A DNA stretch of 64,000 bases, taken from positions 124,001 through 188,000 of the forward strand of contig NZ_CP041025.1 of the NCBI RefSeq assembly GCF_006385135.1, read 5' to 3'. This document shows, in pieces, positions 1 to 64,000 of the stretch. The notes under the pieces are model-generated. The model saw only the letters and a program-made list of their open reading frames with translations, was not told where the DNA came from and did not search any database. The stretch is from Paremcibacter congregatus. Its GTDB lineage: Bacteria; Pseudomonadota; Alphaproteobacteria; Sphingomonadales; Emcibacteraceae. The translations under genes and the position numbers were made by a program. Numbering within the stretch: position 1 is the stretch's first letter; each line of letters opens with the position of its first letter.

Positions 1-1440
<1,440 letters not shown>

Positions 1441-1449
1441 GGCGGCGTC

Positions 1450-3111
<1,662 letters not shown>

Positions 3112-3130
3112 ATTTCATCACCTGTTATGT

Positions 3131-3146
3131 ACTTGTCTATACAAGT
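3131..3146. promoter_or_regulatory. Probable HutC operator upstream of hutU
   Basis: ACTTGTCTATACAAGT is a near-perfect inverted repeat (arms ACTTGT and ACAAGT) 20-35 bp upstream of the hutU start. Its core TGTCTATACA recurs at 5476-5485 in the hutF/hutI divergent promoter and was not noticed in other promoters read here. Known proteobacterial HutC sites have similar TGTATA-TACA cores. Assignment to HutC is inferred from this match and from the linked hutC gene. Confidence 0.8.
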
Positions 3147-3212
3147 CGGACTATAACATTGGTTTTCCGACGAATGCAACCGAAAAAGATGGCGTATCCA
3201 TCATCCCTTTTG

Positions 3213-3243
3213 CTGGATTACCCGGCCTGATCGGGTGATCCAG
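3213..3243. repeat. REP-like hairpin between hutC and hutU
   Basis: Arms CTGGAT-T-ACCCG and CGGGT-G-ATCCAG form a stem of about 12 bp with one mismatch and a 7-nt loop. It lies downstream of the hutC stop on the minus strand. There is no long T run, so it may be an extragenic palindrome of the kind common in alphaproteobacteria, possibly helping to end the hutC transcript. Confidence 0.55.
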
Positions 3244-3289
3244 AGCCTGAGAGAAAAAGGATGCCTACTTCTTCGGGGACATGCCCCGC

Positions 3290-4009
3290 TCACGGACGGA
3301 AGCGGCCGGAGAGTTCGTAGCGGGAGCCGGGGTGGTAGAGCATGGCGCTGGAGGCGACCTTACCCCGGGTCCAGGTGCGGCGCTTGATCAGCAGACAGGG
3401 CTCGTCCGCCGTCATCTGTAACGCGTCGCGCACATCGGCTTTCGGCAGGATGGCTTTCACCACATGTTCCGCCTTTTGCAGCGGCGCGATGCGCATCAGA
3501 TAATCATAGGGCGTGATGCAGGTAAAATCCTGGGCGCCGTAATCAGGGGCGACAGCGGCGTTGACGAAACGGTCCTCGATCTGGATCGGGATATGCTGTT
3601 CCAGATGCAGGATCACCGAATGAAAAACCGGTTCCCCGATCGCCATGTTCAGTTGGGCGGCGACACTGTCCGTGGCGGGCAACTGGTCGAGGCTGAGCAC
3701 CTGGGCGCTATGCTGATGACCGCGGCCACGGATTTCTTCAGCGATATTGTGGATTTCCAGCGGATGGCTCTGCGCATGCAGATCGGCAACAAAGGTGCCG
3801 ACGCCGGCGACCCGTACGAGATAACCTTCACTGGTCAGTTCTTTCAAGGCCCGGTTGGTGGTCATACGGGACACATCGAATTCTTTCACCAGTTCGTTTT
3901 CCGATGGCACCCGTTCTGCCGGTTGCCAGGCGCCAGAGGCTATTTTGTTAAGAATATGGTCCTTGATTTTCTGATAGAGCGGGGCTACCTGTTTGCGTGA
4001 ATGTTCCAT
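3290..4009 (-). CDS. hutC: Histidine utilisation repressor, GntR/HutC family
   Basis: Transcriptional repressor of the hut genes; in this family urocanate is the usual inducer. The 239-residue protein has an N-terminal GntR winged helix (residues about 10-75, with RVPSENELVKEFDVSRMTTN and the wing GVGTFV) and a C-terminal UTRA effector domain (about 95-235). It lies 81 bp after hutF in the same direction and upstream of hutU. The two matching palindromes at 3131-3146 and 5474-5489 are its probable targets. It may also repress its own transcript, because one site lies in the hutF promoter. Confidence 0.93.
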   Translation of the reverse strand: MEHSRKQVAPLYQKIKDHILNKIASGAWQPAERVPSENELVKEFDVSRMTTNRALKELTSEGYLVRVAGVGTFVADLHAQSHPLEIHNIAEEIRGRGHQHSAQVLSLDQLPATDSVAAQLNMAIGEPVFHSVILHLEQHIPIQIEDRFVNAAVAPDYGAQDFTCITPYDYLMRIAPLQKAEHVVKAILPKADVRDALQMTADEPCLLIKRRTWTRGKVASSAMLYHPGSRYELSGRFRP

Positions 4010-4090
4010 AACCCTTATTCATCCTTCATGACGCGCACTGCTTATTTCGGCATGTTATTTTGCTGGCACCATCATCGCTGTTCCACGGGA

Positions 4091-5455
4091 TCAGTCAAGT
4101 AGATTGACGAGCTTTTCCATGGTTTTTGTGAAGCGCGCCGTGATTTCGCAAGCGCCGGGGTGGGTGTAATCCCGCACCTGCCACCGGCCGCGCACCATCA
4201 CGTCTTTCACCGGTGACCGGTTACCACTGAAAATAAACCGGTCAATCAGATGGCGGTCCGGGGTGCCCACCAGTAACGGCGAGGCGGGATCAAGCGTGAT
4301 GATATCCGCCTGTTGCCCGACAGCCAGCACGCCGGTCTTTTGTTCCGTCGCCAATGCCCCGCCGCGAAGGGCCTGCCCATACAGCCAGTCGCCGCTATGG
4401 GGGTGATCCGGGGTGGCGTGCAGATTGCGACGCTGATATTTCAATCGCTGACCATAATCAAGCAGGCGAATTTCCTCAATCGGGCTGACCGAGATATGGC
4501 TGTCGGAGCCGATGGCGATGGCGCCGTTCTGGGCCAGATATTCCTGAAGCGGAAAGAACCCGTCGCCGAGATTGGCTTCTGTGGTCGGGCATAGCCCCGC
4601 GACCGCACCGGTATTCGCCAGGGCGGTGGTCTCCGTCGATGTCAAATGGGTGGCATGCACCAGGCACCAGCGGGACGAGAGCGGGTGATGATCAAGCAGC
4701 CATTCGACGGGGCGTTGGCCGGACCAGGCGAGACAGTCGTCAACTTCTTTCATCTGTTCGGCGATATGAATATGCAAGGGTGCCTTCTGTGGCACATGGG
4801 CTGTGACGGTGTCGATCGCCTCTGGCGTCACGGCGCGCAGGCTGTGGAAAGCGACGCCAAGATTTTGTCCCGGTTTCATGCGTCCCGCGAGACTGTCCCA
4901 GAGACGCAGATAAGCCTCTGTGGTGTGGCCAAAGCGGGCCTGGGCGTCGCTGAGCGGTGCGCCGCCAAAACCTGACGCCTGATAGAGCACCGGCAGATGG
5001 GTGAGGTTGAGGCCGACATCGGTCGCCGCCGCGACGATGGCGTCGGACATTTCCGCCGGGTTGTCATAGGGCGCGCCGCCGGGCTGATGATGCAGATAAT
5101 GGAATTCCGCCACCGATGTATAGCCGGCCGTGACCATTTCGAGGTAAAGCTGGGCCGCGATGGTGGCGAGATCCTCAGGCGTCAGCTTCTGGGCGAATCG
5201 ATACATCACATCGCGCCAGCTCCAGAAACTGTCGCTGTTTGAGGTGCGATATTCCGCCAGACCCGCCATGGCGCGCTGAAAGGCATGAGAATGAACATTG
5301 GCGAGTCCAGGCAGGGCATAGCCTGAAACCCGGTCCGCCGGGGCGGGGGAGCCGGATGTAATGGCGGTAATCATGCCGTGATCATCCAGGGTCAGGGTCA
5401 CATCATCCTGCCATTGACCTTCGATGAGGGCTTTTGTAAAATTTACTTTTTTCAT
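4091..5455 (-). CDS. hutF: Formimidoylglutamate deiminase
   Basis: Hydrolyses N-formimino-L-glutamate to N-formyl-L-glutamate and ammonia. Its presence indicates the five-step histidine pathway; the following deformylase (hutG) is not in the window. The 454-residue amidohydrolase shows the metal ligands [13 protein letters not shown] (HxH), LHIHIAEQ, and the catalytic Asp region [14 protein letters not shown]. Length fits the family (about 450). It is transcribed away from hutI from a shared promoter region containing a HutC-type site, and leads a hutF-hutC unit. Confidence 0.94.
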
Positions 5456-5473
5456 GTTAACTTTTCATGTTAG

Positions 5474-5489
5474 CCTGTCTATACAAGTT
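5474..5489. promoter_or_regulatory. Probable HutC operator in hutF/hutI divergent promoter
   Basis: CCTGTCTATACAAGTT shares the 10-bp core TGTCTATACA and the right arm ACAAGT with the site before hutU. It lies 19 bp upstream of hutF and 67 bp upstream of the chosen hutI start, so one bound dimer could control both directions. Confidence 0.75.
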
Positions 5490-5555
5490 AAGTTTAGATC
5501 AGCAGACGGAAATGTCAATGACATATGCCAACGACACAGGAAAGGCCGCCGCCCG

Positions 5556-6785
5556 ATGACCGGAATGACTTTATGGAAAGATGTGACGCTTTTGACAATG
5601 CGGGACACGGATGATGCGCCATATGGCATGATCGCCGATGGCGCGATTGTGGCGGACGGCGGACATATTGTCTGGCTGGGTCAGGCGCAGGATATCCCGG
5701 AGAATTACGAAGACGCCCATGCGATTTCCTGCGGTGGTAAATTCATGACGCCGGGGCTGATCGATTGTCATACCCATCTGGTGTATGGCGGCAACCGGGT
5801 GGCGGAATTCGAACAACGCCTGCTGGGGGCGAGTTATGAAGAAATCGCCCGGGCCGGCGGCGGCATCCTGTCCACGGTCAGGGCCACCCGGGTGGCAAGC
5901 GCGGAAGAACTGCTGGCCTCGGCCCGGCGGCGTCTCGGACAGTTGCAACGCGGCGGCGTGACGACGGTGGAGATTAAATCCGGGTATGGTCTGGATGTGG
6001 ACAACGAACTGAAAATGCTGCGGGTTGCCCGGATTATGGGCGGTCAGGACGATATTGATGTGCGCACCACCTTCCTCGGGGCCCATGCGACGCCAGCGGA
6101 ATTTACCGGTGATCGCGAGGGGTATATGGATCTGGTCTGTGGCGCGATGCTTGATGCGGTGGCGGACGAAAATCTCGCCGATGCGGTTGATGCTTTCTGT
6201 GAGAATATCGCCTTCTCTCCCGAACAGGTCGGGCGGCTGTTTGATCGGGCCCGGGAACTTGGGCTGCCGGTGAAACTGCATGCGGAACAGTTGAGCAACA
6301 GTGGTGGTGCGGCCCTGGCCGCCCGATATAAGGCCTTGTCGGCGGATCATCTCGAATGTCTGGACGAGGCCGGGGTGCGGGCCATGGCGGCGGCCGGGAC
6401 GGTGGCGGTTTTGCTGCCCGGGGCGTTCTATACCTTGCGGGATGAACGGGTGCCGCCCGTTGACCTGTTGCGAAAATATAACGTGCCCATGGCGATTGCC
6501 ACGGACAGCAATCCGGGGTCATCCCCGGTTCTGTCCCTGTCCCTGATGATCAATATGGCGAGCACCCTGTTTCGTCTGAGTCCGGAAGAGGCGCTGTTGG
6601 GCGTCACCCGTCACGGGGCCCGCGCCCTGGGGCTTGCGGATCGGGGACAGCTGGAAGTCGGCCTGAAGGCGGATTTCGCCCTGTGGGATATCGCCCATCC
6701 GGCGGAACTGTCTTATCAGGTCGGCGGCAATCTGTGTATCGGGGTGGTCAAGGATGGCGTGACCGTGGCGGTCTCACCTTTTTAG
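5556..6785 (+). CDS. hutI: Imidazolonepropionase
   Basis: Third histidine-degradation enzyme: hydrolyses 4-imidazolone-5-propionate to N-formimino-L-glutamate. It is a metal-dependent amidohydrolase with [14 protein letters not shown] (HxH metal ligands), [22 protein letters not shown] and [11 protein letters not shown]. The start MTGMTLWKD is chosen because the upstream in-frame stretch (from 5424) overlaps hutF and its operator and is unlike the family. From here the protein is 409 residues, the usual size. Its 3' end overlaps the convergent oxidoreductase gene by 12 bp. Confidence 0.95.
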
Positions 6786-7913
6786 GCGGCGTACGGAAAT
6801 CTGCGCCTCGGTCAGGCCCAGTCGGCTGACATCGTCAGGCAGACCTTTCCCCTGCACCAGGGCGGCGGTGATGCGGCCCAGGGCCGGGGCCGTTTTGATG
6901 CCAAAGCCGCCTTGTCCGGCGAGCCAGAAGAACCCGGGCGCTGCCGGATCAAAGCCCACCACCGGATAACCGTCGGCGACATGATTGCGCAGCCCCGCCC
7001 AGCTGGTATCGATTTTGCGCACCTCAAGAGTTGTTGTTTCCTGCAGGTAATGGGCGGCGTAGGCGATGTCGATTTCTTCCGGCTGGGCGTCGCAGGGCGG
7101 GGAGAGATGTTCATCGGCGGGGGTGGCGATCAGCTTGCCGGAATCCGGCCTGAAATAAAACCCCTGGGTGGCTTCCATGACAAAGGGCCAGTCCCTGGGG
7201 TCCATGTTGTCCGGAGCGGACACCATAATCATGGTGCGGCGCAGGGGATGAATGTCAATCGGTGCGATATCGGCCAGAGCCGCCACCTCGTCGACCCAGG
7301 CCCCGGCGGCATTGATCACCACCGGCGCCCGATAAACACCCTGGGGGGTGGTGACGGTCCACAGGCCGCCCGATGAATGAAGACCGGTGACTTCGGCGGT
7401 ACTGATGATATCCTGTCCGGCGGCCTTGATGCCCTGCAGGAAGCCTTCATGCAGGGCACTGACATCCATGTCATAGATTTCTTCTTCGAACAAAACCTTT
7501 TCCTGATAATTCTCCGCCAGGATCGGCAACAGGGCGCGGGCCTCGTTCCGGGACAGAAAACGGGAGGCGACATTGATTCTTTTCAGCTTTTCATGCAGGC
7601 CGTCCAATGCGGCTGTCTTGTCTTTTGAGGCAATATGGATCATGGCCCGGGGACTGATTAGTGGATGGTCGGTGAAGCCCGCGGGCGGGGTTTTGAAAAA
7701 CGCTTCGCTGGCGACCACCAGGGCATTGATCAACGGGTCGCCGTCGCGGTAGCTTTTGGTGAAAATTGCCGCCGACCGGCCGGTGGTGTGATAACCGGGC
7801 CGGTTTTCTTTTTCCAGCAGGATCACGCGGCCGACTTTGCTTAATTCATAGCCAGCGGAGGCGCCGGCGATGCCGCCACCAATGATGATGAAATCTGCGG
7901 ATGTGGAGGTCAT
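6774..7913 (-). CDS. FAD-dependent amine/amino-acid oxidoreductase (DAO family)
   Basis: Flavoprotein of the D-amino-acid oxidase/glycine oxidase superfamily. The Rossmann FAD motif [19 protein letters not shown] is near the N-terminus, followed by the acidic residue of [18 protein letters not shown]. The C-terminal [17 protein letters not shown] and [17 protein letters not shown] are typical of the fold. The ATG at 7913 has AAGG 5 nt upstream and is preferred over the GTG two codons earlier; the protein is then 379 residues. It converges on hutI with a short overlap. The substrate is unknown; the neighbourhood suggests an amino acid or sarcosine-like amine. Confidence 0.8.
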
Positions 7914-8172
7914 GGTCACCTTGGGTTTTCTTTGAGGTTTTCTAGAGTCTCGGTCAATTCCGCTCCACCCTATGCGGAACGACGGGCCCAGACAATAAAA
8001 AATTACTTATCGGGTATTATGCTGTGCTGCAATATGAAATAGAGAGTTGATTATGCTATATTATTTCTTTTTATTTCGCATTTGCAAAATTTTATTGTGG
8101 AAAATTATCCCATCTTTGATAGATTATATGTATTCTGGCGAAACGCCTCATCCAAGAACGGGAGTCATGACC

Positions 8173-9219
8173 ATGCGGAAAACACCAAAAGATTTTTTCA
8201 AACCTCTGGCGATCGGGGCGCCGGTGCCTTACCGGGAAATTCCCGTGGCGCTGGAGAGAATGATTCATTTCTTCCCGCCGCAGATGGAAAAGATGCGCGC
8301 CAAGATCCCCGACATGATCGGCAAAGTTGATGTCTTGCTGGGAAATCTGGAAGACGCCATTCCGGCAGATGCCAAGGAAGAGGCGCGCGCCGGTTTTATT
8401 ACGGTTGCGGAACAGAATGAATTTGGCGCCACGGGATTATGGACCCGGGTCAACTGCCTGAACAGTCCGTGGTTTCTGGATGATGTTACCGAGATTGTCT
8501 CGAAGGTAGGCAACAAGGTCGATGTGATCATGCTGCCGAAAGTAGAAGGCCCTTGGGACATTCATTATCTTGATCAGTTGCTGGCCCAGTTGGAAGCCCG
8601 GCATCAGATCTGCAAACCGATCATGATTCACGCCATCCTGGAAACCGCCCAGGGAGTCAATAATGTAGAAGAAATCGCCGCCGCCAGCCCGCGCATGCAC
8701 GGCATGAGCCTGGGCCCTGCCGATCTTGCGGCGTCGCGTGGCATGAAAACCACCCGCGTGGGGGGTGGCCATCCGTCTTACGGCGTGCTTGCTGATGATC
8801 AGGCGGAAGGCGAACGGCGCAATTTCTATCAACAGGATCTGTGGCATTTCACGGTCGCCAAGATGGTCGATGCCTGTATGTCTTACGGGTTAAAGGCTTT
8901 TTATGGCCCGTTCGGTGATTTTGCCGATGACGCGGCCTGTGAAGCCCAGTTCCGCAACGCTTTTCTCATGGGCTGCATGGGCGCCTGGTCCCTGCATCCC
9001 AAGCAGATTGACATCGCCAAGAAAGTTTTCAGCCCGGCGGTGGACGAGGTATTGTTCGCCCGCAAGATTCTGGAGGCCATGCCGGATGGTACCGGGGCGG
9101 TGATGATTGATGGCAAGATGCAGGATGATGCCACCTGGAAACAGGCGAAGGTTATTGTTGATCTGGCGAAGATTGTCGCATCGAAGGATAAGGAACTCGG
9201 GGCGGCCTACGGTTTCTAG
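8173..9219 (+). CDS. Malyl-CoA / beta-methylmalyl-CoA lyase-like protein (CitE superfamily)
   Basis: TIM-barrel lyase of the HpcH/HpaI-CitE superfamily, closest in pattern to Rhodobacter Mcl1, which cleaves malyl-CoA to acetyl-CoA and glyoxylate and beta-methylmalyl-CoA to propionyl-CoA and glyoxylate. Matching landmarks are [56 protein letters not shown] and [19 protein letters not shown]. The start MRKTPKDFF is chosen because GGAG at 8161-8164 sits 8 nt upstream; the 126 bp of open frame before it are AT-rich and look like leader. The 348-residue product overlaps the convergent kinase gene by 4 bp. Substrate is inferred from family only. Confidence 0.75.
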
Positions 9220-10310
9220 GTGGTCTCAAGCATATGAATCCGGCGGGAGGCGGGCAAGGCGATTGAGACTTCTGTCCCCTTGTTCACTTCACTGATAAAG
9301 GTGAGGTCCGCCCCGTGCATTTCCACCAACGCCTTGGTCAGGGGCAGCCCCAGCCCGGTACCGTCATGGCTCCGGGTGAAGGCGTTTTCAATTTGTCGAA
9401 AGGTTTTCAACGCTTCCTTGAGCTGCGGGGAGGTCATTCCTATGCCGGTATCTTTAACCTTCAGCAGCAACTGGCCGGACGGTGCGGGACTGACTGTCAC
9501 GGTGATCTTGCCGCCATCCGGGGTGAATTTCAGGGCATTGCTGAGCAGGTTCAGTAGGATCTGACGTAACTTCTGTTCATCGCCCAACAGATCGCAAACG
9601 GTGTCCGGGGAAGTGAAGTTAATTTCGATTTTTTTGTTCCGCGCTTCGAGGGACACCAGCCCGATGGTATTGCGAATTAGACGGTTGAGGTCGAATTCAC
9701 TTTCGTTCAGGCGCATCTCTCCGGCCTCGATTTTGGACAGATCCAGAATATCGTTAATGACCCGTAACAAATGCGCCGCCGAGAGGCTGATATGTTCCCC
9801 GTATTCTGTGATGGCTTCCTTGCTGAGGTGATATTTTTCCGCCTGGCGGATCAGGTCTGAGAAGCCGATAATGCTGTTCAGCGGGGTGCGCAGTTCGTGG
9901 CTCATATTGGCGAGGAACTGTGATTTGGTCTGATTGGCGCTATCGGCGGCTACTTTGGCTTTTCGCAGGTCAGAGGTTTGCTTTTCAACCTCGTCGGACA
10001 GATTCTGTACAAAAGGGACCCAGCGCACCAGCCCGATGGCGAGAAACAGGAACCCGCCCATAAAGCCGACAATTTTTTCAAGAACGGCCTGTATCGGGGT
10101 GCGGCCAATCACAATATATTTGCTTAATCCCTCGAATTCATCTGTGATATCGATCAGGCTGCCGAACAAGAGCAGAGAGAAACCTATCATAATCAATGTC
10201 CAGCCCTTGCGGCGCAGGCCGAAACTGTTGCGCCCGACACGCCACAAATAGAGAATAATAAGAAAAACGAGAGCGGAGCGCGCGCTTTCGATAAAAAAGA
10301 AATTTTCCAT
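9216..10310 (-). CDS. Orphan membrane sensor histidine kinase
   Basis: Two-component kinase of 364 residues. The N-terminal 105 residues hold about three hydrophobic segments (near 12-30, 37-53 and 82-104). A short coiled linker leads to HisKA with [17 protein letters not shown] (phospho-acceptor His138) and an ATPase domain with the N-box [24 protein letters not shown] and [12 protein letters not shown]. There is no PAS, HAMP or receiver domain, and no response regulator nearby, so the partner must be elsewhere. The sensory region is mostly membrane-embedded, so the signal is unknown. Confidence 0.9.
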
Positions 10311-10375
10311 AGATATTATCCTGAGAAGAGATATAGGGGTATTATATCATGAGATTAAGGATGTGGGGGAATGAT

Positions 10376-11176
10376 TTACCCTGAAGCGAAAATAACGGAA
10401 TCGGATCTGAATAACCAACAGGCCACGCGATGCTGCAGGGTGATATGGGGGTCAATTTCACCCTTGGGACTGAGATGCCAGTCCCAGCATTGGTCGGGAG
10501 GCCCCAATTTGCGGCTCAAGGGATTGGGCAGGGCATTTTCACTTTCCTTTACTCTATGTTCCGCCAAATACTGGCGTTCCAGGTCACAGATCAGAAGACA
10601 GTTTTCCGCCGCGTGTGAAAGCTGTGACAGGTGCGCTGTCATCACGTCTTGGGCAAAGTGCGCCGGCAGCGGGAGATGGCGTTTGCGGGCATAGGCAACG
10701 AGATTGATCGGCAATTGGGACAAAATGTTGAGCGAGATGACGAGGTCTGCTTTTGGTAAAGCCGGTGCGGCGTCCTTGATGAGGGTCTCGGTGATGCCGC
10801 CGCCGTCATACAACGGGCGGGCCAGGCCCGTGACGTCCCGGGACAGAATTGTGATTTTCGGGTGGGTTCCGTATTTACGCCGGATTTTTGGCAGATGCAG
10901 GATATCAAGCAGAATGACATGATGATTCTGGTTTAGCATCTCATCCAGCGGAACATCATGCAACGCACCGGAACCGATGATCAGGATGGTCGACCCGGGG
11001 GCAAGTTCAGAGACGTTCTGGCGGATGATGTCTTTACATTGCTCAAGATGCCCGGCCCAGTCCGCCCGGCAGCGGCGGAACCGCGCCTCGATGGCGATGG
11101 TTTCCCTGAGGTAACCCAGTGCGCGCACCTCGGCCGGGGCCGGTGTGAACAGATGCTGGAGCGCCTCAAGGATCAT
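10376..11176 (-). CDS. Uncharacterised protein with possible Rossmann/methyltransferase-like fold
   Basis: 266 residues with no family recognised. Residues about 60-92 read STILIIGSGALHDVPLDEML then HHVILLDI, a beta-alpha-beta pattern with a glycine-containing turn and an acidic residue ending strand 2, as in SAM-dependent methyltransferases. DLVISLNILSQLP follows where methyltransferase motif IV would lie. Cys, Trp and His are frequent in the C-terminal third. It lies 6 bp upstream of an enoyl-CoA hydratase stop codon in the same direction, so it may be the last gene of that transcript. The methyltransferase idea is a fold-level guess. Confidence 0.6.
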   Translation of the reverse strand: MILEALQHLFTPAPAEVRALGYLRETIAIEARFRRCRADWAGHLEQCKDIIRQNVSELAPGSTILIIGSGALHDVPLDEMLNQNHHVILLDILHLPKIRRKYGTHPKITILSRDVTGLARPLYDGGGITETLIKDAAPALPKADLVISLNILSQLPINLVAYARKRHLPLPAHFAQDVMTAHLSQLSHAAENCLLICDLERQYLAEHRVKESENALPNPLSRKLGPPDQCWDWHLSPKGEIDPHITLQHRVACWLFRSDSVIFASG

Positions 11177-11182
11177 CTTGCT

Positions 11183-11980
11183 TTATTCGCCGGTAAAGGT
11201 GGCGCTGCGTTTCTCGAGGAAAGCGGCTGTGGCTTCGGCCCGGTCCTTGCTGGACAGCAGCACCTGCATGCTCTTGCGTTCGAGACCGAGTGCGCTTTCC
11301 AGTGACATGTCCGGGCCATGCAGGATGGCGTATTTGATATGTTCGAGGCCCAAGGGCGGCAGGGCGGCGAGTTCCCGCGCCATGTCCATTGCGCGCACCA
11401 TCACCTGATCGTCATCCAGCACCTCACAGGCGAGGCCCATATCCTTGGCTTCATCGGCGCCGATCATCATGCCGGTCAGGCACATCCGCATGGCGTTATA
11501 TTTGCCAACGGCGCGCACCAGACGTTGGGATCCGCCGGCGCCGGGCATGACGCCGACTTTTACTTCCGGCTGGCCGAACTTGGCGGACTTCCCGGCCAGA
11601 ATAATATCCGAAATCATCGCCAGTTCCATGCCGCCGCCGAGGGCAAAGCCATTAACCGCGGCAATCACCGGACGGGGATAATCGGCGAAGGCATTATACA
11701 GCCGCTCGACATGGGCCTTGTAATAATCCACGGCGCTGAGCACCGACATTTCCTTCAGGTCCGCGCCGGCGGCAAAGGCTTTTTCATTGCCGGTGAGGAT
11801 CACGGCGCGGATGTCTTCCCGGGCTTTCAGTTCGTTGAATTTCTCGGCAATCAGGCTGCGGACATTGAGGTTCAGGGCGTTATAGGCCTTGGGGCGGTTA
11901 ATGCGCACGACGGCGATGTATTCTTCGGGGAATTCGAGCAAGACTTCTTGATCTGTATTTTCTTGGATGGCGTCGGACAT
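11183..11980 (-). CDS. Enoyl-CoA hydratase (crotonase family)
   Basis: Hydrates 2-enoyl-CoA to 3-hydroxyacyl-CoA. Crotonase features are the oxyanion-hole segment KAFAAGADLKEM, ALGGGMELAMISDIILAG with the first catalytic Glu region, and GVMPGAGGSQRLVRAVG with the second. The start MSDAIQENTDQ has a GAGAGAAC ribosome-binding site; the in-frame upstream ATG at 12022 lies within the hairpin. The product is 265 residues. It is downstream of gcdH on the same strand and could handle the crotonyl-CoA that glutaryl-CoA dehydrogenase makes. Confidence 0.9.
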   Translation of the reverse strand: MSDAIQENTDQEVLLEFPEEYIAVVRINRPKAYNALNLNVRSLIAEKFNELKAREDIRAVILTGNEKAFAAGADLKEMSVLSAVDYYKAHVERLYNAFADYPRPVIAAVNGFALGGGMELAMISDIILAGKSAKFGQPEVKVGVMPGAGGSQRLVRAVGKYNAMRMCLTGMMIGADEAKDMGLACEVLDDDQVMVRAMDMARELAALPPLGLEHIKYAILHGPDMSLESALGLERKSMQVLLSSKDRAEATAAFLEKRSATFTGE

Positions 11981-12019
11981 ATCTGTTCTCTCATTATTCG
12001 GCGAAAGGGAAGAGTGAAT

Positions 12020-12056
12020 CATAAGGCCGTCATGATGAAATCACAACGGCCTTATG
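12020..12056. terminator. Stem-loop between gcdH and the enoyl-CoA hydratase gene
   Basis: Perfect 11-bp arms CATAAGGCCGT and ACGGCCTTATG separated by 15 nt, immediately after the gcdH stop on the minus strand. There is no strong T run, so this may be an attenuator or processing hairpin rather than a full terminator. Confidence 0.55.
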
Positions 12057-12094
12057 GGTTTATTCTATAACGGTTGAGGCAGGAAGCCCCTCAC

Positions 12095-13276
12095 TTAAAA
12101 AGCATTCAGGCCGGTCTGCATGCGTCCCAGAATAAGGGCATGGACATCATGGGTGCCTTCATAGGTGTTGACCGCTTCCAGATTCATCACGTGACGGATG
12201 ACATGGAATTCGTCGCTGACCCCGTTGCCACCGTGCATGTCCCGCGCCTGACGCGCGATATCCAGCGACTTGCCGCAGTTGTTACGCTTCAGCAACGATA
12301 CCCCGTCAGGAGACAGTTTGTCTTTTTCCTTCAGGCGGGTGGCGTTAAGACAGGCGTGCAGGCCGAGGGTGATTTCTGTCTGCATATCGGCGAGTTTTTT
12401 CTGGATCAGCTGATTGGCGGCCAGCGGGCGACCAAACTGTTTGCGGTCCAGGGTATACTGCCGCGCCGCATGCCAGCAGAATTCGGCGGCGCCGAGCGCG
12501 CCCCAGGCAATGCCAAGACGGGCGTTGCTGAGACAGCCAAGCGGGCCTTTCATGCCTTCGACATTCGGCATGAGATTTTCCGCCGGCACGAAAACTTCGT
12601 CCATGACAATCTCGCCGGTGATGGAGGCGCGCAGGGAGAATTTACCTTCGATTTTCGGGGCGCTCAGGCCCTGCATGCCTTTTTCAAGGATGAAGCCGCG
12701 CACAACGCCGTCATCACATTTGGCCCAGACGACAAAGACGTCGGCGATCGGGCTGTTGGTGATCCACATTTTCGCGCCGGAGATGCTGTAGCCGCCGTCA
12801 ACGGTGCGGGCGCGGGTCTGCATGCCGCTGGGGTCGGATCCGGCGTTGGGTTCGGTCAGGCCGAAACAGCCAACGAATTCACCCGTGGCGAGTTTTGGCA
12901 GATATTTCTGTTTCTGCTCTTCGGAACCGTAAGCATAAATCGGGAACATGACCAGCGAGCTCTGTACGGACATGGCGCTGCGGTAGCCGCTGTCGACCCG
13001 CTCCACTTCCCGGGCGATCAAACCATAGGAGACATAACCGACGCCGGCACAGCCATAGCCCTGGATTGTCGGGCCGAGCAGGCCGAGTTCGCCCATCTGG
13101 GTCATGATGTTACGGTCGAAATTCTCATGCCGGTTGGCGTCGAGAATGCCGGGCATCAGTTCGTTCTGGCAGAAATCACGGGCGCCGTCACGGATCATGC
13201 GTTCCTCTTCAGTGAGGAAATCTTCGAGAAGTAAAATATCATCCCACGGGGTGGATGGCCATTTGGGGCTTGCCAT
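12095..13276 (-). CDS. gcdH: Glutaryl-CoA dehydrogenase
   Basis: Flavoenzyme that oxidises and decarboxylates glutaryl-CoA to crotonyl-CoA, the funnel for lysine, tryptophan and some benzoyl-CoA-type routes. The 393-residue length fits. Specific landmarks are [54 protein letters not shown] and the C-terminal [16 protein letters not shown], in which the Glu of YEGTHD is the catalytic base position. It is preceded by a 94-bp promoter region with a perfect 12-bp palindrome and followed by an enoyl-CoA hydratase on the same strand. Confidence 0.93.
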
Positions 13277-13334
13277 AGTCTTGGTCTCCTAAATCGACAA
13301 ATTCACATGTCCATATGTCTATGCGATTTGTCTA

Positions 13335-13346
13335 GATTGTACAATC
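13335..13346. promoter_or_regulatory. Perfect palindrome in the gcdH promoter
   Basis: GATTGTACAATC is a perfect 12-bp palindrome 59 bp upstream of the gcdH start. Its TTG-N4-CAA layout suits a MarR- or TetR-type dimer. The MarR gene at 17175 is a candidate regulator, by proximity only. Confidence 0.5.
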
Positions 13347-13370
13347 AATTGTTCACCGTTTCTGTAAAAA

Positions 13371-13757
13371 TCAGAGTACGGCAGTCACTTCAATTTCAAT
13401 TTTGGCCTGGCGTTCGACCAGAGCGGTTACCCCGACACAGGCCATGACAGGAAAGTTTTTGCCGATAATCTCTTTATATATCGCGCCAAATTCCGGCAAC
13501 TGGGTGCGGTAGCCATCCATTTCGGTGACATACCAGGTCATGCGGGTGATATGTTCGGGACCGGCATTGCCCGCCTCGAGAATTGCCCGGATATTGAGCA
13601 GCGCCTGGCGAAACTGGTCGACCAAATTATCTGATTCGAAAACCTCATCGTTATTCCAGCCGACAACGCCGGCGATGAAGAAGACTTCACCTTTGGCGAT
13701 GATGCCGTTGGAATAGCCTTTGGGTCGTGCCCAGCCGGCAGGCAATATATGCTTCAT
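13371..13757 (-). CDS. RidA/YjgF family protein (enamine/imine deaminase)
   Basis: 128-residue Rid-family protein. Archetypal RidA hydrolyses reactive enamine/imine intermediates to ketone and ammonia. Visible family segments are GYSNGIIAKGEVFFIAGVVG near the N-terminus, QALLNIRAILEAGNAG with the following HITRMTWYV, and the C-terminal PVMACVGVTALVERQAKIEIE. The RidA catalytic arginine is normally in an R-x-(A/C)-V-x-V-x-x-L-P-type segment; here the aligned ACVGVTALVERQ keeps much of the surrounding pattern but not a clear arginine, so it may belong to another Rid subgroup. Its position beside the 2-aminobenzoyl-CoA genes suggests deamination of the aminocyclohexenone-CoA product. Confidence 0.8.
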   Translation of the reverse strand: MKHILPAGWARPKGYSNGIIAKGEVFFIAGVVGWNNDEVFESDNLVDQFRQALLNIRAILEAGNAGPEHITRMTWYVTEMDGYRTQLPEFGAIYKEIIGKNFPVMACVGVTALVERQAKIEIEVTAVL

Positions 13758-13983
13758 AGTTTGCTCCTGATCACACCTTTCGCCTTATATTAGCATTTTG
13801 GTGTTAAAAGTTTATTTTATAAATTTAACTCTTGCTAAAAACTATTTTATATTTAAAATAATTGCAATAGAAAGCTTGAATAAATATAATCGTTTTTGTT
13901 GGCTGAGTTGGTTTATAACCGAAATAACGCATTATATATAGGCTTTAGGGCTTGAGATAGGCTATATTTTACGACATTCAGGA

Positions 13984-14003
13984 TTTGTTCTGTAACGGAC
14001 AAA
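13984..14003. promoter_or_regulatory. Candidate operator in an AT-rich promoter region
   Basis: The 315 bp between the RidA gene and the aminobenzoyl-CoA monooxygenase gene (13758-14072) contain no gene and are strongly AT-rich. Within them 13984-14003 is an imperfect inverted repeat, TTTGTTC and GGACAAA around 6 bp, 70-89 bp before the downstream start. This could be the site of the operon's MarR protein. No confident -35/-10 pair was identified. Confidence 0.4.
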
Positions 14004-14072
14004 GAAATATCAAGGTTAAAATATATTCTGTTTTCGGCGAATCAAAATGCGACGATGAAAAAGGATCATATC

Positions 14073-16385
14073 ATGAATATTGTTGTTTTGGGCGGTGGCC
14101 CGGCCGGGGTGTATCTGGCCCTCTCCATGAAGCTGAAGAATCCCTCTCATGAGATCACGGTGTATGAACGAAACCGCGACAATGATACCTTTGGCTGGGG
14201 GGTGGTCTTTTCTGACCAGACGATGCAAAACCTGCGGGCCAACGATCCGGTCAGCGCGGAAACCATGATCAATGAGCTCATTCACTGGGATGATATCGCG
14301 GTGCATCACAAGAATGAAGTGGTGCGGTCCGGCGGGCATGGTTTTATCGGCATTGGCCGGTTGCGGCTTTTGGAAATTCTCTACGCTCGCGCCCGGGAAC
14401 TGGATGTGAAGTTCGAATTTGAAACCGAATTCGAAGTGGAAGACATTCAGACGAAATTCGCCCATGCGGACCTGATTGTGGCCGCCGATGGCCTGAACAG
14501 CAAGATTCGCAACCACGACCTTGAGGCTTTTGATTGCGATATTGACATGCGGCCCAACAAATTTGTCTGGCTCGGCACCCATCAGCGCTTCGACGACGCC
14601 TTTACCTTTATTTTCGAAGAAACCGAACATGGCTGGATCTGGGTTCACGCCTATCAGTTTGACGACGAAACCTCGACCTTTATTGTCGAATGTGGTCCGG
14701 AAACCTATGAAGCCTTCGGTTTCGAACATATGGATCACGTGGAAAGCGCCAAGACCTGTGAGCGGATTTTCGCCAAATATCTCGACGGTCATTCTCTGAT
14801 GACCAAATCGGCGCATATTCGCGGCTCGGCCTGGATCAACTTCCCGCGGGTGCTGTGTCACCAGTGGGTCAAGGATAACGTGGTTCTGATCGGTGACGCC
14901 GCCCATACGGCGCATTTCTCCATCGGCTCCGGCACCAAGCTCGGTTTTGAAGACGCCATCAGTCTGGCGGACCATCTCAATTCCGGCGAGAGTGTCAAAC
15001 AGGCGCTGCAGGCCTATCAGGACGAACGGGAACTGGAAGCGTTGAAATTGCAGAGTGCCGCCCGTAATTCCATGGGCTGGTTCGAGGAAATTGAACGCTA
15101 TATCGATTATGATCCGATTCCCTTTACCTATGCGCTTCTCACCCGTTCACAACGGGTCAGCCATGAAAATCTGCGTCTGCGTGACAAAGAGTGGCTCGAA
15201 GGGGTTGAGAACTGGTTTGAAGAACAGGCCACGGGTCAGGTGAGCGCTAAACCGGTGCCGCCAATGTTCACGCCGTATCGTCTGCGCGGTATGGAACTGA
15301 AAAACCGGGTCGTGGTTTCCCCTATGTCGATGTATTCGGCGAAAGACGGCCTGATTGACGATTTCCATCTGGTGCATTACGGCGCCCGCGCCATGGGCGG
15401 CGCGGCCCTGATGTATGTGGAGATGACCGACGTGTCCGCCGATGGCCGGATCACACCGGGCTGTGCCGGAATCTATACCGATGAACAGGGCGCGGCCTGG
15501 AAGCGGGTCGTCGATTATGTCCATAAATCCAGTGACTGTAAAATCGCCATGCAGCTCGGTCATGCCGGGCGCAAGGGATCGACCAAGGTTGGCTGGGAAG
15601 GGTATGACATGCCGCTTGATGAAGGTAACTGGGAACTGATTTCCCCGTCACCAATCGCCTGGGACAAGGGCAACCAGGTGCCCCGGGAAATGGCGGCTGC
15701 CGATTTCGAGCGGGTGCTGAATGATTTTGTTGCGGCAACGAAACGAACTGACGAGGCCGGTTTTGACATGCTGGAACTGCATGCGGGTCATGGTTATCTC
15801 CTGTCGTCTTTCATCACGCCGGTCAGCAACCAGCGCACCGATGAATATGGCGGGTCGCTCGAGAACCGCTTGCGCTTTCCGCTTGAGGTTTTCCGCGCCA
15901 TGCGGGCCGTCTGGCCGGAACAGAAGCCAATGTCTGTGCGCATTTCCTCCACCGACTGGGTCGGTGACAAGGGCGTTACTCCGGAAGAGGCGGTGCTGAT
16001 TGCGCAGGCCTTTGCCGAGGCCGGGGCGGACATTATCGATGTGTCCACCGGACAGACCCTGCCGTTCGATCAGATTCAGCCGGTCTTTGGCCGCATGTTC
16101 CAGACGCCAATGTCGGACCGGATCCGTAACGAAGCTAAGGTCGCGACCATGGCGGTGGGCAATATCTTTGAAACCGATCACGTCAACAGCATTCTGGCGG
16201 CGGGACGCGCCGATCTGGTCTTGCTGGCCCGTCCTCACCTGATGGACCCCAACTGGACCATTCGTGCGGCGGCGGAACTGGAATATCACGGTGACGCGGT
16301 CACGGTTCCCAAGCAGTATCTGACGGCTTATACTCAGCTGGAAACCAATCTCAAGCGGGCCGCCGAAATGGCGCTCAATGCATAA
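14073..16385 (+). CDS. 2-aminobenzoyl-CoA monooxygenase/reductase-type fusion (salicylyl-CoA 5-hydroxylase family)
   Basis: Fusion of a class A flavin monooxygenase (residues 1 to about 385) and an old-yellow-enzyme NADH:flavin oxidoreductase (about 397 to the end). The first half shows [36 protein letters not shown] and [20 protein letters not shown]. The second shows [30 protein letters not shown] and the C-terminal [13 protein letters not shown]. This architecture is that of Azoarcus 2-aminobenzoyl-CoA monooxygenase/reductase, which hydroxylates and then reduces the ring of anthraniloyl-CoA. Single-substrate relatives 5-hydroxylate salicylyl-CoA. MNIVVLGGG at 14073 is preferred (GGA 9 nt upstream); 14055 is an alternative. 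The downstream ligase supports anthranilate, but salicylate is not excluded. Confidence 0.88.
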
Positions 16386-16397
16386 GGGAGCAGACCA

Positions 16398-17159
16398 GTG
16401 GACCTGACAGGAAAACATGCCATTGTCACTGGCGGCGGGCGCGGCATTGGCGCCGCTATCGCCGACAGTCTGATTGCGGCCGGCGCCAAAGTGACCATCA
16501 TGGGCCGTAATCTCGAGACGTTACAGGAAAAGGCGCAAGGCCTGCCGAACTGTTTGCCGGTGGCCTGTGATATCACCGATGAGGCGGCGGTGAAGAGCGC
16601 CTTTGATCAGGCCCGGGCCGCGTTTGGGCCGGTGGATATTCTGGTCAATAATGCCGGGGCGGCAAAATCCATCCCGTTTAAAAAGACTGACCGGGCGCAC
16701 TTTCAGCAGATGATTGATGTCAATCTGATGGGTCCCTATCTCTGTATTCAGGCCGTTTTGCAAGAAATGATAGACAAAGGAGCCGGGAGAATTATAAATG
16801 TGGCTAGTACTGCCGCGTTAAAAGGCTATGGTTATGTCACCGCCTACAGCGCCGCCAAGCATGGGGTATTGGGTCTCACCCGGTCTCTCGCCTTGGAAGT
16901 GGCGACAAAAGGTGTGACGGTGAATGCGGTATGTCCCGGATTTACCGAAACCGACATTGCCCGCGACGCCATCAAGAATATTGTGGCGAAGACCGGTAGA
17001 ACGAAAGAACAGGCGATTGCGGAACTGACCATTCATAATCCGCAGAAACGTCTGATACAGCCAGAGGAAGTGGCGGCGAGCGTTTTATGGCTCTGCCAGG
17101 ATAATGCCGCTTCCATAACGGGCCAAGCCATTGCCGTCGCCGGCGGGGAGGTCATGTAA
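16398..17159 (+). CDS. SDR-family dehydrogenase, probable 3-hydroxyacyl-CoA type
   Basis: 253-residue classical short-chain dehydrogenase. The NAD(P)-binding motif is VTGGGRGIGAAIADSL, followed by NNAG at about residue 90 and the catalytic Ser/Tyr/Lys set in INVASTAALKGYGYVTAYSAAKHG. The start is GTG with GGGAG upstream, 12 bp after the fusion monooxygenase. As the second gene of the CoA aromatic operon it probably oxidises a hydroxy intermediate after ring modification. The exact substrate cannot be read from sequence. Confidence 0.88.
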   Translation: MDLTGKHAIVTGGGRGIGAAIADSLIAAGAKVTIMGRNLETLQEKAQGLPNCLPVACDITDEAAVKSAFDQARAAFGPVDILVNNAGAAKSIPFKKTDRAHFQQMIDVNLMGPYLCIQAVLQEMIDKGAGRIINVASTAALKGYGYVTAYSAAKHGVLGLTRSLALEVATKGVTVNAVCPGFTETDIARDAIKNIVAKTGRTKEQAIAELTIHNPQKRLIQPEEVAASVLWLCQDNAASITGQAIAVAGGEVM

Positions 17160-17174
17160 CGGGATAAAAGATTT

Positions 17175-17660
17175 ATGGCAGAAGATACAGATGCCGGAAC
17201 GGACGTAGATACAAAAAAACTGGGCCTGTGGCTGCGGCTGATTTCCAATTCACATATGGTGGAAAAAGAAGTGCGCAACCTGTTTCGCTCTGAATATGGG
17301 GTGACCCTGCCGCGTTTCGATTTGATGTCGGCGCTGTTTCGGGAACCGGGCGGCTTGACCATGGGGGAGTTGTCCAGACGTCTGTTGGTGTCCAACGGCA
17401 ATGTCACCGGCATTGTCGAACGTCTGCAGAAAGAAGGCCTGGTGAAACGCTGGGTGCTGCCCACCGACCGCCGTATTTACAGCGTTGGGTTAACGCCCAA
17501 GGGGCGGGCCGAGTTTAAAGATATGGCCGATAGCCATCGTCAATGGATCTCCGGAATCTTTGGCGATATTGAACAAGATGAACTGGACCAAATGATCCAT
17601 ACCATGGACCGCCTGAGGGAGGTCCTGCGCGAACGCAAAGCACAAAACACAGAAGGGTAG
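17175..17660 (+). CDS. MarR-family regulator within the aromatic-CoA operon
   Basis: 161-residue winged-helix regulator. Residues about 45-115 hold the DNA-binding domain, with [20 protein letters not shown] and the wing [17 protein letters not shown]. It is embedded between SDR and crotonase genes, the layout of BadR/CouR-like MarR proteins that sense aromatic-CoA thioesters. Candidate targets are the inverted repeats at 13984-14003 and 13335-13346. Ligand and site are inferred. Confidence 0.88.
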
Positions 17661-17664
17661 AGTT

Positions 17665-18474
17665 ATGAAGTTAGCGGGTTTGAAACCAAAACATTTTTTA
17701 TGGGAAATGAAAGGTGATGTCGCCGTCATAAGGCTCGACCGCCCCGATCGTAAAAATCCGCTGACCTTTGAAAGCTACGCTGAACTGCGCGACACCTTCC
17801 GCGATATGGTCTATGCCGACGATGTCAAGGCCGTGGTCTTCGCCAGCAACGGCGGCAACTTCTGTTCCGGCGGCGACGTGCATGACATCATCGGGCCGCT
17901 TCTGGACCGCGACATGAAAGGCTTGCTCGATTTTACCCGCATGACCGGTGATTTGGTGAAAGCCATGATCAATTGTAAAGTGCCGATCATCGCCGCCACC
18001 GAAGGCATCTGCGTCGGGGCCGGGGCGATGGTCTCGCTGGCCTCCGATGTACGCTTTGCCGCCCCGGACTGCAAGACGGCATTTCTCTTCACCCGGGTCG
18101 GGCTTGCCGGGTGCGATATGGGGGCTTGCGCCATGTTGCCACGCGCCATCGGTCAATCCCGGGCCGCCGATCTGCTCTATACCGGGCGCGCCATGAGCGC
18201 CGAGGAAGGCGAACGCTGGGGCTATTTCACCCGCATTGTTGACAATGACAGCCTGTTTGACGAGGCGTTGAAATACGCCACCCGTCTGGCGGACGGACCT
18301 AATTTCGGCCATATGATGACCAAGACCATGTTGGCTCAGGAATGGAGCATGTCGCTGGAGATGGCGATCGAGGCCGAGGCCCAGACCCAGGCGATCTGCA
18401 TGCAGACAGAAGATTTCCGCCGGGCTTACGAGGCCTTCGTCGCCAAGGAAAAACCGGCCTTTAAAGGGGATTGA
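17665..18474 (+). CDS. Enoyl-CoA hydratase/isomerase-like protein of the aromatic-CoA operon
   Basis: 269-residue crotonase. The oxyanion hole lies in [13 protein letters not shown] and in [16 protein letters not shown]. Where typical hydratases have a second catalytic Glu followed by GGS, this protein has [17 protein letters not shown], with Asp and Cys instead, suggesting a specialised reaction such as ring hydrolysis or double-bond handling on an alicyclic CoA ester. It starts 5 bp after the MarR stop. Similar divergent crotonases accompany benzoyl-CoA and aminobenzoyl-CoA pathways. Confidence 0.85.
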
Positions 18475-18476
18475 TC

Positions 18477-19682
18477 ATGGACAGCAGCGCACCCCAAAAA
18501 ACACATTATGACAAGACGTATCTCGATTGGCCGTTTCTCACCCCCGATCATAAGAAAATGGCGCTGGAGCTTGATCTCTGGTGTGCCGAAAATCTCCAGG
18601 ATATATCTCACGATCGCGCCGACGCCGATGCCGCCTGCCAGATGCTGGTCCGGCGACTGGGGGACGCGGGCTGGTTGCGTTATGCGGTGCCGAAAGCTTA
18701 CGGAGGCAAGATGGATACGCTCGATGTGCGTTCCCTCTGTCTGTTGCGTGAGACGTTGGCCCGCTATGACGGGCTCGCCGATTTCGCCTTCGCCATGCAG
18801 GGCTTGGGCAGCGGCACATTGTCCCTGTTTGGTTCGGAAAATCAGAAACAAACCTATCTCACCGCCGTCGGGCGCGGTGACAAAATCGCCGCCTTCGCCC
18901 TGTCGGAACCCCATGCGGGGTCAGATGTGGCGGCCATGTCGACGTCTTTTCGCGAAGAGGGAGACATGCTGGTGCTGAACGGCTGCAAGACCTGGATTTC
19001 CAACGGCGGCATTGCGGATTATTACACCGTCTTTGCGCGGGAAGAGGGCACGTCCGGCTCGAAAGGCATTTCGGCGATCATTGTTGACGCCACCGCGCCG
19101 GGGCTCGAGATTGTCGAGAAGATCGAGGTCACCGCGCCGCATCCCCTGGGCAAGCTGCAATTCACTGACTGCCGGGTGCCGAAATCGGCCCTGATTGGCG
19201 AACGGGGGCGCGGCTTTAAATATGCCATGGCGACGCTGGATGTTTTCCGCACCACGGTCGGGGCAGCCTCCATGGGTTTTGCCAAGCGGGCGATGGATGA
19301 GGCCATGCGCCGCGCCACCAGTCGTGAAATGTTCGGCGCGCCGATGACCAATCTGCAGATCATTCAATCGAAACTGGGTGATATGGCGCTGAATATTGAC
19401 GCCAGCGCCTTGCTGATTTATCGCGCCGCCTGGGTCAAGGATTGTGTCGCCGAGCGGGTGACCCGCGAAGCCGCCATGGCGAAACTCTACGCCACGGAAG
19501 CCGCCCAGAAAATCATCGACGACGCCATTCAGATTTTCGGCGGTCAGGGCGTGGTCTTCGGCGAAACGGTGGAAAAACTTTACCGCGAAGTGCGCAGTCT
19601 GCGGATTTACGAAGGTGCCTCGGAAGTGCAAAAAATAATCATTGCAGGGCAGGCGTTAATCCCGTATCACTTGAAGGATTAG
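18477..19682 (+). CDS. Acyl-CoA dehydrogenase of the aromatic-CoA operon
   Basis: 401-residue FAD enzyme with [40 protein letters not shown] and the catalytic-Glu loop [20 protein letters not shown] near the C-terminus. The ATG at 18477, 3 bp past the crotonase stop and after an AAAGGGGA ribosome-binding site, is preferred over the TTG two codons earlier. It presumably introduces a double bond in an alicyclic or dicarboxylic acyl-CoA intermediate. It differs from the GcdH at 12095 and lacks that enzyme's signature segments. Confidence 0.9.
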
Positions 19683-19798
19683 AGAGGCGACTTTCAGAGG
19701 GTTTGGAAAAATCCAGACGGGCCATGGAGCCCCCCCTGAAAAAGAAAAACGCGACGGATCAGAAAAGCAGCATTATCGGCAATAACGGAGCTTGATAT

Positions 19799-21436
19799 AT
19801 GTCTGACTTGAGTGCTTATGGGGATACCTTCGCGGCAGATTTTCTGCCGGGCGAGGCGGATCTTCCTGAATTTATCCATGACCTTCCCGAACTGAACTAT
19901 CCCGACCGGATGAATGCGGCGGTGGAGCTGCTCGAGCGTCATATCACCGCCGGGCGCGGGGACAGGGTCGCGATCCGCACCCTGCACGAAACCTGGACCT
20001 ATCAGGAACTTTCCGACGTTTCCAACCAGATTGCCCATGTACTGGTGGAAAATATGGGGTTGGTCAGCGGCAACCGGGTGTTGCTGCGGTCGGCCAATAA
20101 CCCGATGCTGGTCGCTTGCTGGTTTGCCGTGTTGAAAGCTGGCGGCATTGCCGTTTCCACCATGCCGTTGCTGCGGGCGCGGGATCTGGCGCCGGTGATC
20201 GAAAAGGCGGAAATCGCTTTTGCCTTCTGCGATGAGCGGTTGATCGATGAATTGGAAACCGCACAAAAATCGACCCCGGTATTAGGGAAAATCATGCAGT
20301 TCAATGGCTCCGGCCTGCCGGGCGTGGGGGCAGAGCTTGAGACGTTATTGGCCGCAAAATCCGCAAGCTTCACCCCGGTGGATACGGCGGCGAAAGATGT
20401 CGCCCTGATCGCTTTTACCAGCGGCACCACCGGCAACCCCAAGGGCACGATGCATTTTCATCAGGATATCCTTTCCATGTGCCATTGCGTCGGCCAGCGC
20501 CTGTTGGGTCTGTCCGCCGACGATGTGGTGATCGGCAGTCCGCCGCTGGCCTTTACCTTTGGTCTCGGGGCGCTGGTGGCCTTTCCTTTTCATGTCGGCG
20601 CGACCAGCATTTTGCTCGAAGGGGGCGGGCCGGATATTTATCTCTCGGCGATTGATAAATTCAGGGCGACCTGGAGCTTCACCGCCCCGACGGCCTACCG
20701 CGCCATGCTCGACAAGCTGGGCGGTTATGACCTGTCGAGCCTGAAGAATTGTGTTTCGGCAGGCGAACATCTTCCCTTGCCGACCTTTCACGCCTGGGAG
20801 GCCGCGACCGGTATCCGCATGATCGACGGCATCGGCGCGACGGAGATGATTCATATCTTTATCTCGGCCACCGGCGAGGATATTCGCCCCGGCGCGACCG
20901 GCAAACCGATCCCCGGCTATCAGGCCTGTATTCTTGATGAAGCGGGCGCGCCCTTGCCGGCGGGCGAGATCGGGCGGCTGGCGGTCAAGGGGCCGACAGG
21001 CTGCAAATATCTCGGCGATAAGCGCCAGCAGAATTATGTCTGCAAGGGCTGGAATGTTACCGGTGATGCCTACCGTATGGATGAGGACGGCTATTTCTGG
21101 TTCCAGGCCCGCGGTGACGATATGATTGTCTCCAGCGGCTATAATATCGGCGGTCCGGAAGTCGAAGAAGCCCTGCTTGATCACCCGGCGGTCAAGGAAT
21201 GCGCCGTGGTCGGGGCCCCCGATGCGGCCCGGGGTCAGATCGTCAAGGCTTTCGTTGTCCTGAGCGCCGGGCAGAGTGGCGATGCGGCGCTGATCAAAGA
21301 GCTGCAGGATTTCGTCAAGCAAACCATTGCCCCCTATAAATATCCGCGGGCCATCGAATTTGTCGACAGCCTGCCGAAGACGGAAACCGGTAAAATCCAG
21401 CGGTTCGTACTGCGCCAGAGGGAGCCGGAGGTCTGA
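19799..21436 (+). CDS. 2-aminobenzoate/benzoate-CoA ligase family protein
   Basis: Activates an aromatic acid to its CoA thioester with ATP, the entry step to the cluster. The 545-residue ANL-superfamily enzyme shows the P-loop IAFTSGTTGNPKGTMHF, GIGATEMIHIFIS, DDMIVSSGYNIGGPEVEEAL and the C-terminal catalytic Lys in PKTETGKIQRFVLR. The combination with the monooxygenase/reductase fusion points to anthranilate; benzoate or salicylate remain possible. A 116-bp gap separates it from the acyl-CoA dehydrogenase. It ends 23 bp before the interrupted GGCT-fold gene. Confidence 0.88.
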   Translation: MSDLSAYGDTFAADFLPGEADLPEFIHDLPELNYPDRMNAAVELLERHITAGRGDRVAIRTLHETWTYQELSDVSNQIAHVLVENMGLVSGNRVLLRSANNPMLVACWFAVLKAGGIAVSTMPLLRARDLAPVIEKAEIAFAFCDERLIDELETAQKSTPVLGKIMQFNGSGLPGVGAELETLLAAKSASFTPVDTAAKDVALIAFTSGTTGNPKGTMHFHQDILSMCHCVGQRLLGLSADDVVIGSPPLAFTFGLGALVAFPFHVGATSILLEGGGPDIYLSAIDKFRATWSFTAPTAYRAMLDKLGGYDLSSLKNCVSAGEHLPLPTFHAWEAATGIRMIDGIGATEMIHIFISATGEDIRPGATGKPIPGYQACILDEAGAPLPAGEIGRLAVKGPTGCKYLGDKRQQNYVCKGWNVTGDAYRMDEDGYFWFQARGDDMIVSSGYNIGGPEVEEALLDHPAVKECAVVGAPDAARGQIVKAFVVLSAGQSGDAALIKELQDFVKQTIAPYKYPRAIEFVDSLPKTETGKIQRFVLRQREPEV

Positions 21437-21459
21437 ACGTCCAAAAAGGAGACGGACAT

Positions 21460-21868
21460 ATGATCGTGTTTTTTTTATGGGTTGTTTATGGAAGAAGAGT
21501 TGCTCATCGCCAAGAATATTGCGCCGGTGAACAAGGGGCTGGCGGTTTTGCCGGGATATGCCTTGCGCATTGGCGACAGGGCGACCTTGCTGCCGGATCC
21601 GGCGGGGGTTTGCCATGGGGTTCTGATGGACATTTCACCGTCAGAGGCCGATGACCTTTATGGGGAGGGCAGTGTCGCCGATTATGTTCCGGAAACGGTG
21701 CAGGTACAGACCAGAGAGGGGCAAACCGTATCGGCGCTGTGTTATAATCTGCCGGCCGATAAAATTTCCGGTTATAACGCGGCTTATGCGAGGGATTTAT
21801 TGCAGCTGGCGGAAAAACTGGGACTGCCACAAGATTATCTGGCAGAAATCAGGGCCTTTACCGAATAG
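21460..21868 (+). pseudogene. GGCT-fold (gamma-glutamylcyclotransferase-like) gene with a +1 shift in a T8 tract
   Basis: An ATG at 21460 follows a strong AAGGAG ribosome-binding site, but the frame MIVFFLWVV... leaves the family pattern after eight T residues at 21469-21476. The +1 frame, open from 21464 to 21868, reads FFYGLFMEEELLIAKN... and then GLAVLPGYALRIGDRATLL and SALCYNLPADKISGYNAAYA, a full small GGCT-like domain with the N-terminal YGxxM motif. Seven T residues would join start and body into one 135-residue protein. Options are a sequencing error, a phase-variable or slippage-dependent gene, or a young pseudogene. Internal initiation at ATG 21488 would lose the YG motif. Role in the aromatic operon is unknown. 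Confidence 0.72.
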
Positions 21869-21888
21869 GACACAAGTCTATCCCGCCC

Positions 21889-22320
21889 TCAAAAATCCGC
21901 GGCTTCTCCGTCCGCCAGAAGGTAGGCTTCCATCTTGTGCCGGATATCATCGGGAATGCGGGCGGATTTGAATTTCTTGTGGTCGATCCAGATGATGCTC
22001 TGGCGGGTCATGAAGCGCACTTCACCCTGGCAGCTGGTGATGAAATCAAGATCAATGCGGCTGCGTCCCAGTTGCCGCACCCCGAGGGCGAAAGTCAGCC
22101 GGTCATTGAGGTAGCTCGGGTTTTTGAAGCTGCTTTCCATATGGGCCAGCGGCACTGTCCAGCCGTCGGCGATCATCTGGGGGTAAGGGTAGCCAATCGC
22201 TTCTTCGAACCAGATCTCGCTGGTCTGGTTGATCATTTCATAATAGCGCGGATAGTAAACAATCCCGGCGGGGTCCACATGATTGAAACGAACCGTTATT
22301 TCTGTTGTGAAACGGGGCAT
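21889..22320 (-). CDS. Acyl-CoA thioesterase, 4-hydroxybenzoyl-CoA thioesterase family
   Basis: 143-residue hot-dog-fold thioesterase. The N-terminal VRFNHVDPAGIVYYPRYYEM carries the catalytic Asp of the Pseudomonas-type 4-HBT family. MPRFTTEITVRF at 22320 is taken as start; a GGAGG lies 13 nt upstream, a long spacing, and a start 13 codons earlier is possible. It converges on the GGCT-like gene. It may release CoA from a dead-end or hydroxylated aromatic-CoA product (gentisyl-CoA, if salicylyl-CoA is a substrate). Confidence 0.85.
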   Translation of the reverse strand: MPRFTTEITVRFNHVDPAGIVYYPRYYEMINQTSEIWFEEAIGYPYPQMIADGWTVPLAHMESSFKNPSYLNDRLTFALGVRQLGRSRIDLDFITSCQGEVRFMTRQSIIWIDHKKFKSARIPDDIRHKMEAYLLADGEAADF

Positions 22321-22370
22321 AACTCTGTAATTTCCTCCAGTAAAGCAATACAACGTCAAGGATCATAACG

Positions 22371-22613
22371 ATGAAGAATATATTCGTACAGATTAAATGC
22401 GAGCTGGGTAAAGTTTATGAGGTCGCGGAGCATATCGTCGACCAACTGGAAGAAACCGAAGAGGTCTATTCCATTTCCGGCGCCTTTGACTTGATGATCA
22501 AACTGCATCTGGAAGAAGACGAAGACATCGGCCGTTATATCAATGACCGGGTGCAGACCATTCCCGGCATCAAGGATACTTTCACCCTGATGGCCTACAA
22601 GGCGTTCAAGTAA
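22371..22613 (+). CDS. Stand-alone Lrp/AsnC ligand-binding (RAM) domain protein
   Basis: 80 residues matching only the alpha-beta ligand-binding half of Lrp/AsnC regulators: IFVQIKCELGKVYEVAEHIV, EVYSISGAFDLMIKLHL and the C-terminal GIKDTFTLMAYKAFK. There is no helix-turn-helix. Such solitary RAM proteins form octamers and may bind amino acids or modulate other Lrp proteins. It is divergent from the thioesterase and followed by hemN. Confidence 0.85.
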   Translation: MKNIFVQIKCELGKVYEVAEHIVDQLEETEEVYSISGAFDLMIKLHLEEDEDIGRYINDRVQTIPGIKDTFTLMAYKAFK

Positions 22614-22645
22614 ATTTACTTTACAGCTTAACCTCTGGATGTTTT

Positions 22646-22659
22646 TTGACCTAAGTCAG
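22646..22659. promoter_or_regulatory. FNR/FixK-type box upstream of hemN
   Basis: TTGACCTAAGTCAG matches the anaerobox TTGAC-N4-GTCAA at 9 of 10 fixed positions. It ends 53 bp before the hemN start. Oxygen-independent HemN genes in alphaproteobacteria are classic FNR/FixK targets, so induction at low oxygen is expected. Confidence 0.78.
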
Positions 22660-22712
22660 GGATTTTGGCCACGGATCTGTCATAACGGCGACAGTGAAAG
22701 GCCGCAAACTCC

Positions 22713-24116
22713 ATGACCCAGAAAACAACGACCCAAGACCCGCAGAACAGCAGCACCACCGCGCCGCTCGGCACATCCCCGAAGCCCAAGCGTCTGCCGC
22801 GCTATACCAGCTACCCGACGGCGCTGGAATTCAGCGATCTCGATGCGGGACTCTATGGCCAGTGGCTACGGGACCTGCCCGAGGACGCCCCGGTCAGCCT
22901 CTATTTCCACATTCCCTTTTGTGAGAAGCTCTGTTGGTTCTGCGGCTGTTTCACCAAGATCACCAGCAATTACGACCGGGTGCACCGCTATCTCGCTATC
23001 CTGATGCAGGAAATTCACCTGGTCGGGGCCGAGACGGGCCGTAAAAAAGTCAGCCATATTCATTTTGGCGGTGGTTCGCCGACGATCATTGACGCGGATA
23101 GCTTCACCGAGCTGATGGATCTGGTGCGTCAAACCTTTGATATCCTGCCGGACGCCGAAATCGCGGTGGAGATTGATCCGCGCACCTGTTCAGAAGAAAA
23201 AGTCGCGGCCTATGCCGAAAGCGGCGTTAACCGGGTCAGCCTCGGCATTCAGGATTTCAATCCGGACGTTCAGGAGGCCATCAACCGGGTTCAGCCCGAC
23301 GCCTTGATCGCGGAAAATATCGCCTGGTTTCGGGCGGCAGGCATCAGCGAGATCAATTTCGATCTGATTTACGGCATGCCGCGCCAGACCCTGGCGACTA
23401 TTGAGGAAACCGTGCAGAAGACCGCTGAATTCAGGCCGTCGCGCATTGCCCTGTTCGGTTATGCCCATGTGCCGTGGATGAAAAAGCACCAACAGATGAT
23501 GGACAAGCACCATCTGCCCGCGCAAAACGAGCGTCAGGCCATGTTCGATCTGGCCAGCACAAAATTACAGGAGAGCGGCTATCACGCCATTGGCCTTGAT
23601 CATTTCGCGCTGCCCGGAGACAGCCTGCTCACCGCCCGCGCCGAGGGGCACCTCAAGCGCAATTTTCAGGGCTATAGCGCCGACCCGGCGACGACGATGA
23701 TCGGCTTCGGGGCTTCGGCCATCGGCTCGCTGCCCGGGGGCTACGCCCAGAACAGCCCGGACCTGAAAACCTATGCCGAGACGGTCGAGGCCGGGGATAT
23801 TCCCGTGCGCCGTGGCCTGCGGGTCAGCGCGCTGGATGTGATGGTGCGCGAGGTGATCTCGACCCTGATGTCCACGTTCGCCGTTGATCCGTACGCCATT
23901 GCCGCGGCCCACGGGGTGGATTATGATTTTGCGCGGGAAGCCCAGGATCTAGACCGGCTGGTGGCGGTGGGCTATCTCGCCCGGGCGGGTAATGAGTATG
24001 CCCTGACCGAGGCGGGACGGCCGTATTTGCGGGCGATCGCCACCCTGTTCGACCATTATTTCCCCCAGCAGCATTCCGACATCATCACCCGCTGCGTCCA
24101 TGAAAGCGAAGGCTAG
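22713..24116 (+). CDS. hemN: Oxygen-independent coproporphyrinogen III oxidase
   Basis: Radical-SAM enzyme that oxidatively decarboxylates coproporphyrinogen III to protoporphyrinogen IX without O2, for haem synthesis. The 467-residue length is typical of true HemN. YFHIPFCEKLCWFCGCFTKI contains the CxxxCxxC cluster ligands plus the extra Cys characteristic of HemN, and HIHFGGGSPT and GIQDFNPDVQEAINRVQP are conserved. An FNR-type box precedes it. Its last 17 codons and downstream sequence are duplicated about 5.3 kb away at 29382-29433, which marks the edge of the accessory region. Confidence 0.96.
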   Translation: MTQKTTTQDPQNSSTTAPLGTSPKPKRLPRYTSYPTALEFSDLDAGLYGQWLRDLPEDAPVSLYFHIPFCEKLCWFCGCFTKITSNYDRVHRYLAILMQEIHLVGAETGRKKVSHIHFGGGSPTIIDADSFTELMDLVRQTFDILPDAEIAVEIDPRTCSEEKVAAYAESGVNRVSLGIQDFNPDVQEAINRVQPDALIAENIAWFRAAGISEINFDLIYGMPRQTLATIEETVQKTAEFRPSRIALFGYAHVPWMKKHQQMMDKHHLPAQNERQAMFDLASTKLQESGYHAIGLDHFALPGDSLLTARAEGHLKRNFQGYSADPATTMIGFGASAIGSLPGGYAQNSPDLKTYAETVEAGDIPVRRGLRVSALDVMVREVISTLMSTFAVDPYAIAAAHGVDYDFAREAQDLDRLVAVGYLARAGNEYALTEAGRPYLRAIATLFDHYFPQQHSDIITRCVHESEG

Positions 24117-24177
24117 GGTCATGGGTCATTGTGGGCAGTGGAATAAAAAGTAAGCTAGTATCGTAGTTCCGGATTCA
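24065..24177 (+). repeat. Direct repeat copy A: hemN 3' end plus dispersed repeat
   Basis: The stretch 24065-24116 (end of hemN including stop) matches 29382-29433 at 49 of 52 positions. The following about 50 bp are a diverged copy of the dispersed repeat that begins GGTCATTGTGG and runs to a CCGTAATTCCGG-like end. This is the left member of the pair enclosing the AT-rich accessory genes. Confidence 0.85.
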
Positions 24178-24194
24178 TAAAAAGGCGGGACTTC

Positions 24195-24710
24195 ATGAAA
24201 TACATATTCCGATTTATTTTCACATTATTTTTATTGAACTTTTCCACTATGGCATTCGCTACGGAAAATAAAACAGTTTTGATCGTGTTGCCGGCAATTG
24301 GTTTGGTATGGGAATGACGCGACGTGTGCTGTCCAGTTCACCACTATTAGCTTTTCCAAGGGCCATACAAGGGCGCTTTTTAATTATTCCGACGGCATGG
24401 TGCTGATGGTAAACCAGCGCTTGACTCCAATTATTCTGTTATTGGTTATGATGAAGCGTCAATTACAATGTCGTTGGATGGAGCAAAAAGAACGACCGAA
24501 TTGGGTAAGCCCGTTAAATGGGTGCTTGTCTTGGTAGAAGACGACATTTGGGTTTGGCGTATGCAACATTGGCCTGAAACAATAGATAATAGAGGCAAAG
24601 AGATATGGCCGTATCGTCGCATTAGATGTGAAAGCAGGCAGGAAAATGTTATATGTTCGCTTCCGATCCAAAGCGGAGACTTGAGAAGAAGATATACTTA
24701 TTTTGCATGA
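24195..24710 (+). pseudogene. Degenerate gene for a small exported protein
   Basis: After a ribosome-binding site (AGGCGGG), an ATG at 24195 encodes a clear signal peptide, MKYIFRFIFTLFLLNFSTMA ending FA-TE, but the frame stops at 24317 after 40 codons. Further open stretches continue in other frames, including LGKPVKWVLVLVEDDIWVWR near 24490-24550. This looks like one gene of roughly 170 codons broken by several frameshifts. No family recognised. It is AT-rich, unlike hemN upstream. 24717-24811 holds nothing recognisable. Confidence 0.55.
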
Positions 24711-24811
24711 AAAAGGTTACGTTGAAAACGACCGGCACCGTAGTTCTTGATGCTGAGAATAAATACCTAAATCATGCGGTGTTGCTGTATTTATTAAAGT
24801 ACTGGTATCAG

Positions 24812-26158
24812 TCATTGACGCCCCCTATATAAATTTTCAAGAATTTCCAATCTTACTTTAGCCGTTTTATCATCCTGTGCTATTGTCTTCATAACCTCTT
24901 TCATCCCCCTTAAGGCCCGAAACCATAAAACAGGAGAAACTTCATACTTTATTCTCCTCATAGCCTCGCTATAAACCCCAAGTTCATTGTGAATTAATTG
25001 AGAGTATTCTGGTTCACTTTCTACTACCGAAGTACGCATTGCCCTTAAAATATCAGCTTGAAAAATCAACAGCTCTACGGAAAATAAGTCATCACAGTTA
25101 TGACCTTCTGAAAACCTCACCCCTGAATTTCTGAGATCTTGCCCAATAGCCCGTTGGATTTGCGACATTTTCTTGAATTGATTATCAAGAGTTGCTCTCA
25201 AATAATCCAATAGCATTTTTTGAAAAAATAATTCTCTTATCGGCTTTTCAAACAATAAATATCTATAAGCGCTCAGTGTTGCAGGTTCCAAAGCTAACGA
25301 AGAAAAATATTCAACCTTCTCCTCACCATCAATATATTGAGTAACAGCATCTATTTCCTTTTCCACCGGGACAGATAAAGCTTCAAAATTATGGATAGCC
25401 TTTTCAAGAAATTTTAGATCATTCTGGCTTACCGCCTTCTGTGCCAGAGCTATTTCCAGATACCCAGTATATTCCCAATAGAAATATTCTTTACTCTTTG
25501 GTAGAAGTCGTTCTTTATAAATTTTTGTAAACTTAATATTGCTGCTATGCCTATAAGGCAAGATATCTATATGGATATGCAAAAAGCTCCTCAGACGAGT
25601 AAAAATGTCTATTGCCCTGTCCAATGATGTAACATCTGCCGTCATTTCCCAATGACGATAATATAATTTTCCGAGTCTGGAAATTCCTTCTATGCGATCC
25701 CTGACGATAGACTTCTCTATAAAGCCCATATTGTTATTGGGGCTGGTATCGCCAACAGATTGATTCAAAAAATCTAATAGTTTAGTCTGAAAGTTAACCA
25801 CATAGGCAAAATCCAACGCAGATCGCAAATCATCTGCCTGATTGGTCAAATATTTATAGGTTGCGGCCCGAAGAATATCGTCAGCAGAAAAAGAAAGTGA
25901 TCTTATATCGCCCACACTATTACTGGGTATGTATTTATCAATAACATCTTGGATGTCTGATGCCTCAATTAATTCTTTGGTAAGATCAAACACTACCTCC
26001 CTCGACCACAAAAGAGCTATTAAGGAAGTGTCAGGGCTTCTTTCATCTAGTTCACAAATAGTTCTTCCGTGGTAGATCTGCGGGCTGGCGATAAGTTGAT
26101 TGTGCCCTAAGCTAAACAGCCATACACCCATAAAAGCAGAAATAATCAAACTCTTCAT
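24812..26158 (-). CDS. Uncharacterised exported helical protein (AT-rich orphan)
   Basis: 448 residues, not recognised. An N-terminal signal sequence, MKSLIISAFMGVWLFSLG, with possible cleavage near LIASPQ, suggests export. The rest is almost wholly alpha-helical with repeated amphipathic stretches (for example residues about 95-120, 150-190, 225-260), reminiscent of TPR-like solenoids but without a canonical TPR motif. Cysteines are few (in TICELDE and GHNCDDLF). Base composition is far more AT-rich than flanking core genes, suggesting transfer. Its start overlaps the stop of the 26155 gene by 4 bp (ATGA), so the two are translationally coupled. Confidence 0.75.
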   Translation of the reverse strand: MKSLIISAFMGVWLFSLGHNQLIASPQIYHGRTICELDERSPDTSLIALLWSREVVFDLTKELIEASDIQDVIDKYIPSNSVGDIRSLSFSADDILRAATYKYLTNQADDLRSALDFAYVVNFQTKLLDFLNQSVGDTSPNNNMGFIEKSIVRDRIEGISRLGKLYYRHWEMTADVTSLDRAIDIFTRLRSFLHIHIDILPYRHSSNIKFTKIYKERLLPKSKEYFYWEYTGYLEIALAQKAVSQNDLKFLEKAIHNFEALSVPVEKEIDAVTQYIDGEEKVEYFSSLALEPATLSAYRYLLFEKPIRELFFQKMLLDYLRATLDNQFKKMSQIQRAIGQDLRNSGVRFSEGHNCDDLFSVELLIFQADILRAMRTSVVESEPEYSQLIHNELGVYSEAMRRIKYEVSPVLWFRALRGMKEVMKTIAQDDKTAKVRLEILENLYRGRQ

Positions 26159-26427
26159 CCCCCAAGCTCCATGACTTTGCGTGTGCCCGTTGCGGGGTCG
26201 GTATGGTGGAACTTGAACTTTTTGTCTTTGAAGGAGCTCCCGGAAACATTTAAACTCATCATATCGGCGAGCATCTGGTCGACCATCTTTTTTTCCGGCG
26301 CTGCGCTTGGGCTTTCCTCGTCCGCGCTTGGATGGGTCGTCGCCAAGAGAGGCTTTCCGTGGCGCTCGGCCTGCGGTGTCCTTCTCACGCGACGGTTTAT
26401 GAAACTCGAGAAAGGGTTATTCCACAT
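26155..26427 (-). CDS. Small uncharacterised protein coupled to the exported orphan
   Basis: About 90 residues, starting MWNNPFSSFINRRVRRTPQA; GGGGG 8 nt before the ATG at 26427 favours that start over the ATG at 26442. The N-terminus is basic, the middle rich in Pro/Ser/Ala and acidic residues, and the C-terminus reads FKDKKFKFHHTDPATGTRKV. No signal peptide or family is recognised. It is the first gene of a two-gene unit with the 448-residue exported protein (4-bp overlap). Confidence 0.6.
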   Translation of the reverse strand: MWNNPFSSFINRRVRRTPQAERHGKPLLATTHPSADEESPSAAPEKKMVDQMLADMMSLNVSGSSFKDKKFKFHHTDPATGTRKVMELGG

Positions 26428-26513
26428 CACATCTGCCCCCATATTTGTATGCGCTATTTATCTTACCGTGAGTTTAACCACAGTGGCCGGCCCTTGGCAA
26501 GGCCAGGATGAAA

Positions 26514-26592
26514 GTCATTGTGGTCCATAGAATAAAAGTAAACTGGCACCGTAATTCCGGACTTGGTCCGGGGTCAATTTTGATATCACGCG
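26514..26592 (+). repeat. Dispersed repeat, fullest copy
   Basis: Contains GTCATTGTGGTCCATAGAAT, then CTGGCACCGTAATTCCGG, a hairpin CCGGACTTGGTCCGG (7-bp arms CCGGAC/GTCCGG region) and TTTTGATATCACGC. It lies between the 95-residue gene and the propeller gene. Related copies are at 24124-24177, 27821-27880, 28527-28571, 29441-29496 and, inverted, 30529-30551. Confidence 0.8.
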
Positions 26593-26686
26593 CCTTCCTT
26601 CCTTGTCCTTCCAAACCCGAGCAGACTGAAGCCCAGCAGCGCCAAATCCCTTGAAATTTGCGGTAATGCTCTTGTAACCGGGCGTC

Positions 26687-27562
26687 TTATTTTGGCCGGA
26701 GCGTTTCAATAATCTGGGCATCTACCCAGAATATATCTACATTTTCGTAATTATCTGAACCCATATTCCGATTGAAAAAAAGATATTTGCCGTCTGGTGT
26801 CACGCTCGCAGCCGCTTCCCAGGCGCCTGTGTTTATCTTGTCGCCCATATTGACGGCCGCCCCCCACGATCCTTCTTTCGTGCGAAAACTGATATAGATA
26901 TCAGAACCGCCAAATCCGCCCTCTCTTCTGCCATCCCAAATAATATAAGATTCATCTGGTGCAATGAAGGGGTGGGCATTGTATTTTCCGGTGTTAATCT
27001 CTTTGGGGAGAGGTTTTGGCGCTTCACGTTTGCCGTCGACGAGCCGAGAATAGCGGATAATGCCATCACCTTCTTCTGAGCCTACTTCGTCAAACACATA
27101 GGTGCCTGTGGATGATGCCGTAAGGCGCATGATGCGGAGATCTTCGAACAGGGCGCCAAGGTTTTTCCTCTCTGACCAGCCCGTGTCGGTCCGCTCCATA
27201 TAGCGCTTGCCTAGATGCATGGTCTTGCCATCGGGCGCGATGAAGGGTTGGCCGACCCTGGGCGAGACCACTTTTTCGTGCCATCTGTTCTGTTTGTTTT
27301 GAAAAACAACAAACTCTTGTTTCTCAGTGACCGCATTGGCTCTGATGTAATAGATCTCTTTCATATTGGGGGTGAAGACAACACCATATTCCCAGCCCTT
27401 CGTTGAAATAATCCCGGGGGCGAACGCTTCAGGGATCAGGCCCGGTGGTTTTTGCCCGAGATAAGGGCCTTCGAGGACGGGAAGAGCATCTTGACCATAA
27501 CTATTGCCGCTCACCATCAGCATCGACAGCAGCAGAACCATCGGGGCATACACACGCTTCAT
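26687..27562 (-). CDS. Exported PD40/WD40-like beta-propeller protein
   Basis: 291 residues with a signal peptide (MKRVYAPMVLLLSMLMVSGN, likely cut near SYGQ). Repeated blades contain PD40-type segments: VGQPFIAPDGKTMHLGKR, NAHPFIAPDESYIIWDGRR and AASVTPDGKYLFFNRNMG, as in TolB-like propellers. GGFGGSDIYISFRTKEGSWG is typical of PD40 proteins of unknown role. Probably periplasmic, binding or sensing a ligand; no enzymatic motif is evident. It has its own 5' region (27563 onward) within the accessory segment. Confidence 0.78.
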   Translation of the reverse strand: MKRVYAPMVLLLSMLMVSGNSYGQDALPVLEGPYLGQKPPGLIPEAFAPGIISTKGWEYGVVFTPNMKEIYYIRANAVTEKQEFVVFQNKQNRWHEKVVSPRVGQPFIAPDGKTMHLGKRYMERTDTGWSERKNLGALFEDLRIMRLTASSTGTYVFDEVGSEEGDGIIRYSRLVDGKREAPKPLPKEINTGKYNAHPFIAPDESYIIWDGRREGGFGGSDIYISFRTKEGSWGAAVNMGDKINTGAWEAAASVTPDGKYLFFNRNMGSDNYENVDIFWVDAQIIETLRPK

Positions 27563-27958
27563 AATGTTCTCCTTTTTTAAGATAACAAACGCCTAAACGT
27601 CCTCACCATGCAGTAAAGAAATGACCGGTGCAATGCACAACCCTATTGCGGTGAAGCGTTATAATTATCCGATGGAAGGTAAGTTCAGATCGCGCAATGG
27701 CTTATAGATGATGGCGGACGTCGGCATAAATCACGGGCGATGACGGGGCATCTGATCACCACCTCTCCGTTGAGGAGGGCATCCTTGTTTCAGTGAGGAC
27801 TGATGGCCGGTATGGTGACAGGGCATTGTCGCCCTGAGAATATAAAGTAGACGGGCACGGCGATACCCATGTCAATTTGGGTTTTACTTTTTTTGGCCTT
27901 CATCCCATAAACCATGGTACTATACTCTCTCGATGGATAATGTTTTCGGGAGGGAATA
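27563..27958. other. Gene-free divergent region with degenerate repeat
   Basis: No credible gene on either strand. 27821-27880 is a strongly diverged same-orientation copy of the dispersed repeat (GGGCATTGTC then ATATAAAGTAGACGGGCACGG), in which AGGGC/GCCCT forms a short hairpin at 27820-27835. The remainder must hold the promoters of the divergent propeller and GFA-family genes; no clear elements are identified. Confidence 0.5.
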
Positions 27959-28480
27959 ATGACCGCGCCAACAGAAATACATGAAGGGGGCTGTACCTGC
28001 GGCCATGTACGGTACAAACTCACGTCAGAGCCCCTTATCGTTCATTGTTGCCATTGCCACTGGTGCCAACGCCAAACGGGATCAGCATTTGTGGTCAACG
28101 CCCTCTATGAAGCCACTCATGTCGAGCTGTTACAAGGTCAGGTTTCTGAAGTTACGATGCCCTCTCCCAGTGGCAACGGCCAGAAAATTAGCCGCTGCCC
28201 GAAATGTCAGGTCGCCGTCTGGAGCAACTATTATATGCAAGGCATTAAAGAGGGCATCCGGTTCATTCGCGTCGGGTCACTTGATCACCCCGCTGACCTG
28301 CCCCCCGACGTTCATATCTTCACAAGATCCAAGTTGCCTTGGGTTATTTTGCCCCCCGATGATCTTGCTGTTGATGTCTTCTACGACTATGAAACCACAT
28401 GGACCGCAGAGCATCTCGAGCGGAGAAAAGCTCTCCTCGCTGCGGCGTCAAAAGAGCCCTTTGAACACCAGATATCCTGA
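27959..28480 (+). CDS. GFA-family (glutathione-dependent formaldehyde-activating-like) protein
   Basis: 173-residue Zn-binding protein of the GFA/CENP-V fold. Metal-ligand cysteines are in GGCTCGHVRYKL (CxCG), VHCCHCHWCQRQTGSAF (CxxC) and SRCPKCQVAVWSNY (CxxC). The founding member accelerates S-hydroxymethylglutathione formation, but most homologues are uncharacterised. A repeat copy at 28527-28571 follows it directly. Surrounding genes give no functional clue. Confidence 0.88.
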   Translation: MTAPTEIHEGGCTCGHVRYKLTSEPLIVHCCHCHWCQRQTGSAFVVNALYEATHVELLQGQVSEVTMPSPSGNGQKISRCPKCQVAVWSNYYMQGIKEGIRFIRVGSLDHPADLPPDVHIFTRSKLPWVILPPDDLAVDVFYDYETTWTAEHLERRKALLAAASKEPFEHQIS

Positions 28481-28526
28481 GTGTATGTGATTTTTTGCCT
28501 GATAGATGGGATGACGCCACGTCCGC

Positions 28527-28571
28527 CCGGACTTGATCCGGGGTCCATTTTGATATCACGCACCGTAATTA
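28527..28571 (+). repeat. Dispersed repeat, partial copy after the GFA gene
   Basis: Starts at the hairpin CCGGACTTGATCCGG, continues GGTCCATTTTGATATCACGC, and ends GCACCGTAATTACG. It shares hairpin and tail with the copy at 26514-26592 but lacks the GGTCATTGTGG half. A TACGTAATTATACGTA AT-rich palindromic stretch follows. Confidence 0.7.
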
Positions 28572-28600
28572 CGTAATTATACGTAACCGCTGATAGGCGA

Positions 28601-29113
28601 CTATATATGCGCATGCACAAAGCCGTTAAGTTCAGAGGTGGTTTGAATGATGTATACCGATTTATGAAGAGATACATTGTTCAATTTCTGCATAAAGTTT
28701 TTGTTCCAAAATTCTGGACATCGCCGCAAAGTTTGATAGCTTTGCAAAGTTCCTTTAACTATGGAACTGCCGTCAGGCCAACCTTCTGGCTTTTCGACTA
28801 GCCCTTTGAGCAGTCGCTTTGTTACAAACCAATAACTGGTGACATAAGGCAGATCTATATAGATCAACGTATCAGCCGCCTCCAGGCGCTTGTTAAATAG
28901 CGCCATTGGCCCTAATCCATCGATTATCCAGCGCGCAGAAGACAGTATATTTTCATGCGCCTCAACGAACGCCTTTCGGTCTATTTGTTCACCATTTTTC
29001 TTATATAAAATGGAGTCCAGCTGGTGCAATTGTATGCCCGTAGCTGACGCTAAATCCCTGCTTAACGTGGACTTGCCGCTGCCGGGTTTCCCAAAAACTG
29101 CAATTTTTTTCAT
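28601..29113 (-). CDS. P-loop kinase-like ATPase (adenylate-kinase/topology-modulation-like)
   Basis: About 170 residues beginning MKKIAVFGKPGSGKSTLSRD, with Walker A GKPGSGKST and the later acidic segment DTLIYIDLPYVTSYWFVTKR. This resembles small adenylate-kinase-like NTPases annotated as FlaR/topology-modulation proteins. The start at 29113 is chosen for a strong AAGGAGG 5-7 nt upstream. Length matches the family (about 170-185). Substrate is unknown. It lies inside the region bounded by the hemN-end repeats. Confidence 0.78.
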   Translation of the reverse strand: MKKIAVFGKPGSGKSTLSRDLASATGIQLHQLDSILYKKNGEQIDRKAFVEAHENILSSARWIIDGLGPMALFNKRLEAADTLIYIDLPYVTSYWFVTKRLLKGLVEKPEGWPDGSSIVKGTLQSYQTLRRCPEFWNKNFMQKLNNVSLHKSVYIIQTTSELNGFVHAHI

Positions 29114-29381
29114 TCTACCTCCTTCACATCCAACATCCCCTGAGGTGAAAACAAAAAAACCCACCTCTCCGGGGTGAGTTTGACAAATTTAAAGCGTATC
29201 AACATTCCCACCATTCCTATGGAATGGGGATAATTCGTGCAGCCTGCTGTATTATAAATTGTTTCATAAAAACATCATCTTATAGGAATAACCTATTGTC
29301 AATCGGTATGTGGATAAGAAGTGTTTATCACAGTATCTCTACTTTAACCGGATCAATCACAATGATCTCTTCCTTAGCAGA

Positions 29382-29496
29382 CCAGCTGCATTCCGACATT
29401 ATCACCCGCTGCGTCCATGAAAGCGAAGGTTAGGATAACGGGTCATTGTGGTCCATAGAATAAAAGTAGGCTGGCACCGTAATTCACCGTAATTCC
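29382..29496 (+). repeat. Direct repeat copy B: hemN 3'-end remnant plus dispersed repeat
   Basis: Encodes a second HSDIITRCVHESEG-stop without the rest of hemN, 49/52 identical to 24065-24116, followed at 29441-29496 by the dispersed repeat (GGTCATTGTGG, CTGGCACCGTAATTC, and a second CCGTAATTCC). The upstream 29165-29381 is AT-rich with no recognisable gene. This is the right boundary of the 5.3-kb segment. Confidence 0.85.
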
Positions 29497-29519
29497 AACG
29501 TCTTGTTATGTGTGCTGTA

Positions 29520-30491
29520 TCATTTTGCCTTAATGTATTTCCTAACACTTCGCGCCCATGCATCAACAACGTAAACAGCTCCATCCATCCCCAGAGCGAT
29601 GTCATGACCAAGGTTTTTCTGGTCTGAATCATCTTCAGCGCTAAAGCTATTAAGTACGTTACCATCCGTATCAAGTATGACGACCCTCGAACGTGTATTA
29701 TCAGGCTGATCTCCACCATCAATAATAAATACCTTGTCGTCACTTGATACGGCAACGCCATACGGTCGACCAACTTGCTCTACCTTCCATTCTGAAATAT
29801 ATGTGCCTCTATTGTCAAAAATCTGCACTCTCGAATTTCCCCTATCGGCTACGTAAATACGATTATTGCTTGTGGAAATTCCATGAGGAAGGTCAAATTC
29901 TCCGGATTTATCACCAGGACTTCCCCACTGCATTTGAAAAGTTCCTGAGGAATCGAATTTAATTACGCGCGTATTATCATAGCCATCACTTACGTACACA
30001 CTTCCATCTTCTAGAATGCTGAGATCAGAAGGTAATGCAAAGTGAGTTTTATCCTTTCCAAGAACACCAGCTTCTCCAATGCTTAAAACTAATTCGCCAT
30101 CATGTGAGAACTTATGAATTTGCTGTGAACCAACGTCTGTGACCCAAACATTGTTTTCTTTGTCTACTGAAAGTCCGTGCGGCATGGTAAAAAGATCTCC
30201 ACCCCAACTATTTTTCAGCTCTCCCGTAGCACCGTCAAACATAAGTACAGTATGTTCACTAATTTTCTCTATAGGAAAGGGCTCAACCCATTCACGACTT
30301 GCTCGGTGGAAAATAAAAACATGATTATGAGAATCGACTGCTACTCCCGTCGCCTGTCCCATAATGAAGTTTTTTGGAACATCAGGCCAACTAGCGACAA
30401 CCGAATAAGTTTTATTCGAATCTGCAATTGCAAAATTTGTAAGGATAGATATGAATAAAAATATAGGCCAATAACAATATTTGGAAAACAA
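29520..30491 (-). CDS. Exported NHL-repeat propeller protein (peptidyl-hydroxyglycine lyase-like)
   Basis: 323 residues with a signal peptide (MFSKYCYWPIFLFISILTNF, cut near AIA-DS). At least five NHL blades are visible: GQATGVAVDSHNHVFIFHR, MPHGLSVDKENNVWVTDVG, LPSDLSILEDGSVYVSDGY, LPHGISTSNNRIYVADRG and GRPYGVAVSSDDKVFIIDGG. The pattern resembles bacterial homologues of the amidating lyase PAL, whose catalysis is not established for most bacterial members. The gene is AT-rich and is bracketed by opposite-facing copies of the dispersed-repeat core (29471-29486 and 30529-30551), so it may have moved as a unit. Confidence 0.82.
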   Translation of the reverse strand: MFSKYCYWPIFLFISILTNFAIADSNKTYSVVASWPDVPKNFIMGQATGVAVDSHNHVFIFHRASREWVEPFPIEKISEHTVLMFDGATGELKNSWGGDLFTMPHGLSVDKENNVWVTDVGSQQIHKFSHDGELVLSIGEAGVLGKDKTHFALPSDLSILEDGSVYVSDGYDNTRVIKFDSSGTFQMQWGSPGDKSGEFDLPHGISTSNNRIYVADRGNSRVQIFDNRGTYISEWKVEQVGRPYGVAVSSDDKVFIIDGGDQPDNTRSRVVILDTDGNVLNSFSAEDDSDQKNLGHDIALGMDGAVYVVDAWARSVRKYIKAK

Positions 30492-30528
30492 ATAACTACT
30501 CCTTTATGACATAACGCTTTGCTAATTT

Positions 30529-30551
30529 GGAATTGCGAATTACGGTGACAG
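30529..30551 (-). repeat. Inverted copy of the dispersed-repeat core
   Basis: On the minus strand this reads CTGTCACCGTAATTCGCAAT, matching CTGGCACCGTAATTC at 29471-29485 in the opposite orientation. With that copy it forms an inverted pair around the NHL-repeat gene. Confidence 0.65.
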
Positions 30552-30629
30552 TTGACTCTTATCAACAGTTTTTATTACGATGTCATCGTAACTTCTTGAT
30601 CTGAAACCTTACCTTCACAAGAAAGGTGG

Positions 30630-30857
30630 CTATTTCTTCAGACGCACCCCAACGCCACCCCCATTTTCAGGGATGAACTCTACGCCGGCGGCTTCAAAGG
30701 TTTGTCGTAGGACTATAAGTGTCGCCTTTTGAGGAACGGTTTTATCTTTCTCGAAGTTGCGGATCGTCACGCTGCTAATTTCTGATGCGCTAGCAAGATC
30801 ATTTTGCGACCATTGAATAAGACCGCGGGCGGCGCGGCATTGAGCTGATTTTATCAT
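30630..30857 (-). CDS. Small XRE-family helix-turn-helix regulator
   Basis: 75 residues: CRAARGLIQWSQNDLASASE and VTIRNFEKDKTVPQKATL form a Cro/CI-type HTH (about residues 7-60), followed by LRQTFEAAGVEFIPENGG, a tail typical of small alphaproteobacterial XRE regulators. It is transcribed away from a palindrome at 30933-30945 and from the structured leader and genes to its right, so it probably represses itself and the rightward transcript. Confidence 0.85.
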   Translation of the reverse strand: MIKSAQCRAARGLIQWSQNDLASASEISSVTIRNFEKDKTVPQKATLIVLRQTFEAAGVEFIPENGGGVGVRLKK

Positions 30858-30932
30858 TTTAAAAATTTAACCGTTCTTCTTAAAAATAACAACTCTTTCT
30901 ATTTTCGCTTGACTTTTCTCTTCCTATAAACG

Positions 30933-30945
30933 ACGATATTATCGT
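30933..30945. promoter_or_regulatory. Palindrome between XRE gene and rightward leader
   Basis: ACGATATTATCGT is palindromic apart from its centre, 76 bp upstream of the XRE start, and about 20 bp downstream of a TTGACT (-35-like, 30909-30914). Its size and symmetry fit a Cro/CI-type dimer site overlapping a rightward promoter; assignment to the adjacent XRE protein is inferred. Confidence 0.55.
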
Positions 30946-30995
30946 TATTCGGAAGTAGTTTTGTTCTCAGATTTAATATATCCCGAATACTAAGC

Positions 30996-31029
30996 GGACC
31001 ATGAAGGTGCTCTAACACCCGCATGGCCC
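30996..31029 (+). ncRNA. Candidate structured 5' leader hairpin
   Basis: GGACCATG (30996-31003) pairs with CATGGCCC (31022-31029) with a single A/C mismatch, and GGTG (31006-31009) pairs with CACC (31016-31019) around the loop CTCTAA, giving about 11 base pairs. It lies on the putative rightward transcript 30 nt before a consensus AGGAGG ribosome-binding site. The leader also contains a four-codon ATG-AAG-GTG-CTC-TAA reading frame inside the stem. A regulatory RNA element is plausible; no known class is assigned. Confidence 0.45.
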
Positions 31030-31059
31030 TGACCACACCAACCTGATTAGGAGGCTGAC

Positions 31060-31218
31060 ATGGCTAGCCAATGTCTTAGCACAGATGATCTGTGCTTGTT
31101 AACCAACAACTTACCCACCCGTGTAAAATTTACGGATATGTCCCTCTATCGTCCCACAGAAGTCTGGATTCCCGCCTGCGCGGGAATGACGACTGGGTGT
31201 GAAGGGGAAAGTGCATGA
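31060..31218 (+). CDS. Small ORF with strong RBS, fused into a REP sequence
   Basis: 52 codons starting MASQCLSTDDLCLLTNNLPT after a consensus AGGAGG (31049-31054). The last third (EVWIPACAGMTTG) is translated from a REP-type palindrome at 31168-31187, so the natural C-terminus may have been replaced by REP insertion. Its TGA overlaps the ATG of the downstream gene (ATGA), giving possible translational coupling. No family recognised. Confidence 0.5.
   Translation: MASQCLSTDDLCLLTNNLPTRVKFTDMSLYRPTEVWIPACAGMTTGCEGESA
31168..31187. repeat. REP-type extragenic palindrome
   Basis: ATTCCCGC and GCGGGAAT arms with a short loop, within the common proteobacterial repeat context TCTGG-palindrome-GACG. 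It lies 28 bp before the start of the HEPN-like gene, close enough to influence its translation. Confidence 0.75.
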
Positions 31219-32204
31219 AATTCTCCCTTGCCCATCTGCCGCAGCAGGTCCAGACGGACCTCCGGCATATCGCCGATTTTCTGCTCCGGCGGGCCATCCC
31301 CACCCAAGACCCCCGGGATCGTTACACCCCGAGCCGCATCCGCCATATCATCCTGCACGGCTGCTTCACCGAGGATCACTGGACTCCGGACAGCAAGTTG
31401 CGCCCCGGCGAGTGCGCCTATAGCTATAACCTGATGGTCATCGTCTCGGCCCACCTCTGCGATATCCTCGCCCCGCTCGAGCGCGCCGTGGCAGAACTGA
31501 ACCGGTCCGGCAAGGTGGGTTTTCCCGTGCGGCTGGGCTTCGCCGACACCAAGGGCCGCATTGACCGCAAATTGCGCAACGGCTATCTCGCCTATGACGA
31601 AATTCAGGTCCGGGGGACGGTGATCTATAGCCGGGGAGAGATCACCGAAGACCTGTTTCAACGGCCCGAGCGCCCGCCGGCGACGACGCATCTCGCCCGC
31701 GCCCAGGGCTATTATGATCACGCCTTTCCCCTTGCCCGCCGGTTTCTCGCCGGGGCGTGGTCCTATGCCGAAAAGGATCGCGGTGCAGCGGCCCTGATGC
31801 TCAATCTCGCCGCCGCCGAGGCCTATGAGGCGCTGATGGTGGTGCATATCCTGAAATATCCGCCAAGCCGCCCGCTGGCTCACTTGCGGGAACTCGCCGA
31901 AAGCCTGCATCCGGAACTGGGTCTGATCTGGACCGGGCGCAAGGCGGCACAGAGCTTTGATCGTTTGACCCGCGCCTTTTGTGAGGTGCGTTTCCGCCCA
32001 GACTATGCAATCACGGCGGCGGAACTGAACGTGATGTTCGGTCAGGTGGAGGAGCTGCACCGCAGTGTCGCCCACATCTGCCGCCTGAAGTTTGACGCGT
32101 TAAAAGCCGGAAGCCGCGCCCGGCCCGGTAAGGACGGGCTGGCGATCGTCCGCGACGCGCTCGCGCCGCCGAAAGACGGGGGGCTGGATAAAGGGGAGGG
32201 GTAA
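31215..32204 (+). CDS. Nucleotidyltransferase-like/HEPN-like two-domain protein with degenerate NTase motif
   Basis: 329 residues. The N-terminal half resembles a Pol-beta-type nucleotidyltransferase: RHIILHGCFTEDHW occupies the place of the usual GS(x)ARGDW motif, and AYSYNLMVIVS the place of SDxDLLVIV. The two catalytic acidic residues appear lost (Tyr/Asn), so it is probably inactive. The C-terminal half (about 165-290) is helical with AAALMLNLAAAEAYEALMVV and ELNVMFGQVEELHRSVAHIC, like HEPN domains, although a clear RxxxxH ribonuclease motif is not seen. Similar fusions occur in proteobacterial accessory regions. The last about 35 residues are low complexity. Confidence 0.62.
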   Translation: MKFSLAHLPQQVQTDLRHIADFLLRRAIPTQDPRDRYTPSRIRHIILHGCFTEDHWTPDSKLRPGECAYSYNLMVIVSAHLCDILAPLERAVAELNRSGKVGFPVRLGFADTKGRIDRKLRNGYLAYDEIQVRGTVIYSRGEITEDLFQRPERPPATTHLARAQGYYDHAFPLARRFLAGAWSYAEKDRGAAALMLNLAAAEAYEALMVVHILKYPPSRPLAHLRELAESLHPELGLIWTGRKAAQSFDRLTRAFCEVRFRPDYAITAAELNVMFGQVEELHRSVAHICRLKFDALKAGSRARPGKDGLAIVRDALAPPKDGGLDKGEG

Positions 32205-32244
32205 AAAAGACGGAGGATTGCCGGGGGACGTTACTTTTCCCGCT

Positions 32245-32703
32245 TCATTTTTCAGGTTTCACCGCCCGGGTGGTGAGTTTGGTCAGCAGATGATCAAGCT
32301 GGGTAAGCTCGGCTTGGTCTAGGGACGCAAGAAGGTCGCTTTCGTAGCCGACCACAAGCGGTTCAATCTGATGATAGATTTCCTCACCCTTGTTGGTGAG
32401 ATTCAGCACCGAGCGGCGGCGATCCTGCTGAGAGAAGATTTTGTCCACCAGTCCCTTGTCGCAGAGACTTCTTACCGCGCGGCTGACGGCGACCTTGTCC
32501 ATGGCCGTGTTGTCGCCAACTTCCGCCGCCGACATGTTGGCGTGACGTTTGAGATTCGCCAGAACTTTCCATTCATGGGGGGTCAGATCAAATTTTTCTC
32601 CATAAAGACGGGCCAGGTCCTGGCTGATGATATTGGTCAGAAAGGACAGTCTGTAAGGCAGGAAGCTCTCCAGAACCAGGGGTTTAGCGTCTTTGTCTGC
32701 CAT
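32245..32703 (-). CDS. MarR-family regulator, probable controller of the tyrosine-type degradation genes
   Basis: 152 residues. The winged helix (about 40-110) contains LTPHEWKVLANLKRHANMSA, DKVAVSRAVRSLCDKGLVD and the wing FSQQDRRRSVLNLT. It is divergent from the fumarylacetoacetase operon, and the shared promoter region contains a perfect 16-bp palindrome at 32751-32766. This matches the layout of MarR repressors of homogentisate-type pathways, so an aromatic acid or its cleavage product is a likely effector (inferred). ATG at 32703 is chosen over the adjacent 32706. Confidence 0.88.
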   Translation of the reverse strand: MADKDAKPLVLESFLPYRLSFLTNIISQDLARLYGEKFDLTPHEWKVLANLKRHANMSAAEVGDNTAMDKVAVSRAVRSLCDKGLVDKIFSQQDRRRSVLNLTNKGEEIYHQIEPLVVGYESDLLASLDQAELTQLDHLLTKLTTRAVKPEK

Positions 32704-32750
32704 CATTTATAATCCATTGCTTTACTTAATTGCTTAAATTTCTTGAAATA

Positions 32751-32766
32751 AGTTACATATGTAACT
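32751..32766. promoter_or_regulatory. Perfect 16-bp palindrome, probable MarR operator
   Basis: AGTTACATATGTAACT is a perfect palindrome 48 bp from the MarR start and 189 bp from the fumarylacetoacetase start. Size and symmetry are typical of MarR dimer sites, and its central position suits autorepression plus control of the divergent operon. Confidence 0.75.
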
Positions 32767-32954
32767 ATATTAAGCCTCATGAAATTCAGAAGTTGAAAAT
32801 AACCCCAGATAGGACTTTGTGTCATCTGATTTTTACGGCATAATTTCCCCAGGGTCAAACCACTGCCCGGAAAGGCTGTTGTTTTTCGCGGATCTGGACA
32901 TCACAACTAACTCCGGCCTTGACGTATCGGGCCCAATTTAACAGGATGAGTGCC

Positions 32955-33938
32955 ATGAAATTAGCTTCCTTAAAACACGGTCGTGACGGACAATTGGTCG
33001 TCGTATCGAAAGACCTCAGCACCTATGTTTCCGCCGCAGATGTCGCCCCGACCCTGCAGGCCGCCCTCGATACCTGGGCCGACAGTGAAGCCAAACTCAA
33101 AGCCATCTATGACGACCTGGAAGCCGGCAAAATTTCCGGCACCGCCTTTGACCCGGTCGCCTGTGATGCGCCCCTGCCGCGCGCCTATCACTGGGTCGAT
33201 GGCAGCGCCTATGTCACCCATGTGGAACTGGTGCGTAAAGCCCGCGGCGCCGATCTGCCCGACAGTTTCTGGACCGACCCGTTGGTTTATATGGGGGCGT
33301 CGGACGCCTTTATCGGCCCGCGCGATGATATCGAGGTCCAATCGGAAGACTGGGGCATTGACATGGAAGCCGAAGTGGCCGTGATCACCGATGACGTGCC
33401 CGCCGGGACCTCGGTCGAGAAAGCCCGCGATCATATCAAACTGATCGGCATCCTCAATGACGTCTCGTTGCGCAACCTGATCCCGGGCGAGCTGGCCAAA
33501 CAGTTCGGCTTTTATCAGTCGAAACCCTGGACCGCTTTTTCCCCGGTCTTTGTCACCCCGGACGAGCTCGGCGATGCCTGGGACGGCACCAAAGTCAGCC
33601 TGCCGCTGCATGTGGTTCTCAACGGCACAACCATCGGCAAACCAAATGCCGGCGTTGACATGACGTTTGATTTCACGCAACTGATTAATCATGTGGCCAA
33701 ATCCCGCTCGCTGGAAGCCGGCACCGTGATTGGGTCCGGTACCGTATCGAATAAAGGCTCGAAAGAGGGCTCCTGCTGTCTGGCGGAAGTGCGCTGTCTG
33801 GAAACCATCGCCGATGGTAAACCCACAACACCTTTCATGAGCTTTGGCGACCGGGTCGAGATCGACATGTTCGACGCCCAAGGCCAGACGATTTTCGGCC
33901 GCATCGATCAGAAGGTCGTGCAATATACCCCTGAATAA
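32955..33938 (+). CDS. Fumarylacetoacetase-family hydrolase
   Basis: Hydrolyses fumarylacetoacetate to fumarate and acetoacetate, the last step of tyrosine/homogentisate breakdown (fumarylpyruvate is the alternative if gentisate is the substrate). From MKLASLKHGRDG the protein is 327 residues, matching bacterial FAH. Metal-binding and catalytic segments are seen around WGIDMEAEVAVITDD, LIGILNDVSLRNL and TVIGSGTVSNKGS. The start at 32955 is preferred to in-frame upstream codons on family length. The neighbouring maleylacetoacetate isomerase supports the homogentisate route; homogentisate dioxygenase is not in the window. Confidence 0.9.
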   Translation: MKLASLKHGRDGQLVVVSKDLSTYVSAADVAPTLQAALDTWADSEAKLKAIYDDLEAGKISGTAFDPVACDAPLPRAYHWVDGSAYVTHVELVRKARGADLPDSFWTDPLVYMGASDAFIGPRDDIEVQSEDWGIDMEAEVAVITDDVPAGTSVEKARDHIKLIGILNDVSLRNLIPGELAKQFGFYQSKPWTAFSPVFVTPDELGDAWDGTKVSLPLHVVLNGTTIGKPNAGVDMTFDFTQLINHVAKSRSLEAGTVIGSGTVSNKGSKEGSCCLAEVRCLETIADGKPTTPFMSFGDRVEIDMFDAQGQTIFGRIDQKVVQYTPE

Positions 33939-33960
33939 GACATCCCAAGGAGCGAACGCC

Positions 33961-34596
33961 ATGGAACTTTACGGCTATTTCAGATCTTCCGCCGCTTACC
34001 GTGTCCGGGCGGCGCTTAATCTCAAGGGTCTTGATTATGTCTCCCTGCCGGTGTCTCTGCTGGCGGGGGACCATAAGGGCGACGCCTACCTCAAGCTCAA
34101 CCCCCAGGGCTTTGTCCCCTTCCTGCGCGACGATGACAAAGCCTTCGGCCAGTCTCTGGCCATGCTGGAATATCTTGAGGAAAATTATCCGCAGGTCCCC
34201 CTGCTGCCGGGGGACAGCGCCGGGCGGGCGCGGGTGCGGCAGATGGCCGGGATCATCGCCTGCGACATTCACCCGCTGGATAACCTGCGGGTGCTGAAAT
34301 ATCTCACCCAGACGCTGGGGGTCAGTGAAGAGCAGAAAACCGCCTGGTATCACCACTGGATCATCGAAGGCTTCACCGCCTTGGAAGCCCTGCTGTCGGA
34401 CCCGGCGACCGGTGACTTTTGCCACGGCGACAGCCCGACCTTCGCCGACCTTTGTCTGGTGCCGCAAGTCTATAACGCCCGGCGGTTCAACTGCCCGCTG
34501 GACGGTTTTCCGCATATTTTGCGCATTGTCGATAATTGTAACAAGCTTGACGCCTTCATCGCCGCGCTGCCGGAAAATCAGCCGGACGCCACCTGA
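33961..34596 (+). CDS. maiA: Maleylacetoacetate isomerase (zeta-class GST)
   Basis: Glutathione-dependent cis-trans isomerase that turns maleylacetoacetate into fumarylacetoacetate, feeding the gene just upstream. The 211-residue protein has the zeta-class N-terminal motif YFRSSAAYRVRAALNLKG, LNPQGFVPFL, QSLAMLEYLEE (the glutathione gamma-glutamyl contact), and C-terminal FCHGDSPTFADLCLVPQVYN. MELYGYF at 33961 is the family start, 22 bp after the fumarylacetoacetase stop with AAGGAG upstream. Confidence 0.93.
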   Translation: MELYGYFRSSAAYRVRAALNLKGLDYVSLPVSLLAGDHKGDAYLKLNPQGFVPFLRDDDKAFGQSLAMLEYLEENYPQVPLLPGDSAGRARVRQMAGIIACDIHPLDNLRVLKYLTQTLGVSEEQKTAWYHHWIIEGFTALEALLSDPATGDFCHGDSPTFADLCLVPQVYNARRFNCPLDGFPHILRIVDNCNKLDAFIAALPENQPDAT

Positions 34597-34613
34597 CACA
34601 AGAAGAGACTGAT

Positions 34614-35384
34614 ATGAAAAACCTGTTCGATATTTCCGGCAAGGTTGCCGTGGTCACCGGTGGATCGCGGGGCATCGGCGCCATGATCGCCGCGGGCTAT
34701 GTGGAGGCCGGGGCGCGCACCTATATCTGCAGCCGTCATCTAGACCAGGCCCGGGAAACCGCCGAGGCCCTTTCCGACAAAGGCGACTGCATTGCGCTTG
34801 CCGCCGACCTGTCCACCCTTGACGGGATTGATCATTTCGTCTCCGAAATAAGTTCGCGGGAAGACCGCATAGATATTCTGGTCAATAACGCCGGGGCGGT
34901 CTGGGCGGCGCCGATTGATAAATTCCCCGAAAGCGGCTGGGACAAGGTGATGGACCTGAATGTCAAAAGTCCGTTTTTCCTGATCCAGAAATTCCTGCCC
35001 CTGTTGCGGACCGGGGCCAGCGCTGATCAGACGGCGCGGGTGATCAATATCGCGTCTGTCGATGGGCAGCGGGTGCCGGACTTTGAAACCTACAGCTATT
35101 CCGCCAGCAAGGCCGCCGTCATTCATATGACCCGGGTCTTGGCCAAACGGCTGGCGGCGGATCATATTACGGTCAACGCCATCGCGCCGGGCCCTTTCCC
35201 GAGCGACATGACCAAGGCGCTGCTGGCGAACCAGCGGCAAGAGCTTATCTGTGAGGTTCCCCTGGGCCGTATAGGCGAAGCGGAAGATATGGCCGGGGCG
35301 GCGATTTACCTCGCCAGCCGGGCCGGGGCCTATGTCACGGGCAGCACCCTGACCGTTGATGGTGGCTGGGCCAGTACGGTTTAG
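34614..35384 (+). CDS. SDR-family oxidoreductase
   Basis: 256-residue classical short-chain dehydrogenase: VAVVTGGSRGIGAMIAAGYV for NAD(P), NNAGAVWAAPIDKFP, and the catalytic set in NIASVDGQRVPDFETYSYSA followed by SKAA. It starts 18 bp after the maleylacetoacetate isomerase, so is co-transcribed, and is followed by a strong terminator. The substrate is unknown; similar SDRs are often annotated as RhlG/gluconate 5-dehydrogenase-like. Confidence 0.88.
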   Translation: MKNLFDISGKVAVVTGGSRGIGAMIAAGYVEAGARTYICSRHLDQARETAEALSDKGDCIALAADLSTLDGIDHFVSEISSREDRIDILVNNAGAVWAAPIDKFPESGWDKVMDLNVKSPFFLIQKFLPLLRTGASADQTARVINIASVDGQRVPDFETYSYSASKAAVIHMTRVLAKRLAADHITVNAIAPGPFPSDMTKALLANQRQELICEVPLGRIGEAEDMAGAAIYLASRAGAYVTGSTLTVDGGWASTV

Positions 35385-35437
35385 GTAATCCAGTACAATT
35401 TCTTGCCACTCATCTGAGAGAAGGCTAAGCGTATGAC

Positions 35438-35469
35438 AACAGGGGCGGGGAAATTTCCCCGCCCCTGTT
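35438..35469. terminator. Bidirectional terminator hairpin
   Basis: A perfect inverted repeat with arms AACAGGGGCGGGGAAA and TTTCCCCGCCCCTGTT, between the convergent SDR and katG genes. The stem is very GC-rich and ends in a short T run on both strands. Confidence 0.85.
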
Positions 35470-35511
35470 TCGATCAGAGACTGTCGCGCTCTTCAGAAAA
35501 TCAGGCTCCGG

Positions 35512-37794
35512 TTACCGGTCAAGGTCAAACCGGTCCGCTTGCATCACTTTGACCCAGGCTTTGACAAAATCCTTCACAAAACTTTCTTTTGCATTGTCAT
35601 AAGCATAAATTTCCGCAACAGCTTTCAGCTCGGAATTGGACCCAAAAATCAGATCCACAGGTGTTGCCGTATAAAGCAGTTTGCCGGAAGCGCGGTTTAC
35701 GCCTTCATACAGCCCGTCGACATCTGACTTTCTCCATTTGGTCGAGATATCAAGCAGATTGACAAAGAAGTCATTGCTTAAGCGGCCGGGATTGTCGGTG
35801 AAGACGCCGTTTTTAGACCCGCCTGTGTTGGCATCCAGCACCCGCATGCCTCCCAGAAGGACGGTCATTTCTGGCACGGTAAGACCCAGATGGTCGGCTT
35901 TGTCGACCAACATTTCTGTTGGCGAACGATAGCTTTCCTCTTTGTTGAAATAGTTCCGGAAGGCATCCGCGGTTGGTTTGAGGACGGCCACAGATTTGAC
36001 ATCGGTTTGGGCCTGGGTCGCATCCATCCGTCCGGGAACAAAGGGAACCTCGATTGTGACACCGGCATCTTTGGCGGCTTTTTCAAGAGCCGCAGCCCCG
36101 GCCAGAACAATGAGATCGGCCAGAGACACTTTTTTCTTTCCGGAGGCGGAACGATTGAAGTTCTCCTGAACGGCTTTTAATTCTGTCAGCACCTTGTCGA
36201 GCTCTTGCGGGTTATTCACCGCCCAGTCTTTTTGCGGCGCCAGGGCGATTCGGGCCCCGTTTGCCCCGCCGCGCAAATCACTGCCGCGGAACGTGGAGGC
36301 GGAAGCCCAGGCGGTACGCACCAGCTCGGAAACGCTGAGTCCGGAGGACAGGATCTCTTTCTTGAGTTTTCTGATATCTCTGGCGGAAATCAGTTTATGG
36401 TCCACAGGCGGGATTGGGTCTTGCCAGATCAGGGCTTCCGCCGGTGCCTCTGCCCCCAGATACAGCGCCCGTGGCCCCATATCCCGGTGGGTTAATTTAA
36501 ACCAGGCTTTGGCAAATGCTTTTTGATAGTCATCCGGGTTATCAAGAAAACGCTGCGCAATTTCTTTATATTTTGGATCAAATTTCAACGCCAGGTCAGC
36601 CGTTGTCATCACGGGCGAATTAAATTTGCCTTCAACATGGGCGTCTGGAACGGTTTCATGCATGGATTTATCCGTTGGGACCCACTGGATGGCTCCGGCC
36701 GGACTGCGGCTAACTTCCCATTCCAGATTCAGAAGATTCTGCAGATAGAGCGTTGTCCATTGCGTCGGGGCCTGTGTCCAGGCGCCTTCCAGTCCACTGG
36801 TTATGGTATCTTCGGAATGACCTTTGCCGCATGAGTTTTTCCACCCCAGTCCCTGGTCTTCTATCGGGGCGGCTGCGGGCTCTGGCCCCAGGCAATCGGC
36901 TGGTTTATGGGCGCCATGCATTTTACCAAAAGTATGTCCCCCGGCAACCAGTGCGACGGTTTCTTCATCATTCATCGCCATACGTTTAAAGGCGACGCGA
37001 ATATTTTTCGCTGACCCAAGGGGATCAGGTTTGCCCATCGGGCCCTCCGGATTGACATAAATCAGCCCCATATGCGTTGCCCCCAGAGGACGTTGCAATA
37101 CCCCGTCTTTTTCATTCCGGTCACTGGCGAGCATTTCGACTTCTGGTCCCCAATAGACGATATCAGGTTCCCAGTCATCTTGCCGGCCCCCGGCAAAGCC
37201 GTAGGTTTCGAACCCCATATTTTCCAGGGCCACGTTACCGGCCAGGATCATTAAATCCGCCCAGGAAATACGCTTGCCATATTTTTGTTTCACCGGCCAC
37301 AGCAATTGGCGGGCCTTATCCAGGCTGGCGTTGTCAGGCCAGCTGTTCAGGGGACTGAACCGTTGTTGGCCGCCGTCACTGCCGCCGCGCCCATCCAGTG
37401 TCCGGTATGTTCCGGCGCTATGCCAGGACATCCTGATAAAAAGAGGCCCATAATTGCCAAAATCTGCGGGCCACCAATCTTGCGACTGGGTCAGGAGTAG
37501 ATCAAGATCTTTTTTAATCGCCTTTAAATCCAGTTTTTTGAATTCTTCGGCGTAGTTAAAATCAGCCCCATAAGGATTTGAACGCGGGTCGTTATTGCGC
37601 AAGGAGGAGAGATCAAGTTGATCTGGCCACCAGAATTGATTGGAGTGCACCTTTCCCGCGGCGAGAGTACGGGCGCTCATTTCTCCTGCCGGTTTTTCGG
37701 AGGCGGCCGGCTTACCTGTGGCGGTATGTGATATCAGGGATATGGCGAGAGCTCCTGCCAGGGCGGTATTCAACAAGAAATTATGTTTTTTCAT
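35512..37794 (-). CDS. katG: Catalase-peroxidase with an export signal
   Basis: Bifunctional haem catalase/peroxidase of 760 residues. The distal triad is in [12 protein letters not shown], the Tyr of the Met-Tyr-Trp adduct in [13 protein letters not shown], the Met in [12 protein letters not shown], and the proximal His in [15 protein letters not shown]. The C-terminal degenerate peroxidase domain is complete. Unusually it begins [19 protein letters not shown], a signal peptide with cleavage near ATGKPA, so it should act in the periplasm, like KatP or secreted KatG2 types. The ATG at 37794 has AGGAG 8 nt upstream. The divergent oxyR gene suggests peroxide induction. Confidence 0.95.
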
Positions 37795-37991
37795 AATATT
37801 TCTCCTATTTGGTTTTACGGAATTGGACGCGGTTTTACACGGCACAGGTCTTACATGATCAGGCAGAGTGACGTGGTTTCATCTGGACTCGTCAGGCGTA
37901 ATGGTTTGATCATTCTTAATTGTGAAAACCTATTGACTGTATCGTAATACTATTTTAGATATCGGTGAAATCGTTTGTTACGATGTAATTG

Positions 37992-38006
37992 ATAGGTTTC
38001 ACCTAA
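37992..38006. promoter_or_regulatory. Candidate OxyR half-site in katG/oxyR intergenic region
   Basis: ATAG-N7-CTAA, 17 bp before the oxyR start, matches one half of the OxyR consensus ATAG-N7-CTAT at 7 of 8 positions. A second weaker set (CTAT-N7-ATCG near 37930-37944) lies further toward katG. The spacing of the two is not canonical, so this is a weak prediction resting mainly on gene context. Confidence 0.4.
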
Positions 38007-38022
38007 GTAAAGGTATGACTGA

Positions 38023-38895
38023 GTGAACATCAGAGATTTACAATATTTTCTCGCCGTCGCGGACTTAGGACATTTTGGACAGGCCGCGGAGCAATGCTGC
38101 GTGAGCCAGCCGACCCTGAGCGGCCAAATTAAGAAACTGGAAGAACAACTTGGTGTTTTGTTACTCGAACGTACAAACCGGCGGGTTATGTTGAGTGAGG
38201 TCGGTCAACAGGTTGCCCAGGCGGCCCGACATATTTTACGCGAAGTTGACAGAATAAATGAAATTGCCGAGAGTGCCCATGATCCGTTGGCCGGGAAATT
38301 CAGACTCGGGGCCTTTCCCACCTTATCAACATATACTTTTCCTGACCTTGTGCCAAAAATCAAGGAAATCCTGCCGAATTTACGTCTGATTCTTATCGAA
38401 GAAAAGACGGCGACGTTGATTGACAAACTGCATAAGGGCGAAATAGATGCCGCTTTTCTGGCATTGCCGCTACAAGATAATTTTCTGGTCAGTGAAAAAT
38501 TATACGAGGATGAGTTTTTGCTGGCGGTTCCCCCTGATCATGAACTGACACAATTTAAAACCATTGATCAAAATACGCTTAAATCATACCGGCTGCTGCT
38601 GCTTGAAGAAGGTCACTGTTTACGGGATCAGGCCCTGGATGTCTGTAGTGTTCATGGCATTGGGGAAGAAATGGATTTTAAGGCAACCGGGCTGGAAACC
38701 TTGCGCCAGATGGTGAAAGCGGGAACCGGCATTACCTTTATGCCAAAAATTGCGATCAATGAAGATGAAACGGGCATCTGCTACATCCCCTTCACACAAC
38801 CGGCCCCCAAACGCAGCATTGGCCTTGTCTGGCGGAAAACAACGGCTAAAAAAGCGGTTATCGATAAGATCATTCGTGAATTTCAAAAAGACTGA
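38023..38895 (+). CDS. oxyR: Peroxide sensor OxyR (LysR family)
   Basis: LysR-type regulator of 290 residues with N-terminal HTH (MNIRDLQYFLAVADLGHFGQ, then CVSQPTLSGQIKKLE). The decisive feature is EEGHCLRDQALDVC, with cysteines at positions 199 and 208, the redox pair of E. coli OxyR at identical numbers. H2O2 forms the Cys199-Cys208 disulfide and activates transcription. The start codon is GTG. It is divergent from the exported katG, a usual target. Its 3' end overlaps the convergent DUF1636 gene by 13 bp. Confidence 0.96.
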   Translation: MNIRDLQYFLAVADLGHFGQAAEQCCVSQPTLSGQIKKLEEQLGVLLLERTNRRVMLSEVGQQVAQAARHILREVDRINEIAESAHDPLAGKFRLGAFPTLSTYTFPDLVPKIKEILPNLRLILIEEKTATLIDKLHKGEIDAAFLALPLQDNFLVSEKLYEDEFLLAVPPDHELTQFKTIDQNTLKSYRLLLLEEGHCLRDQALDVCSVHGIGEEMDFKATGLETLRQMVKAGTGITFMPKIAINEDETGICYIPFTQPAPKRSIGLVWRKTTAKKAVIDKIIREFQKD

Positions 38896-39245
38896 AGAGG
38901 CGGAATGCGGGCGATGAAATGCCCGCGGATCGCCTCGGGCCAGTCCTGATAGTCGACCTCGCCGGTGGCGGAGGCGTGATATTTCCCGGCAAATTCAAGA
39001 ATCGCCCTGGCCTGATCCGCCCGGGGGAGAAAACCCCCCATATGATAGCCGATCTTGCCTGTCTCCTTCAGTTGCACCGAACAGGCCGCTGCACAGGACC
39101 ATAGACAGTCATAGCCTTCCAGCTGAATGCCATCGTCGGGATTTTCAGCCGCGATCAGATCATGCAACGCCTGTCCGCTGTTGTCGCGGCAGGTCAGGCA
39201 GATGGTCAGCATGCTGGTGTCGGGTTTGCTCATGGGGTTCAGCAT
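38883..39245 (-). CDS. DUF1636 metal-binding protein
   Basis: 120 residues. The Cys-rich pattern LTICLTCRDNSG and GYDCLWSCAAACSVQL is typical of DUF1636, a thioredoxin-like ferredoxin-type fold often beside cobalamin genes; here it is divergent from cobQ. The name is based on that pattern. A start four codons later (39233) is equally plausible. Function unknown; a metal or cobalt-related role is inferred from context. Confidence 0.8.
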   Translation of the reverse strand: MLNPMSKPDTSMLTICLTCRDNSGQALHDLIAAENPDDGIQLEGYDCLWSCAAACSVQLKETGKIGYHMGGFLPRADQARAILEFAGKYHASATGEVDYQDWPEAIRGHFIARIPPLQSF

Positions 39246-39321
39246 TAGGTCACTTGCTTTCTGCTGTCAAGGCAGGGCATAGTGCGGTCGTGATTTTTAG
39301 AGCAAGGCGAGCGGCACAAAT

Positions 39322-40779
39322 ATGACCAAGGCTATTATGTTTCAAGGCACCGGCTCCGATGTCGGCAAGTCGCTGATTGTCGCCGGATTATGCCGGGCGT
39401 TCACGCGCCGGGGCCTTACTGTTTTGCCGTTCAAGCCGCAGAATATGTCCAACAATGCGGCGGTGACCGCGGACGGGGGCGAGATCGGCCGGGCCCAGGC
39501 CTTGCAGGCGCTCGCCTGCGGTGTCGCGCCGACGGTGCATATGAACCCGGTGCTGCTCAAACCCCAGTCCGACAAGGGCGCGCAGGTGGTGGTTCAGGGC
39601 CGGGTGCGCGGCAGCTATATGGCGCGGGATTATCAGGGCGACAAGCCCAATCTGCTGGGCGCGGTGATGGAAAGCTTCGCGATCCTGAAGCAGACCGCCG
39701 ATCTGGTGATTGTCGAGGGCGCGGGCAGCCCGGCGGAGGTTAACCTCAGGGCCGGAGATATCGCCAATATGGGTTTTGCCGTTGCCGCCGACTGTCCGGT
39801 TGTATTGATCGGCGACATTGATCGCGGCGGGGTCATCGCCAGCATCGTCGGCACGGAAGTTCTGCTGGATGAGATGGACAAGCGGATGATCGCCGGCTTT
39901 CTGATTAATAAATTTCGCGGTGATATCCGCCTGTTTGACGATGGCCTGACGATTACCGAACAGCGCTCCGGCTGGCGCAGCTTCGGGGTGGTGCCTTTCC
40001 TGCCCATTGTGGCAAAACTGCCGGCGGAAGACGCCGTGGCGCTCAGTCAGCCCCCCACGGACACATCAGGTCAAATTCATATTGTGGTGCCGATGCTGTC
40101 GCGCATTTCCAATTTCGACGATTTTGATCCCCTGAAAGCCGAGGAAGATGTGTTTCTCGAGATGATTCCGCCGGGCAGACCACTCCCGCGCAGCGCTGAC
40201 CTGATTATCATTCCGGGTACGAAATCAACCATCGTCGATCTGAAATTCCTTCGGGCCCAGGGTTGGGATATTGATATTCTCAACCATCATCGCCACGGCG
40301 GGCGGGTCATGGGTATCTGTGGCGGTTATCAGATGCTCGGGCAAATAATATCCGATCCGGACGGCATTGAAGGCGACGCGGGCGAGGTCGCGGGGCTTGG
40401 CCTGCTGGATGTCTCGACCTGTCTGACCGATGACAAACGTCTGGAACAGGTCACGGGGGTATATTTGCCGTCGGGGGAAAAAATACGCGGATATGAAATG
40501 CATATGGGGCGGACAAGCGGCCCCGATTGCGCCCGGCCCCTGCTTGACATGGCGGGGCCACAGGACGGGGCCCAATCGACGGGCGGCCGGGTCATGGGCT
40601 GTTATCTGCATGGCCTGTTTGCCGAGAACCGATTCCGGGCGGCGTTTCTGTCAGAATTCCAGACCCGCGATGCCGGGTTGCGCGATTATGACGCCGGGGT
40701 TGAACAGGCGTTAAATCAGCTTGCCGATCATCTGGAGCAGCATCTTGATCTTGACGCCCTTTACGCCGCCGCGCGCTGA
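39322..40779 (+). CDS. cobQ: Cobyric acid synthase
   Basis: Amidates adenosylcobyrinic acid a,c-diamide at four carboxylates using glutamine and ATP, in cobalamin synthesis. The 485-residue protein has the N-terminal P-loop [33 protein letters not shown] and a C-terminal class I glutamine amidotransferase domain with the nucleophile in [13 protein letters not shown] and the His in [15 protein letters not shown]. Other cob genes are not in the window. No cobalamin riboswitch fits the 76-bp upstream gap. Confidence 0.95.
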
Positions 40780-40786
40780 GAGGCGT

Positions 40787-41914
40787 TTATAACCTGTCGA
40801 TAATCCCGGCCAGAGCGTCCAGTTGGGCGCGACCCAGTTTATTGCTGCGTTCCGGGGACCAGCCGGTGTGGGAATTCGGGCTGTCGATTGTATCCTTGAA
40901 CGGCATCTCCAGTGTCATGGAGACGGCATTATAGCGGTGCGCCAGTTGATTGGTGCCGACGGTCATATTGGCGGAGCCGGGTTCGCCTTTCGGGTAGCCC
41001 TGTTCCATCTGGAAGTCGGGGTTGGCCTGCATCAGGTGGCGCTGGTAGTCATAGGCGAGATCGAGCTGGGCCGGGTCCACATCCGCGTTGCCTTCGAAAC
41101 AGGCGATGAAATTATAGGGCAGGGCCTCGTCGCCGTGGCAATCCAGAACCAGATCAACGCCGGTTTCGTCCATTTTGCCGCGGACATAGAAAACTTCCGG
41201 GCTGCGTTCCAGAGAAGGATCTTCCCATTCGCGATTAAGGTTGGCGCCACAGGCGTTGGTGCGCAGGTGGCCGCGGCGGCTGCCATCAGGATTCATATTG
41301 GGCACCACATAAAAAACCGCCTTTTCCAGCAGCTGACGGCTGAGGGCGTCATCTTCATCAAGCAGACGCTCTAGAAAGCCTTCCACGCACCATTCGGCCA
41401 TGGTTTCGCCGGGATGCTGGCGGGCGATGACCCAGATGACTTTTTTGCCGACCGCCATGTCGCCGATGGTCAGAAGGTCGATATCCTGCCCGTCGAGCGT
41501 TTCTCCGATCACATGCATTTTAACCTTGTCGTCTTCGGCGGCCTGTGAAATCAGATCATGGTGACGTTCCATGCTATAAGGCGCGAAATAGGCATAATAG
41601 ATGCTGTCGCTATCGGGGATATGCTGAATGGTGAGTTCCCCGTCATGATAAACGGTGCTGACCCGGAACCATTCCTGACGATCGTATGAGGCGCAGGCCT
41701 GATAGCCGGGCCACCCGTCGACATAAGCCGCGCCGGCGGCATTTTCAATGGTCATGGCGCAGAGCTGCCCCTTGGCGCCGGTCAGACGAAAATGGAACCA
41801 TTGGTAAAAGTCGCTGTTATTGTCTTTGCGGATGTTGAGACGAATGTTGCTGGGACTGCCGGCCTCGATCACCTCGATATTGCCGGAATCAAAATTGCTG
41901 CTGATTTTTACCAT
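40787..41914 (-). CDS. M14-family zinc carboxypeptidase, cytosolic type
   Basis: 375 residues, no signal peptide. An N-terminal beta domain (1-115) precedes the M14 catalytic domain with zinc ligands in ARQHPGETMAEWCVEGFLE (HPGE), VPNMNPDGSRRGHLRTN and DCHGDEALPY, and the catalytic Glu in VSMTLEMPFKDT. This is the pattern of cytosolic carboxypeptidase-like M14 proteins in bacteria. It likely trims peptides; its 3' end is 7 bp from the cobQ stop. Confidence 0.9.
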   Translation of the reverse strand: MVKISSNFDSGNIEVIEAGSPSNIRLNIRKDNNSDFYQWFHFRLTGAKGQLCAMTIENAAGAAYVDGWPGYQACASYDRQEWFRVSTVYHDGELTIQHIPDSDSIYYAYFAPYSMERHHDLISQAAEDDKVKMHVIGETLDGQDIDLLTIGDMAVGKKVIWVIARQHPGETMAEWCVEGFLERLLDEDDALSRQLLEKAVFYVVPNMNPDGSRRGHLRTNACGANLNREWEDPSLERSPEVFYVRGKMDETGVDLVLDCHGDEALPYNFIACFEGNADVDPAQLDLAYDYQRHLMQANPDFQMEQGYPKGEPGSANMTVGTNQLAHRYNAVSMTLEMPFKDTIDSPNSHTGWSPERSNKLGRAQLDALAGIIDRL

Positions 41915-42129
41915 GGGAATGCCTGCTGCTTTTTGGGTTGTGAATATCCTCGTTATATGGCGAATTTCAAAGGCTGTAAACCGACAGTTTATCGCCCTAA
42001 TAACTTCCTAAAAATAATTACTTTGAAAAACAAAGTAATTTGTGCAATAACAATCAGGAAGTTGATTCGGTCGAAACCGACCAGACAACATTCTTTGAAC
42101 AAAGATACTTAAACTTTATGGAGATTAAA

Positions 42130-42750
42130 ATGACGGGACAAACTTATACTGCCGAAGAAAATTTGGCTTATATCCGGGAGATCATGCAGAAAACGCGTAA
42201 ACGCACCACAAGTGCGGGGTCCTTTCTCGCCGTGTGGGGGAGCCTGAGTGCCATTGTGACATTATTCCAGTATCTGGCGGTGGTGGGCACATTCCCTTTG
42301 GTTTATATGCCCTATCTATGGGCTGCTTTTGTTATCTCGGGGGTTTCCTTCTCGATCTTGAAGGGACGGCAACTTGCCCGGGAAAAGGGCGAGCCTTGTG
42401 GCGACGAATTAATCACAACCAGCTTATTTTCCTCCATCGGAATTTCTCTCGGCGTGTTTTTCTTTGCCACCCTGCTCGCCGGGATTTTAGGGTTGGTTTC
42501 ACACATCGGCACAGAAGTCTGCTATGTCGTTTCGCTGGTGATGGCGATTGCCTTCTACGTGTCTTCCTATAGCACGGGCATCACCTGGTTCCGGCTGGTG
42601 GCCTATGGTTGGTGGGCCGCCGTCATTTTGTTTGTCCTGAAACCCTTCGCCGCAGAATATCTGTTGTTGATTATTGCTGTGCTGGATTTCCTGCTGCTGG
42701 CGCTACCCGGCTTCAAACTGATGAGCCTCGCCAAGCATGACCAGACGTAA
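42130..42750 (+). CDS. Membrane protein paired with a winged-helix regulator
   Basis: 206 residues with an N-terminal cytoplasmic segment (YTAEENLAYIREIMQKTRKR) and about six hydrophobic helices in three hairpins (from about residues 30 to 195). No named family is recognised. MTGQTYTAEE at 42130 is chosen because GGAG lies 7 nt upstream. It is 11 bp from the regulator gene downstream; such membrane-protein/PadR- or winged-helix pairs are common in proteobacteria and may sense an envelope condition. Confidence 0.75.
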   Translation: MTGQTYTAEENLAYIREIMQKTRKRTTSAGSFLAVWGSLSAIVTLFQYLAVVGTFPLVYMPYLWAAFVISGVSFSILKGRQLAREKGEPCGDELITTSLFSSIGISLGVFFFATLLAGILGLVSHIGTEVCYVVSLVMAIAFYVSSYSTGITWFRLVAYGWWAAVILFVLKPFAAEYLLLIIAVLDFLLLALPGFKLMSLAKHDQT

Positions 42751-42761
42751 GGGAGGCGTTC

Positions 42762-43088
42762 ATGACAACTTTTGATCATAAGGAGATCAACGACGTGATC
42801 CATGGCCGGGTGCGTCTGGCGATCATGTCCTGTCTGGCGAGCGCCCCCCCGGAGGATAGCGGAGAGACCGCCGGCGTTGATTTTACCCAACTCAAGCAGC
42901 AGATCAATGTTTCCGATGGTAATCTGTCAACCCATATGACCAAGTTGGAGGAAGCCGGTTATCTTGAGATCACCAAACAGTTCAAAGGTAAACGTCCGCA
43001 AACCATCTGTCACCTGACTCCGGCGGGGCGGGAGGCCTTTCTTGCCTATGTCGCCCATCTGGAAAGCTTGCTGCCGCCAAAATTATAG
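42762..43088 (+). CDS. Winged-helix transcriptional regulator (MarR/ArsR-like)
   Basis: 108 residues: VIHGRVRLAIMSCLASAPPE, FTQLKQQINVSDGNLSTHMT and LEEAGYLEITKQFKGKRPQT followed by a wing, the stand-alone winged-helix type that includes ArsR-like regulators without metal-binding cysteines. Co-transcribed with the upstream membrane protein, probably as an auto-regulator of the pair. Ligand unknown. Confidence 0.82.
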   Translation: MTTFDHKEINDVIHGRVRLAIMSCLASAPPEDSGETAGVDFTQLKQQINVSDGNLSTHMTKLEEAGYLEITKQFKGKRPQTICHLTPAGREAFLAYVAHLESLLPPKL

Positions 43089-43190
43089 CAGATTCTGCCG
43101 TCACCATTGCAAGACGGCCTACCCCTAACCAGCGAATATCAGGAACATAACTTGAACATGATGTAGAAAATGTCCCAATAAGGGAGCTGA

Positions 43191-43274
43191 ATGGAAGATT
43201 CTTTTCTTTTCGACTCCCTTTTCCCGTCTGCGGGTGACAGTCACAAAATTTTCTGCCAGACTGCGGAACCTTAA
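43191..43274 (+). CDS. Possible leader ORF upstream of the peptide transporter
   Basis: 27 codons from an ATG with GGGAG 5 nt upstream, ending 44 bp before the POT transporter start. The product MEDSFLFDSLFPSAGDSHKI is not recognised. Support is the ribosome-binding site and position only, so it may be spurious. Confidence 0.3.
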   Translation: MEDSFLFDSLFPSAGDSHKIFCQTAEP

Positions 43275-43318
43275 AAATGATAAACAACAATAACTGTAAC
43301 TTTGTCTAGGGGACAATA

Positions 43319-44893
43319 ATGTCTGATACAACAAATGACTCCAACGTCGACGTGGACGCTGAGGATTTCTATAAAGGGTCGCAGGAACGGGAATTGATGG
43401 GTCATCCCATTGGTTTGGCTATATGTTTTCTGACCGAAATGTGGGAGCGTTTTTCCTACTACGGCATGCGCACCATTCTCGTGCTATATCTGGTGAAATA
43501 CCACCTGTACAGCGCGGCTGAAGGCAGCATGATCTACGGCGCCTATGCCGGTCTGGTCTATATGATGCCAATCATTGGCGGCTATATGGCCGACCGTTAT
43601 CTCGGCAGCCGAAAGGCCGTGACCTACGGGGCGATCCTCTTGGTGGCCGGACACGGCCTGATGGCGTTCCATGGCCCGGCGTCCTTTATGGACGGTGATA
43701 TGGTGGTGCGGGATGAATTCTATATTGGTGTGTTCTTTATGGCTTTGGCCCTGATCATTACCGGTGTTGGCTTCCTGAAAGCCAATATCTCGACCATCGT
43801 TGGCGCCTTGTACGGCCCTAATGATCCCCGGCGCGACGGCGGGTTCTCCATCTTCTATATGGGTATTAATCTGGGGTCACTTTTCTCGACGGCCCTCGTG
43901 GGTTATGTTGGCGAGACTTATGGCTGGAACTATGGTTTCTCCATCGCCGGTATCGGGATGTTGTTTGGCCTGTTGGTCTTCCTTTGGGGACAGCGTTACC
44001 TTGATGGCCGCGCCGAACCTAGCAACCCGGCCATTCTGAAGGAAAAATCCCTTATTGGTCTGAACAAGGAATGGACGATCTATCTGTTTGGTCTTGGTCT
44101 GGTTCTGGTCACATGGGTGCTGGTGCAATATCAGGCATTTGTGGGCTCTCTTTTGGGGGTTTCCGGCTTTGTCTCGATCGCGGTCATTCTCACCTATGCC
44201 TTTGTTAAATGTAACAAGGTAGAGCGGGAGCGGATCATGGTGGCTTGTTTCCTGATCGCCATTCAGTCCATCTTCTGGGCCTTGTTTGAACAGCAGGCGG
44301 CGAGTTTGACCCTTCTGGCGGATCAGCAATTTGATCTCAATATACTGGGTATGAATGTCCTGGCTTCTCAGGTACAGCTGCTCAATGCGTTGTTCATCGT
44401 CATGCTGGCGCCGGTTATGGCCTGGCTGTGGGTGGCCTTGGCGAAGAAGCACAAAGAACCATCGACGCCGGGTAAATTCGGTCTGGCGATGCTGCTGATC
44501 GGTCTGGGCTATATTGTCTTTTCCTGGGGCATGAGCCTGGATGCGAGTCAGTCAAAGAGCTTCATCTGGCTGGTGTTTATCTATCTGTCCCTGACCTTGG
44601 CGGAATTGTGTCTCAGCCCGGTCGGTCTGTCCATGGTGACCAAGCTTGCCGTCAGCAAGATTGTTGGCATGATGATGGGCACCTGGTTCCTGTTCACCGC
44701 TCTGGGGAATTATGTTGCGGGCTGGATCAGTTCCCTGACCGGCAGCAGTGCCCACGGGGTTGACAGCGGACAGCTGGATATTATGGCGACCATGGAAGTC
44801 TATTCCAACATCGGCTATCTCAGCATGGGTGTCGGTGTCTTTATTCTGGCGCTGACCCCGCTGATGAAGAAATATATGCACGGCGTACACTAG
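43319..44893 (+). CDS. POT/PTR2-family proton-coupled peptide transporter
   Basis: 524-residue major-facilitator of the proton-dependent oligopeptide family. Signatures are the ExxER motif in TEMWERFSYYGMRTILVLYL, GFLKANISTIVGALYG, FSIFYMGINLGSLFSTALVG and the TM10-type region ALFEQQAASLTLLA. About 14 hydrophobic segments. It imports di- and tripeptides, consistent with the M28 and M14 peptidases on either side. A strong terminator follows. Confidence 0.95.
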   Translation: MSDTTNDSNVDVDAEDFYKGSQERELMGHPIGLAICFLTEMWERFSYYGMRTILVLYLVKYHLYSAAEGSMIYGAYAGLVYMMPIIGGYMADRYLGSRKAVTYGAILLVAGHGLMAFHGPASFMDGDMVVRDEFYIGVFFMALALIITGVGFLKANISTIVGALYGPNDPRRDGGFSIFYMGINLGSLFSTALVGYVGETYGWNYGFSIAGIGMLFGLLVFLWGQRYLDGRAEPSNPAILKEKSLIGLNKEWTIYLFGLGLVLVTWVLVQYQAFVGSLLGVSGFVSIAVILTYAFVKCNKVERERIMVACFLIAIQSIFWALFEQQAASLTLLADQQFDLNILGMNVLASQVQLLNALFIVMLAPVMAWLWVALAKKHKEPSTPGKFGLAMLLIGLGYIVFSWGMSLDASQSKSFIWLVFIYLSLTLAELCLSPVGLSMVTKLAVSKIVGMMMGTWFLFTALGNYVAGWISSLTGSSAHGVDSGQLDIMATMEVYSNIGYLSMGVGVFILALTPLMKKYMHGVH

Positions 44894-44921
44894 GCCGCCG
44901 TCGCCTTTAAATGACAAAAAG

Positions 44922-44954
44922 AAAGCCGCGCAGAGCATGCTCTGCGCGGCTTTT
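44922..44954. terminator. Bidirectional Rho-independent terminator
   Basis: Perfect inverted repeat with arms AAAGCCGCGCAGAGCA and TGCTCTGCGCGGCTTT between the convergent POT transporter and M28 peptidase genes, with A and T runs at its ends. Confidence 0.92.
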
Positions 44955-44975
44955 ATCATGTGTCGCGCCGGGGGG

Positions 44976-46385
44976 CTATTTCCGGAAGTCGATCCCGCTT
45001 TGGGCGGCGAAATAGCTGAAGATGGTGAAGACGGCTGTATTCTGTTTCAATGCCTCCGGATCGACCTTGTCGAGGGTGTCGTTATCCGTGTGGTGATAGT
45101 CGAAATACTTCATGCCGTCGGGGCTGAAATTAACCGCGGGCATGCCGGCCTTGCCGAGCAGGCTGAGGTCCGACTGTCCCTTGGCGTCGTTTTTAGGGCT
45201 CAGCGACACACCAAGCGGCGCCAGAAGATGCGCCAGTTCACGGATATGGTTAAGGGCGGCGGGGCCAACACCGGGCACCATTTCATAAATAAGACCAACA
45301 CCGAAATCCCATTCCGCGCCGATGACATGCTGGGCGATCTCGTTTTCATGATCCTTCATATAGTGTTTGACGCCGACGAGGCCAACTTCCTCGGCCGCGA
45401 ACAGAATGACGCGAATGGTGCGTTTCGGGCGTTCTGGCAGATTGGCGATATGATGGGCGGCGGCGAGGGTGACGCTGACCCCGATGCCGTCATCGACCGC
45501 CCCGGTGCCCACATCCCAACTGTCAAGATGGGCTGCCATGACCACGATTTCTTCCGGCTTCTCGCTGCCGGTAATTTCGCCGATGACATTGGCGGTGATG
45601 ACCGGCACGTCATCTTTACGCTCTGCGGTCAGTTTGAGAAAAATCTCGACCGGCTTGCCGCGGGAAATCGTCCGTGACAACAGATCCGCATCAGGATTGG
45701 ACAGGGCGGCCGCGGGAATCCTGGTGATGCCGTCTTTATAATTTGTGCCGCCGGTATGGCCGAGGCGATTATTATCGGTGCCGACAGAGCGCATGACATA
45801 AGCCACGGCACCTTTGCTCGCGGCCATGCTGGGACCGGCGCCACGGGCCTTGACCGCCGGGCCATATCCGGCGCCGTTAATTTTGCGTTCCATACGGAAG
45901 GACACATAGGCGATTTTGCCCTCAAGACTGCCCTCAGGGGCGGCTTCGAGTGCGGCGAAATCTTTAAATTCGACCACCTCGGCTTTCAGACCGTCTTCCG
46001 GGGTGCCGGTGCTGCCGCCCAGGGCGATGGCGACCATCTTCTGGGGGTAGGGGGCGATGATGCGCGCCTCGGCGACACCACGTGTCCAGGTGACATGCTG
46101 AACCTCTTCGGTCCAGACTTTGTCAAAGCCCAGCTGCTTCATTTTGGCCACGGCCCATGTGATGCCCTGAGCGTCACCGGGGGTCCCGACCAGACGCGGA
46201 CCGACTTCGGTGGTGAGAGATTCATCGATCTCGTAAGCGAGATTGGACTGGAGAGCGGTTTTCTTCAGCGCCATGATGTTGGCGGTATCGCCATCGGTGA
46301 GGCTTTGGGCCTGCAGCAGAGGAGCCGGGACGCTAAAGGCCAATGTGAGAATACCCGTAAGGGCGGTTTTTTTTAGATTTAACAT
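44976..46385 (-). CDS. Exported M28-family aminopeptidase/carboxypeptidase Q-like
   Basis: 469 residues with a signal peptide (MLNLKKTALTGILTLAFSVP, cut near LQAQ-SL). Zinc ligands and catalysis are seen in VVMAAHLDSWDVGTGAVDDG (His and Asp), FAAEEVGLVGVKHYM (Glu-Glu) and the last His in DYHHTDNDTLDKVDPEAL; a protease-associated domain lies between residues about 130 and 260. Similar to PGCP/carboxypeptidase Q. It probably releases amino acids or dipeptides in the periplasm for uptake, for example by the adjacent POT carrier. Confidence 0.92.
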   Translation of the reverse strand: MLNLKKTALTGILTLAFSVPAPLLQAQSLTDGDTANIMALKKTALQSNLAYEIDESLTTEVGPRLVGTPGDAQGITWAVAKMKQLGFDKVWTEEVQHVTWTRGVAEARIIAPYPQKMVAIALGGSTGTPEDGLKAEVVEFKDFAALEAAPEGSLEGKIAYVSFRMERKINGAGYGPAVKARGAGPSMAASKGAVAYVMRSVGTDNNRLGHTGGTNYKDGITRIPAAALSNPDADLLSRTISRGKPVEIFLKLTAERKDDVPVITANVIGEITGSEKPEEIVVMAAHLDSWDVGTGAVDDGIGVSVTLAAAHHIANLPERPKRTIRVILFAAEEVGLVGVKHYMKDHENEIAQHVIGAEWDFGVGLIYEMVPGVGPAALNHIRELAHLLAPLGVSLSPKNDAKGQSDLSLLGKAGMPAVNFSPDGMKYFDYHHTDNDTLDKVDPEALKQNTAVFTIFSYFAAQSGIDFRK

Positions 46386-46569
46386 AAGGACATATCTCGA
46401 TATTATTTATCATTATAATTCAGGAGTCGTCGTATTATATACGGAAGTTTTATTATTATTTTTGTGGAGGCCATTCTGAGTCAGGCTCGGGGCGAAATCA
46501 ACCGTTAAGTGTGAAAAACCGGTTAAAGTTGGGTTCTTATCGTCCCCGAAAATATTTTGCAGCGCAGCA

Positions 46570-46589
46570 TATTGCAATGCAGTGCAATA
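46570..46589. promoter_or_regulatory. Inverted repeat upstream of the malyl-CoA/mesaconyl-CoA operon
   Basis: TATTGCA and TGCAATA are perfect 7-bp arms separated by 6 bp, 73-92 bp before the CitE-like start. TTGCAA-type half-sites are reported for ScfR-type regulators (RamB, PccR, MccR) of acyl-CoA assimilation, so such a regulator is a candidate. The 9-mer CATATTGCA at 46568-46576 also occurs, reversed, at 8028-8036 upstream of the other malyl-CoA-lyase-like gene. Confidence 0.45.
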
Positions 46590-46662
46590 AATACTATAAG
46601 TTCGTTATAAAAAAATACCGATTTAAGACATAATATATCAAAAAAGCGAAGGACTATGTTTC

Positions 46663-47562
46663 ATGAGTGATCACAGCCGTAATCTTGCCGAGCCTTCTGT
46701 TCGACCACGCCGCAGTGTTCTGTATATGCCGGGGTCCAACCCGCGGGCGCTGGAAAAAGCCAAATCCCTGGCCGCGGATGGTTTGATCCTTGATCTGGAA
46801 GATGCGGTGGCGATTGACGCCAAGGTGGCCGCCCGGGACCTGGTGTGTGCGGCGGTAAAAGAAGGCGGTTACGGCGCACGGGAAGTGATCATTCGGGTTA
46901 ATGGGCTCGACAGCCCGTGGGGTGAAGCAGACATCAAGGCCGCCTGCGCCGCCGGTCCTGATGCGATCCTGCTGCCGAAAGTCGAAAGCGCGGTTCTGGT
47001 GCGTCAGGTGGAACAGATGATGCAGGAATTTGACGCGCCGGCCCACACGAAAATCTGGTGCATGATGGAAACTCCGCGCGGCATGTTGCGGGCCGAGGAA
47101 ATCGCCGGCGCCAGCGACAGGCTGACCTGCTTCGTGATGGGCACCAGTGATCTGGTCAAGGATCTGCATGCACACCATACCCTGATGCGGTTGCCGGTGG
47201 TGACCAGTCTCGGGCTGTGTCTGCTGGCGGCCCGGGCCGAGGGACTGGATATTCTCGATGGCGTCTATCTTGATCTGGATGATGCGGAAGGCCATCGGGC
47301 CAGTTGTCAGCAGGGTCTTGAATTCGGTTTTGACGGCAAGACCATCATTCATCCGAAACAACTGGCGGACGCCAATGAGACCTTCGCGCCATCTGCGGCC
47401 GAACTGGAATATGCGGTCAAGATTATTGCCGCCTACCAAGCGGCGGAAAAGCAGGGCAAGGGCGTTGTCGTCGTTGACGGAAAACTGATTGAAAACCTGC
47501 ATGTGGAAAATGCCAAGCGGCTGGTGAGCCTTGCCGATGCCATCGCCGCCCTGGCGGAATAA
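46663..47562 (+). CDS. CitE-like protein, probable (3S)-malyl-CoA thioesterase/beta-methylmalyl-CoA lyase
   Basis: 299-residue CitE-superfamily TIM barrel: RSVLYMPGSNPRALEKAK, GLILDLEDAVAIDAKVAAR, AILLPKVESAVLV, MMETPRGMLRAEEIAG and TIIHPKQLADANETFAP. Its next gene, 12 bp downstream, is mesaconyl-CoA hydratase; the pair corresponds to Mcl2-Mch-type couples of the ethylmalonyl-CoA or related C5 dicarboxyl-CoA routes. Whether it cleaves, hydrolyses or condenses cannot be decided here. Crotonyl-CoA carboxylase/reductase is not in the window. Confidence 0.8.
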   Translation: MSDHSRNLAEPSVRPRRSVLYMPGSNPRALEKAKSLAADGLILDLEDAVAIDAKVAARDLVCAAVKEGGYGAREVIIRVNGLDSPWGEADIKAACAAGPDAILLPKVESAVLVRQVEQMMQEFDAPAHTKIWCMMETPRGMLRAEEIAGASDRLTCFVMGTSDLVKDLHAHHTLMRLPVVTSLGLCLLAARAEGLDILDGVYLDLDDAEGHRASCQQGLEFGFDGKTIIHPKQLADANETFAPSAAELEYAVKIIAAYQAAEKQGKGVVVVDGKLIENLHVENAKRLVSLADAIAALAE

Positions 47563-47574
47563 GGAACCTTTGAC

Positions 47575-48669
47575 ATGAGCAACATATCTTCCAAGACCTT
47601 TGAAGGTAATTATTTCGAAGACTTCAAGATGGGTCAGATCCTGAGGCATGCGACGCCGCGCACCATCACCACGGGCGACGTCAGTCTTTATTCGGCGCTC
47701 TATGGCATGCGGTTTGCGCTGCAATCGTCGGACGAATTCGCCCGCAATGTGGGCTATGCCGGTAATGGCGGGCTGGAAAGCGCGCCGGTGGATGATCTGC
47801 TGGCCTTTCATGTGGTGTTTGGCAAGACGGTGCCGGATATCTCGATCAATGCAGTGGCCAACCTGGGCTATGCCGATTGTCGTTTTCTGTTGCCGGTCTA
47901 TCCCGGCGACACGTTGAGGGCGGTGAGCACCGTCATCGGGCTGAAGGAAAATTCCAATGGCAAGACCGGTAATGTTTATGTCCGCACAGAAGGCGTCAAT
48001 CAACTGGGGGAACCGGTTCTGGAGTATGTGCGCTGGGTGATGATCAACAAGCGCACGCCGAGCCCGGCGGAATCCGCGCCCGAAGCGGTGCTGCCGGATC
48101 TGCCGGAGGCTGTGCGGCTGGAAGATCTCACGATTCCGGAAGGGTTAAGCTATGTCACCTATGAAAGCAGCCTGGCGGGGTCTGATTACATGTGGGAGGA
48201 TTATGCGGTTGGCGAGAAGATCAGTCATGTGGACGGTATGACCATCGAGGCGGCCGATCATATGCTGGCGACCCGCCTGTATCAGAATACCGCGAAAGTA
48301 CATTTTAATCTTCATGCCATGAAAGAGGGCCGACTTGGCGAACGTATTGTTTATGGCGGTCACGTGATTTCCCTGGCCCGGGCGTTGAGTTTCAATGGCC
48401 TGAGCAATGCCCAGACCGTGCTTGCGATTAACGCGGGACGGCATGTCAATCCCTGTATTGCGGGTGATACGGTCTATGCCTGGTCAGAAGTGCTCGACAA
48501 GGCGGAAGTGCCGGGGCGGGATGATCTCGGGGCGCTCAGGGTGCGGCTGGTGGCCCTGAAGGACAGGACTCCGGAAGGATTTCCCTACAAGACGCCCGAG
48601 GGCAAATATGACCCCGCGGTACTGCTTGATCTTGATATCTGGCTGCTGCTGCCGCGCCGGATGGCGTAA
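47575..48669 (+). CDS. mch: Mesaconyl-CoA hydratase
   Basis: 364 residues with two MaoC-type hot-dog domains. The N-terminal half shows YFEDFKMGQILRHATPRTIT, LQSSDEFARNVG, LLAFHVVFGKTVPDISINA and VYPGDTLRAVSTVIGLKENS, matching Rhodobacter Mch, which hydrates mesaconyl-C1-CoA to beta-methylmalyl-CoA. The C-terminal half keeps YAVGEKISHVDGMTIE and VYGGHVISLARALSFNG. It is the second gene of an operon with the CitE-like protein that would use beta-methylmalyl-CoA. Confidence 0.9.
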   Translation: MSNISSKTFEGNYFEDFKMGQILRHATPRTITTGDVSLYSALYGMRFALQSSDEFARNVGYAGNGGLESAPVDDLLAFHVVFGKTVPDISINAVANLGYADCRFLLPVYPGDTLRAVSTVIGLKENSNGKTGNVYVRTEGVNQLGEPVLEYVRWVMINKRTPSPAESAPEAVLPDLPEAVRLEDLTIPEGLSYVTYESSLAGSDYMWEDYAVGEKISHVDGMTIEAADHMLATRLYQNTAKVHFNLHAMKEGRLGERIVYGGHVISLARALSFNGLSNAQTVLAINAGRHVNPCIAGDTVYAWSEVLDKAEVPGRDDLGALRVRLVALKDRTPEGFPYKTPEGKYDPAVLLDLDIWLLLPRRMA

Positions 48670-48683
48670 AAATGAGGACTGGC

Positions 48684-48725
48684 CAGTACATATTGGCGTG
48701 ATTCTGCGCATAATAATATGTACTG
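48684..48725. promoter_or_regulatory. Inverted repeat downstream of mch
   Basis: Perfect 11-bp arms CAGTACATATT (48684-48694) and AATATGTACTG (48715-48725) with a 20-bp spacer, 14 bp after the mch stop. AT-rich with no T run, so possibly a regulatory cruciform or weak terminator. The right arm overlaps the TGTACTGATCGGT motif shared with the mdh promoter. Confidence 0.55.
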
Positions 48726-48731
48726 ATCGGT
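48719..48731 (+). promoter_or_regulatory. Motif shared by the sdh and mdh-suc upstream regions (copy 1)
   Basis: TGTACTGATCGGT occurs here, 172 bp before sdhC, and again at 54605-54617, 65 bp before mdh. Extended here it is GTACTGATCGGTAC, close to a palindrome, as for a TetR- or GntR-like dimer. A shared regulator of TCA-cycle operons is inferred. Confidence 0.5.
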
Positions 48732-48903
48732 ACAAAATGAAGAAATAAATAGCTTGAAATGTAAAAAATTGTCTATTAATGGCAATTAAAACCAATGTAG
48801 TCCTTGCTCTGTCTGACGTTTAGTTTTAAGAAAAAGGGGTACAAGGGTGTATAGAATGGCGTGAAAGATCTTTCGCGCATAGAAATCGAAGAGGGAGTAT
48901 CAG

Positions 48904-49290
48904 ATGGCAACCACAAAGCGGCCAACCTCGCCGCATCTTCAAATTTATAAATGGGGCCCGCATATGGCGCTGTCCATTTTGCATCGGGCGTCGGGTGTGG
49001 CGCTCGGCGGCGGAACATTATTATTGGCTTGGTGGCTGATTGCCTTGTCCTCCGGTCCGGAACAATATGCCCAGTTTCAGACCTGCATGGCCAGCATTTA
49101 CGGCAAGATCGTTCTGATGGGTTTCACGTTGGCGTTGATGCTGCATCTGTGTAACGGCATTCGCCACTTGTTTTGGGACATGGGCAAGGGGTTTGAGGTC
49201 GAAACCACGGCCCGGACCAATATTCTGGTTTTGCTGGGGACGATTGTCCTGACCGGCATCGCCTGGGTCATCGGCTACGGTCTGGTATAG
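48904..49290 (+). CDS. sdhC: Succinate dehydrogenase cytochrome b556 subunit
   Basis: Membrane anchor of complex II, 128 residues, three transmembrane helices (about 30-52, 65-85, 105-127). KRPTSPHLQIYKWGPHMALS and SILHRASGVALGGG are the SdhC signature for quinone binding, and the haem-ligand His is in LMLHLCNGIRHLFWD. First of the sdhCDAB operon; 9 bp to sdhD. Confidence 0.95.
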   Translation: MATTKRPTSPHLQIYKWGPHMALSILHRASGVALGGGTLLLAWWLIALSSGPEQYAQFQTCMASIYGKIVLMGFTLALMLHLCNGIRHLFWDMGKGFEVETTARTNILVLLGTIVLTGIAWVIGYGLV

Positions 49291-49299
49291 GAGCATCAC

Positions 49300-49674
49300 A
49301 TGAGTTTAAATACCCCCATTAGCAAGGTTCGTGGTCTGGGCTCCGCCAAAAGCGGCACCCACCACTGGTGGATGCAGAAGATCGCGGCGGTAGCCCTGAT
49401 CCCGCTGACCATCTGGTTTGTCGCCTCCATCGTTCAGATGACGCAGGCGGATTATTTCACCGTCAAGGCCTGGCTGTCTTCGCCGGTGTCCGCCATTTTG
49501 ATGCTGGTTTATATTGTCACAGGCGTTTATCACCTGCGGCTTGGCCTGCAGGAAATTGTCGAGGATTATGTGCCGAACAAGGGGCCCAAGACCTTCTATA
49601 GTTTCGCCATTCTCTTTGGCTGCACCATCATCGCGGTGGCCTGTATATTCTCTGTTCTCAAAATCGCATTGTAA
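49300..49674 (+). CDS. sdhD: Succinate dehydrogenase membrane anchor subunit
   Basis: 124 residues with three hydrophobic helices (about 27-47, 58-80, 98-122) and the anchor pattern GSAKSGTHHWWMQKIAAVAL and TGVYHLRLGLQEIVEDYV, where the His contributes to haem/quinone binding. AGGAG precedes its ATG. It is co-transcribed between sdhC and sdhA. Confidence 0.93.
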   Translation: MSLNTPISKVRGLGSAKSGTHHWWMQKIAAVALIPLTIWFVASIVQMTQADYFTVKAWLSSPVSAILMLVYIVTGVYHLRLGLQEIVEDYVPNKGPKTFYSFAILFGCTIIAVACIFSVLKIAL

Positions 49675-49686
49675 GGCTTGAATGAT

Positions 49687-51474
49687 ATGAGCAAGACATA
49701 TGAATTAATTGATCACGTTTATGACGCGATTGTCATCGGTGCGGGTGGGGCGGGTTTGCGCGCCGCCATGGGCATCGCCGAGAGCGGCCTGAAAACCGCC
49801 TGTATTTCCAAGGTATTCCCGACCCGATCCCATACGGTTGCGGCCCAGGGCGGCATCGCCGCCTCGCTCGGCAATATGGGGCCGGACAGCTGGCAGTGGC
49901 ATATGTATGACACCGTCAAGGGCTCCGACTGGCTCGGCGACCAGGACGCCATTGAATATATGGTGCGTCAGGCCCCGGATGCGGTTTACGAGCTGGAACA
50001 TTTCGGCGTGCCGTTTTCACGTACGGAAGAAGGCAAGATTTATCAGCGGCCTTTCGGCGGCATGACCACGGAATTCGGCGAAGGCCCCCCGGCCCAGCGC
50101 ACCTGCGCCGCCGCCGACCGTACCGGGCATGCGATGCTGCACAGCATGTATCAGCAGTCGTTGAAATATGACACCGACTTTTATGTCGAATATTTCGCCA
50201 TCGACCTGATCATGGAAGGTGATGAATGTCGCGGGGCGATCTGTCTCGATATGAATACCGGCAAGCTGCACCGTTTCCGGGCCCATACGACCGTTCTCGC
50301 CACCGGCGGCTATAACCGCACCTATTTCTCGGCGACATCCGCCCATACCTGCACCGGTGACGGCGGCGGTATGGTACAGCGCGCCGGCCTGCCGCTGCAG
50401 GATCTTGAATTTGTTCAGTTCCACCCGACCGGTATATACGGCGCGGGCGTTTTGATCACCGAAGGCGCGCGCGGCGAAGGTGGTTATCTGGTCAACTCCG
50501 AAGGCGAACGCTTTATGGAGCGTTATGCCCCGTCGGCGAAAGATCTCGCGTCCCGTGACGTGGTCAGCCGGGCGATGTCGGTGGAAATTTCCGAAGGTCG
50601 CGGTGTTGGCGAGCATAAGGATCATATCTTCCTGCATCTTGATCATCTGTCGCCGGAAATCCTGCATGAACGTCTGCCGGGCATTTCCGAAAGCGCGCGG
50701 ATTTTCGCCGGCGTTGACGTGACCAAGGAACCGATTCCGGTGGTGCCGACGGCCCATTACAATATGGGCGGCATTGGCTGTAACTATCATGGCGAGGTGT
50801 TGAACCCGACACCGGATAACCCGGACCGCATTGTCCCCGGCCTGATGGCTGTCGGTGAAGCGGCCTGTGTGTCGGTGCATGGCGCCAACCGTCTGGGGTC
50901 CAACAGCCTGATCGATCTCGTGGTCTTTGGCCGCGCCGCCGCCCATCGGGTGGCCGAGGTTGTCAAGCCGATGCAGCCCCATAAACCGCTGTCCGAAGGC
51001 CATGCTGACAAGGCGCTGGAACGGCTGGAACGCTACCGCACGGCTGATGGCAAGACATCAACCGCGGAAATCCGTGACAAGATGCAACGTATGATGCAGG
51101 CCAATTGCGCCGTGTTCCGTCAACAGGATACCCTGGACAAGGGGAGCGCGGGCATTGACGAGATTTACGCCATGCTGGCCGACATCAAGACCACTGACCG
51201 CTCTTTGGTGTGGAACAGTGATCTGATCGAGACGCTGGAACTGGAAAATCTGCTGATGCATGCGGTCACGACCATGCATTGCGCCGCCAATCGTACCGAA
51301 AGCCGGGGCGCTCACGCCCGGGAAGACTTCCCGGATCGCAATGACGAGGAATGGATGAAGCATACCTCGGCCTGGCTCGAAGATGGTAAAGTGCGCATCG
51401 AATATCGTCCGGTTCACGATTACACCCTGACCGACGAAATTGATTATATTAAACCCAAAGCCCGGGTCTATTAA
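49687..51474 (+). CDS. sdhA: Succinate dehydrogenase flavoprotein subunit
   Basis: Oxidises succinate to fumarate with covalent [23 protein letters not shown] is the FAD fold; [20 protein letters not shown] carries the FAD-linked His; [20 protein letters not shown] and the C-terminal [20 protein letters not shown] are substrate-binding and family segments. ATG at 49687 (595 residues) is preferred to the TTG three codons earlier. Part of sdhCDAB. Confidence 0.97.
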
Positions 51475-51491
51475 GGGAAGGAATACGAGAT

Positions 51492-52274
51492 ATGGCTGAA
51501 TTTAGACTTCCCGCGAACTCCACGATCAAAAAGGGAAAAACCTTCAAGGCGGCAGAGGGCGCGAAAAATGTGCGCAACTTCAACATCTACCGCTGGAATG
51601 AGGAAGATGGGCAAAACCCGCGCATTGACACCTATGAAGTGGATATGGACAAATGCGGGCCGATGGTGCTCGACGGGCTGATCAAGATCAAGAACGAGAT
51701 CGACCCGACCCTGACCTTCCGGCGGTCCTGCCGCGAAGGGGTCTGTGGTTCCTGCGCGATGAACATCGGCGGCACCAACACTCTGGCCTGCACCCAGGCC
51801 AATGAGGACCTGAAGGGCGACATCAATGTCTATCCATTACCACATATGGAAGTGGTCAAGGATCTGGTGACGGACCTGACGCATTTCTATGCACAATATT
51901 CCTCCATCCAGCCGTGGATGCAGACGGTCAGCCCGACCCCGAGCGGCGCCGAACGGCTGCAAAGCCCGGAAGATCGCGCCAAGCTTGATGGTCTGTATGA
52001 ATGTATCCTCTGCGCCAGCTGTTCAACCAGCTGCCCGAGCTATTGGTGGAACAGTGATAAATATTTGGGACCAGCAGTGTTGCTGCAGGCCTATCGCTGG
52101 CTGGTGGACAGCCGCGACGAGGCGACGGGCGAACGGCTGGATCAGCTGGAAGATCCTTTCCGGCTTTATCGCTGTCACACGATCATGAATTGTACGAATA
52201 CCTGTCCGAAAGGCCTTAACCCGGCCAAGGCGATCGCCGAAATCAAGAAGATGATGGTGGAACGTCAGGGATAA
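51492..52274 (+). CDS. sdhB: Succinate dehydrogenase iron-sulfur subunit
   Basis: Carries electrons from FAD to quinone. The [2Fe-2S] ligands are in [15 protein letters not shown] with the later Cys of LAC; the [4Fe-4S]/[3Fe-4S] ligands are in [16 protein letters not shown] and [17 protein letters not shown]. 260 residues, normal length. Last gene of sdhCDAB and followed by a strong terminator. Confidence 0.97.
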
Positions 52275-52295
52275 GCTATGTGGTAATGCTATAAG

Positions 52296-52327
52296 AAAAG
52301 CCGGCACTGATGTGCCGGCTTTTTTTT
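52296..52327 (+). terminator. Rho-independent terminator after sdhB
   Basis: Arms AAAAGCCGGCAC and GTGCCGGCTTTT around the loop TGAT, followed by further T residues. It lies 22 bp past the sdhB stop and also serves the convergent small gene. Confidence 0.95.
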
Positions 52328-52556
52328 ATTCGAAATCGGGAATTTCGAGAATATTGGTCAAGACGAAGCCTTTTTTCTCGGGAAATTGCAGGCTGATCAT
52401 GCGTTTCGCCTGGTTTTCATCCCGGGCTTCGACGGGAATGAATCGCTGATCCGCCCAGCCGTCGTCAAACTGAGGGTGAGATTCATTCATCAAAACAAGA
52501 TCGCGGACTTTCTTGTTATATACTGCGGCTTCAAAGCTCTTCACTAGTTTACTCAT
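52326..52556 (-). CDS. Small uncharacterised protein, paralogue 1 of a tandem pair
   Basis: 76 residues. It aligns along its length with the product of the next minus-strand gene (52666-52878): KSFEAAVYNKKVRDLV against KTFEISVFNEKVRADL, then GWADQRFIPVEA against SWADVHLIEIQA, and GFVLTNILEI against GFILGPALQI. No known domain is recognised. Predicted beta-alpha-beta with a conserved WAD. Convergent with the sdh operon. Function unknown. Confidence 0.75.
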   Translation of the reverse strand: MSKLVKSFEAAVYNKKVRDLVLMNESHPQFDDGWADQRFIPVEARDENQAKRMISLQFPEKKGFVLTNILEIPDFE

Positions 52557-52665
52557 CGTGTTGTTAATCAGCCTGTATATTAAAATGGAAATGGTTAACA
52601 GATTCTAAATGCGGGGGTGTGCGACGGAAAGAAATCGACAATTTCCGACAGCGCTTCTGGCGACC

Positions 52666-52878
52666 TTAGGTGATCTGAAGCGCGGGGCCGAGAATAAACC
52701 CCATGCGGGCCGGATGTTTGCGCATGCAGGCGGCGATGGCGGTGGTTTCATCATCGGCTTGTATCTCAATCAAATGGACGTCCGCCCAACTGGATTCCAG
52801 TGTTTTATGACGGCGTCCGGCTTCCAGATCTGCCCGGACCTTCTCGTTAAAGACGGATATTTCAAAAGTTTTTTTCAT
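52666..52878 (-). CDS. Small uncharacterised protein, paralogue 2 of a tandem pair
   Basis: 70 residues, MKKTFEISVFNEKVRADLEA..., clearly homologous to the gene 110 bp downstream. Shared invariant positions include FE, V-N-KVR, WAD and the C-terminal GF-L---L-I. The two are in the same orientation but separated by an intergenic stretch, indicating a duplication that has diverged well. No signal peptide. Function unknown. Confidence 0.72.
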   Translation of the reverse strand: MKKTFEISVFNEKVRADLEAGRRHKTLESSWADVHLIEIQADDETTAIAACMRKHPARMGFILGPALQIT

Positions 52879-53124
52879 GATTGCTGCCTTGGTTTTGGTT
52901 ATTACTCAGACGCAGTTCAAGCTGCTATTTCCTTGCCAAGGCGGCATAATGCATTAATTTGTTATAAAATTGGTTAATCACTGTATTCTATTTATGAACG
53001 GGCTTAAAAATACTTACGGTGGCAGCCCCGCGGGAATTGACGCTGGATTTTATGGATCAGGCAAGTTAAAGCTGACCACAGCAGAAGTAATCAGCCTGAT
53101 TGTTATGAAGAGTAAGAGAATATT

Positions 53125-54291
53125 TTGTCTGATCCGTTAAGTCGATATAATGAAATGCTCGCCGCTGGTGAATTGCGGCCTGATGATCACCAGAGGGAGA
53201 TCGTGACCCGGTTGCAAGGCCTGCATCTGGCGCTTGAGGGGTATGAGGCGGCCTGGCATAAGGCGTCCGAGAAAAGCAGTTTTCTTCGGCGGCTGATCGG
53301 CGGACGCACGGCCCCGACGCCGCCCCGAGGGCTTTATATCTATGGGGATGTCGGACGCGGCAAGTCGATGATCATGGATCTCTTCTATGAGGCAGCCCCG
53401 GTGACGGCCAAGCGCCGGGTTCATTTCCACGCTTTTATGCTGGAAATTCACAAGGCGATGCATGACTGGCGTTATATGGACAAGGCTGCGCGCAAAGAGC
53501 TGCATGGCACCGATGTGGATGACCCAATTCCGCCACTGGCGCGTCAGATTGCCCAGACCAGCCTGTTGTTGTGTTTTGACGAATTTCAGGTGACCGATGT
53601 CACTGACGCCATGATTCTCGGGCGTTTGTTCGATCATCTTCTGACCCGTGGTGTGGTGATGGTGCTGACCTCCAACCGGGTGCCGGATGATCTTTATATC
53701 GGGGGACTTAACCGGGAACTGTTCGTGCCGTCGATCGAGATGATCAAACAAAGACTCGATGTGGTCAGCCTTGACGGTCCGACCGATTACCGGTTGGCGC
53801 GGATGAAAGGCATGGCGGTGTATTATCATCCGTTGGGAGAGACGGCGACCAAGGCCCTGTCACAAGCCTTCTGGCGGTTGACCGATCATGAAGTGGCCGA
53901 CCGCAGCAAGGTCGGACCGGAAACCCTGACCGTTCAGGGCCGTCGCATCACCATACCGGTGGCGGACCGCGGCGTGGCGGTGGTGTCGTTTAAAAAGCTC
54001 TGCGGCACGGCGCTGGGCGCGGCGGATTATCTGGCCATGGCCTGGCATTATCATACGGTGATTATGGTTGGCATTCCGCAACTGGGGCCGGAGAATCGTA
54101 ATGAGGCCAAACGATTTGTCACCTTCATCGACGCCCTGTACGAGAATAATGTCAAATTTCTCTGCTGCGCTGCCGTTGTGCCCGAGGATCTCTATGCTGA
54201 TGGCCACGGTCATTTTGAATTTCAGCGCACCGTGTCGCGGCTGATGGAGATGCAGAGCGAGGCGTATCTCGCCAAGGGACACGCCGTCTGA
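53125..54291 (+). CDS. zapE: ZapE/AFG1-type AAA+ ATPase
   Basis: 388-residue single-AAA ATPase; in E. coli ZapE helps cell division under low oxygen, and mitochondrial AFG1/LACE1 acts in protein quality control. Walker A is in YIYGDVGRGKSMIMDLFYEA, Walker B in LLLCFDEFQVTDVTD, and the Arg-rich region in VVMVLTSNRVPDDLYIGGLN. A TTG start fits family N-termini (MSDPLSRYNEMLAAGELRPD). A zapE gene beside mdh is common in alphaproteobacteria. Confidence 0.93.
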   Translation: MSDPLSRYNEMLAAGELRPDDHQREIVTRLQGLHLALEGYEAAWHKASEKSSFLRRLIGGRTAPTPPRGLYIYGDVGRGKSMIMDLFYEAAPVTAKRRVHFHAFMLEIHKAMHDWRYMDKAARKELHGTDVDDPIPPLARQIAQTSLLLCFDEFQVTDVTDAMILGRLFDHLLTRGVVMVLTSNRVPDDLYIGGLNRELFVPSIEMIKQRLDVVSLDGPTDYRLARMKGMAVYYHPLGETATKALSQAFWRLTDHEVADRSKVGPETLTVQGRRITIPVADRGVAVVSFKKLCGTALGAADYLAMAWHYHTVIMVGIPQLGPENRNEAKRFVTFIDALYENNVKFLCCAAVVPEDLYADGHGHFEFQRTVSRLMEMQSEAYLAKGHAV

Positions 54292-55645
<1,354 letters not shown>

Positions 55646-55735
55646 AAATGTTTCGGACCGGCTGGATGTCATAGGACAGATCAGCCGGTTTGACTGTAAT
55701 TGAACCGAAGTAGACAGACAAAAAGGTATAGACTA

Positions 55736-56905
55736 ATGAACATCCATGAATATCAGGCCAAAGGCCTGTTGAAGGAGTTCGGTGCCCCGGTATCCCGGGG
55801 GGGTGTTGCTTATACGCCCCAGGAAGCCGAGCAGATTGCCAAAGACCTGGGCGGCCCGATCTGGGTTGTCAAAGCGCAGATCCATGCGGGTGGTCGCGGT
55901 AAAGGCGGCGGCGTCAAGGTGGTGAAGTCCATTGAGGAAGTCAAGAAAATCGCCGGTGAAATGATCGGTATGACGTTGGTCACTCACCAGACCGGTCCTG
56001 AAGGCAAAGAAGTCAAACGCGTCTATATCGAAGATGGCTGCGACATCGCCAATGAACTTTATGTCAGTCTGCTGGTTGATCGCGCCACAAGCCGCATCGC
56101 CATCATGGCCTCTTCCGAAGGCGGCATGGACATTGAGGAAGTGGCCGCGTCCACGCCTGAGAAAATTATCACCATCACCATCGACCCGGCTTCCGGCCTG
56201 AGCGGCTTTCATTGTCGTAAAGTTGCCTTTGGCCTCGGTCTTGAAGGCAAGGTGGCCGGCAAGGCGGCAAAAGTCATTTCCGCCATGTATGCGGCCTTTA
56301 TCGCCAAAGATGCGGCGATGCTGGAAATCAATCCGCTGGTGGTCACCACCAATGATGACATCATCGTGCTCGACGCCAAAATGGGCTTCGACGGCAACGC
56401 CCTGTTCCGCCACCCGGATGTGGTTGAACTGCGCGATCCCGATGAAGAAGATCCCATGGAACTGGAAGCGGCCAAGCATGAGCTGAATTACATCAAGCTC
56501 GACGGCAGCATCGGCTGCATGGTCAATGGCGCCGGTCTTGCGATGGCGACCATGGATATCATTAAACTGAAAGGCGGCGAGCCCGCCAACTTTCTTGATG
56601 TGGGCGGCGGCGCGACCAAGGAACGCGTGACCGAAGCCTTCAAAATCATTCTCAGCGACAGCAACGTGGAAGGCATTCTGGTGAATATCTTCGGCGGTAT
56701 CATGCGTTGTGACGTGATTGCCGAGGGCGTTGTCGCCGCGGCGAAAGAAGTTTCCCTTTCCGTGCCACTGGTGGTGCGTCTGGAAGGAACGAATGTTGAG
56801 TTGGGTAAGAAAATCATGGCCGACAGCGGTCTGCCGATTATCTCTGCCGACGATATGGGTGATGCTGCTGATAAAGTAGTTAAAGCAGTGAAGGAGGCGT
56901 CATAA
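55736..56905 (+). CDS. sucC: Succinyl-CoA synthetase beta subunit
   Basis: Beta subunit of the ADP/GDP-forming ligase (succinyl-CoA to succinate). The start [20 protein letters not shown] is the family start; 389 residues. An ATP-grasp domain with [20 protein letters not shown] and [20 protein letters not shown] is followed by the CoA-ligase domain ([40 protein letters not shown]). Its TAA overlaps the sucD ATG by one base. Confidence 0.97.
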
Positions 56906-57780
56906 TGTCAATCTTTATTAACGCAGGGACTAAAGTCATCTGTCAGGGTTTCACAGGCGCGCAAGGCACCTTCCATTCTGAACAGGCGATTGCTTACGGC
57001 ACCAAAATGGTGGGCGGGGTTACTCCGGGTAAAGGCGGCACGTCTCATCTGGACCTGCCGGTATTTAATACGGTCGACGAGGCTGTCTCAACAACCGGCG
57101 CCAATGCATCCGTGATTTATGTACCGCCGCCCTTCGCGGCCGATGCCATTCTCGAAGCCATTGACGCGGGCGTTGAACTGGCCGTCTGCATCACCGAAGG
57201 CATTCCGGTGCTTGATATGGTGAAAGTCAAACGCGCGTTGCAGGGCTCCAACACCCGCCTGATCGGCCCGAACTGTCCGGGCATCATCACACCGGGCGAA
57301 TGTAAGATCGGCATTATGCCGGGTCACATTCACAACCCGGGCCATGTGGGCATTGTCTCCCGCTCCGGCACCCTGACCTATGAAGCCGTGGGGCAGACTT
57401 CTGCCGTCGGTTTGGGTCAGAGCACCTGTGTCGGTATTGGCGGCGATCCGGTCAACGGCACCAACTTTATCGACGTGCTCGAAGGCTTCCTGGCCGATGA
57501 TGACACCCATTCCATCATCATGATCGGTGAAATCGGCGGATCTGCAGAAGAAGAAGCTGCGGAATTCCTGAAGAGCTCCAAGGTCAAGAAACCGGTTGTC
57601 GGCTTTATCGCCGGACGTACGGCGCCTCCCGGACGCACCATGGGCCATGCCGGCGCCATTGTTTCCGGCGGCAAAGGCGGCGCGGAAGATAAAATTGAAG
57701 CCATGCAGAGTGCGGGCATCACGGTGACAGAATCTCCTGCCGCCCTGGGCACGACTTTGTTAGAAGTTTTGAAAGGTTAA
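56905..57780 (+). CDS. sucD: Succinyl-CoA synthetase alpha subunit
   Basis: Alpha subunit with the phosphohistidine. 291 residues: [20 protein letters not shown] near the N-terminus for CoA binding, [20 protein letters not shown], and the active-site His in [20 protein letters not shown]. Translationally coupled to sucC by TAATG with AAGGAGG inside the sucC end. Confidence 0.97.
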
Positions 57781-57846
57781 TCCTGTAAAGGATAGGGGGC
57801 GGTGTGTCATCGCCCCCTGATTCAACATTTAAACGAGCCTGATAGC

Positions 57847-60789
57847 ATGCACAGTAATCTGGATACGGAAAGTCTCATCAACGGTTCAAGCGGCGCTTTC
57901 GTCGAAGAACTCTTTGCCCGGTACTGCAAGGACCCGTCGTCTGTCGACGCCTCCTGGGCGACCTATTTTGACGGGTTGGCGGAAGATGCCCGCGCCCTGT
58001 TGAATGCCGGAGTGGAAAAACCTGGCGCCTCCTGGGATCGCTCGGACTGGCCCCATAAGGTCAAATCCGCGGAAGATGATTATCTTGCGGCCCTTGATCC
58101 CGGTTATGTAGATACGACGCCGGCGCTGAAAAAACCTGGCGCGGCCTCCGAGGCCGATATCCGGGCGGCGACGCTGGATACCATTCGCTGTCTGATGATG
58201 ATCCGGACCTATCGGGTGCGGGGCCATTTGCATGCCAATCTTGATCCGCTGGAACTGGAAGACCGGCCTTATCATACAGAACTTGATCCGGCGACATACG
58301 GGTTTGGCGAAAATGATATGGACCGCCCGATTTTCCTGGATAATGTTCTTGGGCTTGAAACCGCCACCGTGCGGGAAGTCCTTGTCATTCTAAAGCGAAC
58401 CTACTGTTCGACCGTTGGTGTGGAATTCATGCATATCAATGACCCGGAAGAGAAAGCCTGGATTCAGTCACGCATTGAAGGCCGGGACAAGGAAATTCAT
58501 TTTACCGACGAAGGTAAACTGGCCATTCTGCAGAAACTGGCCGAGGCCGAAGGCTTTGAACAATATCTCGCCAAGAAATATATCGGCACCAAACGCTTTG
58601 GTCTCGACGGCGGGGAATCCCTGATTCCGGCGCTGGAAGCGATCATCAAGACCGGCGGCCAGCTCGGCATTGAGGAAATCATCATCGGCATGCCGCACCG
58701 TGGCCGCCTGAATGTGCTCGCCAATGTGATGAGCAAGCCGATCCGGGCGATCTTCCATGAATTTCATGGCGGTTCCTACAAGCCGGATGACGTGGAAGGC
58801 TCCGGTGACGTGAAATATCACCTTGGGGCATCTTCCGACCGGTCTTTTGACGGCAATGATGTGCATTTGTCCCTGACCCCGAACCCGTCCCATCTTGAGG
58901 CGGTCGATCCGGTGGCGCTCGGCAAAACCCGGGCTAAACTGACCCACCGTGGCGACACCACCGGCCATAGCGTCATGACCTTGCTGATGCATGGGGATGC
59001 GGCCTTTGCCGGGCAGGGACTGGTGGCGGAATGTTTCGCGCTGAGTGAGCTGAAAGGCTATCAGACCGGCGGCACCATCCATGTGGTGGTCAATAACCAG
59101 ATCGGCTTTACCACGTCGCCGCATTATTCCCGTTCCTCGCCTTATCCATCGGATATGGCGAAGGCGGTGCAGGCGCCAGTGTTCCATGTTAATGGCGATG
59201 ATCCGGAAGCCGTGGTCTATGTGATGAAACTGGCCACCGAATACCGTCAGAAATTTAAATCCGATGTGGTGGTGGACATGTTCTGTTATCGCCGTTTCGG
59301 TCATAACGAAGGTGATGAACCCTCCTTCACCCAGCCGTTGATGTATAAACGCATCAAGAACCACAAATCCACCCGGACGCTTTATACCGAACGTCTGATG
59401 CGCGAAGGCCTGATCAGCGAAGAACAGGCCCAGCAGATGACCAAGGATGTTGTCAACTATCTGGACGTGGAAATGAAGGCGGCGGATAGCTATAAAGTCG
59501 ACAAGGCCGACTGGTTTGCCGGGCGCTGGTCCGGTTATGAGCGGGATTCCGACGATGTACGGCGTTCCGCCGGCACCGGCGTTCATATCGATGAATTGCA
59601 AAGCATCGGACGGGTCCTGACCACCATTCCGGAAGGCTTCAACGTTCATCGCACGTTGCAGCGGATTCTGCACGCCAAGGCCAGCATGTTTGACAGTGGT
59701 CATAAGGTTGACTGGGCGACGGCCGAGGCCCTGGCCTTCGGGTCATTGATCCGTGAAGGTCACCGGGTGCGTCTCTCCGGTCAGGACAGTCAGCGCGGCA
59801 CCTTCTCTCATCGTCATTCAGTGTTTATCGACCAGGAAACCGAGGACCGTTATACGCCTCTGATGCATGTGGGCCATGCCGAAGACACCAACGCCACGTT
59901 CGAAGTGATCGACAGCGCGTTGTCCGAAGTCGGGGTGCTGGGCTTTGAGTATGGTTATACCATGGCCGAGCCAAATGCTCTGGTGCTCTGGGAAGCGCAG
60001 TTTGGCGACTTCGCCAACGGGGCACAGATGATCTTCGACCAGTTTATCTCTTCCGGGGAGGCCAAATGGCTGCGGATGAGTGGTCTGGTGATCTTGCTGC
60101 CGCATGGCTATGAAGGTCAGGGACCTGAACATTCCTCGGCCCGTCTGGAACGCTATCTGCAGCTGTGTGCGGAAGACAACATGCAGGTCGCCAACTGTAC
60201 GACCCCGGCCAACTATTTCCATATCCTGCGCCGTCAGATGAAACGCAAGTTCCGCAAACCGTTGATCATGATGACGCCGAAATCCTTGCTGCGTCACAAG
60301 ATGTCTGTGTCGGATCTGTCCGATATGGCGGAGGATACCGAATTTCATCGCATCCTCACGGATACGGCGGAAGCGGTGCCGGGCGCGAGCATCAAACTGA
60401 ATAAAGATGACGGCATCAAACGGGTCGTGCTCTGCAGCGGTAAAGTTTATTTCGATCTTCTGGAAGAACGCGACAAGCGGAATCTGAAAGATACCTACCT
60501 TTTACGGGTAGAGCAGCTTTATCCTTACCCGAGTGATTCCATGGTTCAGGAACTGTCGCGCTTTAAAAATGCGGAAACAGTGATCTGGTGTCAGGAAGAA
60601 CCGAAAAACATGGGCGCCTGGTCTTTCATCGATCCGCTGATTGAGGAAACGCTGGCGGAATGCGAACTGACGCCGTCGCGGGCGAAATATGTCGGCCGTC
60701 GTCCGGCCGCTTCCCCGGCGACAGGACAGATGAGCCTGCATGTGAAACAACAGAATGAACTGGTCGATCAGGCCTTAACCATTAAATAG
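57847..60789 (+). CDS. sucA: 2-oxoglutarate dehydrogenase E1 component
   Basis: Thiamine-diphosphate E1 of the 2-oxoglutarate dehydrogenase complex. From MHSNLDTESLINGSSGAFVE it is 980 residues. GMPHRGRLNVLANVMSKP, YHLGASSDRSFDGNDVHLSL, LMHGDAAFAGQGLVAECFAL and the C-terminal CQEEPKNMGAWSFIDPLI are family blocks; GDAAFAGQG to VVNNQIGFTT covers the ThDP site. An open reading frame extends 15 codons upstream but does not match the family. Confidence 0.97.
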   Translation: MHSNLDTESLINGSSGAFVEELFARYCKDPSSVDASWATYFDGLAEDARALLNAGVEKPGASWDRSDWPHKVKSAEDDYLAALDPGYVDTTPALKKPGAASEADIRAATLDTIRCLMMIRTYRVRGHLHANLDPLELEDRPYHTELDPATYGFGENDMDRPIFLDNVLGLETATVREVLVILKRTYCSTVGVEFMHINDPEEKAWIQSRIEGRDKEIHFTDEGKLAILQKLAEAEGFEQYLAKKYIGTKRFGLDGGESLIPALEAIIKTGGQLGIEEIIIGMPHRGRLNVLANVMSKPIRAIFHEFHGGSYKPDDVEGSGDVKYHLGASSDRSFDGNDVHLSLTPNPSHLEAVDPVALGKTRAKLTHRGDTTGHSVMTLLMHGDAAFAGQGLVAECFALSELKGYQTGGTIHVVVNNQIGFTTSPHYSRSSPYPSDMAKAVQAPVFHVNGDDPEAVVYVMKLATEYRQKFKSDVVVDMFCYRRFGHNEGDEPSFTQPLMYKRIKNHKSTRTLYTERLMREGLISEEQAQQMTKDVVNYLDVEMKAADSYKVDKADWFAGRWSGYERDSDDVRRSAGTGVHIDELQSIGRVLTTIPEGFNVHRTLQRILHAKASMFDSGHKVDWATAEALAFGSLIREGHRVRLSGQDSQRGTFSHRHSVFIDQETEDRYTPLMHVGHAEDTNATFEVIDSALSEVGVLGFEYGYTMAEPNALVLWEAQFGDFANGAQMIFDQFISSGEAKWLRMSGLVILLPHGYEGQGPEHSSARLERYLQLCAEDNMQVANCTTPANYFHILRRQMKRKFRKPLIMMTPKSLLRHKMSVSDLSDMAEDTEFHRILTDTAEAVPGASIKLNKDDGIKRVVLCSGKVYFDLLEERDKRNLKDTYLLRVEQLYPYPSDSMVQELSRFKNAETVIWCQEEPKNMGAWSFIDPLIEETLAECELTPSRAKYVGRRPAASPATGQMSLHVKQQNELVDQALTIK

Positions 60790-60837
60790 ACAAAAATGTA
60801 AGACTTCGAGAAGAAGATTATAAAAGGAGTAGGGCTT

Positions 60838-62061
60838 ATGGCCATCGAGATCCATGTTCCGGTACTGGGCGAGTCAGTTACTGAAGCCACTGTCGGCAAA
60901 TGGTTTAAATCCGTGGGGGATGCGGTTGCGGTCGACGAACCCATTTGTGAACTGGAAACAGACAAGGTCGCTCTGGAAGTTAATGCGACCGCCAGCGGCG
61001 CGTTGACAGAAATCAAAGTGGAAGAAGGCGATACCGTCGGTGTTGGCGCCTTGCTTGCCATTATTGATGAAACCGCCCATGGTAAGACCTCCCCGACCCC
61101 GACCACCCCGAAAGCAGACGTGGCGCCCGCTGCGGCTGCTCCTGCTGCGGCATCAGACGCGGCTCCGGCCGGTGGCGTACGGGCGTCTGCGGCGAAGATT
61201 GCCGCGGATAAAGCCGTTGATCTGAGCAAGATTGTTGGCACCGGCGCGGACGGCGTGGTGACCAAGGCGGATGTGTTGAATTATCTGGAACATGGTGCGA
61301 CGGCCCCGGCTGCGGCGGCGGGATCAAACGATACCGGATCGACAGTTGTGGCGGATGCGTCCCCGCGGGAAGAGGTCGTGCCCATGACCCGTCTGCGCCG
61401 TACCATCGCCAAACGTCTGAAGGATGCCCAGAACACGGCGGCGATGCTGACCACCTATAACGAGGTCGACATGACCCAGGTGATCAAGCTGCGCAACCAG
61501 TATAAGGACATGTTCGAGAAGAAGCATGGCTCGAAACTTGGCTTTATGTCGTTCTTCGTCAAGGCTTGCGTTCAGGCTCTGAAGGAAATTCCGGAAGTGA
61601 ACGCGGAAATCCGTGATGACGCCATCGTCTATAAAAATTACTACCATATCGGCGTCGCCGCCAGCACCCCGGCGGGTCTTGTGGTGCCGGTGGTCCGCGA
61701 TTGTCAGGACCGCAGTTTCTCTGACGTGGAAAAAGAAATCGTTCGCCTCGGCGGCCGGGCCCGTGATGGGAAACTCGGCATGGATGAAATGCAGGGCGGC
61801 ACCTTCACCATTTCCAATGGCGGCATCTTTGGTTCCCTGATGTCTTCGCCGATCCTGAACGCGCCGCAGTCCGGCATTCTGGGCATGCATGCGATCAAGG
61901 AACGCGCCATGGTCGAAAACGGTCAGGTCGTGATCAAACCGATGATGTATCTGGCGCTCAGCTATGACCACCGGGTGGTGGACGGCAAGGGCGCGGTGAC
62001 CTTCCTGGTGCGGGTGAAAGAATGTCTTGAAGATCCACAGCGTCTGGTGCTCGATCTTTAA
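60838..62061 (+). CDS. sucB: 2-oxoglutarate dehydrogenase E2 (dihydrolipoyl succinyltransferase)
   Basis: 407 residues: an N-terminal lipoyl domain with the lipoyl-Lys in [17 protein letters not shown]; an Ala/Pro/Thr-rich linker; an E1/E3-binding domain ([32 protein letters not shown]); and the catalytic domain with [20 protein letters not shown]. One lipoyl domain, as usual for SucB. Follows sucA by 48 bp with AAAAGGAG before the ATG. Confidence 0.97.
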
Positions 62062-62112
62062 GAACGGGCCCGATCACTAAGTTTAAGCTTGAGATAAGCA
62101 AGAGGATAAAGA

Positions 62113-63519
62113 ATGTCTGATAATTTTGATGTCGTCATCATTGGCGGAGGCCCCGGCGGTTATGTGGCTGCCATTCGCGCGGCGCAGCTGGGGTTGAATG
62201 TGGCCTGTGTGGAAATGCGCGGGGCGCCTGGCGGGACATGTCTCAATGTCGGCTGTATGCCGTCCAAGGCGTTGTTGCATGCCTCCGAGCTCTATGAAGA
62301 GGCCCATCAGGGCATGGCGCAATTCGGCATCAAAACCGGCAAGGTTTCTATCGATATCAAGGAACTGATGGCCTCGAAAGACGAGACCGTCAAGGGGCTG
62401 ACCGATGGTGTGGCCTTTTTGCTGAAAAAGAACAAGGTCGAGTATATTGAAGGCCGCGGCGCCATTCCGGCCAAGGGGTCGGTCAAGGTTGATCTGAATG
62501 ACGGCGGCGAACGCATGCTGACCGCAAAGAATATCATTATCGCTACCGGGTCCGATGTGGCGCAGTTGCCGGGCATTGAAATTGACGAAAAACAGGTGGT
62601 TTCCTCCACCGGCGCGCTCAGCCTGGCGAAAACCCCAAAACATCTGGTGGTGATTGGCGGCGGTGTGATCGGGCTGGAACTGGGCTCCGTCTGGAAGCGT
62701 CTCGGCGCGGAAGTGACGGTCATCGAATATATGGACCGCATCACCCCTGAAATGGATGGGGAAGTCAGCAAGACGTTTGCCCGTATCCTGAAAAAGCAGG
62801 GCTTCAAGTTCAAACTGAAATCAAAAGTCACTGCGGTCAAGAAAACCAAAACCGCGGCGATCGTAACGGTCGAGCCCGCCGCCGACGGCGACGCGGAAGA
62901 GATCAAATGTGATGTGGTTCTGGTGTCTGTTGGACGCCGGCCCTATACCACGGGTCTTGGCCTGGAAGAGGCGGGGGTCAAACTCAATGACCGCGGTCAG
63001 GTGGAAATCGACGACCATTTCCGCACCAATGTGGACGGCATTTACGCTATTGGCGACGTGGTGCGCGGCGCGATGCTGGCCCATAAAGCGGAAGACGAAG
63101 GCGTGGCCGTGGCGGAGATTATCGCGGGCTTTGCCGGTCATGTGAATTACGACGCCATTCCGGGGGTGATTTACACCATGCCGGAAGTGGCGAGCGTCGG
63201 TAAAACCGAAGAACAGCTGAAAGACGCGGGCACGGCCTATGCGGTGGGGAAATTCCCCTTTACCGCCAACAGCCGCGCCAAGGCCAACCGGCAGACGGAC
63301 GGTTTCGTCAAACTGCTCAGTTGCGCCACCTCTGACAAGGTGCTTGGGGCGCATATCATTGGCGCCGATGCCGGTAATATGATCGCCGAACTGGCGCTGG
63401 CGGTGGAAAAAGGCCTGACAGCGGAAGATATCGCCTATACGTCACACGCTCATCCGACAGAAACCGAAGCCGTACGCGAAGCCGCCATGGCCACCGACGG
63501 TCGGGCGATCCATATGTAA
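62113..63519 (+). CDS. lpd: Dihydrolipoyl dehydrogenase (E3)
   Basis: Reoxidises dihydrolipoamide for the 2-oxoglutarate complex. 468 residues: [20 protein letters not shown] (FAD), [20 protein letters not shown] (redox disulfide), [20 protein letters not shown] (NAD) and the C-terminal [19 protein letters not shown] (His-Glu). Last gene of the cluster, with a terminator behind. Confidence 0.97.
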
Positions 63520-63537
63520 TCGTTTCGATTATGGAAC

Positions 63538-63571
63538 AAAAAAAAGCGGTTCACTGTGGGCCGCTTTTTTT
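63538..63571. terminator. Terminator after lpd
   Basis: AAAAAAAAGCGG and CCGCTTTTTTT arms around an 11-nt loop, with A and T runs on both sides. It serves lpd and the convergent partial gene. Confidence 0.88.
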
Positions 63572-63588
63572 ATGCGGGAGGCCTATGC

Positions 63589-64000
63589 TTATTTTAAACG
63601 CCGGGCTTTATATTGGGTGCTCTGGCCACTGGCGTTAAGGAAATAGCTGCCCATGGCGCCGCGCTCAATGGTTACGGTGAAGGGTAGCTTCCGGGGCAAC
63701 TTGACTTTTTGTGTGTCACTTTGCAGCCATACCTGACCGCTTTCGGTGGTGATCATAAACTGCTTTGCCGGGCCAAATTTTATGCCGGTGACGGTTTGTG
63801 TGATGTGTTCACCTTCTTTTTCTTTTAAGCCGAAGGTTTGGGGTATTTTTTGGCCGCTGGATTTCGCTTCCTTCCGGGCGTTGTCTGGGGAGGCGTTCAC
63901 GGCGGGGGGTGTCTTTATTTTATCGGCGACGGCATCAAAACAGGCCAGACGCGCGTCAATGGCGGTAATTGAACGGCAGGTCAGTATGTCCTGTATCGTA
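63589..64000 (-). CDS. Uncharacterised protein (partial, N-terminus off right edge)
   Basis: The minus-strand frame is open from 63589 to the window edge. Beside the edge it reads ITAIDARLACFDAVADK, resembling the mature N-terminus of small exported proteins with a C-x-I-x-x-x-x-x-R-L-x-C-x-D pattern. The C-terminal part (FMITTESGQVWLQSDTQKVK, then GAMGSYFLNASG) is beta-rich. A signal peptide would lie outside the window. No definite family is assigned. Confidence 0.65.
   Translation of the reverse strand, partial: TIQDILTCRSITAIDARLACFDAVADKIKTPPAVNASPDNARKEAKSSGQKIPQTFGLKEKEGEHITQTVTGIKFGPAKQFMITTESGQVWLQSDTQKVKLPRKLPFTVTIERGAMGSYFLNASGQSTQYKARRLK

Follow-up and report, generated by a model that had tools for sequence, protein, structure and literature searches.

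Genes and features of the hemN/marR junction

The locus lies in a 64,000-nt stretch of the Paremcibacter congregatus genome, referred to below as the window; the source genome consists of a single contig of 4.19 Mb. Between hemN and the convergent gene marR, the window holds a series of genes and several copies of a dispersed repeat, listed here as TIRs (Table 1). The earlier note on this DNA had described, behind hemN, a broken exported-protein gene, a pair of genes of 448 and 90 residues, a PD40 propeller, a GFA protein and a P-loop kinase. All of them are present, and only the size of the shorter member of the pair, orf95, had to be corrected to 95 residues.

Table 1. Position of the genes, repeats and RNA element at the hemN/marR junction (coordinates of the window)
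Feature	Position	Strand	Evidence or remark
hemN (oxygen-independent coproporphyrinogen oxidase-like, 467 aa), left neighbour of the insertion	22713..24116	+	Radical_SAM PF04055, 5.8e-23
hemN 3' end, 52 bp, source copy	24065..24116	+	pairwise match
Full insertion, 8.13 kb	24117..32244		hemN-marR stop distance compared with relatives
TIR c1, decayed, directly behind the hemN stop	24125..24169	+	profile 19.1 bits, whole-genome E 0.007
Pseudogene, signal-peptide start, then stops and frame breaks	24196..24710	+	sequence; 6 stops on translation
orf448, exported, no family match	24812..26158	-	family search
orf95, overlaps the start of orf448	26155..26442	-	conserved C-terminus KFKFHHTDPATGxRKVMELGG
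TIR c3	26514..26557	+	profile E 2.2e-7; 95% to the 29442 copy
Palindromic CCGG module CCGGACTTGGTCCGGGGTC / CCGGACTTGRTCCGGGGTC	26557..26594	+	directly behind TIR c3
Exported PD40 beta-propeller protein	26687..27562	-	PF07676, 2.1e-13; 65% homologue elsewhere in G013
TIR c4, degenerate	27840..27867	+	profile E 0.045
GFA-domain protein	27959..28480	+	PF04828, 1.7e-29; 72% homologue elsewhere in G004
P-loop kinase (PRK08118-like 'DNA topology modulation protein')	28601..29116	-	NCBIfam 1.6e-24, below curated cut-off
hemN 3'-end copy	29382..29433	+	49/52 against 24065-24116
TIR c2, contiguous with the hemN-tail copy	29442..29485	+	profile E 6e-6
Second partial tip ACCGTAATTCC	29486..29496		directly after TIR c2
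Exported NHL-repeat protein	29520..30491	-	PF01436, 1.3e-27
TIR c6, inverted relative to the other copies	30536..30563	-	profile E 2.7e-5
Small HTH regulator/antitoxin-like protein, 75 aa	30630..30857	-	HTH_3 6e-5; Y4mF antitoxin 7.5e-7, below cut-off
Putative structured leader/antisense RNA, SymR-like (or R1162-like), preceding orf329	30993..31065	-	RF01809, 36 bits, E 5.8e-4, gathering 61
orf329, nucleotidyltransferase/HEPN-like	31215..32204	+	PDB 4nqf profile match 3.8e-12, C-terminal half
marR, right neighbour of the insertion	32245..32706	-	51-73% identity, syntenic in relatives

Models of defence systems gave nothing convincing for the genes of the island, and no homologue of orf448 was found in congeners or plasmids. 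Relatives of orf95 are located at 898.4 kb and 3393.4 kb of the source genome, each before a different membrane or exported gene; this arrangement looks like a cassette in which a constant C-terminus precedes a variable membrane/exported gene. A short ORF of the orf95 type, with the same C-terminal motif, also occurs near a RAYT gene in G018 (L142).

The unit formed by the HTH gene, the RNA element and orf329 (30630-32138) recurs at 898.56-900.06 kb (87%), where it adjoins two TIRs and a CCGG palindromic module. The gene order at 898 kb is membrane gene, orf95-like gene, HTH gene and orf329. In the window, orf95 and the HTH gene come in the same order but are separated by 26514-30563, which has TIRs in inverted orientation at its two ends and contains the PD40, GFA and kinase genes, the copy of the hemN tail and the NHL gene. 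Comparison of the two gene orders suggests that this TIR-bounded stretch entered an older island. The cargo of the island is a mosaic.

Several copies of orf329 are found in the source genome (at 899134, 2765311, 1671377, 1031367, 4020082 and 3866172 of contig C1); the paralogues are at 90%, 68% and more distant, and two copies lie within 2 kb of a TIR. SymR-like elements are also found at three other loci of the source genome and congeners, with R1162-like matches at two more. The leader is conserved up to about 89% in G012 and G015, where the proteins are 42-46% identical, and it is recognisable in G013 and in G045, which belongs to another family of the order. Compensatory changes were not observed among the compared copies. 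The leader and orf329 possibly represent a toxin-like family controlled by an antisense RNA.

Extent of the insertion

The synteny of hemN is kept in all congeners that have the hemN locus; in the nearest of them, about 77% of the hemN residues agree with those of the window gene. The stop codons of hemN and marR are 0-40 nt apart in 11 of these 13 congeners, most of which have the two genes overlapping or nearly so, and also in all four sampled genomes from other genera of the family, whereas they are separated by 8,131 nt in the window. Since the junction is empty in these 15 relatives, the insertion corresponds to 24117-32244, and it lies directly behind hemN, as the earlier note had proposed. 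The same note had taken the two hemN ends as the bounds of the insertion, a 5.3-kb AT-rich block ending at 29496. The AT-richness of this block is real (36-44% GC for orf448 and the kinase gene and about 50% for PD40 and GFA, against 54-64% for the flanks), but its end is not: GC is low over most of 24.1-31.0 kb, beyond 29.5 kb, and the sequence to the right of 29500, with the NHL, HTH and orf329 genes, is also foreign, up to 32244. The right edge, at marR (32245), is thus 2.8 kb beyond the copy of the hemN tail, and in none of the relatives does the sequence beyond 29500 stand behind hemN. It follows from the extent of the insertion that the hemN-tail copy is internal, and is neither an attR nor the displaced native 3' end of hemN.

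One congener, G009, carries an unrelated 4.6-kb insertion at the same junction (L060 5508-10090, 46% GC), with genes for a sigma factor, a FecR-like and a receptor-like protein (named from their translations, no family search); no copy of the hemN tail is present in it. In another congener, G011, no marR was found within 10.6 kb of the hemN locus. The hemN/marR junction is permissive for insertions, of which the genus shows at least two.

Nature of the dispersed repeat

The repeat unit has about 44 bp and a conserved core of about 27 bp, ATAAAAGTAAACTGKCACCGTAATTC, located in the window at 24142, 26531, 27840 (degenerate) and 29459 on the + strand and at 30563 on the - strand. About 10 TIRs are present in the 4.19-Mb genome, five of them within the 8.1-kb island (binomial probability about 7e-12, with copies treated as independent). 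The palindromic module behind TIR c3 has a second copy at 28527-28564 and a third at 897.48 kb, behind another TIR, so that it directly follows a TIR tip in two of the three listed cases. The TIR was not found in viral contigs, nor a match to TIR c3 in plasmids; in contigs representing one genome per species, the exact TIR 24-mer was detected only in six stretches of MAG contigs.

In the congeners G008 (C103) and G010 (C75), the TIR of the window bounds, in inverted orientation, a gene for a 227-aa Y1_Tnp transposase of the RAYT branch (PF01797, 6e-11; NCBIfam REP_Tyr_transpos, 4e-22 and 78.6 bits, 1.4 below the cut-off of 80). The ends of these elements are ATTAYGGTGACAGTTTACTTTT on the left and AAAAGTAAAC(T/C)GTCACCGTAAT on the right, with the stop codon of the transposase gene inside the right TIR, and the window copies match the end core with few changes. 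A 55%-identical transposase of another genus (G017) is bounded by TIRs containing the exact GGGGACAG. This motif, of the GGGGWSAS type, has been described for TIRYTs (PMC3733652, PMC6006769), which have been equated with subclass 2.1, or RAYT group 1 (PMC6006769); its counterpart in the window TIRs is GGTGACAG, with one mismatch. Judged by its sequence, the dispersed repeat is the TIR of a Y1/HUH transposon of TIRYT type (RAYT subclass 2.1-like), and the window repeats are a new repeat family of this type.

At 4018.0-4018.2 kb, a 138-bp copy has retained its two TIRs together with the initial and final bases of the transposase gene, and is thus a deletion derivative. No match to a RAYT-type transposase gene was found in the source genome (G000), which has only two short IS200-type TnpA genes. 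The mobiliser, which the earlier note took to be missing or to have acted in trans, is therefore lacking in the window and, within the reach of the searches, in the whole genome. Solo right TIRs in relatives have one common right edge and left edges that vary across unrelated sites: they extend 7, 11, 14, 19, 27, 39, 46 or 54 nt into the transposase tail, compared with 71 nt in intact elements, and they often have iterated tips. Tandem iteration of the tip (for example repeated CACCGTAATTC or units of 27-32 bp) was also noted at L111, L115, L116 and L077, in relatives and other MAGs.

Other assignments of the repeat were considered and rejected. Membership of IS200/IS605 (TnpA_IS200) is at odds with the presence of TIRs and with a core in which no stable hairpin is conserved. 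An IS30 end was discarded because the genome has a single IS30 fragment, which adjoins the deleted TIRtron. By inspection, core-site motifs of integron attC sites are missing, and the genes are in both orientations. At the edges of the block, no tRNA or Rfam element was found.

Duplication of the hemN 3' end

The recurrence of the last 52 bp of hemN at 29382-29433, and the continuation of both hemN ends into the same repeat, had already been pointed out, and both observations were confirmed. Identity is 49/52, with differences at offsets 5, 18 and 48, of which the last two are C-to-T changes, synonymous in the hemN frame. Homology extends past the hemN stop codon, 24065-24169 matching 29382-29485 over 105 columns (84.8%, E 1.4e-26). 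The right end of this duplication is the shared repeat tip (24169/29485), and the copy abuts the second partial TIR tip at 29486-29496. No duplication of the hemN tail was found in 32 other genomes of the family. An apparent similarity to the hemN tail next to TIR c3 (26499-26513, AAGGCCAGGAT) is more readily accounted for by the region upstream of orf95, found again at 3393.4 kb.

The divergence between the two copies is uneven, with 3 changes in the 52 bp of the hemN tail against 13 in the 53 bp of spacer and TIR (Fisher p 0.013). The TIR changes are mostly on c1, the TIR behind hemN, which is more decayed than c2, the TIR of the tail copy; moreover, c2 shows 95% identity to the 26514 copy versus about 80% to c1. 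As the changes are mostly on the hemN-adjacent copy, the TIR of the second copy may have another source. Selection on hemN explains the conservation of the tail, but not the closeness of c2 to the 26514 copy.

Origin of the hemN-tail copy

Our proposal builds on four observations: there is an insertion, the repeat has been identified, TIRs in relatives keep their right edge while the left one varies, and the genome lacks the transposase gene. The hemN tail was probably picked up when the neighbouring TIR was copied. The insertion at the convergent hemN/marR junction is a mosaic studded with solo TIRs of a TIRYT-type transposon, and a TIR would have come to sit directly behind the hemN stop codon. 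This TIR would later have been copied 5.3 kb downstream, beside an existing TIR tip; copying would have begun 60 bp upstream of the TIR unit, thereby including the last 52 bp of hemN. Such an event would be similar to one-ended copying, in which the TIR tip fixes the right edge and the left one is arbitrary. The transposase would have acted in trans or have been lost since. The tail copy is best read, from the edges of the compared repeats, as a left-extended member of the series of TIRs with a fixed right and a variable left edge. The order of events, and a transposase rather than general recombination as the copier, are what we infer. To an island with solo TIRs in which the hemN tail was co-copied with a TIR in a one-ended-like event, we assign a probability of roughly one half. 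Counting against it are the uneven divergence of the two copies, with a possibly separate source of the second TIR, and the fact that only one hemN-tail event is known. None of the other TIRs of the genome was found to have an identifiable host-gene tail, and no second transduction was recognised.

The main competing explanation needs no transposase for the copying step, and involves replication template switching or non-reciprocal recombination between TIRs. From a break in the TIR near 29442, a strand would have invaded the TIR behind hemN, been extended leftwards through the hemN end and been rejoined at 29381 without homology. The two sites, separated by 5.3 kb, share a TIR unit of about 45 bp that points the same way in both, and the closer relationship of the 29442 TIR to the 26514 copy than to the hemN-adjacent one looks as if this TIR was pre-existing; the uneven divergence also fits a tail copied onto an existing TIR, and the iterated tips of the relatives could also be due to slippage. 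However, recombination between TIRs alone leaves the common right edge and the differing left edges in relatives unexplained, and we consider it rather unlikely.

A still less probable source is the hemN of another strain, from which a hemN-TIR-NHL fragment, starting 52 bp inside hemN, would have been joined into the island. Of the three tail differences, two are synonymous, like those that distinguish alleles of hemN, and the TIR of the copy shows less decay than the one following the resident gene; nevertheless, no searched genome has an NHL gene behind hemN, which is itself the place where homologous recombination would be expected to act, rather than a site 5 kb away.

The earlier note considered an insertion that used the hemN 3' end as its target. 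In the form of a site-specific integration that left the two hemN ends as attL and attR, this reading has become very improbable. In its favour, foreign genes lie between directly repeated copies of a gene 3' end, and the hemN/marR junction is the insertion site in G009 too. However, the copy is internal, the DNA to the right of the supposed attR being foreign and absent behind hemN in all relatives, and the G009 insertion entered without a hemN-tail copy. Moreover, there is no recombinase in the examined region of the window and no integrase among the ORFs of the island. An assembly or chance artefact can practically be dismissed for a single-contig genome and copies that differ by 15% over 105 bp (E 1e-26).

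Discussion

TIRYT/RAYT enzymes are very common and are often thought to be domesticated, and the spread of their repeats is poorly understood. A TIR copy tagged with the end of a host gene reveals both the source of the copy and a left edge outside the element, which makes the mode of copying testable. The locus clearly exemplifies an island assembled around solo transposon ends, which accumulated with cargo at a convergent gene junction. The co-copied host gene end, a single event, is the one feature that could be new.

In a wider reading, the Y1 transposases of TIRYTs would perform one-ended copying of their ends, keeping the tip fixed and leaving the far end arbitrary, and could in this way duplicate adjacent host gene ends and build cargo islands tip by tip. 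We put this generalisation forward tentatively, with more doubt than conviction; if it is true, the hemN tail would be a transduction of host sequence by this class of transposases. TIRYTs are not known to follow a target-site or one-ended transposition rule, nor to be active in a one-ended way.

Among known systems, the TIRYTs/TIRtrons share with our repeat a Y1_Tnp gene between TIRs, dispersed solo TIRs that also form dimers or clusters, and a motif resembling GGGGWSAS, with one mismatch in the window and exact in the G017 relative (PMC3733652; PMC6006769). By contrast, our genome lacks the transposase gene, its TIRs cluster within a single cargo island, and one of the copies is joined to the end of a host gene. 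RAYT/REPtrons and REPINs (E. coli TnpA_REP type) belong to the same HUH/Y1 superfamily and also involve non-autonomous repeats presumed to be mobilised in trans; unlike REPINs, the repeat described here has TIRs as ends and about 10 copies instead of hundreds, and no GTAG-tagged palindromes were seen. The islands that target gene 3' ends by means of tyrosine integrases resemble the locus in having foreign genes beside a gene 3' end and a duplicated end, but here there is no integrase and the duplicated end does not bound the insertion. Finally, IS91/ISCR elements and Helitrons undergo one-ended transposition with capture of adjacent genes. The likeness lies in the footprint expected of them, with one fixed end, a variable other end and co-copied neighbouring host sequence, whereas TIRYTs are a different HUH family and have no oriIS/terIS pair.
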